DNA from: Streptomyces xanthii
GTDB taxonomy: Bacteria > Actinomycetota > Actinomycetes > Streptomycetales > Streptomycetaceae
Reading direction: 5' to 3'
Length of the DNA stretch: 64,000 bases
Assembly: GCF_014621695.1 (NCBI RefSeq)
Contig: NZ_CP061281.1
Span: forward strand, 4,030,001 to 4,094,000
The first letter of the stretch is position 1. The number at the start of each line of letters is the position of its first letter. The notes beneath the pieces are model-generated. The model made no database searches. It saw only the letters and a list, made by a program, of their open reading frames with translations, and was not told where the DNA came from. Both the position numbers and the translations under genes were made by a program. This document shows positions 1 to 64,000 of this stretch, in pieces.

Positions 1-825
1 CAGCTCAGCGACGCGGCCCGGGAGCGGGGGACACGGATGATCACCGCGGACGAGGCCGTCGGGCGGTCCGGTTTCGCGCGCCGGGACGGGCTGCTCGGCG
101 CGATGTGGAGTCCGACGGAGGTCAACGTCGACCCGCGCCGGGCGATCCCCGCGGTCGCCGAGCACCTGGCCGCGGAGTACGGCGTCGAGTTCCGCTTCGG
201 CACCCATGTGCGCGGCATCGCGGCGCCGACGGTCTCCACGACGGCGGGCGACTGGGACTGCGGGCAGGTCTTCGTCTGTTCCGGCAACGACTTCGCCTCC
301 CTCTATCCGGAGGTCTTCGCCGAGAGCGGCCTGACCCGCTGCAAGCTCCAGATGATGCGCACCGCCCCCCTGGCCGGCGGGCGCGCGCTCGGCCCGATGC
401 TCTGCGGCGGCCTCACCCTGCTGCACTACGCGGCCTTCGACGGCTGCCCGTCGCAGGCCGCGCTCGCCGAACGGATGGGCGCGGAGCGGGCGTTCCACCG
501 CGAGCACGGCATCCACGTCCTGGTCTCGCAGACCGCCGACGGCCGTCTCACCCTCGGCGACTCGCACGCGTACGGGCCCACGCTCGGCCCGTTCGCGGAC
601 GGTGCCGTCGACGACGCGGTCCTGGAGTACCTCGGCACCTTCGCCGGGCTGCCGCCGGAGGCGGAGGTCACCGAGCGCTGGGTCGGCTTCTACCCGTCGC
701 TGCGGGACGGCCGCACCGAGCTGGTCGTCGACCCCGAGCCCGGGGTGACGGTCGTCAACGGGGTGGGCGGCGCGGGCATGACGCTCTCGTTCGGCCTCGC
801 CGAGGAGAACCTGGCCTCGCGCTGA
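1..825 (+). CDS. FAD-dependent oxidoreductase, 3' part (TIGR03364-like)
   Basis: The frame is open from the first base, so the N-terminus with the FAD-binding Rossmann motif lies upstream of the window; 274 residues are visible. The C-terminal half looks like the DAO/glycine-oxidase fold: a phrase GVGGAGMTLSFGLAEE close to the end is the usual C-terminal FAD-contacting Gly-rich turn of these flavoenzymes. Overall it resembles the subfamily proposed to deaminate an aminophosphonate and usually found beside a phosphonatase-like hydrolase. That neighbour, if present, would be outside the window. The gene is convergent with an aldehyde dehydrogenase and they share a terminator. Flavoenzyme of the DAO superfamily is a fairly safe call; the aminophosphonate role is inference. 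Confidence 0.75.
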   Translation, partial: QLSDAARERGTRMITADEAVGRSGFARRDGLLGAMWSPTEVNVDPRRAIPAVAEHLAAEYGVEFRFGTHVRGIAAPTVSTTAGDWDCGQVFVCSGNDFASLYPEVFAESGLTRCKLQMMRTAPLAGGRALGPMLCGGLTLLHYAAFDGCPSQAALAERMGAERAFHREHGIHVLVSQTADGRLTLGDSHAYGPTLGPFADGAVDDAVLEYLGTFAGLPPEAEVTERWVGFYPSLRDGRTELVVDPEPGVTVVNGVGGAGMTLSFGLAEENLASR

Positions 826-847
826 CCCCCCGCATCCTGTGTGAAGA

Positions 848-895
848 AGGCCGAAGGGCCGGTCCCCCCGAGTGGAGGAACCGGCCCTTCGGCCT
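848..895. terminator. Bidirectional terminator hairpin
   Basis: A perfect 16-bp inverted repeat, arms 848-863 and 880-895 (AGGCCGAAGGGCCGGT and its complement), separated by 16 bases. It lies between the stop codons of two convergent genes (825 and 915), so it can end transcription from either side. Confidence 0.85.
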
Positions 896-914
896 GCGCC
901 GGCGAAATGCGGGG

Positions 915-2399
915 CTAGTAGGAGATGCAGGCCGAGTGCCAGGCCGTGTAGAAGTCGAAGACCTCCGGCGAGCACTCCGGCGGGCCGTACTGGCTGGCCT
1001 TGTCGCCGACGTGCGGCAGGTGCGCGTACGCGCCGACGCCGGGACGGTTGACGTGCAGCATGCCCGCCTCGAAGCGGTCCAGGGCCTCGAAGGCGCGGGT
1101 CTGGGAGGCGGTGAAGACCGTCCCGGACATGCCGTACTTCACCGAGTTCGCGATGCGCAGGGCGTCGTCGAAGTCCTCGGCGTCCACGACCGCGAGCACC
1201 GGCCCGAACACCTCCTCCTGCGCCAGCTCCGCGTCCCACGGCACGTCCCGGATCACGGTCGGCTGGACGTAGCAGCCGTCCGGCAGGCCGGGGCGCTCCT
1301 CGCGGCCGCCGCCGCACACCACCTTGCCGCCGTCGCGCTGCGCGCCCGCGATCGCGGCGAGCGCCGCGTCCCGCCGCGCGGTGTCCACGACCGGGCACAG
1401 TTCGGAGGCCGGGTCGAAGCCGGGCCCGACCCGCAGGCTTGCGACGCGGGCGACGAGCCGTTCCAGGAACTCCTCGCGCACCCGGACGTCGACGACGGCC
1501 CGGCTGGTCGCCGAACAGCGCTGGCCGGCCTGCCCGAACGCCCCGTGCACGACCGCGTCGACGGCCTTGCCGAGGTCGGCGTCGTCGCACACGATCACCG
1601 CGTTCTTGCCGCCGAGTTCGAGCTGGGTGCGCAGCAGCCGGTGGGCGCCGCCGGTGTGGATGGCGGTGCCGATCGGCAGGGAGCCGGTGAAGCTGATGCC
1701 GGCCACGGCCGGGTTGGCGACGAGCGCCTCACCCGCCGCCGCGTCGCCCTGCACCAGGTTCAGCACCCCGTCCGGCAGGCCGGCCCGCTGAAAGACGTCG
1801 ACGAGGAGTGCCGAGGTGAGCGGGGTCAGCGGGGACGGCTTGAGGATCGCGGTGCAGCCGGACAGGAGCGCGGGGGCGACCTTCCACATGGGGATGGCCA
1901 GCGGGAAGTTCCAGGGGGAGATCAGTCCGACCACGCCGATCGGCTTGCGGAAGGTGTAGGCGAAGGTGCGGGCCTCCTCGGCCGGGACGGTGACCCCGCC
2001 CAGCCGGCGCGCCTGCCCGGTCGTGAACTCCAGGACAGACTTGGCTCGTCGGACCTCCCCGAGCGCCTCCTTCAGGAGCTTGCCCTGCTCGCGCGTGATG
2101 GCGTACGCGAACTCCTCGGTGCGCTCGTCCAGGAGGTGCAGCGCCTTCGTCAGGAAGGCGGCCCGCTCGACCGGTCCGATGCCGCGCCAGCCGTCGAGCG
2201 CCCGCCGCGCCTCCTCCACCGCGAGGTCGACGTCGGCGCCGCCCGATTCCGCGAACTCCCCCAGGACGTCCGAGAGATCGGCCGGGTTCACGTCCGGGCG
2301 ACGCTGCCCCGACTGTGCCGAGACCCACCGCCCGCCGATGTGGTTCTCCGTCAGATGTCCCGCCACCTCGAACCGTGTGTCTCCCGGTGCCACAGCCAT
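915..2399 (-). CDS. Aldehyde dehydrogenase family protein
   Basis: NAD(P)-dependent oxidation of an aldehyde to the acid; cytosolic. The 494-residue protein has the full ALDH signature: SPWNFPL and KPSPLTPLTS around the cofactor site, the general-base Glu in LELGGKNA and the nucleophilic Cys in GQAGQRCSATSR. The length is normal. The ATG at 2399 is preferred over the upstream GTG at 2438 because AAGGAG sits at the right distance before it. Substrate is not evident. The tail is closest to the succinate-semialdehyde or alpha-ketoglutarate-semialdehyde type, but a role with the convergent flavoenzyme (oxidising the aldehyde it releases) is possible. It is transcribed divergently from the PhoX-type gene. 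Confidence 0.85.
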   Translation of the reverse strand: MAVAPGDTRFEVAGHLTENHIGGRWVSAQSGQRRPDVNPADLSDVLGEFAESGGADVDLAVEEARRALDGWRGIGPVERAAFLTKALHLLDERTEEFAYAITREQGKLLKEALGEVRRAKSVLEFTTGQARRLGGVTVPAEEARTFAYTFRKPIGVVGLISPWNFPLAIPMWKVAPALLSGCTAILKPSPLTPLTSALLVDVFQRAGLPDGVLNLVQGDAAAGEALVANPAVAGISFTGSLPIGTAIHTGGAHRLLRTQLELGGKNAVIVCDDADLGKAVDAVVHGAFGQAGQRCSATSRAVVDVRVREEFLERLVARVASLRVGPGFDPASELCPVVDTARRDAALAAIAGAQRDGGKVVCGGGREERPGLPDGCYVQPTVIRDVPWDAELAQEEVFGPVLAVVDAEDFDDALRIANSVKYGMSGTVFTASQTRAFEALDRFEAGMLHVNRPGVGAYAHLPHVGDKASQYGPPECSPEVFDFYTAWHSACISY

Positions 2400-2541
2400 T
2401 CCCTGCTCCTTCGCAGCCGGTGGGATCGTCACCGCCACCCTCGCCCCGCGAACAGCGGGTGAACAACGGGTGATCTGCCAATACCGGGTATAGGGGCTCG
2501 CTATGCGGGCCTCCGGGCGCGCCGTCCTCGGCCGCCGACAG

Positions 2542-2563
2542 GTTCACCGCGCGTTCATCCCGC
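2542..2563 (+). promoter_or_regulatory. PHO box (two 11-bp direct repeats) upstream of phoX-like gene
   Basis: Two adjacent 11-bp units, GTTCACCGCGC (2542-2552) and GTTCATCCCGC (2553-2563), match the streptomycete PhoP direct-repeat unit (GTTCACC plus four bases). They end 70 bp before the GTG of a phosphatase gene, the expected target of phosphate-starvation control. Confidence 0.8.
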
Positions 2564-2632
2564 GTCCCCCGTCCCGCACCCGTGCCCCCTTACCGTCGCG
2601 GCCGACACGACTTCGCAAAGGGGAGGGAAAGC

Positions 2633-4735
2633 GTGCGGAAAATGCTGCCGCTGGTCTCGGTCGACGGACGTCACGCGGGGGGCCGTTCGGCGCTGACCTG
2701 TCGGTTCCGCTGTGGTGACGCCTGCTTCCACGAGGTGCCGAACACCAGCGACAACGCGTACGTCGGCGATGTCGTCGCCGGTGCGCTGAGCCGCCGTTCG
2801 ATGCTGCGCGCCGCCGCCGTGGTGACCGTCGCGGCCGCCGCCGGTACGACGGTCCTGGCCGGTCCGGGCGCGGGGGACGCCACGGCCGCCGCCGGACACG
2901 GCGGACACGGCGGGGGCGGGGCGGCCACGGAGGGTGCGCGCGGGCTGCGGTTCGCGCCGGTCGCGCCGAACACCGCCGACGCCGTCACGGTGCCCGGCGG
3001 ATACGGGCAGAACGTGGTCGTCCGGTGGGGCGAGCCGATCCTGCGCGGGGCCCCGGCCTTCGACCCGGAGCACCAGAGCGCGAAGGCGCAGGCCGGTCAG
3101 TTCGGCTACAACAACGACTTCCTGAGCCTGCTGCCGCTGCGCGGCGAGCACGGCCGGCAGGTCCTCGTCGCCAACCACGAGTACACCGACGAGATCCTGA
3201 TGTTCCGCGGCTACGACCCGGCGAACCCGACCCGCGAGCAGGTCGAGATCGCGTGGGCCGCGCACGGCCTGTCCGTCGTCGTGGTCGAGGAGAACCGGAA
3301 GAACGGCGGCCTGAACGCCGTCTCGCGCCACCACCTCAACCGGCGCCTGACCGCCACCAGCCCCTTCCGCCTCTCCGGCCCCGTCGCGGGCAGCCCGCTG
3401 GTCCGCACGAAGGCCGACCCGAAGGGCACCACCGTCCTCGGCACGCTCAACAACTGCTCGGGCGGCACCACCCCGTGGGGCACGACCCTGCACGGCGAGG
3501 AGAACTTCAACCAGTACTTCGCCAACGCCGCCAAGGTCACCGACCCGACCGCGGCGGCCCGCCTCAAGCGGTACGGCGTGATCGGCGAGGCCTCCGAGCG
3601 CAAGTGGGAGCGGTTCGACGACCGCTTCGACCTGGCCAAGGAGCCGAACGAGGCCAACCGCTTCGGCTGGGTCGTCGAACTCGACCCGTACGACCCGGAG
3701 TCGACGCCGCGCAAGCGCACCGCGCTCGGCCGCTTCAAGCACGAGGCCGCGCAGCCGCGCCTGACCGGCGACGGCCGCCCCGTCGTCTACATGGGCGACG
3801 ACGAGAAGTTCGACTACTTCTACAAGTTCGTCGGCAGCAAGCGCATGGCGAAGGGCGGCTCGCGGGCCGCCCACGCCCACAACCTGACCCTCCTCGACGA
3901 GGGCACCCTCTACGTCGCCAAGCTCACCGGCGACTCCCCGGCGGAGCAGATCGACGGCACGGGCGCGCTGCCCTCCGACGGCGAGTTCGACGGCTCCGGT
4001 ACGTGGATCCCGCTGGCCACCGCCTACGCGGGCGGCCGCGCCGAGTCGCACGTCGAGGGCATGACCGCCGAGGAGGTCTACCTCTTCACGCGGTTCGCCG
4101 GGGACAAGGTCGGCGCCACGAAGATGGACCGGCCCGAGGACATCGAGCCGTCGCCGCGCACCGGCAAGGTGTACGTCGCGCTGACCAACAACTCCGACCG
4201 CGGCAAGGCCGGCAAGGCGGGCCCGGACGAGGCCAACCCGCGCAACCTCAACAAGCACGGGCAGATCCTCGAACTGACCGAGGCGCGCAACCGGGCCGAG
4301 TCGACGACGTTCGGCTGGTCGCTGTTCCTGGTCGCCGGTGACCCGGAGGACCCCGCGACGTACTTCGCCGGGTTCCCCAAGGAGCGGGTCAGCCCGATCT
4401 CCTGCCCGGACAACGTCACGTTCGACCCGCACGGCAATCTGTGGATCTCCACGGACGGCAACCAGCTGGGCTCGCACGACGGGCTGTTCGGTGTCGCGAC
4501 GCGGGGTGAGCTGCGGGGCGAGCTGAAGCAGTTCCTCACGATGCCGACCGGGGCGGAGACCTGCGGTCCGCTCGTGCAGGATCGCCGGGTGCTGGTGTCC
4601 GTGCAGCACCCGGGGGAGATCGACGGGGCGTCCGTCGAGCGCCCGGCCAGCACCTGGCCCGACGGCCCGGGCCGGATCGTGCGGCCTTCTGTCGTCTCGG
4701 TGTGGCGCACCGATGGGGGCGACATCGGTATCTGA
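2633..4735 (+). CDS. PhoX family (DUF839) alkaline phosphatase, Tat-exported
   Basis: Secreted phosphatase of the calcium/iron-dependent PhoX family, releasing phosphate from organic esters outside the cell. The 700-residue protein has a long n-region with a Cys-rich segment (TCRFRCGDACFHE), then a twin-arginine leader SRRSMLRAAAVV near residue 53, followed by an Ala-rich core and a His/Gly linker. The rest follows the DUF839 pattern, including ANHEYTDE, HGEENFNQYFAN, ERWERFD-like and GDDEKFDYFYKFV stretches and a final ETCGP loop. The GTG at 2633 is chosen because GGGGAGGG lies just before it; an earlier GTG at 2582 has no such site. A PHO box precedes the gene, so PhoP control is likely. 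Confidence 0.9.
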   Translation: MRKMLPLVSVDGRHAGGRSALTCRFRCGDACFHEVPNTSDNAYVGDVVAGALSRRSMLRAAAVVTVAAAAGTTVLAGPGAGDATAAAGHGGHGGGGAATEGARGLRFAPVAPNTADAVTVPGGYGQNVVVRWGEPILRGAPAFDPEHQSAKAQAGQFGYNNDFLSLLPLRGEHGRQVLVANHEYTDEILMFRGYDPANPTREQVEIAWAAHGLSVVVVEENRKNGGLNAVSRHHLNRRLTATSPFRLSGPVAGSPLVRTKADPKGTTVLGTLNNCSGGTTPWGTTLHGEENFNQYFANAAKVTDPTAAARLKRYGVIGEASERKWERFDDRFDLAKEPNEANRFGWVVELDPYDPESTPRKRTALGRFKHEAAQPRLTGDGRPVVYMGDDEKFDYFYKFVGSKRMAKGGSRAAHAHNLTLLDEGTLYVAKLTGDSPAEQIDGTGALPSDGEFDGSGTWIPLATAYAGGRAESHVEGMTAEEVYLFTRFAGDKVGATKMDRPEDIEPSPRTGKVYVALTNNSDRGKAGKAGPDEANPRNLNKHGQILELTEARNRAESTTFGWSLFLVAGDPEDPATYFAGFPKERVSPISCPDNVTFDPHGNLWISTDGNQLGSHDGLFGVATRGELRGELKQFLTMPTGAETCGPLVQDRRVLVSVQHPGEIDGASVERPASTWPDGPGRIVRPSVVSVWRTDGGDIGI

Positions 4736-4750
4736 CGCGACCACCGGCCG

Positions 4751-4889
4751 GTGGGGGCTGATCGCGCAGTTCCCCGCGCCCCTGAAATGCACGCCCTTCG
4801 GGCGGCATTTCCCCGATGGGCCGCGCTCCTTGAGATGGCGCACGAAGTGCGCATCTCAGGGGCGCGGGGAACTGCGCGAGAAGCCCCAC
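4751..4889. repeat. Palindromic repeat element, copy A (intergenic)
   Basis: Perfect 24-bp outer arms at 4762-4785 and 4856-4879, further extended by GTGGGG-CT / AG-CCCCAC flanks. Between them are two smaller hairpins: one around a TTCG loop (about 4785-4813) and one around GAA (about 4832-4857). The folded element is cloverleaf-like. It fills the gap between the convergent phoX-like and FUSC genes and may act as a terminator. Related copies are at 14040, 29978, 33411 and 52625. Confidence 0.8.
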
Positions 4890-6853
4890 TACGCCGCACT
4901 CGGCAGCGAACCGGTCGGCCCCGTCGGGATGCCGATCGCCCGGGCGGCGGCCACCTCCTGGCGGACGGGTTCCAGGACGCCCTCGGGCGACCCGGGGTCA
5001 CCGAAGTCGGCCCGGACCTCTTCGAGGACCACAGACTCCCGCAGCCCCTCGGAGAGCTCCCGCAACTGCGCGGAAACCCGGCTCACCTCCGCCGCAGAAG
5101 GCGGAGGTGAACCATGCCCCACGCGCACCCGCGCAGCGGTCGTCGCGTCCACGATCCGCTCGACCGCCACGACGAGCGGCCACCACGCCGCCGCCCGCTT
5201 CCCCATGGGCGGCGGCTCGGTCAGCGCCCGCTGGAACTCGGCCCGGATCAGCGACAGGTCCCGGTACAGACGGCGCCGCATCCGCGCCCGCGCCGCCGTG
5301 TCCCGCTCCCCCGGCGCGCCGAACGCGCTGTCCACGTACGCCGCCGTGTCCCGCACCGCGTCCGCGAGCCGGTCCCCGATCCGGGTGTGCCAGCTCTCCG
5401 GCCACAGGAGATAGCCGACGACCAGCGCGATCGCGCAGCCCATCAGGCTGTCCAGCAGCCGGGGCCACAGCAGGGCCGTGCCCTGGTGGTTGAGGATGTC
5501 GGACAGGAGCAGGATCACGGGGGTGATGGCGGCGGTCTGGAAGGCGTAGCCGCGCGGGGTGAGGGCCGGGATCAGCGGGGCGAGCAGCATCATCACCGGC
5601 ACGGACCACCAGCCCAGCGGCACCTCGGAGAGGACGGCCGCCGCGACGACGAGCCCGGCGGCCGTGCCGAGGGCGCGCAGCAGGGCCCGCGAGAACACGG
5701 ACCCGAAGTCCGGCTTGAGGACGAACGTGATGGTCAGCGCCACCCAGTACGAGCGCGGCACGGCGATCAGCGACACGAGGGACTGCGCGATGCCGATGCA
5801 GAGCGCGAGCCGCAGGCCGTAGCGCCAGGAGGCCCCGGACAGCAGCACCCCGCGCGCCGCCCGCCGGGCCCGCACCCGCAGTGCGGCGGGCCGGCCGAGC
5901 CGGTCGGCGACGTTGGTGAAGTCGGCCTCGCCGCGCCGGGAGGCGACCTCGGCGGCGTGCCGCAGGGCCTGGTCGACGGCGCGGGCGGCGGGCCCTTCGG
6001 GGGCGGGCAGGTCGCGGGCCGCGCTCTCGGTGGTCCGCCCGGCGGCGACGGCCTCGGCGATCTCGCGGACGGCGGCCGGGATCCGCGGCGACAGCGGCAC
6101 TCCGCACTGGTGGGCGGCGGGGGCCGCCTCCAGGACCGGGGTGAGGGCGTTCAACTGGCTGACCAGCCGGACCTGTTCGGGGTTGCGGCCGTGGGCGAGG
6201 GCGCGCCGGGCGAGGACGAGGTCGTAGGCCTGGTTGAGGGACTGGGTGACCGCGATGCGGGTCTCCGCGTAGCTGAGGTCGTCGGTGCCGGCGGCTTCGA
6301 GGAGGTTGGCGACGCTGCGGTACGTGGAGGCGACCGCGGCCCGTTCGGGCACGCCCCCGCGCAGCGGCCACGCCAGCAGGGCGAGCAGCAGGACGAGGAG
6401 GCCGCCGGTGAGGATCAGGAGCGGGGCGAGCCACCAGTCGCCGGGCATCGGGAGGCCCGCGCCGACCACGCAGTTCAGCAGGAGCAGCAGTCCGGAGACC
6501 GAGGCGACCGCGCCGATCGTGGAGATCATCCCGGAGACCAGGGCAACGGTGGTGACGACGGCGACGGCGAGCCAGCCCTGCCCGTACACCTGGGTGCCGA
6601 GGACGACGCCGAGAGCGCCGAAGAGCTGCGGCACGGCGATGTTCAGGATGCGCATCCGGTACGCGTCGGCCGTGTCGCCGACGACGCCGGAGAGGGCGCC
6701 GAGGGCGACGACGGCGCCGTACGTGAAGTGGTGCGTGGCGAGGCCCACCGCCAGGGGGGCGGCCAGGGCGATCGAGGCGCGGGCCGCGGCGGCCCACGGG
6801 ACGGGGGCGCGCTGCGGCCGAAGCGTTCTGACCAGCCAGTCTGGAGGTGGCAT
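4889..6853 (-). CDS. FUSC family integral membrane protein
   Basis: Likely aromatic-acid or small-molecule efflux component of the fusaric acid resistance (FUSC/AaeB-like) family, in the cytoplasmic membrane. The 654 residues show the family's duplicated layout: about five to six N-terminal membrane segments (residues about 25-180), a soluble Ala/Arg-rich middle, then a second hydrophobic bundle beginning near residue 345 (SGASWRYGLRLAL, YWVALTITFVLKPDFGSVF, RALLRALGTAAGLV) and a soluble tail. The phrase VLKPDFGSVFSRALLRALGT is the conserved FUSC_2 motif. ATG at 6853 gives the usual N-terminus, but its ribosome site is poor; ATG at 6880 is an alternative. Confidence 0.85.
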   Translation of the reverse strand: MPPPDWLVRTLRPQRAPVPWAAAARASIALAAPLAVGLATHHFTYGAVVALGALSGVVGDTADAYRMRILNIAVPQLFGALGVVLGTQVYGQGWLAVAVVTTVALVSGMISTIGAVASVSGLLLLLNCVVGAGLPMPGDWWLAPLLILTGGLLVLLLALLAWPLRGGVPERAAVASTYRSVANLLEAAGTDDLSYAETRIAVTQSLNQAYDLVLARRALAHGRNPEQVRLVSQLNALTPVLEAAPAAHQCGVPLSPRIPAAVREIAEAVAAGRTTESAARDLPAPEGPAARAVDQALRHAAEVASRRGEADFTNVADRLGRPAALRVRARRAARGVLLSGASWRYGLRLALCIGIAQSLVSLIAVPRSYWVALTITFVLKPDFGSVFSRALLRALGTAAGLVVAAAVLSEVPLGWWSVPVMMLLAPLIPALTPRGYAFQTAAITPVILLLSDILNHQGTALLWPRLLDSLMGCAIALVVGYLLWPESWHTRIGDRLADAVRDTAAYVDSAFGAPGERDTAARARMRRRLYRDLSLIRAEFQRALTEPPPMGKRAAAWWPLVVAVERIVDATTAARVRVGHGSPPPSAAEVSRVSAQLRELSEGLRESVVLEEVRADFGDPGSPEGVLEPVRQEVAAARAIGIPTGPTGSLPSAA

Positions 6854-6955
6854 GGGCCCATTATGTGGCGGGTCCGGCATCCGGCCCGGGTCGTTCCCGT
6901 GAACGCGCCTTCCTCCGACCACGGGCTCCCCGCGCCTCGGCGGGGACCGGCGGAA

Positions 6956-7459
6956 CTACGGCGTCTTCCGGGCCCGCGCGGGCTCCTGGGCCAGCGCCCA
7001 GATCACGAACACTCCGATGCCGATGGCGATGACGGACCAGACCGGCGCGTAGGGCAGGAACAGGAAGTACTCGATGACGTAGAGCACGGCGAGGCCGATG
7101 CCGACGCCGCGCGCCCAGTCCGCGCCCTTGAGGACGCCCCAGCCGGTGACGGCCACGAGGACGCCGATGACGAGGTGGATCCAGCCCCATGTGGTGAGGC
7201 TGAACTCGTAGACGTAGTCGCCGACGCGGCCGTACACGTCGTCCTGGGCGATGCCCGCGATGCCGTTGAGGACGCCGAGGATGCCGCTGGTCATCATCAG
7301 GACGCCCGCGAATACGGCGCCGCCGGCCGCCCAGTCGGGGTTGCCGGGTCCCTCGCCCCGCGTGGGGTCGGGTTCGCGGCGGCGCTGCGCGGCGGACCAG
7401 GCGGCCGGGTCGGGGTCCGGGGCGGATCCGGGGCCGGGGGGCGGTGTGCTCTGGCTCAT
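6956..7459 (-). CDS. Small four-helix membrane protein, DUF7144-like
   Basis: Hypothetical 167-residue membrane protein. A proline-rich soluble N-terminus (about 45 residues, with RRREPDPTRGEGP) is followed by four membrane segments: AGGAVFAGVLMMTSGILGVL, then TWGWIHLVIGVLVAVTGWGV, a third around VGIGLAVLYVIEYFLF and a last around VWSVIAIGIGVFVIWAL. The TWGW-xx-hydrophobic-GVL segment is typical of a family widespread in Streptomyces. GAGGAGG stands seven bases before the ATG at 7459. No function is known. It lies downstream of another membrane gene on the same strand, 53 bp away. Confidence 0.75.
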   Translation of the reverse strand: MSQSTPPPGPGSAPDPDPAAWSAAQRRREPDPTRGEGPGNPDWAAGGAVFAGVLMMTSGILGVLNGIAGIAQDDVYGRVGDYVYEFSLTTWGWIHLVIGVLVAVTGWGVLKGADWARGVGIGLAVLYVIEYFLFLPYAPVWSVIAIGIGVFVIWALAQEPARARKTP

Positions 7460-7512
7460 CGAGGCCTCCTCGCGACGGCGGTCCGCCCTGCACGGCGAGC
7501 CGCCTCGTGTCG

Positions 7513-8475
7513 TCAGGGGAATGCTCGTCCGGGCCGGACCTCGCGGCACTCCGCGCGCGGCTGTTCGGGTGACGCGGGGCCCGCCTTCGCTCTCGTCCCG
7601 GCGGCGGCCCGTGCGCGCCGGCCGGGCGGCCCGTACCGGCCGAAGGCCCAGGATCCGAGGGCGACGGCGAGGCCGGTCCCGACGAGGATCCAGGACGCGG
7701 TCCGCATCGACGAGGTCAGCGCGTCGTACACGGCTCCGGCGGCCGCCTTGTCGGCGTCGGTGTCCAGGTCGTCGAGGGTGAGGGAGCGGGCGATCGTGAG
7801 GGCGAGCAGCAGTGCGGCGGCGCCGAGCGCGACGCCGACGGCGGTCGCGGTGAGCGCCCGGCCCCGGCGCAGCGCGAGCAGCAGGCCCGCGACGGCGCAC
7901 ACGACGGCCGCCACCGGCAGCCAGATCCCGGCCACCTGCAGCATGTGGAACACCTCGCGCAGATCGGCGAGTTCACCGGCGGACAGGACGGTGATCTCGG
8001 TGTGGGTCACCGGGATCTGTTCGGCGAACGGCACGCCGTCGTCGATGAGCTGCTGCCTGACCTGCGCGGTGACGGGCGCGAGGTCGAGCGTGACGGCGCC
8101 GGTGCTGCCGTCGTCCAGGGCGTCCTGCACGGCGTCGTGGGCGGCCCGGTTCGCCGTGTCCCAGGCCCGCTGGAAGGTGGCGGTGCCGGTGAAGGAGACG
8201 ACGGCGTCGTGCAGGTACTGGTCGACGGCGCCGACGAGCGGGCCCACGTCGAGGGAGCGCATGATCCCGGTGGTGACGGCGTCGGCGACCGCGTTCTGCA
8301 CGTCGGGGTCGGTGGCGAGCGGCGCCATGGCCTCCACGTACCGGTCGCTGTCGCCGATCGCGTACTTCGCCCAGGTGGAGAGCGTGCCGAGGGGGACGAG
8401 GAGGCAGGCGAGGACGAGGAGGACGGGCGCGAGCACGCGGCGGACGGCGCGGACGGAGGGGGCGGGGCGGGTCAC
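7513..8475 (-). CDS. Conserved integral membrane protein, unknown function
   Basis: 320 residues, not assigned to a named family. An N-terminal membrane helix (VLAPVLLVLACLLVPLG) is followed by a roughly 150-residue extracytoplasmic region starting WAKYAIGDSDRYVEAMAPLATDP. That region contains alternating 'AVADAVT', 'VVSFTGT' and 'VTLDLAPVTAQVRQQL' segments. Three more helices then occupy the C-terminal half, before a basic tail. The phrase DPDVQNAVADAVTTGIM is typical of a streptomycete family of unknown role. GTG at 8475 is taken as start since it directly precedes the hydrophobic helix; the GGGAAGG before it is unusually close. It is separated from the upstream ABC exporter genes by a hairpin. 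Confidence 0.7.
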   Translation of the reverse strand: MTRPAPSVRAVRRVLAPVLLVLACLLVPLGTLSTWAKYAIGDSDRYVEAMAPLATDPDVQNAVADAVTTGIMRSLDVGPLVGAVDQYLHDAVVSFTGTATFQRAWDTANRAAHDAVQDALDDGSTGAVTLDLAPVTAQVRQQLIDDGVPFAEQIPVTHTEITVLSAGELADLREVFHMLQVAGIWLPVAAVVCAVAGLLLALRRGRALTATAVGVALGAAALLLALTIARSLTLDDLDTDADKAAAGAVYDALTSSMRTASWILVGTGLAVALGSWAFGRYGPPGRRARAAAGTRAKAGPASPEQPRAECREVRPGRAFP

Positions 8476-8490
8476 CCTTCCCAGGCAAGA

Positions 8491-8517
8491 CCCCGGCCGC
8501 GCGGGGCGCGACCGGGG
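8491..8517 (-). terminator. Hairpin downstream of ABC exporter operon
   Basis: Arms CCCCGGCCGCG (8491-8501) and CGCGACCGGGG (8507-8517), one mismatch, five-base loop, followed on the minus strand by TCTTG. It lies 26 bp past the permease stop and before the next minus-strand gene. Confidence 0.55.
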
Positions 8518-8542
8518 CTCGTGCAGACGGACCAAACAGGGG

Positions 8543-9400
8543 TCACTTCCGGTTGTAGAGGCGCATCGTGACCGGGCCGAAGACGGCGACGAGGACGGCG
8601 GCCCAGCCAAGGGACCACAGCACCTCGTCGGTGGGCCAGTCGCCCTCCATGAGGCCGCGGACGGCGGAGGCGACGTGGGTGACGGGGTTGTTGTTGACGA
8701 AGGCCTGGAGCCAGCCGGGCATGGTCTCGGGCTTGACGAAGATGTCGCTGAGGAAGGTCAGCGGGAAGATCACCATCATGCTGACGCCCATGACGGACTT
8801 CTCGGTGCGCAGGAGCAGCCCGAACATCGTCCAGATCCATGAGAACGCGAACGAGAAGACGAGCAGCAGGGCCACGCCCGCGAGGACGCCGGGGAACCCG
8901 CCGTCCGGCCGGAAGCCCATGATCAGGCCGACGGCGAGCATGACGACGGAGGCGATCGTGTAGCGCAGGGCGTCGCCAAGCAGGTAGCCGACCATGACGG
9001 CCGGGCGCCAGATCGGCAGGGTGCGGAAGCGGTCGAAGACGCCCTTCTCGATGTCGGTGTTGACCGAGACGCCCGTGTACATCGTGATCATGACGACGGA
9101 CATCACGAGGATGCCGGGCAGCAGGTACTGGATGTACTCGCGCGGGGAACCGGCGAGCGCGCCCCCGAAGAGGTACGTGTACATCAGCACCATCATGATC
9201 GGGAACGCCGTCACATCGAACAGCTGTTCTGGTACGTGTTTGATCTTCAGGACCGCGCGCCAGCCGAACGTGAGCGAGGCGGCGAGCGCGCTCGGGCGCC
9301 GCGGCCGCTCCGTGGCGACCAGCAGCGCGGCCAGCGAGTCGGCGCTGACCGGAGCGAGGTCCTGTGCCTCGCCCGTTCCGGTACCGGTGGCGGTGCTCAT
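8543..9400 (-). CDS. ABC-2 type transporter permease (DrrB-like)
   Basis: Membrane half of a two-gene drug or lipid exporter. The 285 residues contain an N-terminal cytoplasmic stretch, then six membrane segments, and the ABC-2 family features [19 protein letters not shown] near the start of the membrane domain, [15 protein letters not shown] after the second helix and [15 protein letters not shown] near the end. The family length is normal. Its ATG overlaps the stop codon of the ATPase gene as ATGA, so the two are translationally coupled. Substrate cannot be read from the sequence; there are no biosynthetic genes alongside to suggest a self-resistance role. Confidence 0.88.
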
Positions 9401-10401
9401 GCCGGGTCCTCCTCGGGGGTCCGGTCGGTCAGGGCCAGGAACACCTCGTCGAGGCTCGGCTGGCCCAGGGAGAAGTTGTCGACGGTGATGCCGGCCGCGG
9501 CCAGCTCGGCGAGCGCCCGGGACGCGGCCTCCGCGGCGCCCCGCCCGTTGCCCGCGCCGCCCACCCGCGCGGTGAGCGCGACCGGGTCCGGCTCCAGCTG
9601 CACGGCCGCGTCGAGCACCCGCGCCAGCAGCCGCTCCGCCTCCGGCCGCAGGTGCGCGTCCCGCAGCCGTACGTGCACGGCGCCCGCCCCGACCGAGGAC
9701 TTCAGCTCGCCCTTGGTGCCCTCGGCGATGACCCGGCCCCGGTCGATGACCGCGATCCGGGCCGCCAACTGGTCGGCCTCGTCCAGGTACTGCGTGGTGA
9801 GCAGCACGGTCGTGCCCTGCGCGACGACGGCCCGGACGATCTCCCACACCTGGTTGCGGCTGCGCGGGTCGAGGCCCGTCGTCGGCTCGTCCAGGAACAG
9901 CAGGTCCGGGGTGTTGAGGATCGACGCGGCGATGTCGATGCGGCGCCGCATGCCCCCCGAGTAGTTCTTCACCTGCCGGCCCGCCGCCTCGGCGAGCCCG
10001 AACGCCTCCAGGAGCTGCCCCGCGCGGGCGGCCGCCGACTTCCTCCCGTGGCCGGTGAGGCGCGCGAGCAGCACCAGGTTCTCCTGGCCCGTCAGATCCT
10101 CGTCCACGGACGCGTACTGGCCGGTCAGGCTGACCCGCGAGCGCACCGCGTCCGCCTCGCGCACCACGTCGTGCCCGAACACATGGGCCTCGCCCGCGTC
10201 CGGCCGCAGCAGCGTCGCGAGCATCTTCACCGTGGTCGTCTTGCCCGCGCCGTTCGGCCCGAGCACGCCGTAGACCGTGCCGGCCGGGACGCTCAGGTCG
10301 ACGCCGTCCACGGCGCGGTTCTCGCCGAAGGTCTTGACCAGTCCCGCCGTCTCGATGGCGAGCCCGGTACGGGTCCTCGCGGCGGCTGCCGTGCTGCTCA
10401 T
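9397..10401 (-). CDS. ABC transporter ATP-binding protein (DrrA-like)
   Basis: ATPase subunit of the exporter whose permease is encoded next. In 334 residues: Walker [11 protein letters not shown] (about 48-57), signature [13 protein letters not shown] (about 148), Walker [17 protein letters not shown] (about 167) and the H-loop region replaced by Gln in [11 protein letters not shown], as is usual for DrrA relatives. The C-terminal 100 residues form the extra domain typical of the daunorubicin-resistance ATPases. The start ATG at 10401 has GAGAGGGG about nine bases upstream. Genes are coupled (ATGA). Role: energising export of a hydrophobic compound, substrate unknown. Confidence 0.92.
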
Positions 10402-10560
10402 GTCGGGATGCCCCTCTCGCGGTCACGTCACAGATGCAGACCCGCCCGGGCCCGCGAACTCATCGGCGTACGGCCCTGTTGCCACTGGGGCAGGAGTGGC
10501 TCCGGTGGAGCACTGGGCCGAACGGGTGTTTCCTGGGTGTGGGGAGCTAGGAGGACGATC

Positions 10561-11001
10561 ATGCGCCGAACAACTCCGGCCATCGCCGCGGCCACGCTCG
10601 TCGCGGGCGGCGTGCTCGCCGTGACGGCGGCGGCCCCGGCCAGTGCGGGCAGCGGCGTCGTCTGGGGGACCGTCGTCTCCCAGAGCGAACTCAACGTCCG
10701 CTCGGGCCCGAGCACTTCGGACCCGGTCGTCACCCGGCTCGAACCGGGCGACCAGGACCGCATCGAGTGCGCGACCAACGGCTCTCGGGTGCACGGCGAT
10801 CCGGCCTGGTTCTGGCTGATCGGCGCCCGCGGCTGGGTCAGCGCCACATACATCGACACCGACGGCCGCTCCGTGCCGAGCTGCGAGACGCCGTGCCCGC
10901 CCGACCACCCGCAGCGTGACAGCCACAGCACCGACTACCGCGACAGCCCGACCTTCTGGTTCCGCTCGGAGACCAGCATCGAGTTCGGCGTCACGTACTG
11001 A
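10561..11001 (+). CDS. Secreted SH3-domain protein
   Basis: 146-residue exported protein. A Sec signal peptide of about 28 residues (basic RR, long Ala/Val core, ASAG cleavage area) is followed by one bacterial SH3 fold with the typical SELNVRSGPSTSDPVVTRLEPG opening and a GWVSATYI closing strand; two Cys (ECATN and SCETPC) may form a disulfide. The C-terminal tail (YRDSPTFWFRSETSIEFG) is family-like but of unknown use. Such proteins often bind peptidoglycan or other cell-wall polymers. AGGAGG stands six bases before the ATG. It is divergent from the DrrAB-like operon and ends in a strong shared terminator. Confidence 0.82.
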   Translation: MRRTTPAIAAATLVAGGVLAVTAAAPASAGSGVVWGTVVSQSELNVRSGPSTSDPVVTRLEPGDQDRIECATNGSRVHGDPAWFWLIGARGWVSATYIDTDGRSVPSCETPCPPDHPQRDSHSTDYRDSPTFWFRSETSIEFGVTY

Positions 11002-11024
11002 GCCGCCGACCGGCCCCGCACGAG

Positions 11025-11065
11025 GGGAGGCGCCCCGGAGGTCCTGGACCTCCGGGGCGCCTCCC
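11025..11065. terminator. Bidirectional terminator, 20-bp perfect stem
   Basis: Arms 11025-11044 and 11046-11065 are a perfect 20-bp inverted repeat around a single central T (effective loop about three bases). It lies between convergent genes ending at 11001 and 11090. Confidence 0.88.
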
Positions 11066-11089
11066 GTGCTGCCGGTCGTCCCGGCGCCG

Positions 11090-11506
11090 TCAGACGTACT
11101 CGCTCGCCGAGTAGTAGCGGTAGTAGACCGCGATGAAGACGCCCGCCGCGATGAACGCGCCGAGGAACACCGACCACAGGATCCCGCCGTCGGCCAGGCT
11201 GTGCAGGAACCCGATCGAGACACCGGCCATCACGCCCCAGGCGCCCGCGCGGGCGAAGAAGTGCCGGCCCGCCTGCGCCGCCGACCACTGGTGGATGCCG
11301 AAGCAGAGCACCGCCACGAGGATGCCGGTGACGAAACCGAGCGCGATGTTGCCGCCGGTGACGGCCTCGCCGTAGCGCTGGATGTTCGCCGCCCAGAAGC
11401 CGTAGGCGGTTCCCGCGACGAACGGCAGGACCACGGCCGGACTGGTCGGGGCGAGTGCCGCGCCGCCGGGGCGCCGCCGGGATGCGGGTGCCGCGTGCTG
11501 AGCCAT
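11090..11506 (-). CDS. Small integral membrane protein, unknown
   Basis: 138 residues with four predicted membrane helices: SPAVVLPFVAGTAYGFW, then GNIALGFVTGILVAVLCFGI, WGVMAGVSIGFLHSL and LWSVFLGAFIAAGVFIAVYY. The C-terminus ends YYRYYSASEYV. The N-terminus is a short basic, Ala-rich cytoplasmic segment. AAAGGAG lies seven to eight bases before the ATG. Nothing in the sequence gives an enzymatic motif. It is divergent from an NmrA-like gene 124 bp away and convergent with the SH3 gene. Similar small membrane proteins are common in Streptomyces; I do not recognise a named family. Confidence 0.7.
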   Translation of the reverse strand: MAQHAAPASRRRPGGAALAPTSPAVVLPFVAGTAYGFWAANIQRYGEAVTGGNIALGFVTGILVAVLCFGIHQWSAAQAGRHFFARAGAWGVMAGVSIGFLHSLADGGILWSVFLGAFIAAGVFIAVYYRYYSASEYV

Positions 11507-11630
11507 GTCGGGCTCCTTTCTCACGTCCCCCGGGACCCCTTTGGGCCCGGGTTCCCCGTCTTTCCATTGACCGCTCGCGGCGGGCGTAGTGCAACATGCG
11601 GGGCCGTCGGGCCCGTGTTTCGCTGGGCCC

Positions 11631-12266
11631 ATGAACATCGTGCTGTTCGGCGCCACCGGCATGGTCGGCAGCCGCATCGCCGCCGAGGCCCTCGCCCGCG
11701 GCCACCGGGTCACGGCGGTCAGCCGGTCCGGCGGCTCCCCGCTGCCCGGCGTCACCGCGGCCGCCGCGGACTGCTCCGACCCCGTGAAGGTGGGCGAGCT
11801 CGCGGAGGGCCACGACGCCGTCGCCAGCGCCCTCGCGCCGCCACGCGACGGCTCCGACCCGACGCTGCCCTTCCTGGCCCTCAACGAGGCGCTGGTGGCG
11901 GGAGTGCGCAGGTCAGGGGTGTCGCGGCTGGTCGTGGTGGGCGGCTCGGGCAACCTGTTCGCCGAACCGGGCCGGATGCTCCTCGACCAGCCCGGCTTCC
12001 CCGACGACTACCGCGGCGAGGCCCTGGCCCACCGCGACGTCCTGACCTATCTGCGCACCGTCGACGACCTCGACTGGACCTGTGTGTCCCCGGCCGCGGA
12101 CATCGCCCCCGGTGAGCGCACCGGCGAGTTCCGCGTCGGCGGCGACCGCCTCATGACCGACGAGCACGGCAACAGCCGGATCAGCGCCGAGGACTACGCG
12201 ATCGCCTTCGTCGACGAACTCGAACGCGACGCGCACTCCCGGGGCCGCATGTCCGTCGCCTACTGA
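11631..12266 (+). CDS. NAD(P)-binding NmrA/SDR-like oxidoreductase
   Basis: 211-residue Rossmann protein of the atypical short-chain dehydrogenase (NmrA / NAD(P)H-binding) family. The dinucleotide motif VLFGATGMVGSRIA is at residues 4-17, and RLVVVGGSGNLF follows beta-4. No catalytic YxxxK is obvious, so it may sense or isomerise rather than reduce. The C-terminal part (DWTCVSPAADIAPGERTG, ISAEDYAIAFVDELE) is typical of the family. The ATG has no clear ribosome-binding site, suggesting a short or absent leader. It is convergent with parB, 20 bp apart with no hairpin between them. Confidence 0.8.
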   Translation: MNIVLFGATGMVGSRIAAEALARGHRVTAVSRSGGSPLPGVTAAAADCSDPVKVGELAEGHDAVASALAPPRDGSDPTLPFLALNEALVAGVRRSGVSRLVVVGGSGNLFAEPGRMLLDQPGFPDDYRGEALAHRDVLTYLRTVDDLDWTCVSPAADIAPGERTGEFRVGGDRLMTDEHGNSRISAEDYAIAFVDELERDAHSRGRMSVAY

Positions 12267-12286
12267 CCCGGGGCCTCCCGTCCGGA

Positions 12287-13117
12287 TCAGGCGCGGCCGA
12301 GGAGCTCCACGACGCGGTCGAGGGCGGCCGGGGCCAGATGCCGGCGCAGCGCCTCGACGACGTCCTCCGGGGTGCCCCGGCTGTCGATCTTGATTACGCC
12401 GTAATCGCGGCCGCCGCGCCGCTCGCCCCGGGCGGCCGGCACGGACGGGGCCGGCAGCGCGCCGTGGTGCCCCGGCAGAGCCTGGTCCTCGCGGGGGAGC
12501 CGGGCGATCCGCCGGGCGTCCTCGACCGAGACGCGGCCGTCCGCGAGCGCCTCCTGGATGTCCTCGCGCAGCTTCATCAGCGACAGGCGCTGCGAGACGA
12601 AGCCCTGCGTCTTGCCGATCCGGGCCGCGACCTGACGCTGCGAGTACCCGTACGCGGTGATCAGGCCCTGGATGGCCTGCGCCTGCTCCAGCTCCGTGAG
12701 GTCGTCGCGCTGCACGTTCTCGATGAGCGCGTCCTCGTCGGACCGGCTGGCGTCGTCCCGCACCAGCACCGGCACCTCGTCCAGGCCCGCCATCCGGGCC
12801 GCCGCGAGCCTGCGGTGCCCGTGCAGCACGACGTACGGGGCCGCTCCGACGGCCTCCCGGTGGTGCGGGTGGGCGGCCAGGAACACGGCCGCCGGGACCA
12901 CGCCGAGCGCCTGGAGCACCCCGCGCTCGCGCACCGTCTCGGCGAGTCCGTCCAGGTCGCGCAGCTCGTGACGGGGGTTGTCGGGGTTCTCGGCGAGGTC
13001 GCTGACCGGCACCGTGAGCGGCTTGGTGTCGGGCCTGCGGCGCGGGCCCGGGGCGGTCGCCGCCGGGGTGTCCGGGCCCGTGGCCAGCAGCGAGGACAGG
13101 TCCGTGCGGCGCCCCAT
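12287..13117 (-). CDS. ParB/Spo0J-like partition protein (second, non-ori locus type)
   Basis: 276 residues. The N-terminal ParB/Srx domain (about 35-150) has ENPDNPRHELRDLDGLAETVRERG, the nucleotide-binding GHRRLAAARMAG and the ENVQRDDLTELEQA motif. A helix-turn-helix follows (YGYSQRQVAARIGKTQGFVSQRL in pieces, about 165-190). The stretch between the first helix and the GHRR motif is about 20 residues longer than in Spo0J, reminiscent of KorB-type proteins. The C-terminus is short and may dimerise. Start overlaps the parA stop as ATGA, so the two are coupled. No obvious copies of the consensus centromere palindrome GTTTCACGTGAAAC were seen nearby. Confidence 0.85.
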   Translation of the reverse strand: MGRRTDLSSLLATGPDTPAATAPGPRRRPDTKPLTVPVSDLAENPDNPRHELRDLDGLAETVRERGVLQALGVVPAAVFLAAHPHHREAVGAAPYVVLHGHRRLAAARMAGLDEVPVLVRDDASRSDEDALIENVQRDDLTELEQAQAIQGLITAYGYSQRQVAARIGKTQGFVSQRLSLMKLREDIQEALADGRVSVEDARRIARLPREDQALPGHHGALPAPSVPAARGERRGGRDYGVIKIDSRGTPEDVVEALRRHLAPAALDRVVELLGRA

Positions 13118-13905
13118 CAGACGTTCACCTTCTTCTTGGTGCGGGCCTTGGCCGTCGTACGGGGCTTGCGCGCGGGCTTCGGGATCGCGGCGAGCCCCAC
13201 CTCCAGGGCGAGCCGGAAGAAGTCCTCGCGGGCCTGGAGCGCGACGCGGTTGGCCCCGTACTGGGTGACGACCAGGCCGTCGGCGCTGGCCCGCGTGTGC
13301 AGCTTGTAGTGGCGCACGACGGTACGGGCCAGGGGCCAGCCCTGGGCCTCGACGAACGCGCGGGTCTGCGTCAGGTCGGCCTTGCCGTCGCGCGGGTCCC
13401 AGTTGTTGATGACCACGCGGAACGGCAGTCCGCGCGGCTTCACGACCCGCTCGATCGTGCGCTGCGTCGGCTGGAAGCTCAGCGGCTCCGGCTCGACCGG
13501 CACGATGACGTCGGTGGCGTTGGACAGCACGGCGCGCAGGGCGTCGGCGGCGGCGCCCTTGCCGAGAGGGTCGGCGCCGTCGTCCTCGGCGAGGTCGAGC
13601 CAGCCCGGGGTGTCGACGAAGACGTGCTGGGCGGACGGGATGCGGGACAGTGCGGCGAGGCCGGCCAGGTCGTCGTGGGCCTGCACGAAGTCGAAGGGCA
13701 GGTCCTCGCCGACCCGCTCGGACCACCAAACGGCGGAGCCCTGCGGGTCGATGGACACGGCGACGACGGGCGGCTGCCCGTCGCCTCCGGCGCTCTTGGC
13801 GGTGCCGGCGCCGAGGACGTCCGCGGTGACGGCGGCGAGGTTCACGGCGAGCGTGGACTTACCGACGCCGCCCTTCTGATTGAGGATCACGTGTACGTGC
13901 GCCAC
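13117..13905 (-). CDS. ParA-like Walker ATPase
   Basis: Deviant Walker-A partition ATPase of 262 residues. Motif A is NQKGGVGKSTLAVN (residues about 8-21, with the signature Lys), A' around VAVSIDPQGSAVWW, and Walker B around HVFVDTPGWLD. A basic Lys/Arg-rich tail (KPARKPRTTAKARTKKK) could bind DNA nonspecifically. The GTG at 13905 is the start; GGGAG precedes it. Together with the coupled ParB-like gene it forms a two-gene segregation module. Since this does not look like the gid-proximal parAB of the origin and no replication gene is adjacent, it is probably an accessory chromosome or septation factor rather than a plasmid remnant. Confidence 0.87.
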   Translation of the reverse strand: MAHVHVILNQKGGVGKSTLAVNLAAVTADVLGAGTAKSAGGDGQPPVVAVSIDPQGSAVWWSERVGEDLPFDFVQAHDDLAGLAALSRIPSAQHVFVDTPGWLDLAEDDGADPLGKGAAADALRAVLSNATDVIVPVEPEPLSFQPTQRTIERVVKPRGLPFRVVINNWDPRDGKADLTQTRAFVEAQGWPLARTVVRHYKLHTRASADGLVVTQYGANRVALQAREDFFRLALEVGLAAIPKPARKPRTTAKARTKKKVNV

Positions 13906-14039
13906 GAGGTACTCCCGTATGGGGCGGTTTTGGGGGGTTTTGCTCGTGGTTACTTTGGCAGTGCGGGTTCTTTTGGGCGCGGGTACACGCCGTGCGTGGG
14001 GGCGGGAACGGGTGTGTTGGCGGCTGCGGGTACGTCGTG

Positions 14040-14212
14040 GCTGGTCGCGCAGTTCCCCGCGCCCCTGAAGGCATGCGGCTTCGCCGCGCCTTCCCCGAAA
14101 ACAGGCGCCCGCACCTGCGTCGGGGAAATGCGACCCGAAGGGTCTGCATTTCAGGGGCGCGGGGCTGTGTCCATCAGCGGCTCCGCCGCGGGGCGCGACC
14201 AGCCCCCACCGG
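14040..14212. repeat. Palindromic repeat element, copy B (intergenic)
   Basis: The 334-bp gap between parA and the DUF4389 gene contains this composite. Its left arm (about 14046-14070) reads like that of copy A, followed by hairpin segments around GGCTTCGCC and ACCCGAAGGGT, a right half-arm (about 14152-14166) and a second palindrome ending near 14212. The rest of the gap, 13906-14039, is the AT-richer promoter region of parA with G/T runs on the plus strand and nothing else recognised. Confidence 0.75.
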
Positions 14213-14239
14213 GGCGCACCCGGTCGCGAAGGGCCGGAG

Positions 14240-15025
14240 CTACGGCGAGGCCTCCAGGGACGGGGGTGTCATCGGGCGGACCGAACCGCCCGCCCAGCCC
14301 AGGACACCGAGCACCAGGAACGCGCCGAGCAGCATCTTCGCCGAGGCGCCCAGGAAGAGCGGCCGCGTCCCCGAAGGCCCCCGGACCACCCCGATCGCCG
14401 AGTCCACCGACCCCTGGTCGCCGAACAACCGCTTGGGGTACGCCGAGGACAGCAGCAGCACGTACGCCCCGACCCGCATCCGATAGCGCAGCACCGCCGC
14501 ACTCGCCCCGAAGAGCGGCAACGGCATCCGTCCGAGGGCCAGCACCACCAGCCACGTCACGAACGACACGGCCCACCACCCGGCCGTCACCAGCGCGCAC
14601 ACGAGCGCCGCGGGCAGCACGAGCGGCAGCCGGAACAGCACGGCGAACCGGTTCAGCGCCGAGGAGTGCAGCCGCACCTGCACCGGGTAGCCGAAGGGCC
14701 GTTCCAGGGCGAACGGCGGCAGCCGGTCCGTGAGCAGCATCGCCGACGCCGACAGCCGTGTCTCGTAGCCGAGGAAGCCCGCGAGCCAGCGTTCCAGCCG
14801 GTCCGGCGCCCGGCCGATGAGCAGCGCCCCGCACCAGGCGGCCACGACGACGGGCACGGAGACGAGCGACAGCACGACGAGCACCACCGCGTGCGGCAGC
14901 AGCAGGAGCAGCCGGAGCAGCACGGTGAGCCGGTTCTGCCGGCCGGGCGGCGGCACCTCGAGTTCGGGGAGCGGTTCGGCGCCGGGGACGAGCGGGACCG
15001 TGCCGAAGCCGGGAGACGTGGACAT
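14240..15025 (-). CDS. DUF4389 domain membrane protein
   Basis: 261 residues. A short Pro-rich N-terminus precedes a first hydrophobic bundle (RLTVLLRLLLLLPHAVVLVVLS and the following VVVAAWCGALLIGR), then ERWLAGFLGYETRLSASAMLL, the region typical of DUF4389 proteins. A PFALERPFGYPVQVRLH segment leads to a second bundle (residues about 135-185) and GMLP-like loops, ending with one C-terminal helix. Duplicated architecture and length fit the family. No function is known. ATG at 15025 lacks a strong ribosome-binding site; a GTG five codons upstream is possible. It is 98 bp downstream of the frameshifted MFS gene's stop and on the same strand. Confidence 0.75.
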   Translation of the reverse strand: MSTSPGFGTVPLVPGAEPLPELEVPPPGRQNRLTVLLRLLLLLPHAVVLVVLSLVSVPVVVAAWCGALLIGRAPDRLERWLAGFLGYETRLSASAMLLTDRLPPFALERPFGYPVQVRLHSSALNRFAVLFRLPLVLPAALVCALVTAGWWAVSFVTWLVVLALGRMPLPLFGASAAVLRYRMRVGAYVLLLSSAYPKRLFGDQGSVDSAIGVVRGPSGTRPLFLGASAKMLLGAFLVLGVLGWAGGSVRPMTPPSLEASP

Positions 15026-15123
15026 GCCGCAACTGTGCACAGCGCCGCAGGTCACGGCATCCGCTCGCACCCGTTCAGGTGGCGGCCCGCCCGGAGCCAG
15101 AGGGCGTTGCGGGCACAACTCCC

Positions 15124-16349
15124 TTATGTCGTACTGGAGTTGAGGGCGCGGAGCAGGAGTGGCGTGGCCAGCAGGAGGACTCCGGCGACGGCCAGTGCCG
15201 TCCGCGTCCCGGTCAGCGCCGCGAGCGCGCCCCAGGCCAGGGTCAGCGCCGCCGTCACCGCCTTGCCCGTGACCGTCCAGGCGGACAGCACCCGGGCCAC
15301 CCGGTCCGGCTCCGTGCGCCGCAGCCGCTCCCCGGCGAGCACCGGGTTGAAGACGCCGCAGCAGAAGATGAGACCCAGCTCGACGGCCATCACGGTGAAC
15401 AGGCCGCCGGTCCCGGTCCCCACGAACGCCAGGCCCAGCGGCCAGCAGGCGCGGGCCGTGCCGCTGACCCGGAGCACACGGTCCGCCCCGTACCGCCGGA
15501 CGAGCCGGGGCGTCAGGCGGGAGCCGAGCAGGCCGCCCAGGCAGGGCACCGAGAAGGCGAGGCTGTACTCCCACACGGGGAAGCCGAGTTCGCGCAGCAT
15601 CAGCACCGCCATCAGCGGGGCACCGACCATGATCAGAGCGTTCACCAGGGTCGTGTTCAGGAACAGGGCCCGCAACTCGGGCCGCCGCCACAGATACGTC
15701 CAGCCCTCCGCGATCTCCGCCCGGCTCAGCGCCTTCCCGCCCCGCGCCGGCTCCGGCTCCGGGCGGCGGATCGCACGGACGCCGAGCGCCGACAGGACGT
15801 AGCTGACCGCGTCGCCCACGATCGCGGTCAGCGGCCCGAACACGCCGATCGCCGCACCGCCCAGCGGCGGCCCGAGCGCCGTCGCCGTCCAGGTCGTCGA
15901 CTCGAAGCGCGCGTTGGCGAGCAGCAGCCCCTCCGCCGGGACCAGCGCCTTCAGATGGGCCCCGCTCGCCGCGCGGAAGACGATGTCGGCGGTCGCCACG
16001 ACCACCGAGACCAGGACCAGCTGCGCGAACGTCAGCGCGTTGAGCACGTACGCGAGCGGCAGCGTCAGCAGCGCCGCGCAGCGCGCCAGGTCCGCCGCGA
16101 TCATCACGGGGCGCTTGCGGCGGAACTCCACCCACGGGCCCAGCGCACCGCGAGCAGCGCCCCGACCGCGATCCCGGCCGCCGCCAGGAACGACACCTGC
16201 GCCGGGCTGCTGTGCAGCGTCACCACCGCGATCAGCGAGAACGCGTCCAGGGCCAGCCAGCTGCCCGCCGTGCTCACCGCGAACGCGGCCCACAGCCACC
16301 CGAAATCCCGCCCGAGCCCCGCCCGGGCCCGCTCTGTCCCTGTCGCCAC
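15124..16349 (-). pseudogene. MFS transporter with a single-base frameshift
   Basis: A major facilitator of about 408 residues is split between two frames. The N-terminal part, starting at GTG 16349, reads FGWLWAAFAVSTAGSWLALD and continues to AGIAVGALLAV. The remainder continues in another frame as LGPWVEFRRKRPVMIAADLA, through to the TAA at 15124. The family expects VPLGPWVEFRRKRPVM at this junction; adding one C in the run at about 16145-16147 restores it exactly. The rest is intact, with twelve-helix content. It is either a recent loss, a sequencing error or, less likely, programmed frameshifting. It is divergent from a LysR gene, which may control it. Confidence 0.8.
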
Positions 16350-16405
16350 CCGGCGATCCAACGCCCCGTGCGCCCCGCCCGGCAAACAACCGCCGGGCCG
16401 ATCCG

Positions 16406-16422
16406 TACAACCCGTGGTTGTA
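16406..16422. promoter_or_regulatory. Palindromic operator at LysR start
   Basis: TACAACC-CGT-GGTTGTA: perfect 7-bp arms with a 3-bp centre. It runs right up to and includes the A of the LysR start codon, in the intergenic space shared with the divergent MFS gene. A regulator bound here would block LysR expression. Confidence 0.6.
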
Positions 16423-17357
16423 TGAACAGGGTGGACCTCGAAGCCGTACGCACCTTCGTCGCCGTCGCCGACGAGGGACAGATCCAGATCGCCGCGCAGG
16501 AGCTCGGCATCACCCAGCAGGCCGCCTCCAAGCGCATCGCCGCGCTGGAACGGCGGCTCGGCGTCCGCCTGTTCACCCGGACCCCGCGCGGCGCCCGGCT
16601 CACCCTGGACGGCCAGACCTTCCTGCCGCACGCCCGCGCCCTCACCGAGGCCGCCGACCGCGCCGCCGCCTCCGTACGCCCCGGCAGCCGCCCCCTGCGC
16701 GTCGACGTGCTCGGCACCAACCTCATCACCAATGGTCTGCTCCACGACTTCCACCGCGACCACCCCGGCGTCCCCCTCGACGTCGTCGCGCTCGGTGACG
16801 GCCGGGCCGCCCTCGAAGGCGTGCGGGACGGCGGGCTCGACGCCGCGTTCTGGGTGTCCCGGGTGCCCGACCGGCGGCTGCCGCCCGGGATGAGCGCCGC
16901 CCGCGTCGTCGACGAACCGGTCGTCCTCGTCACCGGCCCCGCCCACCCGCTCGCCGACGCGGCCGAGGTCACCCCCGGCGACCTCGCCGGGCACCGACTC
17001 TGGATGCCGGGTCTCGCCCCGGGCTCCGAATGGGCCGCGTACTACGCGCAGTTGGCGTCCGAGTACGGGCTGACCATCGACACGGGCGGCACCAACCTCG
17101 GCGGCGGGCACCTGCTGCGCACCGTCGCCGACGCGCCCGACGTCGCCACGCTCATGGGCACCCGCACCCCGCTCGTGCGCCCCGCGGGCATCGAGCTGCG
17201 CACCATTCCGGTACGCCGCCCCACCCCGCTCTACCCGCTCGCCCTGATGTGGCGCGACGACAACCGGCACCCTGGCCTCGCTGCCCTGCGCACCGCCCTG
17301 ACCGCCGGCTACCGGCCCCCGGACCCGGCCGCGCACTGGCTCCCCGACTGGGCGTGA
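16422..17357 (+). CDS. LysR family transcriptional regulator
   Basis: 311-residue LysR-type regulator. The N-terminal winged helix-turn-helix (residues 1-60) contains LEAVRTFVAVADEGQIQIAA, then ITQQAASKRIAALERRLGVRLF and RTPRGARLT. The effector-binding domain (about 90-300) begins LRVDVLG and has the usual two-lobe pattern. The ATG lies immediately against a 17-bp palindrome and has no Shine-Dalgarno sequence, so translation may be leaderless or start on an unusually short leader. The regulator is divergent from the MFS gene and is its likely controller; ligand unknown. Frame-restored MFS would be the exporter of that ligand. Confidence 0.9.
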   Translation: MNRVDLEAVRTFVAVADEGQIQIAAQELGITQQAASKRIAALERRLGVRLFTRTPRGARLTLDGQTFLPHARALTEAADRAAASVRPGSRPLRVDVLGTNLITNGLLHDFHRDHPGVPLDVVALGDGRAALEGVRDGGLDAAFWVSRVPDRRLPPGMSAARVVDEPVVLVTGPAHPLADAAEVTPGDLAGHRLWMPGLAPGSEWAAYYAQLASEYGLTIDTGGTNLGGGHLLRTVADAPDVATLMGTRTPLVRPAGIELRTIPVRRPTPLYPLALMWRDDNRHPGLAALRTALTAGYRPPDPAAHWLPDWA

Positions 17358-17501
17358 GCCGCGGGCCGTGGCAGCGGGCGGGCCGTGACATTTGTACGGG
17401 TGAGCCGGGGACGCTTCGCTCTGCCGGACACCCCCGCCTACCGGCCAGGATCGGTGGTGTCGGAGCACGGACACCACACCAGCGGCACCGGGGGACAGGC
17501 C

Positions 17502-17987
17502 ATGACCACGTACACGGACTCGGAAACGCGCACGGACACGGACACGGAAACGCGCACGGGCGCCGAGTCGCACATGGAGAAGGGCGGTGCGGACGCCCGC
17601 TTCGAGGGGCTGCCCGCCTGGTACTTCCCGATCATGGGCTGTCTCGCCGGGGTCTTCGACATCGCCCGCGTCCACCCCGCGCTCTACGCGGTGATCCCGG
17701 TCGTCCTAGTCCTCAACCTCGCGCTCTCCCTCACCGTCCTGCGCACCCGGATGCGCCTGATGAAGGCCCTCTGGAAGAACAAGCGCACCCGGCTCCTCGC
17801 CCTGGCCCTGCTCGCCCTGCGCCTGCTGATCCGACTCGGGCTCGGCGCGCTCGGCTTCTCCCTCGGCACCGCGACCGGCGGCGTCGTGGTCGGCGTCCTC
17901 ATGGGCGTCCTCGCGACCGCCATGGCCTGGGGCGACCAGTGGCTGATCCTGCGCACCCTGCGCCGCACCGCCACCGCCACGGCCTGA
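17502..17987 (+). CDS. Small membrane protein, unknown
   Basis: 161 residues. The N-terminus is a short Thr/Glu/Asp-rich repetitive stretch (DTDTETRTG), then a soluble loop ending EGLPAWYFPIMGCLAG. Four hydrophobic segments follow: FPIMGCLAGVFDIARV, LYAVIPVVLVLNLALSLTVL, RLLALALLALRLLIRLGLGA and GTATGGVVVGVLMGVLATAM. A basic loop (RMRLMKALWKNKRTR) connects the second and third. ATG at 17502 is chosen because the hydrophobic part begins soon after it and GGGGGAC precedes it; a longer version from 17385 is possible. No function assigned. It is convergent with the DUF6049-like gene with only three bases between stops. Confidence 0.65.
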   Translation: MTTYTDSETRTDTDTETRTGAESHMEKGGADARFEGLPAWYFPIMGCLAGVFDIARVHPALYAVIPVVLVLNLALSLTVLRTRMRLMKALWKNKRTRLLALALLALRLLIRLGLGALGFSLGTATGGVVVGVLMGVLATAMAWGDQWLILRTLRRTATATA

Positions 17988-17990
17988 GCC

Positions 17991-19835
17991 CTACTCCTCG
18001 CCCGCCGGCTCCTCCTCCGGAGGCTTCTGCGCCGAACGGCGCTTGCGGACCTGCCACATCCGGAACCCGGCCGCGAGGACGATCAGCCCGACGCCCGCCG
18101 CGACGACCACGATCGCGCCGGTCGACACCGACGTCACGTCGACCTCGAACGTGATCGGATCGCCCCACGGCTTGCCGTCGCTGCGGGTGTAGAGCTGCGC
18201 GGTCAGCTCCGCCTTGCCGTTGGCGCGGGCCGTCACCCCGATGTGCGTCGTGTGGTTCGCGGAGCCCGCGGCCTGCACCGCCACCGCCGGGTCGTTGACC
18301 CGCAGCCGCTCCGAGTCGCTGGACGTGACCCGCAGTTCGAGCCCCGCGACCGGCTGCTGGAGCGCGTTGTCGACGGACACCGGGATCTGCGCGTCGCCCG
18401 ACGTGAGCGTCACCGTCGTCTTCGGCACCAGGCGCAGCGAGGCCACCGACGCCGTCAGGAAGTCCGTCGTCCGCTCCTGGAACGCCTCCTGCTCCGCGGC
18501 CGGCCGGCCCCGCCAGGCCGTGGACAGCGCCCGCGCCATCGCCGCGTGCACGGACTCCGTCGTGGCCCGCGGGTCGGCGAGCACCTTGGAGAGCGTCGCG
18601 AGCCCGTCCAGATCCCCCGCGGCGGCCGCGAGCTGCCGCGCCGACAGCTGCTTCGCCCGCAGCGCGGCCGGATACTCCGCGCTCGACCCGGCCGTCCCGT
18701 CCACCGCCTCGTTCCCCGCCGAGCGGAGCGTCTCCAGCTCGAGCCAGCCGTCCTCGCCGCCCGCGTCGAGCGCCGCGGCGAGCGTCCGCGCCCCGCGCCC
18801 GGACAGTTCGCGGGGCGGTACGACGACGTGGTGCGAGCCGGTCCGCAGCTGCTCGGACAGGTCGGTCACGGCGCCCTCGTCGGGCTTCTCGGCCTCGCTT
18901 CTGGACGACTCGCTCTTCGACGGGCTCGGAGAGGCCCTGGACGCGTCCGGGCTCGGCGACCCGCTCGCGGACGGTGCCGCCGACGGGCTCGGGGAGGCGG
19001 TCGGCGACGGACGCTCCGGGTCCTTGATCGCGGTGAGCGCCTTGGTGACGGCGGCGTCGTAGGGCAGCGCCGTCAGCGCGTCGTCGCCCTTGCCGAGGGT
19101 CACCGGGTCGGCCTCGTCCGGGTCGAGCCCCTGCCCGGAGGTGAGCATCCGGGTCACGCCGAACCGGGTGCCGAGCGCGGTGATCCGGCGGTCGAGCGCG
19201 CCGTCCGCCGGCCAGCCGAGCCCGGCCCGGCTGCTGATGCCGAGCAGCTGGTCGACCTCGGTGCGGGCGCCGCTCGCGAGTCCCGTCACGGCCTCCGTCA
19301 GGTCGTCGCGGTCCGGCCCGGGGTGATGGGCGAGCGAGGCCAGGTCGGGGTCCGCGTACGGCAGCAGCCACACGTCGTGGCCGTCGACGGCGTCCTTGAG
19401 CGCCGCGAGCCAGGCGCGGGCGGCGCCCTGCCCGGTGCCGCGGACGCTGTCCTGCGGGTTGCTGGAGCCGTCCGGGCCCGCGACCCGGTAGCCGTCGGCC
19501 ATCTCGTGCGCGGCGATCACCAGGTCCGGGTCGACGACCCAGTTGACGTCGTGGCCCTTGCCCGCGTCGACGACCTCGCGCAGCCGCCCGCCCTCCGCGA
19601 ACAGGCCCGCGAGCGCGTCGTCGTCGAACACCGCCTGCGCGGTGGGGCCCGCGCCGAGGGACGCCGCCGTCAGGTGCGGGGGAGCGGTCACCGGCCACAC
19701 GACGGCCGCCCGCAGCGGGTCGTCCTCGGAGTGGTCCGCCGCGCGCGCCTGCGGCCCCGGCAGGGCCGCGGCCCCCAGCACCACGGCGGACACGACCAAG
19801 GCCCGTGCCGCCGCCCCGTATCCCGCTGCCGCCAT
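17991..19835 (-). CDS. DUF6049-like membrane-anchored surface protein
   Basis: 614 residues. A Sec signal peptide (core VVSAVVLGAAALPG, cleavage near ARAADH) is followed by a large extracytoplasmic region. Its first half (LRAAVVWPVTAPPHLTA, VNWVVDPDLVIAAHEMADGY, WLLPYADPDLASLAHH) resembles the glycosidase-like first domain of DUF6049 proteins. A Ser/Pro linker (PSPTASPSPSAAPSASG) is followed by a C-terminal beta domain (LELRVTSSDSERLRV). One transmembrane helix (IVVVAAGVGLIVLAAGF) and a basic cytoplasmic tail end it. In many actinomycetes such a gene sits beside murJ near the origin; here it stands alone, so it may be a paralog. ATG at 19835 follows a repetitive leader. Confidence 0.7.
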   Translation of the reverse strand: MAAAGYGAAARALVVSAVVLGAAALPGPQARAADHSEDDPLRAAVVWPVTAPPHLTAASLGAGPTAQAVFDDDALAGLFAEGGRLREVVDAGKGHDVNWVVDPDLVIAAHEMADGYRVAGPDGSSNPQDSVRGTGQGAARAWLAALKDAVDGHDVWLLPYADPDLASLAHHPGPDRDDLTEAVTGLASGARTEVDQLLGISSRAGLGWPADGALDRRITALGTRFGVTRMLTSGQGLDPDEADPVTLGKGDDALTALPYDAAVTKALTAIKDPERPSPTASPSPSAAPSASGSPSPDASRASPSPSKSESSRSEAEKPDEGAVTDLSEQLRTGSHHVVVPPRELSGRGARTLAAALDAGGEDGWLELETLRSAGNEAVDGTAGSSAEYPAALRAKQLSARQLAAAAGDLDGLATLSKVLADPRATTESVHAAMARALSTAWRGRPAAEQEAFQERTTDFLTASVASLRLVPKTTVTLTSGDAQIPVSVDNALQQPVAGLELRVTSSDSERLRVNDPAVAVQAAGSANHTTHIGVTARANGKAELTAQLYTRSDGKPWGDPITFEVDVTSVSTGAIVVVAAGVGLIVLAAGFRMWQVRKRRSAQKPPEEEPAGEE

Positions 19836-19942
19836 CCCGTCCCCTGCCTTCCCTGAGGCCTTTCCCTGAGGCCCTTGTCCGAGGCCCTTCCTTGCGGCCT
19901 CGAAGCCCTGTGGCCCTTCCTTGAGGCCCTTGAGGCCTGAGG
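19836..19942 (-). repeat. Imperfect tandem repeats in leader of the DUF6049-like gene
   Basis: On the minus strand the 107 bases upstream of the start repeat variations of AAGGGCCTC and AGGGAAGGC about seven times. The frame stays open through them, so a longer N-terminus is possible, but they also offer several Shine-Dalgarno-like purine runs. They look like slipped-strand expansion. Confidence 0.55.
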
Positions 19943-20007
19943 TAACACCGTGCGGCGGACCGTCGCAGGTACCGCGCGCGGGCGGCGCGTCGGCGCCGGA
20001 CCCGCGC

Positions 20008-20418
20008 TCAGAGCGCCGCCGGCTCCAGGTCCGCACCGATCCGCAGCAGGTTCCCGTCCGGATCCACCAGGGCGAACTCCCGCATCCCGTACACCGTGTC
20101 GTCCGGTTCGACGAGCCGCGGCGTCGCGTACGGGTCCGCCGGCGGGCCCGCCTTCCGCCACTCCTCGTACAGCGCGTCCACCGTCCGCGCCCCGCCGTCC
20201 AGCCGCAGGTACGCGGCGTGCGCACCGGCCAGCGGGTCGGTCTCCGGGGCGTGGAAGAAGTGCAGTTCGACGGTGTCCCGTACGAGGATCAGATAGCCGT
20301 CGTCGGGGTGGTGCCCGGCGACGGAGAACCCGAGGCCGGCGTAGAACGAGGCGGTCGCCGTCAGGTCACGTCCGGGCATGACCGGTGCGACGCGGCCGGT
20401 CAGCGGGGTGCGGGGCAT
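20008..20418 (-). CDS. VOC family protein (glyoxalase / bleomycin resistance fold)
   Basis: 136 residues with the two beta-alpha-beta-beta-beta modules of the vicinal oxygen chelate fold: PVMPGRDLTATASFYAGLGF in the first and EFALVDPDGNLLRIG in the second. VELHFFHAPETDP sits at the metal-ligand strand (the His in LHFF and the Glu in EFAL are possible ligands). Close overall to bleomycin-binding-protein-like VOC members. GGGAGC precedes the ATG. It is divergent from the cobalamin gene cobL, 136 bp away. No evidence of involvement in cobalamin synthesis; function unknown beyond the fold. Confidence 0.82.
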   Translation of the reverse strand: MPRTPLTGRVAPVMPGRDLTATASFYAGLGFSVAGHHPDDGYLILVRDTVELHFFHAPETDPLAGAHAAYLRLDGGARTVDALYEEWRKAGPPADPYATPRLVEPDDTVYGMREFALVDPDGNLLRIGADLEPAAL

Positions 20419-20554
20419 TCTGGCTCCCAGGGGCGCTCGGCGGGGCGGCCGATGTCGCCCGATAGAGTGCGGCTCCCGGCGCGGTCGCGCTTGACGCCCG
20501 CGCCGGTGACGTGTCCCTCCCGAGCATGACGCACCCCGTACGAGGTACCAGGCA

Positions 20555-21799
20555 ATGACTGCGCCGATACACCCCCCGGTGACGGTCGTCGGGATCGGGG
20601 CCGACGGCTGGCCCGGACTGCCCGAGACCTCGCGCGCGGCCCTGCTCGACGCGGAGAGCGTCCTCGGCGGCGCCCGCCAGCTCGCCCTGCTGCCCGACTC
20701 CTGCACCGCCGAGCGTGTCCCGTGGCCCACGCCGCTGCGGCCCGCCGTGCCCGGACTGCTCGCGGAGCGCGCCGGACGCCGGATCGCCGTCCTGGCCAGC
20801 GGCGACCCCATGTTCTACGGCATCGGCCGCACCCTCACCGAGACCGTCGGCGCGGCCGCGCTGCGGATCCTGCCGCACCCCTCGTCCGTCGCGTACGCGT
20901 GCGCGCGGCTCGGCCGGCCCGTCGAGGACACCGAGGTCGTCACGCTGGTCGGCCGCCCCGCGGACCGGCTCGCCGCCGCGCTGCACGACGGCCGTCACGT
21001 CCTCGTCCTGTCGGCCGGCGCCGACACCCCGGCCCAGGTGGCGGCCCTGCTCACCGACCGCGGGTTCGGGCCCAGCCGCATGACGGTCCTGGAACAGCTC
21101 GGCGGCGAGGCGGAGTCGGCGCACGAAGGCGTGGCGGAGTCCTGGGACCACGCCCCCGGCGACCCCCTGAACGTCATCGCGATCAGCTGCGTCCGCGCGC
21201 CCGGGGCCCTGCGCCTCGGCGCCGTCCCCGGACTGCCCGACGAGGCGTACGAGCACGACGGCCAGCTCACCAAGCGCCACGTCCGCGCCGCGACGCTCGC
21301 CGCGCTCGCCCCCGCGCCCGGCGAGACGCTGTGGGACATCGGCGGCGGCTCGGGCTCGATCGCCGTCGAATGGCTGCGCACGCATCCGTCGTGCCGCGCG
21401 TACTCGGTGGAACGGCACCCGGAGCGGGCGGCCCGCATCGAGCGCAACGCGGCGCGGCTCGGCGTGCCGGCCCTGACGGTCGTCCACGGCGCGGCGCCCG
21501 CCGCCCTGGCCGAACTCCCGTCCCCCCACGCGGTGTTCATCGGCGGAGGCCTCACCGTCCCAGGCCTCCTGGACGCCTGCTGGGAGGCGCTGGCCCCCGG
21601 CGGCCGTCTGGTGGCCAACACGGTCACCCTGGAATCCGAAGCCCTGCTGACGCAGTGGTACCGCCGTCACGGCGGCGACCTGACGAAGCTCTCGGTCGCG
21701 CACGCGGTGCCGGTCGGCGGGTTCACGGGTTGGCGCCAGTCGATGCCGGTGACGCAGTGGTCCGTGGTCCGTAACGAGAACCGAGTTGAGGAACGATGA
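20555..21799 (+). CDS. cobL: Precorrin-6Y C5,15-methyltransferase (decarboxylating), CbiE-CbiT fusion
   Basis: Methylates precorrin-6B at C5 and C15 and removes the C12 acetate carboxyl in cobalamin synthesis, using SAM. 414 residues in two domains: residues about 1-200 are CbiE-like (VVGIGADGWPGLP, ASGDPMFYGIG), and residues about 215-400 are CbiT-like with the SAM motif WDIGGGSGSIAVEW. Gene order cobL-cobM and coupling by ATGA match streptomycete clusters. No cobalamin riboswitch was seen upstream; the promoter candidate TAGAGT lies at 20463-20468. It is the first gene of the plus-strand end of the cobalamin block. Confidence 0.93.
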   Translation: MTAPIHPPVTVVGIGADGWPGLPETSRAALLDAESVLGGARQLALLPDSCTAERVPWPTPLRPAVPGLLAERAGRRIAVLASGDPMFYGIGRTLTETVGAAALRILPHPSSVAYACARLGRPVEDTEVVTLVGRPADRLAAALHDGRHVLVLSAGADTPAQVAALLTDRGFGPSRMTVLEQLGGEAESAHEGVAESWDHAPGDPLNVIAISCVRAPGALRLGAVPGLPDEAYEHDGQLTKRHVRAATLAALAPAPGETLWDIGGGSGSIAVEWLRTHPSCRAYSVERHPERAARIERNAARLGVPALTVVHGAAPAALAELPSPHAVFIGGGLTVPGLLDACWEALAPGGRLVANTVTLESEALLTQWYRRHGGDLTKLSVAHAVPVGGFTGWRQSMPVTQWSVVRNENRVEER

Positions 21800-22545
21800 C
21801 CGTCTACTTCATCGGGGCGGGCCCCGGCGCTGCCGACCTGATCACCCTGCGCGGCGCCCGCACGCTCGCCGCCTGCGGCGTCTGCCTGTACGCGGGCTCG
21901 CTCGTCCCCCGCGAACTCCTCGCGGAGTGCCCGCAGGACGCCCGCCTGGTGGACACCTCACAACTCGATCTCGACGCGATCGAGCGGGAGTTCGTGACGG
22001 CGCACGAGGCGGGCCTGGACGTGGCCCGTCTGCACTCGGGCGACCCGTCGGTGTTCAGCGCGGTGGCCGAGCAGATCCGCCGCCTCGAAGCCCACGGCAT
22101 CCCGTACGAGATCGTCCCCGGCGTCCCGGCGTTCGCGGCGGCGGCGGCCGCCCTCAAGCGCGAACTGACGGTCCCCACGGTCGGCCAGACGGTCGTCCTG
22201 ACCCGCATCGCCCAGCAGGCCACCCCGATGCCCCCCGGCGAGGACCTCGCCACCCTGGGCAGGAGCGGCGCCCTCCTCGTCCTCCACCTCGGCGCCCGCT
22301 ACGTCGACCGCATCGTCGGCGAGCTCCTCCCGCACTACGGCGCGGACTGCCCCGCGGCGGTCGTCGCGTACGCCTCCCGCCCCGACGAACTGGTCCTGCG
22401 CGGCACCCTCGGCGACATCGCGGCCCAGGTGAAGGACGCGGGCGTCCTGCGCACCGCCGTCATCCTGGTCGGCCGCACCCTGGCCGCCTCCCAGTTCCGC
22501 GACAGCCACCTGTACTCGACGGAGCGCGACCGGCACGTGTGCTGA
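21796..22545 (+). CDS. cobM: Precorrin-4 C11-methyltransferase
   Basis: Transfers a methyl group from SAM to C11 of precorrin-4. 249 residues, the normal length, with family motifs GAGPGAADLITLRGA at the N-terminus (SAM-binding P-loop analogue), CLYAGSLVP, RLHSGDPSVF and PGVPAFAAAAA. Start overlaps the cobL stop (ATGA). Convergent with the HAD hydrolase gene, 10 bp away and with no terminator between, so read-through antisense transcription is possible. Confidence 0.94.
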   Translation: MTVYFIGAGPGAADLITLRGARTLAACGVCLYAGSLVPRELLAECPQDARLVDTSQLDLDAIEREFVTAHEAGLDVARLHSGDPSVFSAVAEQIRRLEAHGIPYEIVPGVPAFAAAAAALKRELTVPTVGQTVVLTRIAQQATPMPPGEDLATLGRSGALLVLHLGARYVDRIVGELLPHYGADCPAAVVAYASRPDELVLRGTLGDIAAQVKDAGVLRTAVILVGRTLAASQFRDSHLYSTERDRHVC

Positions 22546-22555
22546 GCCGGCGCCG

Positions 22556-23221
22556 TCAGTCGACGCCGGCCGACTCGGCCGCCGACGCGAAGGCGAGGAT
22601 GTCGGCGGCCGCCTCGCGCAGGGTGCCGAAGTGGCGGTGCACGCCGTCCACCGGCGCCGGGGTGTTGACGCCCCACACCGTCATCCCGGCCCGCAGCCCC
22701 GACCGCACGCCGGACGGGGCGTCCTCGACGACCAGGCAGTCCTTCGGCTGAACACCGAGCCGCTCGGCGGCGAGCAGATACGGCACGGGTGACGGCTTGC
22801 CCTCCTCCACGGCGGCCGCGTCGACCACGACCTCGGGAACGGGCAGTCCCGTCCGCGCGAACCGTCCCCGCACCCGGTGCTCGTAGTTCGACGTCACGAG
22901 CGCCCAGGAGCCGGGGCGCAGGGCGTCCAGCAGTTCCGAGGCGCCGTCGAAGGCCGTGTAGACGCCGGTGCGGACGTCCTCGTCCTCCAGTTCGTGCAGG
23001 GCGGCGAGGCACGCCCGGGGATCGCGGCCCGGAGCGACCTGCGCGAACGTCTCCAGCGGCCGCGTCCGCAGCGCCACCCGGTAGACCTCGTCGGGGTCGA
23101 GCCCGTACCGCTCCGCCCATGTACGCCAGACCAGCCGCTGATTGGCCAGGGCGTCGATCAACGTGCCGTCGACATCGAACAGCACGCACCTGCCGGCACC
23201 GCCCGCTCGGGATTCATCCAT
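22556..23221 (-). CDS. HAD superfamily hydrolase (phosphatase-like)
   Basis: 221 residues. Motif I with the nucleophile is LFDVDGTLID (about residues 14-23); motif II is VTSNYE; motif III Lys lies in EEGKPSPVPYL; motif IV is LVVEDAPSGVRSG. The cap is the alpha-helical C1 type between residues about 25 and 95. This is a haloacid dehalogenase / phosphoglycolate phosphatase-type enzyme; substrate unknown. It sits inside the cobalamin block but has no recognised cobalamin role. ATG 23221 (or GTG 23224) follows a weak AGGAT site. Confidence 0.85.
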   Translation of the reverse strand: MDESRAGGAGRCVLFDVDGTLIDALANQRLVWRTWAERYGLDPDEVYRVALRTRPLETFAQVAPGRDPRACLAALHELEDEDVRTGVYTAFDGASELLDALRPGSWALVTSNYEHRVRGRFARTGLPVPEVVVDAAAVEEGKPSPVPYLLAAERLGVQPKDCLVVEDAPSGVRSGLRAGMTVWGVNTPAPVDGVHRHFGTLREAAADILAFASAAESAGVD

Positions 23222-23253
23222 CACGCCGGCGATCCTGCCATCAGGCCTCCTGG

Positions 23254-23463
23254 TCAGGCACAGGGAGTGACATGCCGTCCGGCCGCCACCCGGGCCGGTT
23301 CCACGGCGGCGAGGCGCGTACCGAGGGTGACCAGGGTGAGGCCGAGGCGGGTGCGCAGACCGGTCCTGAGCCCGGCCGCGCGGCGGAACTCGGCGGCCTC
23401 GGAACGGAGTTCGGCGGCGTGAGTCTCGTGCGCGTACGCGTGGTGGACCTGTTCGGGTGTCAT
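23254..23463 (-). CDS. 69-residue orphan protein coupled to an ArsR-type regulator
   Basis: A small protein not recognised from any family. The N-terminal half is acidic/His-rich and predicted helical (MTPEQVHHAYAHETHAAEL); the C-terminal half is Arg/Leu-rich and amphipathic (RTRLGLTLVTLGTRLAAV) with a single Cys near the end. Its ATG overlaps the stop of the upstream regulator (ATGA), so it is made in step with it and is probably a partner or modulator. No membrane segment of clear hydrophobicity. It could be a sensor of some metabolite or act on the regulator by protein contact, but that is speculation. Confidence 0.65.
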   Translation of the reverse strand: MTPEQVHHAYAHETHAAELRSEAAEFRRAAGLRTGLRTRLGLTLVTLGTRLAAVEPARVAAGRHVTPCA

Positions 23464-24116
23464 GGCGTGGGGTCCTCTCCGGGCGGCTCGGCGGTGACGT
23501 CGGTGGGGAACAGGTGCGTGTGCAGACGGACTTGCTCGGCGCGGGGATCGTCTTCGCCCTGACTCGCCCGCCAGTACTCCTCGACGACCTGGTTGAGCCG
23601 CTCGCCGAGTTCGCGGCTCTTCTCCGGGGTCAGGCGGAGGGTGTAGTCGCTCATGTCCGAGGCGGCGATCCATTCCTCGGAGAGGGTGTGCCGGGTGGCG
23701 ATGAAGGTCGACAACTCACTGGTGTGGCGGTCGGCGACGGTGTGCAGATAGACGTCCGCGGCGCCGCGGACCGCCGGGTCCGGATCGGTCATCAGGGTCT
23801 CGTCGACACGGATGCCCTGGATCGCGGCCCGCCACCAGCGCTCGCGTCCCTTGCCGCGCTCCGGGTCGTCCTCGACGAAGCCGTGCGCGGCGAGCTGGCG
23901 CAGGTGGTAGCTCGTCGCGCCGCTCGACTCGCCCAGACGCTCGGCGAGTTGGGACGCAGTGGCCGGCCCGTCCGCCCGCAGCGACTGCAGCAGGTGCATC
24001 CGCAGGGGATGCGCCAGGCCGCGGAGCGAACGGGCGTCAAGGGTGCGGACCTTGTGGCCGGGGACCGGCTCGGACGGGTTCGAGGAGTGCGGGGGTGGGG
24101 TGGGCTGCTCGGGCAT
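23460..24116 (-). CDS. ArsR-type winged helix regulator
   Basis: 218 residues. After a short Pro-rich N-terminus, residues about 25-100 form a winged helix-turn-helix: SLRGLAHPLRMHLLQSLRAD, ASQLAERLGESSGATSYHLRQL, GFVEDDPERGKGRERWWRA. The remaining 110 residues form a helical effector domain (SELSTFIATRHTLSEEWI, SRELGERLNQVVEEYWRA). This type is common in actinomycetes, often beside an exporter or small protein. Start GGAG is very close to the ATG. Four exact 14-bp-spaced repeats lie upstream (24142-24197) and are the likely operator. A 69-residue partner is coupled to it. Confidence 0.87.
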   Translation of the reverse strand: MPEQPTPPPHSSNPSEPVPGHKVRTLDARSLRGLAHPLRMHLLQSLRADGPATASQLAERLGESSGATSYHLRQLAAHGFVEDDPERGKGRERWWRAAIQGIRVDETLMTDPDPAVRGAADVYLHTVADRHTSELSTFIATRHTLSEEWIAASDMSDYTLRLTPEKSRELGERLNQVVEEYWRASQGEDDPRAEQVRLHTHLFPTDVTAEPPGEDPTP

Positions 24117-24141
24117 GGCTCCACCGTAGAGTTACAAAGGA

Positions 24142-24197
24142 CTCTTTGCAACAGGTTCTTTGCATGGATTTCTTTGCAGAGAGTTCTTTGTAGAGGC
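24142..24197. promoter_or_regulatory. Four-unit 14-bp array, likely operator of the ArsR-type gene
   Basis: CTCTTTGCA at 24142, TTCTTTGCA at 24156 and 24170, and TTCTTTGTA at 24184: four 9-mers starting exactly 14 bp apart. Reverse complement in the gene's direction is TGCAAAGAA. A fifth, inverted half-site (ACAAAG) precedes them at 24134. The array lies 26-80 bp from the regulator's start. Confidence 0.6.
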
Positions 24198-24217
24198 CTC
24201 CGGCAGGGCTGTCACGT

Positions 24218-24280
24218 TCAGCCGTCAGCCGTCAGCCGTCAGCCGTCAGCCGTCAGCCGTCAGCCGTCAGCCGTCAGCCG
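24218..24280. repeat. Heptamer tandem repeat, TCAGCCG x9
   Basis: Nine perfect copies in 63 bp. On the minus strand the unit reads CGGCTGA. The first three units (24280 down to 24260) encode the last six residues and stop codon of the DUF6194 gene; the other six are downstream noncoding. Likely unstable by slippage. Confidence 0.9.
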
Positions 24281-24718
24281 CCGCTCGTGCCGCGCGCGGG
24301 CGGCCTCATGCGCGTCCCGGAGAAGGGAGAGGGCCCGATGCGTCGTGCGCTCGGCCGGGTTCACGACGCAGATCCAGCCCTGGGCGGCGTACACCGGGTG
24401 GGGCAGGACGACGTCGACGGCGCTGTGGTCCGGGTCGACCGGCAGGTCGGGGGCGGGAGCCGTGCGGGCGACCTGGATGTTCAGGCGCCAGCGGTCCGGG
24501 GTGTCGAGGCCGGAGGCGGTGTCGCCGGGGTAGTTCTTGGTGACGATCGTCGCGTAGGGCTGCGTGTGCGCCGGGGGCCGGCCGTCGGGGGCGTAGAAGA
24601 AGAACGCGTCGCCCCACGCGATCTCCGGGGTGCCGTCCCCGGGGGTGGGCAGCTGCACGTGCGCGCCGTCGAAAGCGTGCACCTCGGCGATGATCCGGTC
24701 CATGCTGGTGGTCGTCAT
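24260..24718 (-). CDS. DUF6194 family protein
   Basis: 152 residues, with EIAWGDAFFFYAPDGRPP and QPYATIVTKNYPGDTAS, a conserved core in a family of unknown function found in Streptomyces. DVVLPHPVYAAQGWICVVNP in the C-terminal half fits the same family, whose members resemble a small alpha/beta fold related to YdhR or CPCC-like proteins only in size; no catalytic residue is clear. The C-terminus (RRLTADG) is written by a tandem heptamer. Its start codon overlaps that of the divergent MerR gene by two bases. An alternative ATG five codons in (24703) would relieve the overlap. Confidence 0.7.
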   Translation of the reverse strand: MTTTSMDRIIAEVHAFDGAHVQLPTPGDGTPEIAWGDAFFFYAPDGRPPAHTQPYATIVTKNYPGDTASGLDTPDRWRLNIQVARTAPAPDLPVDPDHSAVDVVLPHPVYAAQGWICVVNPAERTTHRALSLLRDAHEAARARHERRLTADG

Positions 24719-25478
24719 GACTCAAGCTTCCGCTTCAAGTGCTTACGTGGGGTTCGCGCGCCTGCGGACCGTCGACGTCGCCCGCGCCACCGGGTACTCC
24801 GTGCAGCAGGTCCGGGACCTGGAACGGCTGGGCGTGCTCCCGCCGGCGGCCCGCGAGGGCAACGGCTACCGCGTCTACACGGACACGCATGTACGGGCCC
24901 TGCACGCCTACCGCGGCCTGGCCGAGGCCGTCGGGCCCGTCGAGGCGCGGCGGCTGCTCGCGCGGCTGTGGACCGTGTCTTTGGAGGAGTCGGCCGCGAC
25001 CGTGGACGCGCTGCACGCGGGGCTCGCGCGGGAGCGGGACGAGGTGCTGGCCGCCGAGCGGGCGCTGGAGCTCGTGGAGGCCGAAGTCCACAGAGCCGGT
25101 TTCGAAGGCGAGGTGGAGGCGGTCGATTCCATGACCATCACCGAGCTCGCCCAGGCGCTCGGGGTGCGGCCCTCCGCCCTGCGCTTCTGGGAGGAGCAAG
25201 GGCTCGTCGTGCCCGAGCGGGTCACCTCACAGCGGGCCCGGCGCTACGGTCCCGTCGCGATCGGCGCCGCCCGCGTCGTCGTCGCGTTGCGCGGCGCAGG
25301 GCACCCGATCCCCGCGGTGCGGGACATCGTCGCCGCCCTGGACCGCGTCGAGGGCCGGGCCGGGGCCCGCCGCGCGCTGGACGACCGGCGCCGCGCCCTC
25401 GCCGTACGTTCGGTCGCGCTGCTCCGGGCGAGTGCGCACCTCGTGGCGGTGATCGAGGGCGCCGCCACTCAGGACTGA
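24717..25478 (+). CDS. Regulator with two MerR-type DNA-binding domains
   Basis: 253 residues. The N-terminal domain (about 15-85) is MerR-like: TVDVARATGYSVQQVRDLER, LGVLPPAAREGNGYRVYTD, HVRALHAYRGLAEAVG. A helical spacer (about 90-135) carries DEVLAAERALELVEAEVHRA. A second MerR-like domain (about 140-210) then repeats the pattern: TITELAQALGVRPSALRFWE, EQGLVVPERVTSQRARRYG, AIGAARVVVALRGAGHPIPA. Tandem MerR heads in one chain are uncommon. Leader is absent in the overlapping arrangement at 24716-24719; the alternative start is GTG 24747. The target is unknown. It ends inside the convergent cbiD gene by 10 bp. Confidence 0.8.
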   Translation: MTQASASSAYVGFARLRTVDVARATGYSVQQVRDLERLGVLPPAAREGNGYRVYTDTHVRALHAYRGLAEAVGPVEARRLLARLWTVSLEESAATVDALHAGLARERDEVLAAERALELVEAEVHRAGFEGEVEAVDSMTITELAQALGVRPSALRFWEEQGLVVPERVTSQRARRYGPVAIGAARVVVALRGAGHPIPAVRDIVAALDRVEGRAGARRALDDRRRALAVRSVALLRASAHLVAVIEGAATQD

Positions 25479-26620
25479 CCAGGCCCCCGCAAAGCACTGC
25501 GCCCCACCACGTTCCCCGCGCGGTCGATGCAGATCACGTCCACCGTCACCGGGGCCCCGCGCAGGACGGAGAGGGCCTGGTCGCGGGCCTCCGCCGCGAC
25601 GAGGTCGCCCAGCGGGACGCCCGCCGCGTCGCACAACTGGAGTGCCGCGAGGCCCGTGTTGGCCTCCGCGATCTGTTCCGCCAGTTCCGGGGACGCGCCG
25701 CCCCGGGCCGCCAGCGAGGCGAGGAACGGCTTGTCGACCTGGGAGCGGGCCGAGTGGAGGTCGAGGTGGCCCGCCGCCAGCTTGGAGAGCTTGGCGAAGC
25801 CGCCGCAGATGGTGAGGCGGTCCACGGGATGGCGGCGGACGTACTTCAGGACGGCGCCCGCGAAGTCGCCCATGTCGAGCAGCGCGTCCTCGGGGAGGGC
25901 GTACTCGCGGATCACCGTCTTCTCGGACGTGGAGCCCGTGCAGCCGGCGACGTGCGTACGGCCCGCTGCCCGCGCCACGTCGACCCCGCGCCGGATCGAG
26001 TCGATCCACGCCGAGCACGAGTACGGGACGACGATGCCGGTGGTGCCGAGGACGGAGAGGCCGCCGAGGATGCCCAGGCGCGGGTTCCACGTGGAGCGGG
26101 CGATCTCCGCGCCGTTGTCGATGGAGATCGTGATCTCGACGTCCCCGGAACCGCCGTGCCGGGCCGCGACCTCGGCGACGTGCGTGCGCATCATCTCGCG
26201 GGGGACCGGGTTGATCGCCGGTTCGCCGACGGCCAGGGGGAGCCCGGGGCGGGTCACCGTGCCGACGCCGGGTCCGGCCCGGAACACCACCCCGGAACCG
26301 GCCGGAAGCTCCCGCACCGTCGACCGCACCAGTGCCCCGTGCGTGACGTCCGGGTCGTCGCCCGCGTCCTTCACGACCCCCGCCGTCGCACTGCCGTCGG
26401 TGCCCCGCTCCTCCACCGCGAGCGCGAACGCCGGCGTCTGCCCCTTGGGCAGCGTGATCGTCACCGGGTCGGGGAACTCGCCGGTCAGCAGCGCCGTGTA
26501 CGCGGCGGTCGTCGCGGCCGTCGCACAGGCCCCGGTCGTCCAGCCGGGCCGCAGACCGGTGTGCTTGAGTTGGGCCCCGCGCCCGCCCTTCGGCTCACCC
26601 GGGCCGGCCGATTCAGACAT
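25469..26620 (-). CDS. cbiD: Cobalt-precorrin-5B C1-methyltransferase
   Basis: Adds the C1 methyl group in cobalamin synthesis; this is the anaerobic-type enzyme, which takes the place of CobF here. 383 residues, normal length, with RPGWTTGACATAATTAAY, VKDAGDDPDVTHG, the GPGVGTVTRPGL segment, GTTGIVVPYSCSAW and HVAGCTGSTSEKTV. The C-terminal substrate region (TICGGFAKLSKLAAGHLDLH) is also conserved. GAGGAG before the ATG is shared with the divergent cobK as a palindrome. The 3' end overlaps the convergent MerR gene by 10 bp. Confidence 0.93.
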   Translation of the reverse strand: MSESAGPGEPKGGRGAQLKHTGLRPGWTTGACATAATTAAYTALLTGEFPDPVTITLPKGQTPAFALAVEERGTDGSATAGVVKDAGDDPDVTHGALVRSTVRELPAGSGVVFRAGPGVGTVTRPGLPLAVGEPAINPVPREMMRTHVAEVAARHGGSGDVEITISIDNGAEIARSTWNPRLGILGGLSVLGTTGIVVPYSCSAWIDSIRRGVDVARAAGRTHVAGCTGSTSEKTVIREYALPEDALLDMGDFAGAVLKYVRRHPVDRLTICGGFAKLSKLAAGHLDLHSARSQVDKPFLASLAARGGASPELAEQIAEANTGLAALQLCDAAGVPLGDLVAAEARDQALSVLRGAPVTVDVICIDRAGNVVGRSALRGPGQS

Positions 26621-26628
26621 GGAGCTCC
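26621..26628. promoter_or_regulatory. Palindromic Shine-Dalgarno shared by divergent cbiD and cobK
   Basis: GGAGCTCC: GGAG on the plus strand serves cobK (ATG 26632) and, read on the other strand within CGAGGAGCTCC, GAGGAG serves cbiD (ATG 26620). The 11-bp gap leaves no room for a promoter for either gene, so each must be transcribed from inside the other. Confidence 0.65.
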
Positions 26629-26631
26629 TCG

Positions 26632-27384
26632 ATGCACGTACTCGTTCTCGGTGGGACGACGGAGGCCCGTGAACTGGCCGGGGCCCTGCACCCCCTGCCC
26701 GGGCTCCGCGTCACCAGCTCGCTCGCGGGCCGCGTCGCCGCGCCCCGGCTGCCCGCCGGTGAGGTGCGGATCGGCGGCTTCGGCGGTCCGGAGGGCATGG
26801 CCCGGTGGATCCGCGAGAGCGCCGTGGACGCGGTCATCGACGCCACCCATCCCTTCGCCGAGACGATCAGCTTCAACGCGGCCGAGGCGGCCGCCACCGC
26901 CCATGTTCCCCTGCTCGCCCTGCGCCGGCCCGGCTGGGTGCCGGGCGCGGGCGACGACTGGCGGGAGGTCGGCTCCCTGGCCGAGGCGGCGCGGGCGGTC
27001 GCGGGCGCCGGGCGGGTCTTCCTCACCACGGGCCGGATGGGTCTCGCCGCGTTCGCCGGGGTCGACGACGCCCACTTCCTCGTACGGTCCGTGGACGCGC
27101 CCGAGCCGCCGTTCCCGCCGCACATGGAGGTGCTGCTCGACCGGGGCCCGTTCACCCTCGAAGGCGAGCGGAAGCTGCTGGCCCGGCACCGCATCGACGT
27201 CCTCGTCACCAAGGACAGCGGCGCCGCCGCCACCGCCCCCAAGCTGGCCGCCGCCCGCGAGGCCGGCATCCCGGTCGTCGTCGTGCGCCGCCCGCCGACC
27301 CCGGACGGGGTGCCGGTGGCGGCCTCGGTCGCCGAGGCCGCCGACTGGCTTCAGACGCGGTCCGCCGGCGCCGTCTCCGGGTAG
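26632..27384 (+). CDS. cobK: Precorrin-6A reductase (precorrin-6X reductase)
   Basis: NADPH-dependent reduction of the macrocycle at the precorrin-6 stage. 250 residues, the normal length, with VLVLGGTTEARELAGAL at the N-terminus, DAVIDATHPFAETIS in the middle and LLARHRIDVLVTKDSGAAAT near the end. The 3' end overlaps the convergent cobIJ gene by 34 bp. The start is separated from cbiD by only 11 bp and uses the GGAG in a shared palindrome. Confidence 0.93.
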   Translation: MHVLVLGGTTEARELAGALHPLPGLRVTSSLAGRVAAPRLPAGEVRIGGFGGPEGMARWIRESAVDAVIDATHPFAETISFNAAEAAATAHVPLLALRRPGWVPGAGDDWREVGSLAEAARAVAGAGRVFLTTGRMGLAAFAGVDDAHFLVRSVDAPEPPFPPHMEVLLDRGPFTLEGERKLLARHRIDVLVTKDSGAAATAPKLAAAREAGIPVVVVRRPPTPDGVPVAASVAEAADWLQTRSAGAVSG

Positions 27385-28889
27385 CGGCGCGGCGTCCACG
27401 CGATCGTGCGGCCGTCCCCGCGCACCGTCGCCTGCGTCTGCGACGAGCCGACGATGAGCAGGGTGCGCATGTCGACCACGGACGGGTCGAGGTCGGCGAG
27501 CTTCACCACGCGCACCGACTCCTCCGGGCCGCCCACGTCCCGGGCGAGGACCACCGGGGTGTCCGGCAGCCGCAGTTCGAGCAGCAGCTCGCGGGCCTTG
27601 CCGACCTGCCAGGTGCGGCTGCGCGAGCCGGGGTTGTACAGCGCCAGGACCAGATCGGCCGCCGCCGCCGTGCGCAGCCGCTCCGCGATGACCTCCCACG
27701 GCTTGAGCCGGTCCGAGAGGGAGATCGTCGCGTAGTCGTGGCCGAGCGGGGCGCCCGCCTTCGCGGCGGCGGCGTTCGCGGCGGTCACCCCGGGCAGCAC
27801 CCGCACCGGCACGTCCGCGTACGCGTCCTGCGCCGCGACCTCCAGGACCGCCGTCGCCATGGCGAAGACGCCCGGGTCACCGCCCGACACGACCGCGACG
27901 CGGCGCCCGCGCCGGGCCAGGTCGAGCGCGAACTCGGCGCGCTCCGACTCCACCTTGTTGTCCGAACCGTGCCGCGTCTGCCCCGGCCGGTGCGGCACCC
28001 GCGCCAGGTACGTCGTGTAGCCGACCAGGTCGTCGGCGTTGGCGAGGGCGCCGCGCGACTCGGGCGTCAGCCACGGCGCGCCCGCGGGACCGGTGCCGAC
28101 GACGACGACCTCGCCGCGCTCCGGCGCCGGGTCCTCGACCGGTGCGGCCTCGATCCGCGACGGCAGCACGGCCACCGAGAAGTACGGCACCGACTCCGGG
28201 TCGATGTCCGCGAGGCGGCCCGTGCGCTCGCCCGCCATGAACGCCCGCTCCACGTACCGCGCGTCGTCGAGCCGGCCCGCGTTCTCCACCGCCGAGCGCA
28301 CCTTGGTGAAGGTCCGGCCCAGCTTCATCACGACCGCCGAATCGGCCGCCGCGAGCCGGGCGTTCAGCTCGTCCTCCGGGAGCGTGCCCGGGATGACGGT
28401 GAGCGTCTCCTTGTCCTCGCACAGCGGTTCGCCGAGCCGGGCGGCCGCCGCGCTGATGGACGTCACACCGGGAATGACCGTGGTCTCGTACCGGTCCGCG
28501 AGGCGCTTGTGCATGTGCTGGTACGAGCCGTAGAAGAACGGGTCGCCCTCGGCGAGGACCGCGACCGTGCGGCCCGCGTCCAGGTGCGCGGCGAGCGTCG
28601 CCGCGGCCTCCGCGTAGAAGTCGTCCAGCGCGCCCCGGTAGCCGCCCGGATGGTCCGTGGTCTCGACCGTGAGCGGGTACATCAGCCGCTCCTCGATCTG
28701 GCCCTCACGGATGTGCTCCGCGGCGATCGAGCGCGCGATGGAGCGGCCGTGGCGCGCGCAGTGGTACGCGATGACATCGGCGCCGGCGATCGCGCGGACC
28801 GCCGCGACCGTCATCAGCTCCGGGTCGCCGGGCCCGAGCCCGACCCCGTACAACTTGCCTGCGGTGGAAGGGGAGTTGGTGTCGCTCAT
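27351..28889 (-). CDS. cobIJ: Fused precorrin-2 C20- and precorrin-3B C17-methyltransferase
   Basis: 512 residues, two SAM-dependent methyltransferases in one chain. Residues about 10-245 are Cob[53 protein letters not shown]. Residues about 262-505 are Cob[39 protein letters not shown] and [20 protein letters not shown], with [15 protein letters not shown] near the end. The fusion is common in actinobacteria and may channel the intermediate. ATG at 28889 overlaps the cobH stop (ATGA). The 3' end overlaps cobK by 34 bp. Confidence 0.93.
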
Positions 28890-29530
28890 GCCTGGATCTC
28901 CTCCTCCGTCGCGATAGCGTTCAGGGCGGCGGCCGTCATGGCGCTGCCGCCGCGCCGGCCGCGCACGATCAGGTACTCGAGGCCGAGCTCGTTCACCGCG
29001 AGCGCGTCCTTCGACTCGGCGGCGCCGACGAAACCGACCGGGATGCCCAGCACGGCCGCGGGGCGCGGCGCGTCGTCCTTCGCCAGCATCTCCAGGAGGT
29101 GGAACAGGGCGGTCGGCGCGTTGCCGATCGCCACGACCGCGCCGTCCAGCCGGTCCCGCCACAGTTCGAGCGCGGCGGCGCTGCGCGTCGTGCCCAGGTC
29201 GGCGGCGAGCGCCGGGACGCGCGGGTCGCGCAGGGTGCACAGCACCTCGTTGTCGGCGGGCAGACGCTTGCGGGTGACGCCGCTCGCGACCATGTGCGCG
29301 TCGCAGAGGATCGGCGCGCCGGCCCGCAGCGCGGCGCGGGCCTTCGCCACGACGCCGGCCGAGTGGCCGATGTCCTGTACGAGATCCACCTGGCCGCAGG
29401 CGTGGATCATGCGGACCGCGACCTGCGCGACGTCGGCGGGCAGCGCGGCGAGGCCGGCCGCGGCCTCCGCGCGGATGGTGGCAAAGGACTCGCGGTAGAT
29501 CGCCGCGCCGTCCTTCTCGTAGTCATACAC
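28886..29530 (-). CDS. cobH: Precorrin-8X methylmutase
   Basis: Moves the C11 methyl to C12 to give hydrogenobyrinate. 214 residues, the normal length. The catalytic His is in [15 protein letters not shown] at residue 43, as in characterised CobH. Also conserved are [17 protein letters not shown] and the C-terminal [15 protein letters not shown]. Its start overlaps the end of cobG by 8 bp and its stop overlaps the cobIJ start by 4 bp, so cobG-cobH-cobIJ form one translationally coupled unit. Confidence 0.94.
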
Positions 29531-30869
29531 GGGGTTCGGCTCTTTCCTCGGTCGTTCGGTACGTGCCGTCGGGCAGCGCGGTTACGTCCAGGTACGGGCC
29601 GGCCGGGTGACCGCAGCGGCGCTCGCAGCCGGACCAGTAGGTGGGGAGGGTGGGGTGGCGGGGCTCGGCGTCCCGGCGTACGTCGGTACGGGACTTGGCG
29701 CAGCCCGGGGTGCCGATGCACGCGCCGAGCCTCGCCTCGGGCGACGTGGGGTCCGTGATCAGGCCGGCCGCCGCCAGTGCGGGGCGGTCGGCGGGCCCGG
29801 CGCCGGGGACGACGACGGTCCGCCAGGGGGTCATCCGCAGTTCCCTCTGCGGGAGGCGCCAGGCGAGGTCGGTGAGGGCCGCCCATTGGTCCGGGGTGAA
29901 CGATCCGAAGGGGGCCGTCGCGATGAGGGGGGCAGCGCCGTTGGTGGTGGTTGGTTCGTCGCCGGGTGACGCGTGCGTCGTGGCTGGTCGCGCAGTTCCC
30001 CGCGCCCCTGAGGTCGCACTTCGTGCGCCCCAGGAGCGGCGGGTCACCTCATCAAGCCCCTCGGGGTCCCCCCGGACGAAGTCTGGGGGAGATTGAGGAG
30101 CGGGGGCCGGGGCGGAGCCCCCGGGGGTGCTCATGCGCAGCCCCGCCGCCATCAAGTCCCGGGATATCAACTCGGCCAAGGGCGCGCCCAGTTCGGCGAC
30201 CCGCCAGACCCGACGTCCCGTCACTTCCGAAGCAGCCGCCAGGAAGGACTCGGCCGCGATCACCGCCGCCCGCGCCGCGTCCTCGTACCGCACGACGAAC
30301 TCCGCGTCCGCGACGACCAGTTGGGCCGAGCCGCCGTCGGGGAGGCCGCGCAGCAGCACATCCGGCCCGAGCGAGGAGACGTCCCCGCGACCGTCGTCCA
30401 GCGCGAAGAGGAAACGGCCCGACAGACCCGGCGTCACCGAGCTGGCGCACAGCGCGGAATCAAGCCCGGTCAGCCAGGGCCGCACGTCCACGAAGCCCGC
30501 GCCGTCGAGCCCCGACAGCGGCGAAGCCACCACGTTGCGGACCCGCTCGTGGAGCGGCGACGGCAGCAGCCCGGCCTCGCCGAGCACCTCCGCCAACTCC
30601 CCGCCGCACCCGTCCCGCAACCCCCGCAGCTGCACGTTCCCGCGCGAGGTGAGGTGCAGCACCCCGTCCCCGAGCCGCCCCGCCGCGTCCGCGAGCGCCC
30701 GCGCCCGCACCGCGGTGAGCACCCCGCCCGGCACCCGGACCCGCGCGAGGAATCCGTCGTCGGCGGCGTGCAGCCGCAGCGCGCCGGGGCAGGCGTCACC
30801 CCGGGACGTACCGGACGTACCGGGACCGAGGGGTATGGGGGCGGGGGACATGCCGGGGAGCATACCCAT
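29523..30869 (-). CDS. cobG: Precorrin-3B synthase (with an in-frame repeat insertion)
   Basis: Oxygen-dependent ring-contraction monooxygenase with a 4Fe-4S cluster, of the sulfite/nitrite reductase fold. 448 residues from ATG 30869 (ATGs at 30863 and 30851 also possible). [14 protein letters not shown] lies in the N-terminal half; the cluster ligands are [10 protein letters not shown] and [11 protein letters not shown] near the C-terminus. Between [19 protein letters not shown] and [16 protein letters not shown] is a roughly 55-residue, low-complexity segment that is a translation of a palindromic repeat element (29978-30130). It is in frame and appears to be tolerated as a surface loop. 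Presence of this enzyme points to the aerobic route. Confidence 0.9.
29978..30130. repeat. Palindromic repeat element, copy C, inside cobG
   Basis: From 29990 the plus strand reads like the left arm of copy A (CGCGCAGTTCCCCGCGCCCC), followed by a CACTTCGTGCG hairpin and a partial right arm. A second palindrome, around CCCCTCGGGG, TCTGGGGGA and GGGGCGGAGCCCC, then runs to 30130. It occupies a whole number of codons of cobG. Confidence 0.75.
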
Positions 30870-30940
30870 CCCCACCAGCGCTCCCGCTGTGAGCAGCGTC
30901 CCGTATCGGGCTTCCCGCCCGCCCCGTACGATGAGCGGCG

Positions 30941-31090
30941 GCGGTCCCGTCCGGGCCGTCACATCGCCAGCGACGGCGACAGGGGAGGAAGCCCGGTGCG
31001 ATTCCGGCGCGGTCCCGCCACTGTGAGCCCCCACCGGGGGCGAGCCAGGAACTCCCGCCGTCAGTAACCACCCGGGGCGCGGACACCCCG
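30941..31090 (+). ncRNA. Cobalamin riboswitch upstream of cobN
   Basis: Has the hallmarks of the AdoCbl aptamer: GGAAGCCCGGTGCGATTCC then GGCGCGGTCCCGCCACTGT, and the B12 box AGCCAGGAACTC (31043-31054). A GGGG/CCCC hairpin follows at about 31072-31089, next to the AGGAAGG at 31091-31097 that serves cobN, so ligand binding probably blocks translation initiation. Confidence 0.92.
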
Positions 31091-31108
31091 AGGAAGGCCA
31101 GACGACGC

Positions 31109-34100
31109 ATGTCTCAGCAGCCCTCGCAGCCGGCACAGCCCGCGCAGCGCATCCTGCTCCTGTCGACGTCCGACACCGACCTGCTCAGTGCCCGCGCGGC
31201 GAACACCTCCGCCGACGCCCCGGTCACGTACCGCTTCGCGAACCCGTCCCGGATCGACGCCGGGACCGGTCTCGACGCGCTGCTCGACGGCGCCGACCTC
31301 GTCGTCGTCCGCCTCCTCGGCGGAGTCCGCGCCTGGCAGGACGGCATCGACCGGCTGACCGCCGCCGGGATCCCGCTGGTCGTCCTCACCGGCGAACAGG
31401 CCCCGGACGCGCAGCTGATGGCCGCCTCCACCGTGCCCGTCGGCATCGCCGCCGAGGCCCACAAGTACCTGGCGCACGGCGGCCCGGCGAACCTCGCGCA
31501 CCTGGCCCGCTTCCTGTCCGACACCGTGCTGCTCACCGGCCACGGCTTCGAGCCCCCGGCCGCCGCGCCGACCTGGGGCCCCCTCGACCGCACCGCCCCG
31601 CGGGCCGACGGCCCGACCGTCGCCGTGCTCTACTACCGCGCCCACCACATGAGCGGCAACACCGCGTTCGTGCACGGCCTGTGCGACGCGATCGAGCAGA
31701 CCGGCGCCCGCCCGCTGCCCCTCTACGTCGCCTCCCTGCGCGCCCCCGAGCCCGAGCTGATCGACGCGCTCGGCGCCGCCGACGCCGTCGTCACGACCGT
31801 CCTCGCGGCCGGCGGCACCCGCCCCGCCGAGGCGAGCGCCGGCGGGGACGACGAGTCCTGGGACGCGGGCGCGCTGACCGGCCTCGACGTGCCGATCCTC
31901 CAGGCCCTGTGCCTGACCTCCTCGCGCGCCGACTGGGAGGAGAACGACGAGGGCGTCTCCCCGCTGGACGCCGCGAGCCAGATCGCCGTGCCCGAGTTCG
32001 ACGGACGCCTCATCACCGTGCCGTTCTCGTTCAAGGAGATCGACGAGGACGGGCTCCCCGCCTACGTCGCCGACCCCGAGCGCGCCGCCCGCGTCGCCGG
32101 GATCGCCGTGCGCCACGCCCGCCTGCGCCACATCCCGGCCGCCGAGAAGAAGCTCGCGCTCGTCCTGTCCGCGTACCCGACCAAGCACTCCCGCATCGGC
32201 AACGCGGTCGGGCTCGACACCCCCGCCTCCGCCGTCGCCCTCCTGCGCCGGCTCGTCGACGAGGGCTACGACTTCGGCGACACCGCCGAGATCCCCGGCT
32301 TCGTCTCCGGCGACGGCGACGAGCTGATCCGCGCGCTCATCGACGCGGGCGGCCACGACCAGGACTGGCTCACCGAGGAGCAGCTCGCCAAGAACCCGGT
32401 CCGCATCCCGGCCGCCGACTACAAGCGCTGGTACGCGACCCTGCCCGAGGAGCTCCGCGAGGGCGTCGAGCGGCACTGGGGCCCGCCGCCCGGCGAGATG
32501 TTCCTGGACCGCTCCCGCAACCCGGAGGGCGACATCGTGCTCGCCGCCCTGCGCCGCGGGAACCTGCTCATCCTCATCCAGCCGCCGCGCGGCTTCGGCG
32601 AGAACCCGATCGCGATCTACCACGACCCCGATCTCCCGCCGTCCCACCACTACCTGGCGGCCTACCGCTGGATCGCCGCGTCCTCGGACGACAACGGCTT
32701 CGGCGCCGACGCGATGATCCACCTCGGCAAGCACGGCAACCTGGAGTGGCTGCCCGGCAAGAACGCGGGCCTGTCCGCCGCCTGCGCCCCCGACGCCGCC
32801 CTCGGCGACCTGCCGCTGATCTACCCGTTCCTGGTCAACGACCCGGGCGAGGGAACCCAGGCCAAGCGGCGCGTCCACGCCACGCTCATCGACCACCTCG
32901 TACCGCCGATGGCCCGCGCCGACTCCTACGGCGACATCGCGCGCCTTGAGCAACTCCTCGACGAGTACGCCCAGATCGCCTCGATGGACCCGGCGAAGCT
33001 CCCGGCCATCCGCGCGCAGATCTGGACGCTCATCCAGGCCGCCAAGCTCGACCACGACCTCGGCATGGCGGACCGCCCCGACGACGACGGCTTCGACGAC
33101 TTCCTGCTCCACGTCGACGGCTGGCTGTGCGAGGTCAAGGACGCGCAGATCCGCGACGGCCTGCACGTCCTGGGCGCCGCGCCGCAGGGCGAGGCCCGCG
33201 TGAACCTGGTCCTCGCGATTCTGCGGGCCCGCCAGATCTGGGGCGGCACGGAGGCCCTGCCGGGGCTGCGGGAGGCTCTGGGGCTGGACGAGTCGGCGGC
33301 GACCCGTACCGCGGCGGACTCCGTCGAGGAGCAGGCCCGTGCGCTGGTCGAGGCGATGGAGGCCGCGAACTGGGATCCCGCCGCGGTCGCGGGCGTTGTT
33401 GCCGACAGCGGGCCGGTGGGGTCTGGTCGCGCCCGCGCGGCGGAGCCGCAGGTGTCACAGCCCCGCGACCCTGAAGGCGATGACTCCGTCATCGCCATCC
33501 TCGACTTCGCCGCCCGTGAGGTCGTGCCCCGCCTCGACCGGACCACGGACGAACTCGACCACTCCGTCCGCGCCCTGGAGGGCCGCTTCGTTCCCGCGGG
33601 CCCCTCCGGCTCCCCGCTGCGCGGGCTGGTCAACGTCCTCCCGACCGGCCGCAACTTCTACTCCGTGGACCCGAAGGCCGTCCCGTCCCGCCTCGCGTGG
33701 GAGACCGGCCAGGCCCTCGCCGACTCCCTCGTCGAGCGGTACCGGCAGGACAACGACGGCGCGTACCCGACCTCCGTGGGCCTGTCCCTGTGGGGCACGA
33801 GTGCCATGCGCACCGCCGGCGACGACGTGGCCGAGGCCCTCGCCCTGCTCGGCGTCCGCCCGGTCTGGGACGACGCCTCCCGCCGCGTGACCGGCCTGGA
33901 GCCGATCCCGCACGAGGAGCTGAACCGCCCCCGCATCGATGTGACGCTGCGCATCTCCGGCTTCTTCCGCGACGCGTTCCCGCACGTCATCGGCCTGCTC
34001 GACGACGCGGTCCGGCTGGCCGCTTCGCTCGACGAGCCGGACGAGCACAACCACGTACGGGCCCACGTACGGGCCGACCTCGCCGAGCACGGCGACGAAC

Positions 34101-34834
34101 GCCGCGCCACCACCCGCATCTTCGGCTCCCGCCCCGGCACGTACGGCGCCGGTCTGCTCCAGCTGATCGACTCCAAGGACTGGCGCACCGACGCGGACCT
34201 CGCCGAGGTCTACACGGTGTGGGGCGGCTACGCCTACGGCCGCGGCCTCGAAGGACGCCAGGCCCGCGGCGAGATGGAGACGGCCTACAAGCGCATCGCG
34301 GTCGCCGCCAAGAACACGGACACCCGCGAGCACGACATCGCCGACTCCGACGACTACTTCCAGTACCACGGCGGCATGGTCGCCACCGTCCGCGCCCTGC
34401 GCGGCACCGCCCCCGAGGCGTACATCGGCGACTCCACCCGCCCGGAGACGGTCCGCACCCGCACCCTGGTCGAGGAGACGTCCCGCGTCTTCCGCGCCCG
34501 TGTCGTGAACCCCAAGTGGATCGAGGCGATGCGCCGCCACGGCTACAAGGGCGCCTTCGAACTCGCGGCGACCGTCGACTACCTCTTCGGCTACGACGCC
34601 ACGACGGGCGTCATCGCCGACTGGATGTACGACAAGCTCACGGAGACGTACGTCCTCGACGAGACGAACCGTCAGTTCCTCTCCGAGGCCAACCCCTGGG
34701 CCCTGCACGGCATCGCCGAGCGCCTCCTGGAGGCCGAGTCCCGCGGCATGTGGGAGAAGCCCGATCCCCAGGTCCTGGAGGCCCTGCGCCAGGTCTACCT
34801 GGAGACCGAGGGCGACCTGGAGGACGACGCGTAG
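31109..34834 (+). CDS. cobN: Cobaltochelatase large subunit
   Basis: Large subunit of the ATP-dependent aerobic cobalt chelatase, which inserts cobalt into hydrogenobyrinate a,c-diamide. 1241 residues, close to the family length, with the diagnostic DAMIHLGKHGNLEWLPGK near the middle and DLPLIYPFLVNDPGEG after it. Later conserved stretches include LPTGRNFYSVDPKAVPS, WGTSAMRTAGDDVAEAL and DYLFGYDATTGVIADWMYD. Near residue 768-785 is a short insertion, PVGSGRARAAEPQVSQPRD, that matches part of the palindromic repeat family. Companion ATPase and metal-site subunits (CobS/CobT or ChlI/ChlD type) are not in this window. Controlled by the riboswitch upstream. Confidence 0.95.
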   Translation: MSQQPSQPAQPAQRILLLSTSDTDLLSARAANTSADAPVTYRFANPSRIDAGTGLDALLDGADLVVVRLLGGVRAWQDGIDRLTAAGIPLVVLTGEQAPDAQLMAASTVPVGIAAEAHKYLAHGGPANLAHLARFLSDTVLLTGHGFEPPAAAPTWGPLDRTAPRADGPTVAVLYYRAHHMSGNTAFVHGLCDAIEQTGARPLPLYVASLRAPEPELIDALGAADAVVTTVLAAGGTRPAEASAGGDDESWDAGALTGLDVPILQALCLTSSRADWEENDEGVSPLDAASQIAVPEFDGRLITVPFSFKEIDEDGLPAYVADPERAARVAGIAVRHARLRHIPAAEKKLALVLSAYPTKHSRIGNAVGLDTPASAVALLRRLVDEGYDFGDTAEIPGFVSGDGDELIRALIDAGGHDQDWLTEEQLAKNPVRIPAADYKRWYATLPEELREGVERHWGPPPGEMFLDRSRNPEGDIVLAALRRGNLLILIQPPRGFGENPIAIYHDPDLPPSHHYLAAYRWIAASSDDNGFGADAMIHLGKHGNLEWLPGKNAGLSAACAPDAALGDLPLIYPFLVNDPGEGTQAKRRVHATLIDHLVPPMARADSYGDIARLEQLLDEYAQIASMDPAKLPAIRAQIWTLIQAAKLDHDLGMADRPDDDGFDDFLLHVDGWLCEVKDAQIRDGLHVLGAAPQGEARVNLVLAILRARQIWGGTEALPGLREALGLDESAATRTAADSVEEQARALVEAMEAANWDPAAVAGVVADSGPVGSGRARAAEPQVSQPRDPEGDDSVIAILDFAAREVVPRLDRTTDELDHSVRALEGRFVPAGPSGSPLRGLVNVLPTGRNFYSVDPKAVPSRLAWETGQALADSLVERYRQDNDGAYPTSVGLSLWGTSAMRTAGDDVAEALALLGVRPVWDDASRRVTGLEPIPHEELNRPRIDVTLRISGFFRDAFPHVIGLLDDAVRLAASLDEPDEHNHVRAHVRADLAEHGDERRATTRIFGSRPGTYGAGLLQLIDSKDWRTDADLAEVYTVWGGYAYGRGLEGRQARGEMETAYKRIAVAAKNTDTREHDIADSDDYFQYHGGMVATVRALRGTAPEAYIGDSTRPETVRTRTLVEETSRVFRARVVNPKWIEAMRRHGYKGAFELAATVDYLFGYDATTGVIADWMYDKLTETYVLDETNRQFLSEANPWALHGIAERLLEAESRGMWEKPDPQVLEALRQVYLETEGDLEDDA
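33411..33472. repeat. Palindromic repeat fragment, copy D, inside cobN
   Basis: GGTGGGGTCTGGTCGCGCCC followed by GCGGCGGAGCCGC and CACAGCCCCGCGACC closely match part of copy E (about 52632-52692). The fragment is about 62 bp, in frame, and gives a low-complexity linker in CobN. Confidence 0.65.
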
Positions 34835-34861
34835 GACGGTGTGCGGGACGGGGCGGAAGAA

Positions 34862-34885
34862 GGCGGACGGAACCCACTGTCCGCC
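34862..34885 (+). terminator. Candidate hairpin after cobN
   Basis: GGCGGAC (34862-34868) and GTCCGCC (34879-34885), 10-base loop, 28 bp after the cobN stop. No U-run follows, as is usual in this high-GC genome. In the remainder of the gap to 35041, TACGAT at 34902-34907 is a possible -10 element for the next gene. Confidence 0.4.
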
Positions 34886-35041
34886 GACCCCCTGGGTGAC
34901 TTACGATGCAGCCGTCTTCGAGCCCGCGTTGACCAGTGGCTTCTCCGGTGGGGGGTACCTCCGGCGCCCGGACGTCCGCGTGCTCCCACAGCATCACCGG
35001 CGTCGCTCCGGCGCCGGTCCACCCAGGGGGGTTCGACACCC

Positions 35042-37033
35042 TTGCGCAGACGCGCTCTCTCCACCGCGACCGCCGTCGCGGTCCTCGCAGGTTCGGCCGC
35101 GCTCGGCGTCGCCGGATCCGGCACCGCCGTCGCCGACCCGGCGAAGGCCCTAGGCGTCAAGTCCGTCGGCGACATGGCCGTCGACGGGGTGCACAAGCGG
35201 ATCTATCTTTCCGACCCGCAGAGCGACGCCATCGTCGTCACCGACTACGCCGGCGCCCAGCTGCGGCGCATCACCGGCCTGGACGGGGTGCGCGGCCTCG
35301 CCCTGTCGGCGGACTCCTCGCGGCTGTACGCGGCCGTGACGGACACGGACACCATCGCCGAGATCGACACGGCCGCCGGCACCACGGTGGGCTCCTACGC
35401 GCTGGGCGGCGCCGACGCACCGCTGGACCTCGCGGTGGCGGGCGACGTCCTGTGGTTCAGCTACGGCCCGTCCGGCGACGGGGCGCTCGGCTCCCTCGAC
35501 ACCACGCAGCCCACCCCCGAGCCCGCCCTCGGCCAAAAGGGCTCGTACACCTTCTACGGGGCACCGGTCATCGCCGTGTCGCCGGACGGCAAGGAACTGG
35601 CCGCGGGGGACCCGAACACCTCCGGCGGGGTCGCCGCCGTGTACGACCTGTCCGGCACCACGGCCACCGAGCGGGTCGTCAAGGGCCTGGAGGGTGCCTC
35701 CTTCCACCGCCAGCTCGCGTTCTCCCCGGACGGCACCGAGCTGTTCGTGGCGGGCGGCAGCGGGTCCGCGCCCTCGGCCTACGCGACCACCGACCTCAGC
35801 CCGGTGCGGACCTACCCCGCCGGTGGCTTCGGCTCCGCCGTTGCGGTCTCGCCCTCCGGGAACGTGGCCGAGGGCAGCTCGCCCTCGTACGACTCCACGG
35901 TCCACGTCTACCGTCCGGGCGGGACCACCGCGATCCGCAGCTACGCGCTCGGGCACACCTCCACCATCTCCAGCGGTGACGACACCCTGGTCCCCGGGGC
36001 GGTGGCCTGGACGCCCGACGGTTCCCTCCTGTTCGCGGTCTCCGACAACTACGAGGGCGCCTTCCGCCTGCACACCTACACGGACCCGAACCGCACGGCC
36101 CCCACCCTGACGGTGAACGCCCCGTCGACGGCCACCCGCGCCACGTCCCTGACGGCCACCGGCAAGATCAGCTCGGTGGTGCCGTTCACGGCCCCCGTCC
36201 AGCTGACGGTCACCAGGTCGGACCTGGAGACTCCGAGCGGCAAGGTCGTCAAGACCGTCACCACCAAGGCCGACGGCACGTACTCGTTCACCGACACCCC
36301 GCCCGCCGGCGGCAAGGTCACCTACAAGGTGTCCTACGCGGGCGACGCGGACCACGCCCCCGTCAGCAAGTCGGACGCGGTCGAGGTGTCGCGCAACAGC
36401 ACCACGCTCACGCTGAACAAGAACAAGAACGTCTACGAGTACGGCAGCGACGTCACGTTCACCGCGCACCTCGGCACCACCTACAAGAACCGCAAGGTGG
36501 ACATCTACGCCAACCCCTACGGCAGCGACCGGCCGAACAAGCTGGTGAAGTCGGGCACGGTCAACTCCAGCGGCAACCTGTCCGTCACCCTCGACCTGAC
36601 CCGTGACGTCACGCTCTCCGCGGTGTACGCGGGCGACGCCCGCTACAAGCCCAAGACGGTCACCAACACCGTCTACACCCGGGCCCGTTCCTCGGTCACC
36701 CCGTCGAACCACTACAAGACCGGGACCATCGGCTCGCACAAGTACTACTGGTTCCACAAGAGTTCGACGATCTACGTGACGACGTCGATGAACTACTACA
36801 CGGGCCGGCAGTTCCGCCTCGACCTCCAGGTCTACGCGGGCGGCGCCTGGCGCTCGGGCGGCAGTGAGTACTTCAATCTCGGCACCGCGGGCACGACGAA
36901 GGTCAACATGGGCGCGGTCGGCGCCTCCGGCTACAAGTTCCGGGTCCGCGCCGTGTACGTCAACGGCAGCTCGGGCGACAACGTCAACACGACGAAGTAC
37001 AGCTCCTGGAAGTACCTGTACTCGACGAACTAG
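35042..37033 (+). CDS. Secreted beta-propeller / Ig-like protein (TTG start)
   Basis: 663-residue exported protein. A Sec signal (LRRRALSTATAVAVLAGSAA, cleavage near AVADPAK) leads to a propeller of YVTN-type blades: VDGVHKRIYLSDPQSDAIVV, LALSADSSRLYAAVTDTDTI, VIAVSPDGKELAAGDP, LAFSPDGTELFVAGG, AWTPDGSLLFAVSDN (about residues 40-350). After TAPTLTVNAPSTATRATSLT comes two bacterial Ig-like (3-type) domains and a C-terminal Tyr-rich domain. The longer frame upstream lacks a signal; the TTG at 35042 has AGGGGGG about ten bases before it and puts the signal peptide at the N-terminus. Probably surface binding; ligand unknown. It shares a CTAG with the convergent lyase gene. Confidence 0.75.
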   Translation: MRRRALSTATAVAVLAGSAALGVAGSGTAVADPAKALGVKSVGDMAVDGVHKRIYLSDPQSDAIVVTDYAGAQLRRITGLDGVRGLALSADSSRLYAAVTDTDTIAEIDTAAGTTVGSYALGGADAPLDLAVAGDVLWFSYGPSGDGALGSLDTTQPTPEPALGQKGSYTFYGAPVIAVSPDGKELAAGDPNTSGGVAAVYDLSGTTATERVVKGLEGASFHRQLAFSPDGTELFVAGGSGSAPSAYATTDLSPVRTYPAGGFGSAVAVSPSGNVAEGSSPSYDSTVHVYRPGGTTAIRSYALGHTSTISSGDDTLVPGAVAWTPDGSLLFAVSDNYEGAFRLHTYTDPNRTAPTLTVNAPSTATRATSLTATGKISSVVPFTAPVQLTVTRSDLETPSGKVVKTVTTKADGTYSFTDTPPAGGKVTYKVSYAGDADHAPVSKSDAVEVSRNSTTLTLNKNKNVYEYGSDVTFTAHLGTTYKNRKVDIYANPYGSDRPNKLVKSGTVNSSGNLSVTLDLTRDVTLSAVYAGDARYKPKTVTNTVYTRARSSVTPSNHYKTGTIGSHKYYWFHKSSTIYVTTSMNYYTGRQFRLDLQVYAGGAWRSGGSEYFNLGTAGTTKVNMGAVGASGYKFRVRAVYVNGSSGDNVNTTKYSSWKYLYSTN

Positions 37034-39522
37034 CCCGTCAGACGGGCGGTGAGACTGCGCCCGTACACGTGGTGCGTGTCCACGTCGAGCCGGGTGCCGC
37101 CCGGCACGGCACGGACGCGCACCGCGTCGTCTCCGGAGACCTTGCGCAGGGTCCGCCCGCGCAGGGTCACGGTGACGGTGTCGCGGGTGGTCGTCGGGTC
37201 GGCGACGGCGACCGCCACCTCGTCCCCGCTCTGGCGCACCAGCACGGATGCGGCCCCGTCGACGCTCAGCCCGGCCACGTGGTGCGTCCCGGCGCCGAAG
37301 CCGTTCAGCGCGGTCAGGCCGAGGCCCTCGTGGCGGACCGCCTGGAGGCGCGGGGTGTTGGCGAGGACGCGGACGGCGTCGTACGAACGGACCGCTTCCG
37401 CCGTGGCGCCGGGAAGCAGCGCCCAGGCGAAGGCGATCGGGCCGGCGCCGGGCGGTTGCGCCGTCGTCAGGGAGAAGACCTGTTTCGTGACGGCCGTGTC
37501 CGGGTTCGAGAGGCGGACGGTGCGGCGGCTGCGGGTGACGGTCGTCAGGCGGGGCTCGGCGGCCGGGCCGGCGAGCCGGACGTAGCCGACCGCCGTGCCC
37601 TGCGTGGCATCCGCCCAGCGCACCCAGGAGTCCCCTTCCGTCACGGACACCGCGTCGCCCGCCGCCGCGATCCGCGCGTCGAGCGTCGTCGTGACCGCGC
37701 GGCCCGCGCCCGGCGCGTCCCCGACCCCCGCACCGAGCAGCACGACCTCGTCGTCCAGCAGGAACCAGGAGCGGGTGGCGCGGGCGGAGCGGTACGCCAC
37801 GAAGTCGTCCGGCAGGATCCCGGCCGTCTTGTCCCGCCACGGCACGTCGTCCGTGAGCACCCAGCCGACCGCCCCGTACGCGCCGAGCACGGCGCCGCCG
37901 GAGTGCGCGCCGGTGGCGGTCGGGAAGTAGACGTACGCGTTCTGCGACTCGCTGGACGCAGTGAAGTTCAGCGGATGGCCGGGGTTGTCGTAGAAGAGCT
38001 TGCCGCCGTACGCCTCCGGGACGGTGGCCCGGTGCTCGACGGGCGCGGTGACGCCCGCGAGACCGTACGGCGAGACGGTGGCGAGGTGGTCGACGCCGTA
38101 CGCCTGCCGCTGGTCCTGCCCGGACAGGTACAGCTGGTGCGCGCCGTCGCCCTGGAACCACGGCATCAGGTTCTCGCCGCTCATGTACTCGTACTTGGAG
38201 ATCCGGTCCGAGCTGCGGGAGAGCGTGAACGCGTAGCCGGGGCGGCGGTGCACGGTGCGGTCCATGGCGTGGAAGGCCACCGACCGGGCGGGCGGGTTGA
38301 GGTCGGCGGCGGGGACGGAGGCGTCGGCGAGGAGGTCCGCGTACCGGACGATGCTGAGCGGGGAGACGAACGAGGTGGGGTCGAGCGCGCTGCGGGAGCC
38401 GGCCCGGATGTGCTTCACATAGCTCTTCAGGGCCCGGGCCGGTTCGCCCGCGGACAGGGAGGCGAGGTCGACGACGGCCTCCACGATCACGGCCACGTCG
38501 TCGTACCCGGTGCCGGTGCGCGACACCGCGCGTCCCTTCACCGCCTCCATCATCCAGCCCTCGAAGATCAGCGGCGCGAACCCGTCCGCGACCCACCCGT
38601 GCACCACCGGCACCAGCTCGTCGCCGTGCGCGAACCCGCTCCCGTCGAGGACCTTCAGCGTCTGCACGACCCGGCTGAGCAGGCCCTTCCCGTACGAGCC
38701 GGTGTACGCGACGGAAGCGTGCTGGAGGAACGATCCGTCGGCGTAGTACCCGTCCGTCACGCCGTGCCGCAGGTCGTACGGGTCGATCGTCGCGAACACG
38801 GTCAGCTGGTCGGTGAGCGCCTTGCGGATGCGGGCCTCGTCGGCGGTGAGGGCGCCCTGGAGGATGCGGTTGGTGGTGATGTCGGCGAGGTTCGCGCCGG
38901 TGTGGAACCGGGAGTCGAGGTCGACGTCACCGTCCTTGCCGTTGCGCAGGTACGCGTCCATCGAGGCGAGGCACGCGGTGACCAGTTCGGCGGGGGCGCG
39001 GCCGGCGAGCAGGACGAGGGTGCGGGTGAGGTGCTGGGAGATCCCGATCTCCCAGGAGAACCAGTTGCCGTAGTAGCCCTTGGACTGGTCGCCGTAGAAG
39101 CGCTCGTGCAGCCACGCCAGCCGGTCGAGCACCCGGTCCTGCACGGCCGTGCTCCCGTACAGATCGGCCGGGACGCCGGGCGTGCGCGTCGCGAGCGCGA
39201 TCTCGTACAGCTTCTGGAAGCTGGCGGTCAGGTTCGGGTCGCTGGTGCCGAGCGGGAGACCGGAGAAGAGTTCGGTGTCGCCGCTCGCGGCGTCGAGCGC
39301 GGCGAGGTTCGTGCGGGCGGCGCGCTCGATCGCGGCGCGCTTGCCGGCCGTCTCCGCACGGGAGTTGGAGTCCTCGGTGCCGGCGAACACGGCGACCGTG
39401 TTGGCGAGCACCCGGGCCGCCCCGTCAGCGGCCCGGGCGGCCCCGGCCCACCCGACCGGTACGACCCCGAGCACTCCGGCCGCCCCCAGCATCCCCAGCA
39501 CGTGCCTGCGACTGAGTCCCAT
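37030..39522 (-). CDS. Polysaccharide lyase family 8 enzyme, Tat-exported
   Basis: 830 residues. Tat signal LSRRHVLGMLGAAGVLG. The (alpha/alpha) toroid (about 35-400) carries YYGNWFSWEIGISQHL, then the catalytic Asn 211 in HTGANLAD, His 268 and Tyr 277 in FLQHASVAYTGSYGKG; spacing fits the known Asn/His/Tyr triad of PL8 lyases. The antiparallel beta-sandwich domains follow (RPGYAFTLSRSSDRISKYEY, ENLMPWFQGDGAHQLYLSG, FVAYRSARATRSWFLLDDEV). It should eliminate uronic-acid linkages of hyaluronan, chondroitin or xanthan; which one cannot be told. Convergent with the propeller gene; stops share CTAG. Confidence 0.93.
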   Translation of the reverse strand: MGLSRRHVLGMLGAAGVLGVVPVGWAGAARAADGAARVLANTVAVFAGTEDSNSRAETAGKRAAIERAARTNLAALDAASGDTELFSGLPLGTSDPNLTASFQKLYEIALATRTPGVPADLYGSTAVQDRVLDRLAWLHERFYGDQSKGYYGNWFSWEIGISQHLTRTLVLLAGRAPAELVTACLASMDAYLRNGKDGDVDLDSRFHTGANLADITTNRILQGALTADEARIRKALTDQLTVFATIDPYDLRHGVTDGYYADGSFLQHASVAYTGSYGKGLLSRVVQTLKVLDGSGFAHGDELVPVVHGWVADGFAPLIFEGWMMEAVKGRAVSRTGTGYDDVAVIVEAVVDLASLSAGEPARALKSYVKHIRAGSRSALDPTSFVSPLSIVRYADLLADASVPAADLNPPARSVAFHAMDRTVHRRPGYAFTLSRSSDRISKYEYMSGENLMPWFQGDGAHQLYLSGQDQRQAYGVDHLATVSPYGLAGVTAPVEHRATVPEAYGGKLFYDNPGHPLNFTASSESQNAYVYFPTATGAHSGGAVLGAYGAVGWVLTDDVPWRDKTAGILPDDFVAYRSARATRSWFLLDDEVVLLGAGVGDAPGAGRAVTTTLDARIAAAGDAVSVTEGDSWVRWADATQGTAVGYVRLAGPAAEPRLTTVTRSRRTVRLSNPDTAVTKQVFSLTTAQPPGAGPIAFAWALLPGATAEAVRSYDAVRVLANTPRLQAVRHEGLGLTALNGFGAGTHHVAGLSVDGAASVLVRQSGDEVAVAVADPTTTRDTVTVTLRGRTLRKVSGDDAVRVRAVPGGTRLDVDTHHVYGRSLTARLTG

Positions 39523-39564
39523 CCGCCGGACGATGACAGACCATCACCTCCCTCACAAGGGGTC

Positions 39565-40359
39565 TCACTCCCACCAGGCGCTCCGCACCCGCAGGGACCC
39601 CGTGCTCTCGCAGCCCGCCCCGTTCACCACTTCCTCCGTGTCGAGGCTCCAGCCGACCACCCCGTTCCCCTTCCGGCCGAGCTCGATGACCCGCTGTGCG
39701 TCGACGTGCCGCCCCTCCTGCACCTGGCAGCGCAGCACCGAGGTCCAGGCCCGCCCGTCGAGCGCGGTCCCGACGGCCAGGAGCGGGAGCACCAGGACGG
39801 TGAGCACGGCCGCCACCCACCGCTCGGTGCCGCTGATCCGCCGCAGCCAGGGGGCCGGTTCGTACGAGGGGTCGTGATGGTGGCGCCCGCGCCGCCCGGC
39901 CCGGTACTCGACGACGACGCCCTCGCGGAGCGCGAACGCGGCGAGCCCGGTGCCGAGCCCCCACCAGGGCCCGTAGAAGCATCCGGCGAGGATCCCGACG
40001 GCGATCGGGTTCGCGACGGTGAGGGCGAGGCGGCGGGCGGTGCCGAGCAGCCCGCCGCCCTTGGGCACGGCACCCCGCGCGGCGAACAGCGCGAACACGA
40101 CCCGGGAGGCGACGATCCCGAGCACGGCGCCGAGCAGGGGTTCGGTGAGGACCATGCCGATGAGCACGTCCGGCCAGTTCCCGAACTCCATGCCGACGAA
40201 CACGTCCCGGGCCCCCTCGGCACCGCCCACGGTGTACGCGACCTTGATCGCGGGCACGGCGAGCGCGAGGGCGAGGAGCACGGTGTGCCCGGGGCCGCCC
40301 TTGCGGTCCATGGAGCGGACCTGTTCCGGCTGTCGCTGTTCCTGCACCTGCTCTGGCAT
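39565..40359 (-). CDS. Integral membrane protein, unknown
   Basis: 264 residues. After a Gln/Arg-rich N-terminus (MPEQVQEQRQPEQVRSMDRK) there are about five membrane helices: HTVLLALALAVPAIKVAYTV, WPDVLIGMVLTEPLLGAVLG, a segment around ARRLALTVANPIAVGILAGC, one around GTGLAAFALREGV and, after a cytoplasmic His-rich loop (RRGRHHHDP), TERWVAAVLTVLVLPLLAVG. The C-terminal 70 residues are extracytoplasmic with two Cys (RCQVQEGR, NGAGCESTG) that may pair. Not recognised as a named family. It lies 42 bp upstream (in its own direction, downstream of start) of the PL8 gene, so they may be in one operon. Confidence 0.65.
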   Translation of the reverse strand: MPEQVQEQRQPEQVRSMDRKGGPGHTVLLALALAVPAIKVAYTVGGAEGARDVFVGMEFGNWPDVLIGMVLTEPLLGAVLGIVASRVVFALFAARGAVPKGGGLLGTARRLALTVANPIAVGILAGCFYGPWWGLGTGLAAFALREGVVVEYRAGRRGRHHHDPSYEPAPWLRRISGTERWVAAVLTVLVLPLLAVGTALDGRAWTSVLRCQVQEGRHVDAQRVIELGRKGNGVVGWSLDTEEVVNGAGCESTGSLRVRSAWWE

Positions 40360-40474
40360 GCGGCCCACTGAAACACCTGCTCCGGGCCTGCTCGGGGAGG
40401 CGGCGCCGGGGCGGGCCCTCACCCGCACGGCCGGGTCCCGGGTGCGCGGGGGGCCCGCCGCGCCGATGGTCGTA

Positions 40475-40501
40475 GCACCGGTGCGCACCGGAACGCACCG
40501 G
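40475..40501. repeat. Three 10-bp-spaced GCACCGG direct repeats
   Basis: GCACCGG at 40475, 40485 and 40495. The spacing of about one helical turn suggests a protein-binding site on one DNA face. They lie in the 164-bp divergent gap, 23 bp before the antiporter start. Confidence 0.45.
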
Positions 40502-40523
40502 AGTCGGCACGGGACGGGGGACG

Positions 40524-41744
40524 GTGTTGGGACAGGCAGGGACGCTCATCCTCGTCATGGCGGCGGCGGTCGTGGCGCCGCTGCTCGCGCACGGGGTGGG
40601 CCGCTGGGCGCGGATCCCCGTCGTCATCTTCGAGATCGTGCTCGGCATCCTGATCGGGCCGGACGTGCTGGGCTGGGCGCACGGCGGCGAGGTCGTCGAC
40701 GTGCTGTCCGACCTCGGCCTGTCGATGCTGATCTTCCTGGCCGGCTACGAGATCGAGTTCGCCGCGATCAAGGGCGACACCCTGCGCCGTTCGGTCGCCG
40801 CGTGGGTCGTGTCGCTGGCGCTGGGCCTGGCGATCGCGCTGGCCCTCACCGGGCTCGACCTGGCCCGTACGGTCATCATCGGCACCGCACTGACGAGTAC
40901 GGCGCTCGGCACGGTGCTGCCGATCCTGCGGGACAGCGGCGATCTGGATGGCCGGTTCGGCACGGTGATGCTGGCGTTCGGCGCGGTCGGCGAGTTCGGG
41001 CCGATCATCGCGATGGCGGTGCTGCTGAGCGGGCGCAGCCCCGGCACGGCCACCGTCGTCCTCGCGGTGTTCGCGGCGATCACCGCGGCCGCCGTGTTCT
41101 GGGCGCTGCGCCCGCGCCCGCCCTGGTTCAGCCAGGTGATCCGGACGACCCTGCACACGAGCGGCCAGTTCGCGGTGCGGTTCGTGATGCTGCTGCTCGT
41201 GGCGATGCTCGCGCTGTCGCAGGCGTTCGGCCTGGACGTGCTGCTCGGCGCGTTCGCGGCGGGCCTGCTGACCCGGCTGGTGCTGGTGGGGGCTGCGCCG
41301 GAGAGCAGCGAGGAGGTGCTGGAGAAGGTCGAGGCGATGGGCTTCGGGTTCCTGGTGCCGCTGTTCTTCATCGTGACCGGCATCGAGTTCGACCTGGCCT
41401 CGCTGCTCGACGGGGGCCGCACGCTGCTTCTGCTGCCGGTGTTCCTGGTGCTGTTCCTCGTGGTCCGCGGCCTGCCCGCGTACTTCCTGGCCCCGCGTGA
41501 CCTGAGCCCGCTCAGCCGGCGCGCCCTGACCGTGTACTCGGCGACCTGCCTGCCGCTCGTCGTGGCGATCACCGCGATCGGCGTCGACGACGGGGTGCTG
41601 GCGCAGAGCGACGCGGCGGCGCTGGTCGGCGCGGCGATGATCTCCGTCCTGGTCTTCCCGCTGGTCGCGATGCGGCTGCGGGCGCGGGCCCGGGGCACGG
41701 CGCCGGAGCTGCCGCGCGGGGCGGGGGAGACGGAGACCTGGTGA
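40524..41744 (+). CDS. Cation:proton antiporter (CPA2 / NhaP-KefB-like)
   Basis: 406 residues, 12-13 predicted helices, in the cytoplasmic membrane. The family pattern is clear: ILIGPDVLGW after the second helix, LGLSMLIFLAGYEIEF near the middle of the first half, GTALTSTALGTVLPILRD at the ion site (the T-S motif with the following D), GAVGEFGPI at the second site, and LLGAFAAGLLTRL. It exchanges Na+ or K+ for H+, controlling pH or salt tolerance. No cytosolic NAD-binding domain is present. GTG at 40524 has GGGGGAC before it. Convergent with the glycosyltransferase gene, 22 bp apart. Confidence 0.88.
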   Translation: MLGQAGTLILVMAAAVVAPLLAHGVGRWARIPVVIFEIVLGILIGPDVLGWAHGGEVVDVLSDLGLSMLIFLAGYEIEFAAIKGDTLRRSVAAWVVSLALGLAIALALTGLDLARTVIIGTALTSTALGTVLPILRDSGDLDGRFGTVMLAFGAVGEFGPIIAMAVLLSGRSPGTATVVLAVFAAITAAAVFWALRPRPPWFSQVIRTTLHTSGQFAVRFVMLLLVAMLALSQAFGLDVLLGAFAAGLLTRLVLVGAAPESSEEVLEKVEAMGFGFLVPLFFIVTGIEFDLASLLDGGRTLLLLPVFLVLFLVVRGLPAYFLAPRDLSPLSRRALTVYSATCLPLVVAITAIGVDDGVLAQSDAAALVGAAMISVLVFPLVAMRLRARARGTAPELPRGAGETETW

Positions 41745-41766
41745 GCCGGGGCCGCGCTCCTTTGTC

Positions 41767-42990
41767 TCAGCCAGGGCTGCGGGGCAGATCCCAGACGACT
41801 CGCCGTTTGCGCGGGCCGCGCAGCAGCCCCTGCGTCTGGGTGGTGATCGCGGCGAGCGCGTTGACGGTCCAGTGGGCGAGCGGATACAGGGGCAGCAGCA
41901 GACACGCGTAGAGGAGCCGTGGGTCGAGGCGGAGTTCGACGGCGACCGCGATCGCGATCTGGAGCATCGCGACGACGGCGATCCCGACGCCCCACGCGAT
42001 CATCCAGCGGAACTCGGTGTCGCCCGGGTGCCCGATCCAGTGCACGACGCCCCACACGGTCGCCGCGAGCATCGTGAGCACCCAGACGTAGGAGAGGAGG
42101 GCCTCGACGGCGATGGGCCACATGCCGCGGTGCCGGGCGCGGGCGACGGTGCGGCCGTGCGTGCGCAGCACCTCGCCCTGGCCGCGGGCCCAGCGGGTGC
42201 GCTGCGCCCAGATGCCGCTCAGGGTCTGCGGGACCTGCATGCCGACGAGGGCGTGCGGGGCGAAGCCGGTGAGGTGTCCGGCCTCCAGGAGCCGCCAGGT
42301 CAGTTCGATGTCCTCGGTGGCCATGCGGGGGTCGTAGCCGCCGACGGCGAGGACGGCGTCGCGGCGGAACAGTCCGAGGACGCCCGCGACGGTGCCGACC
42401 CGTCCGGCGAGCGCGTGGGTGCGGCGCATCAGCCCGATCAGCGAGGCCGTCTCCAGCATCTGCATGGTGGCGAGGACGCTGCCCCGGTTGGTGACGCGGG
42501 GGCTGCCGGCGACGGCCGCGTAGCGCGGGGAGCGCTGGATGCGGGCGACGAGGTGGTGTACGGCGTCGGGGTGCAGGTGGGTGTCGGCGTCGGTGACGAG
42601 GACGAGGTCGTGGCGGGCGCGGCGCATCCCGTCGTTGAGGCGGTCGGCCTTGCCGAGGTTCACGCCGTCGTCGAAGACGGTGACGCGCGGGTCGTCCCCG
42701 GCGGCGGCGCGGGCGGCGGCGACGGTGGCGTCCTTGGAGCCGTCGTTGAGGACGAGGATCTCCAGGCCGGGGTAGTCGACGCGGCGCAGGGCCGCGACGC
42801 AGCGCGCGATGACCGCTTCCTCGTTGTAGGCGGGGACGAGGACGGTGACGCCGGGCCAGCCGCCGTCCGGCTCGACCGCGTCGGGCCGCTCGTCGAGGAG
42901 CCGGAAGGCGACCCCGCCGACCATCCAGGCGGCGCCGGTCACGACCGGGTAGAACGCGAGGAAGACGAGCAGGACGTCGAGGAAGCTCAC
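41767..42990 (-). CDS. Processive family 2 glycosyltransferase (PgaC-like)
   Basis: 407 residues. N-terminal helix, cytosolic GT2 domain and three or four C-terminal helices. Catalytic features: VLVPAYNEEAVIARC at 49-63, LNDGSKD at 81-87, TDADTH (133-138, metal binding), ATEDIELTWR (224-233, catalytic base) and QRTRWARG (263-270, the QxxRW acceptor site). The set is typical of processive enzymes making beta-linked polymers such as poly-N-acetylglucosamine. It overlaps the small membrane gene upstream by ATGA, like PgaC with PgaD. Polymer identity is inferred from the family. Confidence 0.88.
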   Translation of the reverse strand: MSFLDVLLVFLAFYPVVTGAAWMVGGVAFRLLDERPDAVEPDGGWPGVTVLVPAYNEEAVIARCVAALRRVDYPGLEILVLNDGSKDATVAAARAAAGDDPRVTVFDDGVNLGKADRLNDGMRRARHDLVLVTDADTHLHPDAVHHLVARIQRSPRYAAVAGSPRVTNRGSVLATMQMLETASLIGLMRRTHALAGRVGTVAGVLGLFRRDAVLAVGGYDPRMATEDIELTWRLLEAGHLTGFAPHALVGMQVPQTLSGIWAQRTRWARGQGEVLRTHGRTVARARHRGMWPIAVEALLSYVWVLTMLAATVWGVVHWIGHPGDTEFRWMIAWGVGIAVVAMLQIAIAVAVELRLDPRLLYACLLLPLYPLAHWTVNALAAITTQTQGLLRGPRKRRVVWDLPRSPG

Positions 42991-43241
42991 GGGGCCTTTC
43001 CCTCCTCACGGCGCCGGGAGGCGCTGCCGAAGGCCAGGGCGATCCCGAAGACGCACCAGGAGACCAGGACGGCGAGCAGCAGGTGCCGCAGGATGAACGA
43101 CTGCCCGAGCAGCACGACCGCGAGGACACCGGCCGCCAGCCAGATCAGCGTGCCGAGCAGGAACGCGAGGACCTTGCGGCGGCCGGGGGCGGGCCGGGCC
43201 GGTTCGAAACGGAGCGGCGGGCGGCTGGGGCTGGTGCTCAT
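42987..43241 (-). CDS. Small two-helix membrane protein, PgaD-like partner
   Basis: 84 residues. After a Pro/Arg-rich cytosolic N-terminus (RPPLRFEPARPAPGRRK), two membrane helices: VLAFLLGTLIWLAAGVLAVV and LLLAVLVSWCVFGIALAF. It ends with a basic tail. Its stop overlaps the ATG of the PgaC-like gene, so the two are made together. PgaD in enteric bacteria is a similarly small two-helix protein needed for polymer synthesis; sequence similarity is not evident, but size, topology and position fit. GAAGG is 12 bases before ATG 43241, a little far. Confidence 0.7.
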   Translation of the reverse strand: MSTSPSRPPLRFEPARPAPGRRKVLAFLLGTLIWLAAGVLAVVLLGQSFILRHLLLAVLVSWCVFGIALAFGSASRRREEGKAP

Positions 43242-43377
43242 ACACGGACCGACCTTCTCGTGCGGCTCACGCGTCACGTAGCGGCAACCCTATGGCGCCC
43301 TGGGCCGGGTATGCACCTTATGTCCGTCGCGGGGGGTGCGGGCGACGGCTGTCGTCGGGGGTGCGGGCGGCGGACCG

Positions 43378-43815
43378 TCAGGGGGTGCAGGCGGCGGCGA
43401 CCGACACGCTGTTCTCGTACAGGTGGAAGCGTGTGATGCGGCCCTCCTCGACGGTCAGGCGCAGCGCGTAGGGCCCCTCGAAGGACTTGCCGGTGGCGCG
43501 CACGGTGCCGGAGATGTGCCCCATCAGCACGGCGTCCGTGCCGTCGACGAGCAGCGTGTCGACCGAGGCGCGGGCGTCCTCGGCGACGGTGTGCGCGGCC
43601 AGCTCCTCGAACTGCGCGGCGCACTCGGCGGCGGTGCGGCGGGGCCGGATCCACGGGACGACGGGGTTCTCGGCGAGCAGCCAGTCGACCTCGTCGGCGA
43701 ACAGCGCGGTCAGCCGCTCGGTGTCGGCGGCGGCCCGTGCGGCGAAGAAGGCGTCGACGGCGGTGCGGGTGGCCCGGGCGGCGTCGGTGCGGCGGGTGTC
43801 CTCTGCGGTGGTCAT
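43378..43815 (-). CDS. SnoaL-like / NTF2-fold protein
   Basis: 145 residues of the NTF2-like fold: an N-terminal helix pair (AVDAFFAARAAADTERLTALFA), then DEVDWLLAENPVVPWI, and a four-strand sheet (VDTLLVDGTDAVLMGHISGT, PYALRLTVEEGRITRFHLYEN). The pocket residues (Trp, Asp, His) are those of the ketosteroid isomerase-like group, but function cannot be inferred further. It is the last gene of the TauD-MFS-ALDH series, 59 bp after the ALDH gene. The ribosome-binding site is weak. Confidence 0.75.
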   Translation of the reverse strand: MTTAEDTRRTDAARATRTAVDAFFAARAAADTERLTALFADEVDWLLAENPVVPWIRPRRTAAECAAQFEELAAHTVAEDARASVDTLLVDGTDAVLMGHISGTVRATGKSFEGPYALRLTVEEGRITRFHLYENSVSVAAACTP

Positions 43816-43874
43816 GCACCGATCGTGGCCCGGGCCGCCGGAATGCGCGATGACCTGGGAGGTAATGCCGCCCG

Positions 43875-45590
43875 TCAGCCCCGCAGCGCCGACGCGAGGA
43901 TTCCCGGCAGGCGCCGCATCCTGCCGTCGGCGGTGTACGCGGTCAGGCGGCGCATCGTCGTGCGGCCGGTGCGGTTGGTGACGTAGTACGGCGGGCGGGG
44001 CGACAGCGAGGGCGAGCCCGTGAACAGGCCGCGGGGCGCGGGCGCGAACGGCGCGCGCAGCACCGTCTTCTCCACGTCCTCCAGCTGGAAGGCGTTGTGC
44101 ACGAACCCGATGCCGCTGCCGATGTCCTGCCGGGTGTGGCCGGGGAACGCGCCCCACGGCGTGTAGCCGAGCAGGAAGCCGAACGCCGACCAGCAGTTGA
44201 CGCCGAGCGTGCCGTAGCGCAGCGCGGCGATCGCCCCGTCGACCGCCGTGCGGTGGGCGCGCTCGGTGCGGGGGTGGACGAGGAGCGTCGCCCCGAGCGT
44301 GCCCGGCAGCCTGTCGTTGGCGAACTCGACGGCTGCGGCGAGGAATTCGGGGGCATCGGCGCCGGGCAGGCGCACCACGCCGAGCGCGCTCGCGAACACC
44401 TCGATGGTGAGCATCGGGTCGTCGGGGTCGCTGATCTCGGGGACCAGGACCCGGCAGCCGCCGTCGCCGTAGGCCTCGGCGTCCGGGTGCGTGCCGGCCG
44501 TCGCGGCGATCCGGTCGGCCGCACCCGGGTAGTGATCGGCGCGCTCGGGCAGTTCGCGCAGGACCCGGCGGATCTCCTCGAGCAGCCGCTCCGTGCCGTC
44601 CCAGTCCCGTGGCACGACCAGGACCTGGGTGGCGACGCAGTTGTGGCCGGAGTTGTTGAGCTTGCTCGTGACGATGTGCTCCGCCTGGAAGCGGAAGTCC
44701 GCCGCGCTCCACGGTCCGGGCGTCACGATGCACGGGCTCACCCCGCCCAGCTCGCTCGTGAACGGCTTGCCGTTGAGCGGGGCGCCGGCCGCGCGGCGCT
44801 GTGCGGCCTGCTCGTCCGTGCCCCACACGATCGCGTCGTGGGTGCGCTCGCTGCCGGTGACATGGATGGTGTCGACGCCCTCGTGCCCGGTCAGGTACGC
44901 GCCCTCCGCCGCGCCCCCGTCCACGAAGCGCACCCAGCCGCGCTCCACGAACTCGGCGAACACCGCCTCGAAGTGCGGCCGCAGGTAGGCGTTGACCGGG
45001 TTCATCTTGGCGAGGACGACCTGGCCCTCGGCGTACAGCTTGTGCAGGACGTCGAGCGGGGTGATCGCGGCGACGTTGCCCGCGCCGAGCACGAGCGCGA
45101 CTCCGCTCGCGCCCGCCCGGCCCCGGTACTCCCCGGCCGCGCGGGCCAGGACCTGCTCGCGGGTGGTGCCCGGCAGCGTCCACACCTGGGCGCCGAAGCC
45201 GCTCAGGAGCAGCCGGTCGGAGCCGGTGACCGGGAAGACGTCGACGACCGTACGACCCTCGCGGGTCCGGACCGCCCTGTCCGGTACGGGAGTTCGGCCC
45301 GCGTCGAGGCGGCGCAGGACGTGCAGGGTGGCGCGCACGCCCTGCGCGAGCGCCCAGGGCGCAGCCACCCAGTCCTCGGCCGCCCAGCCGGAGTCCTCCG
45401 GATACCCCTTGGCGCGGGCCGCGTCGGCGACCATGGCGGCGGCGCCGGCCGCGATCCGCGGCAGCATGCGCTCCAGCAGGGCGATCCGCTCGGGCAGCGC
45501 GGTCCTGGTCCAGCTCCCGGCGCGCTCGCGCAGGTCGTGGACGGCCCGGTCCAGCGGGGCGGTGTCCAGCGCCGATGCGGTGGTGCTCAC
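43875..45590 (-). CDS. Aldehyde dehydrogenase family protein, long form
   Basis: 571 residues, longer than usual ALDH by about 70. The N-terminal 130 residues are helical and unlike classical ALDH (LRERAGSWTRTALPERIALLE, AAEDWVAAPWALAQGVRATL). The NAD-binding fold includes GVALVLGAGNVAAITPLDVL and VLAKMNPVNAYLRPH, the Glu position in TSELGGVSPCIVTPG and the catalytic Cys in NSGHNCVATQVLVV. The tail ends in a Arg-rich RRLPGILASALRG. Start is GTG 45590 with AAGAGGAG before it. It lies 29 bp downstream of the MFS gene in the same operon. Substrate unknown; probably the aldehyde left by the dioxygenase. Confidence 0.82.
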   Translation of the reverse strand: MSTTASALDTAPLDRAVHDLRERAGSWTRTALPERIALLERMLPRIAAGAAAMVADAARAKGYPEDSGWAAEDWVAAPWALAQGVRATLHVLRRLDAGRTPVPDRAVRTREGRTVVDVFPVTGSDRLLLSGFGAQVWTLPGTTREQVLARAAGEYRGRAGASGVALVLGAGNVAAITPLDVLHKLYAEGQVVLAKMNPVNAYLRPHFEAVFAEFVERGWVRFVDGGAAEGAYLTGHEGVDTIHVTGSERTHDAIVWGTDEQAAQRRAAGAPLNGKPFTSELGGVSPCIVTPGPWSAADFRFQAEHIVTSKLNNSGHNCVATQVLVVPRDWDGTERLLEEIRRVLRELPERADHYPGAADRIAATAGTHPDAEAYGDGGCRVLVPEISDPDDPMLTIEVFASALGVVRLPGADAPEFLAAAVEFANDRLPGTLGATLLVHPRTERAHRTAVDGAIAALRYGTLGVNCWSAFGFLLGYTPWGAFPGHTRQDIGSGIGFVHNAFQLEDVEKTVLRAPFAPAPRGLFTGSPSLSPRPPYYVTNRTGRTTMRRLTAYTADGRMRRLPGILASALRG

Positions 45591-45619
45591 AGGTCGACTC
45601 CTCTTGTGTTCACGGGTGT

Positions 45620-46897
45620 TCAGGTGGTCAGGCGGGTCCGGTCGCGCTCCGGGTCGACGAGCGCGTACGCGGCCACGGCGCCGGCCGTGAGCAGCACGCC
45701 GGACAGCAGCACGGCGTGCCGGTAGCCCGCGGTGCCCTGGGCGTCGACGAGGGCGCCGACGACCGCGGGCGCGACCAGGCCGGCTGCCGTGACCAGCGCG
45801 TTCATCAGGCCGAGGGCGCCGCCGCCGCGGCCCGGCGGGGCGAGGGCGGCGACGGTGGTGGCGGCCACGGTGGCGTAGGCGCCGCCGAAGCCGAAGCCCA
45901 GCGCGATCAGCACGGTCTGGGACGCGCGCCCGTCGGTCAGCGGTGTGAGCAGCAGGCACACCGCGCCGATCGCGAGCAGGCCCGCGCCCACCCGCCCGCG
46001 CGCGGCCTTCCCGCTCGCGCCGCGCCGCATCAGCCGCCCGGTCAGCCAGGCCTGCCCGAACAGGACGGCGGCGCCGACCGCCCAGGGCGCGACGATCACC
46101 AGTCCGGCGGTGCCGGCCGCGTAGCCGAGGGCGTGGCGCAGGTACGACGGCAGCCACACCAGCATCAGCGCCACGGTCCAGTAGCTGGTGAAGTACGCGA
46201 GCGTCGTGCCGATCCAGGTGCGGCTCGCGAAGATCCGCCGGTAGGGGACCTGCGGTCCGGTGCCCGTGGCGCCGCCGCCGGCGGGGCGCGGGCTGTCCGC
46301 GCCGAGCGCCGCCCAGGCGAGACCCCACACCGCGCCGGCCGCCGCGAGCACCCACAGGGCCGAGCGCCAGCCGTGGTGCTGGATCAGCCAGGTCAGGGTC
46401 GGGGCCGAGACGATGACGCCGAGCGTGATGCCGACCGTGATCAGGGCGCCCGGCAGATTGCGCCGGTGGTCGGGGAACCAGGACAGCGTGGCCTGCTGGG
46501 CGACGGGGAACGCGGGTCCCTCCGCCGCGCCCAGGAACACCCGGGAGCCCACGAGGACCGCGAGCCCGCCACCGATCGCGGGCGGCACCTGCGCCACCGA
46601 CCACAGCGCGGCCATGACCAGGAGCAGCACCTTCGGCGACACCCGGTCGGCGGCGAGCCCGACCACGATCGCGGCGACCGAGAACAGCAGGAAGAACGCG
46701 CTGTTGGCGAGCCCGAACTCGGTGGCGCTCAGGTGCAGATCGGCGCGGATCTCGTCACCGGCGAGCCCGAGGACGGACTTGTCCGCGAAGTTGACCATCA
46801 TGAAGAAGACGAGCAGGCCGGTCACCGTCCAGGCCCGCCGGCCGCCGCCCTCGCGGTCCGCGACTCCCTTGCCGGGCGCGGCGGTCGTGGCGGTCAT
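45620..46897 (-). CDS. MFS transporter (anion:cation symporter-like)
   Basis: 425 residues, twelve helices in two halves with a Pro/Gly-rich loop between. The first helix has FFMMVNFADKSVLGLAGDE, close to the aromatic/organic-acid symporters; GLAADRVSPK is the intracellular 2-3 loop with its motif A, and the second half has GLAWAALGADSPRPAGGG as linker. It is coupled to the TauD gene by ATGA. Probable uptake of the dioxygenase substrate, an organic acid or sulfonate. Confidence 0.88.
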   Translation of the reverse strand: MTATTAAPGKGVADREGGGRRAWTVTGLLVFFMMVNFADKSVLGLAGDEIRADLHLSATEFGLANSAFFLLFSVAAIVVGLAADRVSPKVLLLVMAALWSVAQVPPAIGGGLAVLVGSRVFLGAAEGPAFPVAQQATLSWFPDHRRNLPGALITVGITLGVIVSAPTLTWLIQHHGWRSALWVLAAAGAVWGLAWAALGADSPRPAGGGATGTGPQVPYRRIFASRTWIGTTLAYFTSYWTVALMLVWLPSYLRHALGYAAGTAGLVIVAPWAVGAAVLFGQAWLTGRLMRRGASGKAARGRVGAGLLAIGAVCLLLTPLTDGRASQTVLIALGFGFGGAYATVAATTVAALAPPGRGGGALGLMNALVTAAGLVAPAVVGALVDAQGTAGYRHAVLLSGVLLTAGAVAAYALVDPERDRTRLTT

Positions 46898-47829
46898 GCG
46901 AGCGGGACCCCGGCGATGGCGATGCGCTCCATCACCCGGCGCTGCGGGAAGTAGTCGTTGACCGCGTAGTGCTGGACGGCGATGTTGTCCCAGATCGCGA
47001 TGGAGTCCGGCTCCCAGTGGAAGCGGATCTGGAACTCGGGGATGCGCGCCTGGAGCACCAGGATGTCGAGCAGTTCGCGGTTCTCCCGCTCGGACAGGCC
47101 CTTGATGTACCGGGTGAAGGGCTCGTTGACGTACAGCGTCCGGCGGCCGCTGCGCGGGTGGCGCACGACGACGGGGTGCTCGACCTGCGGCCAGTTCGCG
47201 CGGAAGGCGGCCTTCTGGGCGTCGTCCATGAGCGCGCCCCAGCTGGCCTCCCAGTCGTGGACGGCGGTCAGTCCGTCGATGCGCTCCTTCAGGTCCTCGG
47301 GCAGGTTGTCGTAGGCGGCCGCCATGTCGGCCCACATGGTGTCGCCGCCCGCGGCGGGCACCTCCACGGCGCGCAGCACGGCGCCGAGCGAGGGGTTGGC
47401 CATGAACGAGTGGTCGCTGTGCCAGATGTTCTTGTTGCCCGCGGCCTTGGCGTCCTTGGCGAGCCGGGAGATGCCGGGGGTGCCGGTCCGCGCGAAGAAC
47501 GGGTTGGGCTCGGGCGGGCCCCACACACCCGAGAGGGCCAGCTGGTGCTCGGCGGTGAAGCCGTGCTGCCCCCGGAAGAAGATCACCTTCCACTCGAGGA
47601 GCGCCTGGCGCAGCTCCCCGGCGAGCTGCTCGGTGAGGGGCCGGGTCAGGTCGACGCCGCCGAGCACGGCGCCGAAGTGCGGGGTGAGCGGGGCGACCTC
47701 GAAGCAGGTGTACGCGGGCTGTTCGGTGCCCGGGGCGAGCCGGTCCAGGGTGCGGCGCCCGTAGTGCATCAGGGGCTTGTCGAGCACCGGGCGGGGATCG
47801 GCCACGGAGGCCGAGGCGACGTCGTGCAT
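46894..47829 (-). CDS. TauD/TfdA family Fe(II)/2-oxoglutarate dioxygenase
   Basis: 311 residues from ATG 47829, which has GGGAGGAC before it; the longer frame starts at 47853 with no site. Iron ligands are His 137 and Asp 139 in WHSDHSFM and a distal His in VQHYAVNDY (about 289), with a 2-oxoglutarate-binding Arg in RRVMERIAI. The rest matches TauD/TfdA (LEWKVIFFRGQHGFTAEHQL, GDTMWADMAAAYDNLPE, YVNEPFTRYIKGL). Likely hydroxylates and splits a sulfonate, alkylsulfate or aryloxy acid to give an aldehyde, which would then be oxidised by the ALDH in the same operon. First gene after a clear promoter. Confidence 0.92.
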   Translation of the reverse strand: MHDVASASVADPRPVLDKPLMHYGRRTLDRLAPGTEQPAYTCFEVAPLTPHFGAVLGGVDLTRPLTEQLAGELRQALLEWKVIFFRGQHGFTAEHQLALSGVWGPPEPNPFFARTGTPGISRLAKDAKAAGNKNIWHSDHSFMANPSLGAVLRAVEVPAAGGDTMWADMAAAYDNLPEDLKERIDGLTAVHDWEASWGALMDDAQKAAFRANWPQVEHPVVVRHPRSGRRTLYVNEPFTRYIKGLSERENRELLDILVLQARIPEFQIRFHWEPDSIAIWDNIAVQHYAVNDYFPQRRVMERIAIAGVPLA

Positions 47830-47900
47830 GAGGAAGTCCTCCCGACAGCGCACGCGTGAACGCGGGCGGCTGGATGACAGACACGGATTACGTAACCGGC

Positions 47901-47929
47901 AGTATCGATATTGCCTCGCGACGAGGCAA
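47901..47929 (-). promoter_or_regulatory. Promoter with three clustered palindromes, TauD operon
   Basis: On the minus strand TTGCCT (47929-47924), 17-bp spacer and GATACT (47906-47901) make a good sigma-70-type promoter, about 72 bp before the TauD start. Three palindromes overlap or follow it: TTGCCTCG-CGA-CGAGGCAA (47911-47929), TATCGATA (47903-47910) and TTACGTAA (47888-47895), candidates for regulator binding. Confidence 0.65.
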
Positions 47930-48430
47930 GGGGGTGCGCCGGGTTGATTTCCGGGGGCCGGGAGGCGGGGACGGCCCCGGGATCGGGGGACGGGGTGGCC
48001 TGGGGCTGGGGCGGCGGTCCGGGACCGGGCGGTGCGACGGCCTGGGGTGGGGAGGCGGGGCGGGCTGGGGCTGGAAGGCGGGACAACCCGGGACCGGGAG
48101 ACAGGGCGGCCTGGGGCTGGTCGGTGTGATGGCCTGGGCCGGGAGAAGGGGCGGCAGAGGCCGGGAGGCGGGGACGCCCCGGGATCGGGAGGCGGGGCGG
48201 CCTGGGGCTGAGGGGAGTGGACGGCCCGGGACCGGGAGGCAGGGCGGCCTCGGGCTGAGGGGAGTGGACGGCTCGAGGCCGGGAGGCAGGACAGTCCGGG
48301 ACCGGGAGAACCGAGGCGGCCTCGGGCTGGGGGGCGGGGCGGCCCGGGGCCGGGCGGTGCGACGGTCCGGGACCGGGCGGTGGGGTGCTCTGGGGCTGGG
48401 GGTGGGACGGCTGGGACCGGGCGGCGCCGC
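47930..48430. repeat. G-rich minisatellite
   Basis: About 500 bp of imperfect repeats built from GGGACCGGGAGGC, GGCCTGGGGCTG and similar units; one 47-bp period is clear (CTGAGGGGAGTGGACGGC at 48208 and 48255). The plus strand is almost pyrimidine-poor with many GGGG runs, so it can form quadruplexes. It fills the space between the TauD promoter and the TetR gene. No coding sequence was supported there. Confidence 0.85.
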
Positions 48431-48436
48431 CCGGCG

Positions 48437-49033
48437 TCAGGAGGCGACCGCGCGCCCCACGAGGTCCACCACCGAGTCGACCAGCGCCTCGTCCGGCAGC
48501 CGCTGCTCGGCGACCAGGCGGAACAGCAGCGAGGAGGCGACCAGCGTCGTCGCCGTGGACAGATCGGCGTCCGGCCGCACGTCGCCGCGCGTCACGCCGC
48601 GCTCCAGGACGTGCCGGGTCTCGCTCGTCACGCGCGCCGTGTACGCGCCGTACCCCTCGGGCACCATGTCCTGCTCGGCGGCGGCGCCGATCACCCCGGC
48701 GAGCAGTCGTGCGATGCCCGGCTGCCGGTACGCGGTCATGCGGGCGGTCAGGACGGCCCGCAGCTCGGCGCGGAAGTCCCCCATGTCGGGCACGCTCAGC
48801 GGCCCGATCCGGGACTCGGCCGCCGCGATGACGAGATCCTGCTTGGTCGGCCAGCGCCGGTACATGGCCGGCTTGCTGACCCCGGCGCGGGCCGCGACGG
48901 AGTCCATCGTCAGCGCGGCCATGCCGCTCTCCGCGACCAGTTCGACCACGGCGTCCAGGACGGCGCGCGTGACGTGCTCCTGGCGCGGCCGTCCCGGTCC
49001 CCGCCGCGTGCCCTGCCCCTGATCGTCGGCCAT
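48437..49033 (-). CDS. TetR family regulator
   Basis: 198 residues. HTH near residues 35-65: SGMAALTMDSVAARAGVSKP and AMYRRWPTKQDLVIAAAESR. The C-terminal helical ligand domain has ELRAVLTARMTAYRQPGIAR and VASSLLFRLVAEQRLPDEAL. It is oriented toward the TauD operon and separated from it by the minisatellite, so it is the likely regulator of that operon; the palindromes at 47888-47929 would be its sites. RBS is not conspicuous. Confidence 0.87.
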   Translation of the reverse strand: MADDQGQGTRRGPGRPRQEHVTRAVLDAVVELVAESGMAALTMDSVAARAGVSKPAMYRRWPTKQDLVIAAAESRIGPLSVPDMGDFRAELRAVLTARMTAYRQPGIARLLAGVIGAAAEQDMVPEGYGAYTARVTSETRHVLERGVTRGDVRPDADLSTATTLVASSLLFRLVAEQRLPDEALVDSVVDLVGRAVAS

Positions 49034-49042
49034 GCGGCGACC

Positions 49043-49165
49043 CTACGCGGCCGTGAGCTCCGCCCGCAGCACGTGCTTGGTGACCTTGCCGGAGGGGGTG
49101 CGCGGCAGCTCGGCGCGCAGGACGAGTTCGCGGGGGATCTTGTAGCGCTCGTCCAGGGCCGGGCC
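49043..49165 (-). pseudogene. C-terminal stump of an acyl-CoA / AMP-dependent ligase
   Basis: In the minus strand, ALDERYKIPRELVLRAELPR continues into TPSGKVTKHVLRAELTAA and a stop at 49043. This is the A10 region of acyl-CoA synthetases (KIPR...ELPRT.SGK), with the Lys, but the other approximately 450 residues are missing: the adjacent sequence is instead the start of the divergent TetR gene. It therefore looks like the remnant of a deleted ligase whose partners (TetR and acyl-CoA dehydrogenase) survive beside it. Confidence 0.75.
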
Positions 49166-49194
49166 GGTCGGGTGCCGGCCATGGCGCGAAGCTC

Positions 49195-49208
49195 TGAATG
49201 ATGGTTCA
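49195..49208. promoter_or_regulatory. TetR-type operator candidate
   Basis: TGAA-TGATGG-TTCA, an inverted repeat, lies 8 bp before the ATG of the plus-strand TetR gene (49217). It would act as an autoregulatory site; the gene has no Shine-Dalgarno sequence, which fits a leaderless transcript. Confidence 0.45.
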
Positions 49209-49216
49209 CTGCTTGT

Positions 49217-49825
49217 ATGGCCTACCGCAAGACCCCCGCCGAGATCGGCCGGCTCGAAGCCGCGCGCGAGCACCTCGTCGCCAGCGCCACCGCCGTCGTC
49301 GCCGAGGTCGGCTGGGCGCAGGCCTCGGTCACCGCCGTCGCCGCCGCGGCCGGGATCGCGGCCGGGTCCGTGTACCAGCACTTCCCGTCCAAGGCCGCGC
49401 TCGCCGTCGAGGTGTTCCGGCGCGCCGCCGGCCGCGAGGTCGAGGTCCTCGGGCAGGTGCTGCACGAGCCCGGCGACCCCGTCGAGCGCCTCGCCCGCGG
49501 CGTCGAGGTCTGCGCCCGCCGCGCCCTGGAGAACCGGGGCCTGGCCTACGCCCTGCTCGCCGCCCCCGCCGAACCGGCCGTCGGCGCCGAGCGCCTCGAC
49601 TTCCGCCGCCGCTACCGCGCCCTGTACGCCGAGGTCGTACGGGAGGGCATCGCGGCCGGCCGGCTCCCCGCACAGAACGCGGAGATCACCGCCGCCGTGC
49701 TCACCGGCGCCATCGGCGAGGCCCTCGTCGACCCTCTCGCCGACCCCGACCCGGACGGCACCGGACAGCTCCTCGCCGACCTCACCGCCGCCGCGCTGCG
49801 CTGCGCGGGCGCGCCCACACCCTGA
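49217..49825 (+). CDS. TetR family regulator of acyl-CoA dehydrogenase locus
   Basis: 202 residues. HTH: GWAQASVTAVAAAAGIAAGS and VYQHFPSKAALAVEVFRRAA. The C-terminal domain has RALENRGLAYALLAAPAEPA and FRRRYRALYAEVVREGIAAG, typical of the TetR group beside acyl-CoA metabolism genes. It is 33 bp upstream of the acyl-CoA dehydrogenase and on the same strand, so probably forms an operon with it and senses an acyl-CoA. A palindrome just before the ATG suggests autoregulation. Confidence 0.88.
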   Translation: MAYRKTPAEIGRLEAAREHLVASATAVVAEVGWAQASVTAVAAAAGIAAGSVYQHFPSKAALAVEVFRRAAGREVEVLGQVLHEPGDPVERLARGVEVCARRALENRGLAYALLAAPAEPAVGAERLDFRRRYRALYAEVVREGIAAGRLPAQNAEITAAVLTGAIGEALVDPLADPDPDGTGQLLADLTAAALRCAGAPTP

Positions 49826-49858
49826 CCCCACCCCGTCCCGTCACAGGAGGCACGCACC

Positions 49859-51505
49859 GTGCAGAGCAAGCCCACCGCCGTGACCCACGAAGTGACCAAC
49901 CAGGCACCGCCGTTGACCGGCCACGACGTCGCCGACGACCCGGTCCTGCTGGAGGGCGTGCGCCGCGAGGGCGCCGCCTGGTCCCTCGACGACCTGCACC
50001 GCATCGGCCGCCGCGCGGGCAGCGAGGAGGTCCGCCGCTGGGCCGAGGAGGCCAACACCTACGAGCCGGTCCTGCGCACCCACGACCGCTACGGCAACCG
50101 AGTCGACGAGGTCGACTTCCACCCCGCCTACCACTCCCTCATGGACGTGGCGATCTCCGAAGGCCTCGGCGGCAGCGCCTGGGCCGACGAACGGCCCGGC
50201 GCCCACGTCGCGCGTGCCGCCGGGTTCATGGTGTGGTCCAGCACCGAGGCCGGACACGGCTGCCCGGTCTCCATGACGTACGCCGTCGTGCCCGCCCTGC
50301 GCCACGCCCCCGACCTCGCCAAGACGTACGAACCCCTGCTGACCAGCCGCGTCTACGAGCCCGGCCTGCGCACCCCCACCGAGAAGGCCGGGCTGCTCGC
50401 CGGCATGGGGATGACCGAGAAGCAGGGCGGCACCGACGTGCGCGCCAACACCACGGCCGCCGTCCCGCAGCCCGACGGCACCTGGCGGCTGCGCGGCCAC
50501 AAGTGGTTCACCAGCGCCCCCATGAACGACCTGTTCCTGGTCCTGGCCCAGGCCTCCGGCGGCCTGTCCTGCTTCCTCGTGCCGCGCGTCCTGCCCGACG
50601 GCAGCCGCAACACCTTCCGGATCCAGCGCCTGAAGAACAAGCTCGGCAACCGCTCCAACGCCTCCAGCGAGCCCGAGTTCGACGACACCGTCGCCTGGCT
50701 CGTCGGCGCCGAGGGCAAGGGCGTGCGCACCATCATCGACATGGTGACGAGCACCCGCCTCGACTGCGTCCTCGGCTCCGCCTCCGGCACCCGCGCCGCC
50801 CTCGCCGAGGCCGCCCACCACGCCCGCCACCGCTCGGTGTTCGGCGCCAAGCTCATCGACCAGCCGCTCATGCGCAACGTGCTGGCCGACCTGTCCGTCG
50901 AGTCCGAGGCGGCGACGACGGTCGCCCTGCGTCTCGCGGGCGCCGCCGACCGCGCCCAGCATGGTGATGAATCCGAGCGCGCCTTCCTGCGCCTCGCCAC
51001 CGCCGTCGCCAAGTACTGGGTCTGCAAGCGCCAGCCCGCCGCCGTCGCCGAAGCCCTGGAATGCCTCGGCGGCAACGGATATGACGAACTGTCAGGAATG
51101 CCGCGCCTCTACCGCGACGCCCCCCTCAACGGCATCTGGGAAGGCTCCGGCAACGTCAACGCGCTCGACATGCTCCGCGCCCTCGCCCGCGAACCCGCCT
51201 CCCTCGACGCGTTCCGCACGGAGATCGAGGCCGCGTCCGGCGCCGACGCGCGGCTCGACACCGCCTGGCGCGAGCTCCAGGGCGAGCTGACGCTCACCGA
51301 GGACGCCCCGCTGCGCGCCCGCCGCGTCATCGAACGCGCCGCGCTCGTCCTGCAGGGCTCGCTCCTCGTCCGGCACGCGCCGGCCGCCGTCGCCGACACG
51401 TTCTGCGCGACGCGGCTGGCCGGCGACCGCGGACAGGCCTTCGGCACGCTGCCGCCGGCCTCTGACTTCGCGGCGCTCCTCGACCGGCTGCCCGCAGGCC
51501 TCTGA
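49859..51505 (+). CDS. AidB-like acyl-CoA dehydrogenase
   Basis: 548-residue flavoprotein of the acyl-CoA dehydrogenase fold, in the AidB subgroup (SMTYAVVPALR near residue 140, GMGMTEKQGGTDVRANTT near 185, ECLGGNGYDELSGMPRLYRD and NGIWEGSGNVNALDMLRAL near the C-terminus). It dehydrogenates an acyl-CoA or, like AidB, may protect DNA; which is not clear from sequence. Starts with GTG 49859 after AGGAGG at nine bases. In operon with the TetR gene. A ligase that would have made its substrate has been lost alongside. Convergent with the subtilisin gene, 18 bp apart. Confidence 0.9.
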   Translation: MQSKPTAVTHEVTNQAPPLTGHDVADDPVLLEGVRREGAAWSLDDLHRIGRRAGSEEVRRWAEEANTYEPVLRTHDRYGNRVDEVDFHPAYHSLMDVAISEGLGGSAWADERPGAHVARAAGFMVWSSTEAGHGCPVSMTYAVVPALRHAPDLAKTYEPLLTSRVYEPGLRTPTEKAGLLAGMGMTEKQGGTDVRANTTAAVPQPDGTWRLRGHKWFTSAPMNDLFLVLAQASGGLSCFLVPRVLPDGSRNTFRIQRLKNKLGNRSNASSEPEFDDTVAWLVGAEGKGVRTIIDMVTSTRLDCVLGSASGTRAALAEAAHHARHRSVFGAKLIDQPLMRNVLADLSVESEAATTVALRLAGAADRAQHGDESERAFLRLATAVAKYWVCKRQPAAVAEALECLGGNGYDELSGMPRLYRDAPLNGIWEGSGNVNALDMLRALAREPASLDAFRTEIEAASGADARLDTAWRELQGELTLTEDAPLRARRVIERAALVLQGSLLVRHAPAAVADTFCATRLAGDRGQAFGTLPPASDFAALLDRLPAGL

Positions 51506-51523
51506 CCGGGGGACGCGGACGGA

Positions 51524-52513
51524 TCAGTCGTCGGCGCTGTCGGCGGCGGCCTTCGCGTCCACCACCCCGAGCCCGAGTTTCTCCACGTGGTCCGGGTTCT
51601 TCGCCGTGTCCCGGATGATCCGCATGATCTCGTCCGGGTCCTTGCCCTCGCCGTGCAGCAGCGCGGCGACGGCCGCCACGTACGGGGCGGCCATCGACGT
51701 CCCGTCCAGCTCCCCGTACCCGGAGTCGTTCACCTCCCCGTTCTTCTTCTCGGTGAGCTGCACCCCGTACGTTGGCAGCGTCGACATGATGCCGACGCCG
51801 GGCGCCGAGACGGCGTCCTGCGCACCGAAGTTGGAGAACTCGGCCGGCTGCCCGTCGCGATCGCTCGCCCCGACCACGAGCACCGGAGTCTGCACCTTGT
51901 ACGGCTGGGTCGCGGCGCCGTCGTTCCCGGCGGCGGCCACGACCACGGCGCCCTTGTCGTGGGCGTGCTGGATCGCCGCGTTCAGGATGCCGCCCTGGAG
52001 GAGGTTCGACATCAACGGGCCTTCCCCGAGGGAGAGGTTGATGACGTCGGCGCCGTGGTCGGCGGCCCAGACGATGCCCCGGGTGATGTTCCCGTTGCTG
52101 CCGCTGCCGTCGGCGCCCAGGACCCGTACCGGCATGATCTTCGCGGCGGGGGCGCCGCCCGCGACGCCGATGCCGTTGTCGGTGTGGGCCGCCGCGATGC
52201 CCGCGACGTGCGTGCCGTGCCCGAAGCCGTCCTGCGGCTTCTTGTCGCCGTCCACGAAGTCGTACCCGCCGACGAGACGGCCCTTCAGATCCGGGTGCTT
52301 CAGGTCGACGCCGCTGTCGACGACCGCGATCACCGTGTCGTCGCCCTCCGTGTCCTTCCACGCGTCCGGCAGCCGCAACGTGTCCAGCGCCCACTGCCGG
52401 CCGCGCAGCGGGTCCGCCTTCTTCTCGTCGTCCCCGCACGCCGTGGTGAGCCCGCCGACCATGACCCCCACAACGATCCCGACGCAGATCCTCCGGACGG
52501 CAGCACGGGTCAT
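51524..52513 (-). CDS. Subtilisin-like serine protease, lipoprotein
   Basis: 329 residues. The signal peptide carries a lipobox-like GLTTAC with Cys 26, so it is probably anchored in the membrane outer face. Peptidase S8 triad: Asp 66 in AVVDSGVDLKHPDL, His 102 in GHGTHVAGIAA, Ser near residue 275 in DGTSMAAPYVAAVAALL, with the oxyanion Asn in AAAGNDGAATQ. No C-terminal transmembrane helix, unlike the mycosins. The role could be processing of surface proteins. GAAGAGG lies before the ATG 52513. Upstream is a large palindromic repeat. Confidence 0.9.
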   Translation of the reverse strand: MTRAAVRRICVGIVVGVMVGGLTTACGDDEKKADPLRGRQWALDTLRLPDAWKDTEGDDTVIAVVDSGVDLKHPDLKGRLVGGYDFVDGDKKPQDGFGHGTHVAGIAAAHTDNGIGVAGGAPAAKIMPVRVLGADGSGSNGNITRGIVWAADHGADVINLSLGEGPLMSNLLQGGILNAAIQHAHDKGAVVVAAAGNDGAATQPYKVQTPVLVVGASDRDGQPAEFSNFGAQDAVSAPGVGIMSTLPTYGVQLTEKKNGEVNDSGYGELDGTSMAAPYVAAVAALLHGEGKDPDEIMRIIRDTAKNPDHVEKLGLGVVDAKAAADSADD

Positions 52514-52624
52514 CGGGGCCTCTTCTCGATCGGCGCGTTCTTCTCTCGGGCTGCTTCCAGGGGACGGCCCGCCCCTCGCGACGGCGACACGGGTTCCTCC
52601 GGACGGGTGAGCCTCTCGTCGCCG

Positions 52625-52885
52625 GCTGCGGGCGGGTGGGGGCTGGTCGCGCCCCGCGGCGGAGCCGCTGATGGACACAGCCCCGCGCCCCTGAAAGGCT
52701 GCGGCTTCGCCGCGCCTTCCCCCGACAACAGGCGCCCCGCACCTTGATCGGGGAAATGCGACCCGAAGGGTCTGCATTTCAGGGGCGCGGGCCGGTGGGG
52801 CGCGACCGGCGGGCCCCCGGGGCGCACGGAGTGCGCCTTCAGGGGCGCGGGGAACTGCGCGACCAGCCCCCACCGGCCCGCACCC
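52625..52885. repeat. Palindromic repeat element, copy E (composite, intergenic)
   Basis: The 472-bp gap between the protease and YihY genes holds a composite. Segments: GGTGGGGGCTGGTCGCGCCC at about 52627, a hairpin around CGGCGGAGCCGC, then a block nearly identical to copy B (around ACCCGAAGGGTCTGCATTTC), then a right arm AGGGGCGCGGGGAACTGCGC (near 52839) with CCAGCCCCC. The same arm as copy A ends it. 52514-52624 holds the protease leader, and 52886-52985 nothing recognised. Confidence 0.75.
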
Positions 52886-52985
52886 CGCGACGAGAGGCTC
52901 ACCCCGCAGACGCTCCCCGCGCGCGAACCCCGGCCCACCCCGCGATACTGCGGCACATGGACGACCCGCCCCCCGCGCGGCGCGC

Positions 52986-53819
52986 ATGCTCACCCGCCTG
53001 AAGAACCTCCAGGCCAGAGCCGAGCGCCGCGCCCCCGTGATCACGGAGGTGATCGCCCGCCTGGTCACGGGCCGGCTCCTCGACTCGGCGACCCGCCTGG
53101 CGGCCCAGGCCTTCCTCGCCGCCGTCCCCCTCCTCTTCGCGATCGCCGCGTTCGCCCCGCACGGCATCCGCGCCCAGCTCCAGGACTCCGTACGGACGAT
53201 GTTCGGCCTCTCCGGAGTCACCGCCGACGAGCTCGGCCAGGTCATCAACTCCGACGCCGACGACGAGATCCGCGACACGAGCGGAGCGATCGGACTCGTC
53301 GTCGCCCTCGCCTCCGCGACGAGCTTCAGCCGCGCCATGGCCCGGGTCTGCGAACGCGCCTGGGGCCTGCCGAAGGCATCGACCCGCATCACAGCGTGGC
53401 GCTGGGTGGTGTGGCTGCTCGCCCTCGTCCTGTTCGTCTTCCTCCAGGGCCCGATCCGCCAGGGCTTCGGCGCCGGCGCCCTCCTCGGCGTCCCCCTGTT
53501 CTTCCTGCTCAGCACCACCGTCTGGCTGTGGACCCAGCACCTGCTGCTGGCCGGCCGGCTGCCCTGGCTGCCGCTGCTCCCCGGCGCGGTCCTGGCCGGC
53601 GCCGCCACCAGCGCGCTCGCCCTCAGCGCCCGCGTCTACCTGCCCGTCGCCCTCGATCGCGCCCTCGGCGAGTACGGCGCCCTCGGCCTGGTCCTCGCGA
53701 TGCTGTCCTGGCTGATCGTGCTGTGCGCGGCGGTCACGTTCGCGCTCACCATCGGCGCGGTACTGGCCCAGGCCCCGCCCCTGGACCGCTGGGTGAACCG
53801 CCCGCCGCCGCGCCCCTGA
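52986..53819 (+). CDS. YihY/BrkB family integral membrane protein
   Basis: 277 residues. Basic N-terminus, then about six helices. The family features are AAQAFLAAVPLLFAIAAFAP in the first helix, RAWGLP-like loop after ATSFSRAMARVCERAWG, WLLALVLFVFLQG, LLPGAVLAGAATSALALSAR and YGALGLVLAMLSWLIVLCAA. Once thought to be ribonuclease BN; actual function unknown, perhaps envelope related. No ribosome-binding site of strength was seen before the ATG at 52986. An arginine and acidic cluster is at the C-terminus. Confidence 0.85.
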   Translation: MLTRLKNLQARAERRAPVITEVIARLVTGRLLDSATRLAAQAFLAAVPLLFAIAAFAPHGIRAQLQDSVRTMFGLSGVTADELGQVINSDADDEIRDTSGAIGLVVALASATSFSRAMARVCERAWGLPKASTRITAWRWVVWLLALVLFVFLQGPIRQGFGAGALLGVPLFFLLSTTVWLWTQHLLLAGRLPWLPLLPGAVLAGAATSALALSARVYLPVALDRALGEYGALGLVLAMLSWLIVLCAAVTFALTIGAVLAQAPPLDRWVNRPPPRP

Positions 53820-53927
53820 CCCCCGTTCGGCCCACCGCCACGTGCACCCGCCACCGGCCCGGACTTGGATGACGCCATGAGGTCCGGCCCCGCCAGGCGG
53901 CCGAGGGCGAACGACGAGGGGGCCCGC

Positions 53928-55280
53928 ATGACGGCAGCCGAGGACACCGCCGCACCCCGCGGCGACGGCCCGCCGCCCCCGTCGCCCGCCCGGCTCCTGC
54001 TGACCCCCGGCTACCTCCGCCTGCTCCTCCTGTCCGTCCTCCTCGGCATCCCGGTCGCCCTCGCCGCGTTCTTCTTCGTGAGCCTCCAGCACTGGCTCCA
54101 GCACGAGATCTGGACCGAGCTCCCCGACGCCGTCGGCTACACGGAAGCCCCCTGGTGGTGGCCGCTGCCCGCGCTCGCGCTCGCCGGCCTGATCCTCGCC
54201 CCGATCGTCACCCGCTTCCCGGGCGGCGGGGGCCACCTGCCCGCCGACGGACTCGGCGCGGGCGACCCCATCGGCCCCCGCGAACTCCCCGGCGTCGTCC
54301 TCGCCGCCCTCACCGTCCTGCCCCTGGGCGGCGTCCTCGGCCCCGAGGCACCGCTGATGGCCGTGGGCAGCGCCCTGGCCCTGCTCGCCGTACGCCGCAT
54401 CAAGGGCGCCCAGAACCCGCAGGCGCTCGGCGTCGTCGCGACCGCCGGTTCCACCGCCGCGATCTCCACGATCCTCGGCGGCCCCATCGTCGCCGCGATC
54501 CTGCTCCTGGAGGCCGCCGGACTCGGCGGCGCCCAACTCGTCGTCCTGCTGCTGCCCTGCCTCGCCGCCAGCGCGTCCGGCGCGCTCGTCTTCACCGGGT
54601 TCGGCCAGTGGACCGGCCTGAGCATCGGCGGCCTGTCCCTGCCCAGCGTCCCGCCCGACGCCAACCCCGACGCCGGCGACTTCCTCTGGGGCATCCCGCT
54701 CGCCGTCCTCATCGCCGCCGCCGTCGCGCTGGCCCGCCGCCTCGGCCACGGCACCGGCCGCTGGACCGCCCGCGACCGCACGGCGACCCGTACGGTGGCC
54801 TGCGCCCTGGCCGTCGGCGTCTGCCTCTCCGCGTACGCCCTGATCACCGGGCGCTCACCGGAGGAGGCCGCGCTCTCCGGCCAGGCCATGCTCGGCGAAC
54901 TCGCCGCGCACCCCGGCGCCTGGTCGGTGGGAGCCCTGTTCGCCCTCGTCGCCTGCAAGGGGCTCGCCTGGGCCATCAGCCTCGGCGGCCTGCGCGGCGG
55001 CCCGATCTTCCCCGCCCTCCTCATCGGCGCCGCGGCGGCCGTGGCCTGCGCCGCGCTCCCCGGCCTGGGCCCGACCCCGGCCCTCGCCCTCGGTATGACC
55101 GCCGCGGGCACCGCCGTGATGGGCCTCCCCCTGTGCAGCGCCGTCCTGACGGTTCTCCTCCTCGGCAAGGACGCCCACGACCAGATGCCCCTCATCGTCA
55201 TCACGGCCGTCACCGCCCATCTGACGGTGACCTTCCTGAACCAGAAAACGGCTCGCCCCCGCACCCCCCGGACCGACTAG
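53928..55280 (+). CDS. ClC-type chloride channel/transporter
   Basis: 450 residues with the ClC two-repeat topology. Selectivity-filter parts are visible: LPLGGVLGPEAPLMAVGSAL with the gating Glu at about residue 140 (G-x-E-x-P) and GGLRGGPIFPALLIGAAAAV near the second repeat. No CBS domains. The function is chloride/proton exchange or channel. ATG 53928 has GAGGGGG at six bases and is preferred over an upstream ATG at 53865. Confidence 0.88.
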   Translation: MTAAEDTAAPRGDGPPPPSPARLLLTPGYLRLLLLSVLLGIPVALAAFFFVSLQHWLQHEIWTELPDAVGYTEAPWWWPLPALALAGLILAPIVTRFPGGGGHLPADGLGAGDPIGPRELPGVVLAALTVLPLGGVLGPEAPLMAVGSALALLAVRRIKGAQNPQALGVVATAGSTAAISTILGGPIVAAILLLEAAGLGGAQLVVLLLPCLAASASGALVFTGFGQWTGLSIGGLSLPSVPPDANPDAGDFLWGIPLAVLIAAAVALARRLGHGTGRWTARDRTATRTVACALAVGVCLSAYALITGRSPEEAALSGQAMLGELAAHPGAWSVGALFALVACKGLAWAISLGGLRGGPIFPALLIGAAAAVACAALPGLGPTPALALGMTAAGTAVMGLPLCSAVLTVLLLGKDAHDQMPLIVITAVTAHLTVTFLNQKTARPRTPRTD

Positions 55281-55337
55281 GGTGTCTCTCTTCGGCCCGG
55301 GCGAGGAGCCCACCGGAGTCCCTGGAAGGCCGCCCGT

Positions 55338-56120
55338 ATGGACACGGACCCGACCCCCACCTCCACCGCCGCACGCCGCCGCCTCGAAGAGGCCCTCCAC
55401 ACCCTCGCCGTCACCTTCCGCGGCATGACGGCGATCCCCGAAGAGGCGAACTGCACCTGCCACTGGGGCAGCGAGGAGGAGCAGGCCCTCCTCAAGGTGC
55501 CCGACGTCGAGCTCGACCCGGACCTTCTGCGCCGCACCTGGCTGGCGATCGACTGGACGGACCACGGCGCCGTCATGCGCCGCATACTCCCGCAGTTCGC
55601 AAGGGAGTTGGCCGCCGGCCGCGCAGAAGCCTGTGTGTACGGCGTGGCCGAGGCCGGCGGCTCCCTCGCCCGGGGCCACTGGCAGCAATGGCCCGAACGG
55701 CAGGCCGCAGCCGTACGCGACTTCCTCGACGCCTGGTGGACCCACACCCTCACGGACCCGACCCCACCCGTCCCCGCCCACGACGTCCTCGCCGTCTGCG
55801 CCGAGGCCTCCGGCACCCTCACCCCCTACCTGGCCACCTGGACCCGCACCACGGGCCCCGTCAGCGACGACCACCTGACCCGCGCGGCCACGGAATGGGA
55901 GTACGACCTCCTGGGCGACGACCTCCCCTGGAAGGGCAACTGGTACGACACCGACCGCGACCGCCTCCGCACGGACCTGACCGACTGGCTCCTGGGCCCC
56001 GGCACGGACCGCCTGCGCGGGGCGCGAGCCCCCGAGGAACTCATGAGCCGCATCGCCCTCCTCGCCCTGACCGACGAGGCCCGCTACACCCACCCGGACT
56101 GGCCGGGCCACCGGTACTGA
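55338..56120 (+). CDS. Hypothetical protein, unknown
   Basis: 260 residues, cytosolic by composition, not recognised. It has EANCTCHWGSEEEQALLKVP in the N-terminal part, where two Cys and a His could bind metal. A Trp-rich middle carries WLAIDWTDHGAVMRRILPQF and RDFLDAWWTHTLTD, and the C-terminal part has WEYDLLGDDLPWKGNWYDTD. Conserved Trp-rich families of this sort are common in Streptomyces without a known role. GGAAGG stands before the ATG. It is 57 bp downstream of the ClC gene on the same strand. Confidence 0.7.
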   Translation: MDTDPTPTSTAARRRLEEALHTLAVTFRGMTAIPEEANCTCHWGSEEEQALLKVPDVELDPDLLRRTWLAIDWTDHGAVMRRILPQFARELAAGRAEACVYGVAEAGGSLARGHWQQWPERQAAAVRDFLDAWWTHTLTDPTPPVPAHDVLAVCAEASGTLTPYLATWTRTTGPVSDDHLTRAATEWEYDLLGDDLPWKGNWYDTDRDRLRTDLTDWLLGPGTDRLRGARAPEELMSRIALLALTDEARYTHPDWPGHRY

Positions 56121-56131
56121 CCAGGACGGCG

Positions 56132-57001
56132 TCAGGCGGGCGCGTACTCCTTCCACACCTGGGCGTCCGTGCCGTTGCACGCGTGGATCTGGACCCGGAC
56201 GCCGTTGGCGAATTCCGCGTACGGCACGTCCAGGCACTTGCCCGACGCCGGGTTGGTGAGGGAACCCGGGGTCGGGGTGTCGTGGCGCCACTGCTGTGCG
56301 CCGGTGCCGTTGCACGCGTAGATCTGGACCTTGGTGCCGTCGGCCGTGCCGCCGCCGGCCACGTCCAGGCACTTGCCCGAGTGGGGGTTCACGAGGGTGC
56401 CCGGGTCGGAGGCGGGCTTCCAGACCTGTCCCGGGGAACCGTTGCAGTCCCACAGTTGGACCGCTGTCGCGTTCTCCGTGCCGGAGCCGGCGACGTCCAG
56501 GCAGTGCCGCCCGCCGTCGGGGCTGTAGGTGAACTCCGTGGGCCGGGGCGTGGTCTCCGCGGTGGTCACGGTGAACGAGCACCAGGCCGACCAGGCGGAC
56601 GGCCCGTCGGCGTTCTCGGCCCGGATCCGCCACCGGTAGTCACCCGCGCCGAACGTGCTCGTGGGGATCTGGACGCCCCACCCGTGCCCGGCCGGCCCCG
56701 TGTCGACCTGGTAGCTGCGGAACGCCGGCTCGTCCGGACGTGCGAGCTCCACGGTCCCGGCGAGGCCGGGCTGCGGTTCCACGGTCGGGACCGAGGCGGC
56801 GAACAGCGGGCTGAAGGCGTTGTCGGCACGGAACGCGGGAGGGGTCCCGGTACCGCAGAACTGGAAGCCCGCGTAAGGGCCGTCGGATATCCGCAGCGCT
56901 TCGGGGACGTCGGGGACCGCCGCCCAGGCGGGCGTCGGAAGACCGGCGCACGCGGCGGCCAGACCGGCGGCCGCGACGACCAGAGAACGAGTGCGGGCCA
57001 T
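56132..57001 (-). CDS. Secreted ricin-type lectin protein
   Basis: 289 residues. A Sec signal (ARTRSLVVAAAGLAAACAG) is followed by a Trp-containing fibronectin-III-like domain (about 40-150; WRIRAENADGPSAWSAWCSF). The C-terminal 125 residues are a ricin B-type beta-trefoil with three QxW-type motifs, each near a CNG: LWDCNGSPGQVW, IYACNGTGAQQW and IHACNGTDAQVW, each preceded by CLDV. It should bind galactose- or xylose-type sugars; no catalytic domain. ATG 57001 follows GGAGTG. Convergent with the hypothetical gene. Confidence 0.9.
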   Translation of the reverse strand: MARTRSLVVAAAGLAAACAGLPTPAWAAVPDVPEALRISDGPYAGFQFCGTGTPPAFRADNAFSPLFAASVPTVEPQPGLAGTVELARPDEPAFRSYQVDTGPAGHGWGVQIPTSTFGAGDYRWRIRAENADGPSAWSAWCSFTVTTAETTPRPTEFTYSPDGGRHCLDVAGSGTENATAVQLWDCNGSPGQVWKPASDPGTLVNPHSGKCLDVAGGGTADGTKVQIYACNGTGAQQWRHDTPTPGSLTNPASGKCLDVPYAEFANGVRVQIHACNGTDAQVWKEYAPA

Positions 57002-57141
57002 GCTCACTCCAACACGTGATGGACGATGCGGACGCCCACGAGTCCACACCGCGGGACGGCCCGGAGTAAGCCCGGCGGGGCAGGCGTAAGGGTTACGTCA
57101 CATCCCCGCACGGGCGTCGCCGTCCGACACGACGACCGGTC

Positions 57142-57175
57142 GCGGGCCCGCGGCACAGGTGAGGAGCGGGCCCGC
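57142..57175 (-). terminator. Hairpin after PD40 gene
   Basis: GCGGGCCCGC at 57142-57151 and again at 57166-57175 (each itself palindromic), 14-base loop, right after the stop of the minus-strand PD40 gene (57190). Confidence 0.55.
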
Positions 57176-57189
57176 GACGGGTGCCGGTG

Positions 57190-58131
57190 CTACTCCTCCA
57201 GCCAGTCCGTCGGGGTCGACCCCTGGGACGTCAGGACCTGGGGGTCGCTTCCGTCCGTCGCGCCGGCGACGTACGTGCTGCGCGTGTAGTCGACGGTGTT
57301 CACCGCGGAGAAGGCGATCCGGGTGCCGTCGGGGGAGAAGACCGGGCCCTGGACGCCGGTGAGGTAGGTCGTCCAGTTGTTCTGCAACTGTGTCGTGGCG
57401 CCGGTCGCCACGTCGACGGTGGCCAGGCCGTTGTCGGTGACGTAGGCGATGCGCTGTCCGTCGGGGGACCAGTCGACGGGCCCGGACGACGCGTCGCGCG
57501 CGGTGCTGACCTGGCGCACCTCACGGGTCGCGACGTCCATGATCCAGACGTCCCGGCCGGACTCCCAGCCGTCCGGCGTCTCGTACGTGCTGGTCCGCAC
57601 GAACGCGATGGTCTTGCCGTCCGGCGAGAACGTGCCCGCGCCGCCGGCCGGTGTGAGCACCTCCTGACCCGTGCCGTCGGTCCTGATCCACTCCATACCG
57701 CGAGGGCTGGAGTAGACGATCCGCTTGCCGTCGGGCGACCAGTCGGGCAGCGCGACGTACGGAGCCTCGTTCGCCTCGGGCGCGATGCCCGGGACCAGCA
57801 CGCGCCGGTCACTGCCGTCGCTGCCGGCGAGCACCAGGTTCCGGGCGTACGCGCAGCCCTCGGGCTGCGGGATGCAGGTGTCGTCACGCTGGACGAACGC
57901 CACGGTGGAGCCCTTCGGGGACAGGACACCCTCCTGGGCGTTCTGCGCGAGGGTCCGGATGACGCCGCCGCTCGCCGGGTCGAGCGTGACCAGTGCGGGA
58001 GAACCGGAGGAGTAGTCGGTGACGGTGATCCGACCGGCCGCGGACTCCTGCCCCGCCACAGCGGTCCCTGCTGTCGGCAGGCCGGCGGCGACGACGATCC
58101 CCACGGTCAACACGACGCGTTTGAGAAGCAC
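57190..58131 (-). CDS. Secreted PD40/TolB-type beta-propeller protein
   Basis: 313 residues. Signal peptide KRVVLTVGIVVAAGLPTAGT, then repeated propeller motifs: VLSPKGSTVAFVQRDD, PDWSPDGKRIVYSS, GTFSPDGKTIAFVRT, VDWSPDGQRIAYVTDN, PVFSPDGTRIAFSA. Each WSPDG-like motif is one blade of the WD40-like/TolB type. Two Cys (CIPQPEGCAY) may pair. Probably binds peptide or protein partners outside the cell. Start is GTG with AAGGG close by. Confidence 0.82.
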   Translation of the reverse strand: MLLKRVVLTVGIVVAAGLPTAGTAVAGQESAAGRITVTDYSSGSPALVTLDPASGGVIRTLAQNAQEGVLSPKGSTVAFVQRDDTCIPQPEGCAYARNLVLAGSDGSDRRVLVPGIAPEANEAPYVALPDWSPDGKRIVYSSPRGMEWIRTDGTGQEVLTPAGGAGTFSPDGKTIAFVRTSTYETPDGWESGRDVWIMDVATREVRQVSTARDASSGPVDWSPDGQRIAYVTDNGLATVDVATGATTQLQNNWTTYLTGVQGPVFSPDGTRIAFSAVNTVDYTRSTYVAGATDGSDPQVLTSQGSTPTDWLEE

Positions 58132-58198
58132 TTGAGCCCTTCTGGGGCAGCCGGTGTCTCCGGCCCCCGCTACAAGAGCGGAAGCCGATCAAGGAACG

Positions 58199-59752
58199 TC
58201 ACAGGGACTCGGTCACGTCCCGGGACGCCGTACGCCGGAGGCCCCCGCCCTCCACCAGCGCCCCGCCCACCACCAGCCCCACCGCCAGCGCCGTGACGAT
58301 CGTGACGAGCTTCATCAGGTCCTGGAAGCCCTCGATGACGTAGCCGCCGGCCAGCGTCGTCAGGCCGCGCATGCCGAGCGAGCCGACGGTCAGGGTGAAG
58401 AAGCCCGGGAGCAGCAGGATCAGCCGGGGCGGGCGGCCCGGGCGGCGGGCGATCAGCGTGGCCGCCGCCGCCAGGACGGCGGCGGCGACGAACGTACCGC
58501 CCGTCTCCCCGACCAGCTTCGTGAACGCCGACTGCACGCCCACGGTGACGTACACGAGCACCAGCAGCGGCACGAAGAACCGCACAGGGATCGCGAACGC
58601 GAGCACCGTGCCCGCCGTGAATACGATCCACGCCAGGAACAGCGCCCACCGGGGCAGATCCGCGTCCGCCGCCACGTCGAACAGAGCGCGGGTGTCGGTG
58701 CCGGTCACGACGACGCCGAGCAGCACCCCGAGATACAGCTGGACCAGCAGGAACACCGAGTAGACGAGCCGGATCGCACCCGTCGTGATCAGGCCCGCCG
58801 ACAGCTCGGCGGTGGCCGCGCTCAGATAGTCGCCGGGCACGAAGTAGAACAGCGCCGGGAGCATCAGCAGCACCGGACCGCCGCGCGCCGGATCGTCCGC
58901 GAACACCTCGATCGTGACGACGGACACGGCGACCGACACCACCAGCGGCAGGATCCGTTCCAGCACCGGCACTCGGTCCGCCGCGACCGCGAGCCCCGCG
59001 GCCAGCGCGCCCAGCACGGCCGTGGCGCCGATCTCGTACCAGGTCGGCTGCATCAGCGGGGAGAACCCCAGCGAGAACAGCACGATGCCGAGGAACTTCA
59101 GCCACCACGGGTACGGCGCCGGCGCCGCCACGATCGCCGCCAGCCGCCGGTCCGCCTCCGCGAGCCCGATCCGGCCGCCCCGCACCTTGGCGAGCAGCGG
59201 CTTCAACGCGGCGACCTGATCGAGCCGGAACACCTCCGGGACACCGTGCACGGTGACGGTCCGGGTCCGGCCGTCCGCCGAGGTCACCGCCACCGCGGCC
59301 GCCTCCGGCACCAGCAGCAGCGTCGCGGAACCGCCGTACGCGCGGGCACTGTCCGCGACCGCCCGTTCCACGAGGTGCGCGCCCTCACCGGAGGTACGCA
59401 GCAGAAGCCCCGTCAGCCGGGACAGGAACACGACCAGCTCGTCGAGCCCGGCAGGGGCGCCGGGCACCGCAGGGGCGCCGAGCCCCGCCGGATCGCCGGA
59501 CACCGCGGGGGCGCCGGGCTCCGCGGGGGCGCCGGGCTCCGCCGGATCGCCGGTCCCCGCGGGGGCGCCGGGCTCCGCAGGGGCGCCGAGCCCCGCCGGA
59601 TCGCCGGGCTCCGCAGGGGCGCCGGGCTGCACCGGACCGGCGAGCCCCGCCGCACCATCAGGACCGGGGCCGGGGCCGGGGCCGGGGCCGGGGCCGGCAC
59701 CGGGGCCCATGCCCCCGTCCCGCTCCGCCCCCGCGGCCTCGCGTCGCTCCAC
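58199..59752 (-). CDS. Threonine/serine exporter family protein (ThrE-like) with repetitive N-terminus
   Basis: 517 residues from GTG 59752, which has GAGGAG at six bases. The first 105 or so residues are disordered: a (GP)n run and ten hexapeptides of the GAPAEP/GDPAGL type. A ThrE domain follows: LDELVVFLSRLTGLLLRTSG, VHGVPEVFRLDQVAALKPLL, then about ten helices (GIVLFSLGFSPLM, PALFYFVPGDYLSAATAEL near the middle, and others). Likely exports threonine or serine, or a small peptide. It is divergent from the permease operon. Confidence 0.85.
   Translation of the reverse strand: MERREAAGAERDGGMGPGAGPGPGPGPGPGPDGAAGLAGPVQPGAPAEPGDPAGLGAPAEPGAPAGTGDPAEPGAPAEPGAPAVSGDPAGLGAPAVPGAPAGLDELVVFLSRLTGLLLRTSGEGAHLVERAVADSARAYGGSATLLLVPEAAAVAVTSADGRTRTVTVHGVPEVFRLDQVAALKPLLAKVRGGRIGLAEADRRLAAIVAAPAPYPWWLKFLGIVLFSLGFSPLMQPTWYEIGATAVLGALAAGLAVAADRVPVLERILPLVVSVAVSVVTIEVFADDPARGGPVLLMLPALFYFVPGDYLSAATAELSAGLITTGAIRLVYSVFLLVQLYLGVLLGVVVTGTDTRALFDVAADADLPRWALFLAWIVFTAGTVLAFAIPVRFFVPLLVLVYVTVGVQSAFTKLVGETGGTFVAAAVLAAAATLIARRPGRPPRLILLLPGFFTLTVGSLGMRGLTTLAGGYVIEGFQDLMKLVTIVTALAVGLVVGGALVEGGGLRRTASRDVTESL
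59443..59622. repeat. 18-bp minisatellite encoding ten hexapeptides
   Basis: Ten in-frame 18-bp units in the ThrE-like gene, each coding GAPA, GDPA or similar followed by two variable residues. The adjacent (GP)n stretch lies at about 59662-59705. Confidence 0.85.
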
Positions 59753-60008
59753 GCCCGTCTCCTCGCTCCGGCGCCAGGGGCTCCAGCCTGCACGCGCGCC
59801 GGGCGCTCGGCATCTCGGACCCCGCGCCCCCGGGACCGGTCCCGCCTCACCCGGCCCGGCAACCGGCCCCCGGATCCGCCTCCCGGAACCGGCCCCACCC
59901 GCCCCACCCTCCCCGCCCGCCTCACCCGAACGGCCCACTCGTCCTGCGCCCGGCCGCGACCCCGCCGAGGCTGTCCCCGACCTCGTCCACAGCTCCCAGG
60001 AGGGCCTG

Positions 60009-61472
60009 ATGGCATCGATGGACGTTCCGGCGGACACTCCGAGACAGGCCGAGCGGGCGGAGGTGAGAGCGACCGCCCGGCCGACCCTGTCCTGGGTGAC
60101 CCTGGCCCTGATGACGACCGCGTCGGTGGCCAGCCTCCGGGCCGCGCCCACCATGGCCGTCTACGGCCTGGCCTGCGTCTTCCTCTACCTCGTCCCGGCG
60201 ATCGTGTTCCTGCTGCCGACCGCCCTGGTCTCGGCCGAACTCGCCTCCGGCTGGTCGGGCGGCGTCTACCGGTGGGTGAGCGAAGGACTGTCCAAGCCGC
60301 TCGGATTCCTCGCCGTGTGGTGCCAGTTCGCGATGACGATCTTCTACTACCCGAGCCTGCTCGCCTTCGTCGCGAGCACCATCGCGTACGTCATCGACCC
60401 GTCCCTCGCCTCCAACGGCCTCTACACGGCGATCGTCATCATGGTCCTGTACTGGACCGGCGTCTGGGTGTCCTCACGCGGCACCAAAGCCCTGGCCGGA
60501 CTGTCCAGTTGGGGCCTGATCATCGGAACGCTCATCCCGGGCACCCTCCTCGTGGTCCTCGGCATGGTCTTCCTCGGCCAGGGCAACGCCTCCGCCGCCC
60601 CCATGACCTCGGACCACCTCCTGCCGGCGTGGACCGGCCTCGCGAGCCTGGTCCTCATCGTCAACAACTTCCTCTCCTACTCCGGCATGGAGATGAACGC
60701 GGTCCACGTCTCCTCGCTGAAGAACCCGGCGAAGGAGTACCCGAAGTCGATGTTCCTGGCGATGGGCCTCGTCCTGCTGATCTTCATCCTGCCCGCCCTG
60801 GCCATCAGCTGGGTCGTCCCCGCGAACCAACTCAGCCTCACCGCGGGCGTGATGCAGGCCTTCGACGCCTTCTTCTCCCACTTCCACATCGGCTGGATGA
60901 CCCCGATCGCCGCCGTGATGCTGATCTCCGCGGCCCTCGGCGGCATGCTCACCTGGCTCGCCGGACCCTCGAAGGGCCTCCTCGAGATCTCCCGCAGCGA
61001 GGGATACCTGCCGCCGTTCCTGCAGAAGCTCAACAAGTTCGGCATCCAGCAGAACATCCTCGTCACCCAGGGCGTCGTCACCACCGTCATCGCCCTGCTG
61101 TACGCGCTGATCCCGAACGTCTCCAACGTGTACTGGATCTTCTCGACGATCACCACGCAGGTGTACCTCATCGTCTACCTGCTGATGTTCGTCGCCGCGA
61201 TGCGCCTGCGGAAGACCCAGCCCGACCACCCGCGCGGCTACCGCGTCCCCGCCCTCGGCCTCCTGTGCACGGTCGGCCTGCTGGCCTCCCTCGCCGCGCT
61301 CGCCATCGGCTTCGTACCGCCCTCGCAGTTCGGCAGCGGCAGCGTCTGGTCGTACGTCCTGCTCATCGGCTCCGGCCTGATCATCCTCGGCCTGCTCATC
61401 CCGTGGGCGTTCCTCAAGTTCCGCAAACCCGGCTGGCGCACCGAGGCCGCCGAGGAAGGCGGCACGTCATGA
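60009..61472 (+). CDS. Amino acid permease (APC family, GadC-like)
   Basis: 487 residues, about 12 helices. LSWVTLALMTTASVASLRAA at the first, SAELASGWSGGVYRWVSEGL after the second (the substrate and gate loop), MEMNAVHVSSLKNPAKEYPK between helices, and GPSKGLLEISRSEGYLPPFL near the end. Related to the glutamate:GABA antiporters and similar APC carriers. It is coupled to the downstream gene by ATGA. AGGAGG lies five bases before the ATG. Substrate may be an amino acid or dipeptide, given the M20 peptidase in the same operon. Confidence 0.87.
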   Translation: MASMDVPADTPRQAERAEVRATARPTLSWVTLALMTTASVASLRAAPTMAVYGLACVFLYLVPAIVFLLPTALVSAELASGWSGGVYRWVSEGLSKPLGFLAVWCQFAMTIFYYPSLLAFVASTIAYVIDPSLASNGLYTAIVIMVLYWTGVWVSSRGTKALAGLSSWGLIIGTLIPGTLLVVLGMVFLGQGNASAAPMTSDHLLPAWTGLASLVLIVNNFLSYSGMEMNAVHVSSLKNPAKEYPKSMFLAMGLVLLIFILPALAISWVVPANQLSLTAGVMQAFDAFFSHFHIGWMTPIAAVMLISAALGGMLTWLAGPSKGLLEISRSEGYLPPFLQKLNKFGIQQNILVTQGVVTTVIALLYALIPNVSNVYWIFSTITTQVYLIVYLLMFVAAMRLRKTQPDHPRGYRVPALGLLCTVGLLASLAALAIGFVPPSQFGSGSVWSYVLLIGSGLIILGLLIPWAFLKFRKPGWRTEAAEEGGTS

Positions 61473-61912
61473 GCCCCACCCGCTTCGCCTCCGAACACAA
61501 GTGGATCTACGTCGGCGCGATCGTCCTCCTCGTCGCCCTCGCGATCATCGGAATCATCCAGTACGAGAGCGTGAAGACCGGCAACGAGGCGGCGAAGAAG
61601 GCGAACCAGCTCGCCGACGCCGCCGAGGAGGCCGGCTACCCCCGCCCCGACACGGAGACGATCGAACGGGCCCTCGGCACCGACGGCGGCACCGTCTGCG
61701 AGGACCCCGCCGGCGCCCTCGCCTCCGCCCTCTGGAAGATCAACGTCTCCAACGGCGCCGCCTTCGTCGGCCAGCGCCCCGTCATCGGAGACGCCCGCGC
61801 CCTGCGCGCCGAGGCCGAGATCCTGAAGATCTACTGCCCCGACAAGCTCGACACGTTCAAGGACAAGCTCGACGACCTGAAGACCGACGACACGGTGAGG
61901 CGAAACGCATGA
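61469..61912 (+). CDS. Single-helix membrane protein in the permease operon
   Basis: 147 residues, coupled at both ends (ATGA upstream and downstream). One helix near the N-terminus (WIYVGAIVLLVALAIIGIIQ), then an extracytoplasmic or periplasmic-side domain, ending with ILKIYCPDKLDTFKDKLDDL. Two Cys (TVCEDPA and YCPDKL) could pair. Not recognised. Its tight placement between permease and peptidase suggests an accessory subunit of the carrier or peptidase. Confidence 0.72.
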   Translation: MSPTRFASEHKWIYVGAIVLLVALAIIGIIQYESVKTGNEAAKKANQLADAAEEAGYPRPDTETIERALGTDGGTVCEDPAGALASALWKINVSNGAAFVGQRPVIGDARALRAEAEILKIYCPDKLDTFKDKLDDLKTDDTVRRNA

Positions 61913-63261
61913 GTGAACTGGCCGCACGCATCGCGGCGTTGATGCCGCGCGCGAAGCAGGACCTGACCGACCTCGTCGCCGTCCCCTCGGTCGCCGACCC
62001 CCGCCAGTACCCGCCCGAGGAGTGCCACAAGGCCGCCCGCTGGGTCGCCGACGCCTTCTCCGAGGCCGGCCTGCACGACGTGCACCTCGTCGAGACCTCC
62101 GACGGCAGCCACGCCGTCGTCGGCCACCGCCCGCCCCCGCCCGGCGCGCCCACCGTCCTGCTCTACTGCCACTACGACGTCCAGCCGCCGCTCGACGACG
62201 CCGCCTGGACCACCCCGCCCTTCACCCTGACCGAGCGCGACGGCCGCTGGTACGGGCGCGGCACCGCGGACTGCAAGGGCAACATCGTCATGCACCTCAC
62301 CGCGCTCAGGGCGCTCGGCGACGACATCCCCGTAGGCCTGAAGTTCGTCGCGGAGGGCTCGGAGGAGCAGGGCACGGGCGGCCTGGAGGCGTACGTCACC
62401 GAGCACCCGGAGGAGTTCCTCGCCGACGCCCTGCTGGTGTGCGACACCGGCAACGCGGAGGTCGGCACCGGCACCGCGACGATCACCCTGCGCGGCCTCG
62501 CCAACCTCGTCGTCACCCTCGACACCCTCGAGGGCGAGATCCACTCGGGCATGTTCGGCGGCCCCGCCCCCGACGCGCTCGCCGCCCTGATCCAGACCCT
62601 GTCGACGCTGCGCGACCCGGCCACCGGCGCCACCCGGATCGACGGCCTGGACTGCGAGGGCACCTGGGAGGGCGTCGGCTACGACGAGGCGACCTTCCGG
62701 CGCGACGCCGGCGTCCTGGACGGCGTCCACCTCACCGGCACCGGCACGGTCGCCGACCGGCTGTGGGCCCGCCCCGCCGTCACCGTCCTCGGCATCGACT
62801 GCCCGCCCGTCGTCGGCTCCGCGGCCGCCGTCCCCGCCACCGCCCGCGCCCGCGTCAGCCTCCGCGTCCCGCCGGACATGGACGCCGGCACCGCCCGCGA
62901 GGCCCTCACCAAACACCTCACCCAAGCCGCCCCCTGGGGCGCCCGCGTCACCGTCGAGACGGAGAGCACGGGCTCCCCGTTCCGCGCCGCCACCGACGGC
63001 CCCGCCTACCAGGCCCTCGGCACGGCCATGAGCGAGGTCTACGGCAAACCCCTCGCCTTCCTCGGCCAGGGCGGCTCCATCCCCCTGTGCAACGTCTTCG
63101 CCTCGGCCTACCCCCGCGCCGAGATCATCCTCATGGGAGTGGAGGAACCCCGCTGCCTCATCCACGCCCCGAACGAGAGCGTCGACCCGACGGAGATCGA
63201 GCACATGGCCCACGTGGAGGCCCTGTTCCTGAAAGAGTTCGCGACCCGCGCCACCCCGTGA
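61909..63261 (+). CDS. M20 family metallopeptidase (dipeptidase)
   Basis: 450 residues, Zn-dependent. Metal ligands and catalytic residues: YCHYDVQPP (His), GTADCKGN (Asp), EGSEEQGTGG (Glu pair), CDTGN (Asp) and IHAPNES (C-terminal His). The dimerisation lid lies at about residues 200-330. M20 dipeptidases of this type hydrolyse dipeptides with broad specificity. Encoded last in the coupled permease / membrane protein / peptidase operon, so uptake and hydrolysis of a peptide is the likely job. The stop is followed by three more in-frame TGA. Confidence 0.9.
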   Translation: MSELAARIAALMPRAKQDLTDLVAVPSVADPRQYPPEECHKAARWVADAFSEAGLHDVHLVETSDGSHAVVGHRPPPPGAPTVLLYCHYDVQPPLDDAAWTTPPFTLTERDGRWYGRGTADCKGNIVMHLTALRALGDDIPVGLKFVAEGSEEQGTGGLEAYVTEHPEEFLADALLVCDTGNAEVGTGTATITLRGLANLVVTLDTLEGEIHSGMFGGPAPDALAALIQTLSTLRDPATGATRIDGLDCEGTWEGVGYDEATFRRDAGVLDGVHLTGTGTVADRLWARPAVTVLGIDCPPVVGSAAAVPATARARVSLRVPPDMDAGTAREALTKHLTQAAPWGARVTVETESTGSPFRAATDGPAYQALGTAMSEVYGKPLAFLGQGGSIPLCNVFASAYPRAEIILMGVEEPRCLIHAPNESVDPTEIEHMAHVEALFLKEFATRATP

Positions 63262-63292
63262 GAACCGTGAGAACCGTGAGAACCGTGAAAAC
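63258..63292. repeat. 9-bp tandem repeats giving four in-frame stops
   Basis: GTGAGAACC three times plus a partial fourth (GTGAAAAC). Because the unit is 9 bp, the TGA at 63259 (real stop), 63268, 63277 and 63286 are all in the peptidase frame. Confidence 0.8.
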
Positions 63293-63297
63293 AAACA

Positions 63298-63322
63298 ACC
63301 CCCGAGTCGACGACTCGGGGGT
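63298..63322. terminator. Terminator of peptidase operon and tRNA
   Basis: Arms ACCCCCGAGTC (63298-63308) and GACTCGGGGGT (63312-63322), 3-base loop. A short A-rich stretch (63288-63297) precedes it. It lies between the convergent peptidase and tRNA-Gly genes. Confidence 0.8.
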
Positions 63323-63326
63323 CCGG

Positions 63327-63400
63327 TGGAGCGGGTGACGAGAATCGAACTCGCGCTCTCAGCTTGGGAAGCTGATGTTCTACCATTAAACTACACCCGC
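63327..63400 (-). tRNA. tRNA-Gly (CCC)
   Basis: Minus-strand cloverleaf: acceptor GCGGGTG/CACCCGC (63400-63394 with 63337-63331), D-arm with TAATGGTAGA, anticodon stem TCAGC/GCTGA with loop TTCCCAA giving anticodon CCC, and T-arm GCGAG-TTCGATT-CTCGT. Encoded CCA at 63327-63329. No variable-loop extension and no intron. Located beside dcd; no integrase or att duplication is visible. Confidence 0.93.
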
Positions 63401-63601
63401 GCGGTACGGCCGTTGAACTGATCCGTACTGGCGGACACTGTACCTCATCCCGGGCCCCGGGCGCGTGAGCGCCGGGGCCCGGCTGCGTTCCGGGGCCTGG
63501 AAGTGACTGCGGGTGAAGGGAGTTGGGGCGTACGGTGGGGGGACCGCGCGAGGGTTGTTCAGAGGCGGAGCGCCGCGTGGATTCGCGTCCCTTTCATCCC
63601 G

Positions 63602-63635
63602 TAATGTGACCCCGTCGTCGGTCAGGAAACTGACC
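63602..63635 (+). promoter_or_regulatory. -10 element and leader hairpin of zinc-ribbon gene
   Basis: TAATGT (63602-63607) is a candidate -10. A hairpin GGTCAG-GAAA-CTGACC (63620-63635) with a GNRA tetraloop follows in the leader, 33 bp before the ATG. The rest of 63401-63601, apart from the tRNA's own upstream region, shows nothing clear. Confidence 0.45.
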
Positions 63636-63668
63636 ACATGGCTCGTGGGGAAGGGACTCCGGGACTTG

Positions 63669-63836
63669 ATGGACTCGATGGAGCGCACCGTCGTCCGATG
63701 TGCCGAGGGGCACGTGTTCAGCACCGCTTCGTTCCCGATGCAGCAGGCCGACCGACTCGGTCCCGGCCGGCTCATCCGGTGCCCGCGCTGCGCCCGGCTC
63801 CGGCACGCGGTTCCGGTGGGCGCCGACAAGCGGTAG
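63669..63836 (+). CDS. Zinc-ribbon miniprotein
   Basis: 55 residues from ATG 63669 (or 63678, MERT). Single zinc-ribbon fold suggested by CAEGH in the first half and CPRC in the second (VVRCAEGHVFSTAS, RLIRCPRCARLRHAV). Small and conserved in layout among streptomycetes near the dcd/tRNA-Gly locus. Possibly a nucleic-acid or rRNA-associated factor; function unknown. GGGAAGGGACT lies upstream. It ends in a strong hairpin. Confidence 0.7.
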   Translation: MDSMERTVVRCAEGHVFSTASFPMQQADRLGPGRLIRCPRCARLRHAVPVGADKR

Positions 63837-63852
63837 GCAGCGAGGACGGCTC

Positions 63853-63890
63853 AGCGCGGGGGCCCGCCGATTGTGGCGGGCCCCCGCGCT
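63853..63890. terminator. Strong hairpin after zinc-ribbon gene
   Basis: Perfect 16-bp arms AGCGCGGGGGCCCGCC (63853-63868) and complement (63875-63890), 6-base loop. It ends 17 bp before the dcd start. Confidence 0.85.
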
Positions 63891-63907
63891 CTGCGTATCC
63901 TCAGTGA

Positions 63908-64000
63908 GTGCTTCTCTCAGACAAGGACATCCGGGCCGAGATCGACGCCGGGCGGGTGCGGATCGATCCCTACGACGAATCCATGGTGCAGCCGTCGAGC
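63908..64000 (+). CDS. dcd: dCTP deaminase, N-terminus (truncated by window edge)
   Basis: GTG at 63908 begins [20 protein letters not shown], then [10 protein letters not shown] at the window edge: 31 codons. This matches the N-terminus of dCTP deaminase (the VQPSS is in the nucleotide-binding/assembly region). It makes dUTP from dCTP for thymidylate synthesis. The remainder lies beyond the window. Confidence 0.88.

What the first reader, a model, noticed from the sequence alone, without database searches (positions are those of the whole stretch)
29978..30130. Palindromic repeat inserted in frame inside cobG
A repeat that is otherwise intergenic in this window (copies A, B, E) sits inside the coding frame of precorrin-3B synthase. 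It adds about 50 low-complexity residues between two conserved parts of the enzyme while leaving the four cluster Cys and the frame intact. This resembles the 'protein-coding palindromic element' behaviour known from Rickettsia but seems unreported for streptomycetes as far as I can tell; that last point is not something I can verify here.
Basis: partly seen in the sequence, partly recalled or inferred. Interest (0 to 1): 0.75.

Follow-up and report, generated by a model that had tools for sequence, protein, structure and literature searches.

The report
Genomic repeats colonise an enzyme linker
Short repeats that normally lie between genes in Streptomyces sit in frame inside the flexible linker of a vitamin B12 enzyme, probably through several separate insertions in related species, so repetitive DNA is being turned into protein at a tolerant spot.

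Summary
CobG (window 29526-30851, minus strand) carries about 168 bp of repeat DNA in frame (29955-30122). It is two repeats joined: a B unit with an internal hairpin, then one arm of an A unit. A has 394 copies in this genome and B 23 (up to 2 mismatches). In a 2.06 Mb sample, 2 of 137 A and 1 of 10 B copies lie in called genes. The insert falls in a linker of a nitrite/sulfite-reductase-like fold and is predicted disordered. It is not unique: 5 of 7 complete CobG linkers of the immediate clade, plus one partial, hold A and/or B copies in different frames, orders and numbers. Linkers with A come from A-rich genomes; the two B-only linkers come from the two B-rich genomes. Several separate insertions are likely but not proven. 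In-frame copies also occur in other proteins of this genome and two relatives. Closest precedents: Rickettsia palindromic elements and intragenic REPs. No Streptomyces report was found in nine searches of one library. Translation, enzyme activity and the mobilising machinery are untested.

The parts
   Evidence: NIR_SIR_ferr, E 6.3e-23; nitrite/sulfite reductase fold
30037..30122 (-). B unit, in frame (residues about 244-272), a variant with an internal hairpin
30067..30090 (-). Hairpin inside the B unit, also present in the copy at G000:C1:3524675-3524746
30010..30031 (-). Hairpin-forming inner part of the A unit
   Evidence: (65-nt stretch, z -3.0)
29982..30010 (-). A core, no mismatch to the A pattern, residues 281-290
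29955..29981 (-). Outer tail of the A unit, ending like the flanks of intergenic copies, residues 291-299
4744..4885 (.). A pair in inverted orientation outside called genes (cores at 4756 minus and 4857 plus)
14022..14234 (.). A-type copy outside called genes (core at 14039 minus) with a second inverted arm
52605..52904 (.). A-type copy outside called genes with inverted arms (core at 52840 plus)

Best explanation
Two families of dispersed palindromic (REP- or MITE-like) repeats inserted into the linker that joins the two halves of CobG. The added stretch keeps the frame and has no stop in it, so it is read as an extra disordered segment of about 54 residues, while the folded halves and the Fe-S cysteines keep their sequence. 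The linker tolerates length change, so whichever repeat family is amplified in a Streptomyces lineage can land and survive there, sometimes followed by in-frame tandem duplication (units of 72 or 57 bp). Shown: sequence, frame, repeat identity, rarity in genes, absence in one clade member, differing inserts in relatives, low predicted order. Inferred: separate insertion events, translation, continued enzyme activity, and mobilisation by an unknown system.
For: The repeats are mostly non-coding: 2 of 137 A and 1 of 10 B in called genes although called genes cover 87.2%. Relatives' linkers hold differing copies: KL109B 3 B, NBC_01016 2 B, PsTaAH-137 1 B + 3 A, S. longispororuber 1 A (4 mismatches) + 1 B, window 1 B + 1 A, SID5785 (partial) at least 1 A. 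B is in frame 0 in three and frame 1 in two; A in frame 1 in three and frame 2 in one. Genome copies A/B are 394/23 (window), 523/36 (PsTaAH-137), 197/36 (longispororuber), 84/12 (SID5785), against 13/570 (KL109B) and 4/285 (NBC_01016), whose linkers hold B only. Linker B copies of the sisters KL109B and NBC_01016 differ from each other by 6-10 of 48 bases but from dispersed copies by only 1-2. Residues 245-304 have pLDDT below 50 between confident stretches. Parallel case: KL109B CobN, 91% identical to the window's, has an in-frame B copy in a loop that is shorter and without it in the window and in L010, L011, L012, L018 and L021.
Against: Of the 7 complete clade members, HmicA12 (304 A copies) has only an A-like stretch seen by eye, which does not reach the pattern at 8 mismatches, and VRA16 (138 A copies) has none. 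The A pattern rests on few, partly sister genomes: 4 of 4 A-rich against 0 of 2 A-poor among the carriers is not significant. The linker B copies of KL109B and NBC_01016 are as close to dispersed copies of the sister genome (1-2) as to those of their own (1-2), so own-genome origin is not shown. Frame 0 copies at a similar place in the window, KL109B and NBC_01016 could descend from one insertion later converted. No clear target duplication and no Y1 transposase gene. dN/dS of the CobG C part between window and SID5785 is 0.49, above all 10 control pairs (0.11-0.47) and well above 0.09 for two neighbouring genes, so constraint may be relaxed. The model is also poor around the cysteines (378-394 and 402-417 below 50).
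Confidence: 0.8

Rival explanations
1. One ancestral repeat array entered the linker before the clade split; present differences come from slippage, indels, gene conversion and loss, not from repeated insertion.
For: B in frame 0 sits at a similar place in the window, KL109B and NBC_01016; A in frame 1 is shared by the window, SID5785 and PsTaAH-137; tandem duplication is evident. The clade has 100 support.
Against: Different frames, different order (B then A, against A then B), different B subfamilies in two sister species, and no A in the A-poor genomes.
Confidence: 0.2
2. The repeats are irrelevant: the CobG linker is a variable low-complexity loop, and repeat-derived sequence is one of many neutral fillers.
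For: Linkers range from 47 to 331 residues in 56 CobGs outside the clade, and 11 of 56 are 79 or longer without A/B copies at 4 mismatches or fewer; several are simple tandem repeats.
Against: Does not explain why the filler in this clade is dispersed repeats of the families abundant in the host. It overlaps with the best explanation about the site and differs mainly in denying any meaning to the source.
Confidence: 0.35
3. CobG of this lineage is losing function, and the insert survives because the gene is decaying.
For: dN/dS 0.49 in the C part between window and SID5785 against 0.09 in two neighbouring genes; SID5785 has changes beside the cysteines.
Against: Frame open, four Cys kept, ratio below 1, and control pairs without A/B inserts reach 0.47.
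Confidence: 0.1
4. Assembly artefact: the repeat was joined wrongly inside cobG.
For: Repeats break short-read assemblies; the SID5785 contig begins inside the same A copy.
Against: Both flanks are cobG in one frame; SID5785 independently shows the same junction of A with the C part; relatives have in-frame copies; this assembly has 3 contigs.
Confidence: 0.02

Closest known systems
Rickettsia palindromic elements (RPE), protein-coding palindromes
   Same: Dispersed palindromic repeats of about 150 bp, some in frame within unrelated metabolic genes (passages of PMC10969869, and of PMC3733652).
   Different: Two families joined; several frames used; coding copies are rare in this genome, whereas nearly half of the R. 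conorii RPEs were in ORFs; here one linker carries copies in several species. No sequence comparison with RPEs was made.
Intragenic REPs of GTAG/CGTC type (PMC3733652)
   Same: Mostly intergenic, between convergent or tandem genes, inverted dimers, some encode residues inside ORFs or supply stop codons; different REPs sit at about the same site of recB in two Xanthomonas species (section 15).
   Different: Streptomyces and Actinobacteria do not occur in that text; by eye no GTAG end in the A/B consensus; no Y1 transposase gene in this genome.
MITEs with in-frame fusions, e.g. QMITE of Coxiella (PMC5896051)
   Same: Small inverted-repeat elements that can extend or enter ORFs (passages).
   Different: No clear target duplication and no parent transposon identified here.

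Membership tests
Protein-coding palindromic element (by behaviour) | Same repeat found both between genes and in frame inside unrelated ORFs | tested here: met
   cobG and an SSF symporter tail in this genome; CobN, an ABC fusion, an MFS protein and other proteins in KL109B and NBC_01016. Names other than Pfam matches are recalled.
Protein-coding palindromic element (by behaviour) | Element folds as a palindrome | tested here: met
   RNA folding: A part z -3.0, 148-nt stretch z -2.95; the B part alone only z -1.3
Rickettsia palindromic element (by sequence) | Sequence homology to RPE families | not tested
   No RPE sequence was compared
Protein-coding palindromic element (by behaviour) | Insert is translated and the host protein stays active | not testable with these tools
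   Only indirect: open frame, Cys kept, dN/dS 0.49
REP with RAYT transposase | Y1_Tnp (PF01797) gene in the genome | tested here: not met
   0 matches in the own genome; the same search rang in 5 of 14 control genomes
REP / BIME by arrangement | Many copies, inverted pairs, mostly between genes at 3' ends | tested here: met
   28 of 100 clusters are A- A+ and 1 is A+ A-; 54 of 98 placed clusters lie between convergent genes, which hold 15% of the bases of intergenic stretches of 60 bp or more
MITE | Terminal inverted repeats with target-site duplication | tested here: inconclusive
   32 inverted pairs, gaps mostly 56-88 bp, but no duplication clearly above shuffled flanks

The most novel reading that the evidence does not exclude
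The CobG linker of this Streptomyces clade is a preferred, possibly selected landing site: unrelated repeat families have repeatedly been domesticated there as modular disordered spacer and amplified in frame, so that the linker is a readable record of which repeat family is active in each lineage.
Probability: 0.2. Interest if true: 0.75.

Novelty: new variant of a known kind. Interest (0 to 1): 0.55.

Why it matters
It extends protein-coding palindromes to high-GC, large-genome actinobacteria. It adds a case in which one protein linker is filled by two unrelated repeat families in several species, in line with what is abundant in each host; the nearest precedent met in the passages read is recB of two Xanthomonas species. 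It offers a natural series (empty, one copy, tandem copies) to ask whether repeat-derived disordered segments are neutral or used, and to find what moves these abundant Streptomyces repeats.

Tried and rejected
RAYT-type mobilisation: no Y1_Tnp gene in the genome. Target duplications around 32 inverted A pairs: best 4-mer offset 8 against a shuffled mean of 5.5, longer words at chance; not taken as evidence. Selection for translatability of the element: A units have on average 4.97 of 6 frames open against 5.10 in shuffles (random intergenic 75-mers: 3.95), so openness follows from composition. Phage origin: no match in phages; 6 Streptomyces plasmid records hold pieces. Rfam: no family covers the repeats at gathering scores. 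The gene caller undercounts: it dropped the N-terminal part of KL109B cobG and with it its 3 B copies. A stricter frame test gave 1 internal case and 4 with a stop inside the element in 100 window-genome clusters, 0 and 2 of 16 in NBC_01016, and 2 and 1 of 7 in KL109B; it missed the symporter tail, the NBC_01016 ABC case and KL109B cobG. The KL109B 60 kb was chosen because it surrounds cobG, so it is no random sample. In the tree the C part of L012 and L043 was cut too early, inside or near the linker; columns with under 80% occupancy were dropped, and the tree was not rebuilt.

Full report
What is there. CobG lies at 29526-30851 on the minus strand with an open frame of 442 codons. It matches the nitrite/sulfite reductase half domain, and its model matches nitrite and sulfite reductases; the best is 1zj8 with TM by query 0.58 and rmsd 9.0. 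Window 29955-30122 is repeat DNA: a B unit (30037-30122) with an internal hairpin, then the hairpin (30010-30031), core (29982-30010) and outer tail (29955-29981) of one A unit.

The repeats. In 2.064 Mb of the same genome, cores with at most 6 mismatches number 137 (A) and 10 (B), against 0 and 0 in one Markov control. Whole-genome counts of slightly shorter patterns at up to 2 mismatches are 394 (A) and 23 (B); the reversed control pattern gave 0. Of 100 clusters, 28 are A- A+ inverted pairs and 1 is A+ A-. Of 98 placed clusters, 54 lie between convergent genes (15% of the intergenic bases counted), 40 between tandem genes (53%) and 4 between divergent genes (32%). This is REP/BIME-like. No Y1_Tnp gene and no clear target duplication were found.

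Coding copies are rare here. Called genes cover 87.2% of the sample, yet 2 of 137 A and 1 of 10 B lie in them: cobG (one A, one B) and the C-terminal tail of a sodium:solute symporter in L078. These counts are lower bounds, because the caller is simple. A stricter frame test found 1 internal case in 100 clusters, cobG, and 4 clusters where a gene ends within the element.

Relatives. 66 loci were scanned for A/B; L037 and L038 repeat the window and L010, and other duplicates between the two sources were not excluded. In a tree of conserved parts (30 of the 66, 328 columns) the window groups with L009, L010, L011, L012, L018 and L021 at 100 support; inner nodes of the clade have 58 to 99. Of these 7 complete linkers, 5 hold A/B cores at 4 mismatches or fewer: KL109B (3 B), NBC_01016 (2 B), PsTaAH-137 (1 B, 3 A), S. 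longispororuber (1 A, 1 B) and the window (1 B, 1 A). HmicA12 has only an A-like stretch seen by eye, and VRA16 has none. SID5785 is partial: its contig begins inside an A copy that matches the core without mismatch. Copies occur in different frames and orders; spacings of 24 and 19 codons show in-frame tandem duplication.

Relation to the host repertoire. A/B genome counts are: window 394/23, PsTaAH-137 523/36, HmicA12 304/19, VRA16 138/3, longispororuber 197/36, SID5785 84/12, SID14478 53/15, KL109B 13/570, NBC_01016 4/285. The two A-poor, B-rich genomes carry only B in the linker; all linkers with A come from A-rich genomes; but two A-rich genomes have no A core in the linker. Over 48 bp, KL109B linker copies differ by 1-2 from dispersed KL109B copies and by 6-10 from the NBC_01016 linker copies; NBC_01016 linker copies differ by 1 from dispersed copies of their own genome and by 6 at best from KL109B's linker. 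They are equally close (1-2) to some copies of the sister genome, so the test shows different B subfamilies in the two linkers, not strict own-genome origin. The window's B differs by 11 or more from the other sampled copies over that span, because of its internal hairpin; a similar copy exists at G000:C1:3524675.

The site. Between fixed anchors the linker has a median of 56 residues in 56 CobGs outside the clade (47 to 331); 11 of 56 are 79 or longer without A/B copies at 4 mismatches or fewer, several by simple tandem repeats. Clade values are 93 (window), 95, 103, 100, 72, 53 and 39. The model, made from 26 aligned sequences, gives residues 245-304 pLDDT below 50 between confident stretches, but it is also poor around the cysteines.

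Is the gene intact? The four Cys are kept. dN/dS of the C part between window and SID5785 is 0.49: below 1, but above all 10 control pairs (0.11-0.47, some sharing a member); two neighbouring genes give 0.09. Mild relaxation cannot be excluded.

Generality. In KL109B, CobN (91% identical to the window's) holds a B copy in a loop that is shorter in the window and in five other clade members, and a second B copy elsewhere. In 60 kb around its cobG, 4 of 12 B copies lie in called genes (three genes, two copies in CobN), and 3 further ones lie in cobG, which the caller cut short. Of 30 B loci from its first contig, 4 lie in called genes (three genes: the tails of an MFS protein and of an ABC ATPase, and a protein with a sub-threshold sacsin match hit twice). 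In 400 kb of NBC_01016, 3 of 24 B and 0 of 2 A lie in called genes: an ABC fusion with the B copy between permease and ATPase domains, and two copies in the N-terminal part of an ADP-ribosylglycohydrolase whose start is uncertain.

Known kinds. A MITE review (passages, PMC10969869) describes RPEs of about 150 bp in frame in Rickettsia genes. PMC3733652 (passages; section 15 read) describes REPs mostly between convergent or tandem genes, inside ORFs in several bacteria, and at about the same site of recB in two Xanthomonas species. PMC5896051 (passages) reports in-frame QMITE additions. Of PMC4681348 and PMC6649704 passages were seen; the first speaks of REPs only for E. coli. One original RPE paper was looked for and is not held; RPEs are known here through these texts. 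Searches for Streptomyces reports and for pieces of the repeat letters found none; of those listings only titles and starts of abstracts were seen. The finding works like RPEs; membership by sequence was not tested.

Noticed in passing
window 30985-31054 (+): Cobalamin riboswitch between cobG and the next gene, read as cobN (Rfam RF00174, 39.5 bits).
   Followed up: no
L231/L232 (KL109B contig 3, 317920-321711): CobN-like protein with two in-frame B copies in opposite orientations; the loop copy is absent from the window's protein.
   Followed up: partly
L078 11776-13563 (-): Sodium:solute symporter whose C-terminal tail holds A-type repeats in frame, the stop overlapping the next called gene.
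   Followed up: partly
L230 9438-12071 (-): Fused ABC permease-ATPase with an antisense B copy between the two domains.
   Followed up: partly
L065: CobG with a 331-residue linker rich in tandem repeats, no A/B core found.
   Followed up: no
L013, L016, L022, L023, L024, L025, L026, L029, L030, upstream of cobG: At least one B copy (4 mismatches or fewer) in cobG orientation upstream of cobG in nine other Streptomyces or actinobacterial loci.
   Followed up: no
C1_1600001 97012 (G000:C1:1697012) and similar: An antisense B supplies a TGA and a short C-terminal end to genes, much as GTAG REPs are reported to supply stop codons.
   Followed up: partly
window 59398-59703: Array of 18-bp-spaced repeats, 12 overlapping copies reported.
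   Followed up: no
window 47999-48407: G-rich degenerate repeat block with spacings near 23 and 46 bp.
   Followed up: no
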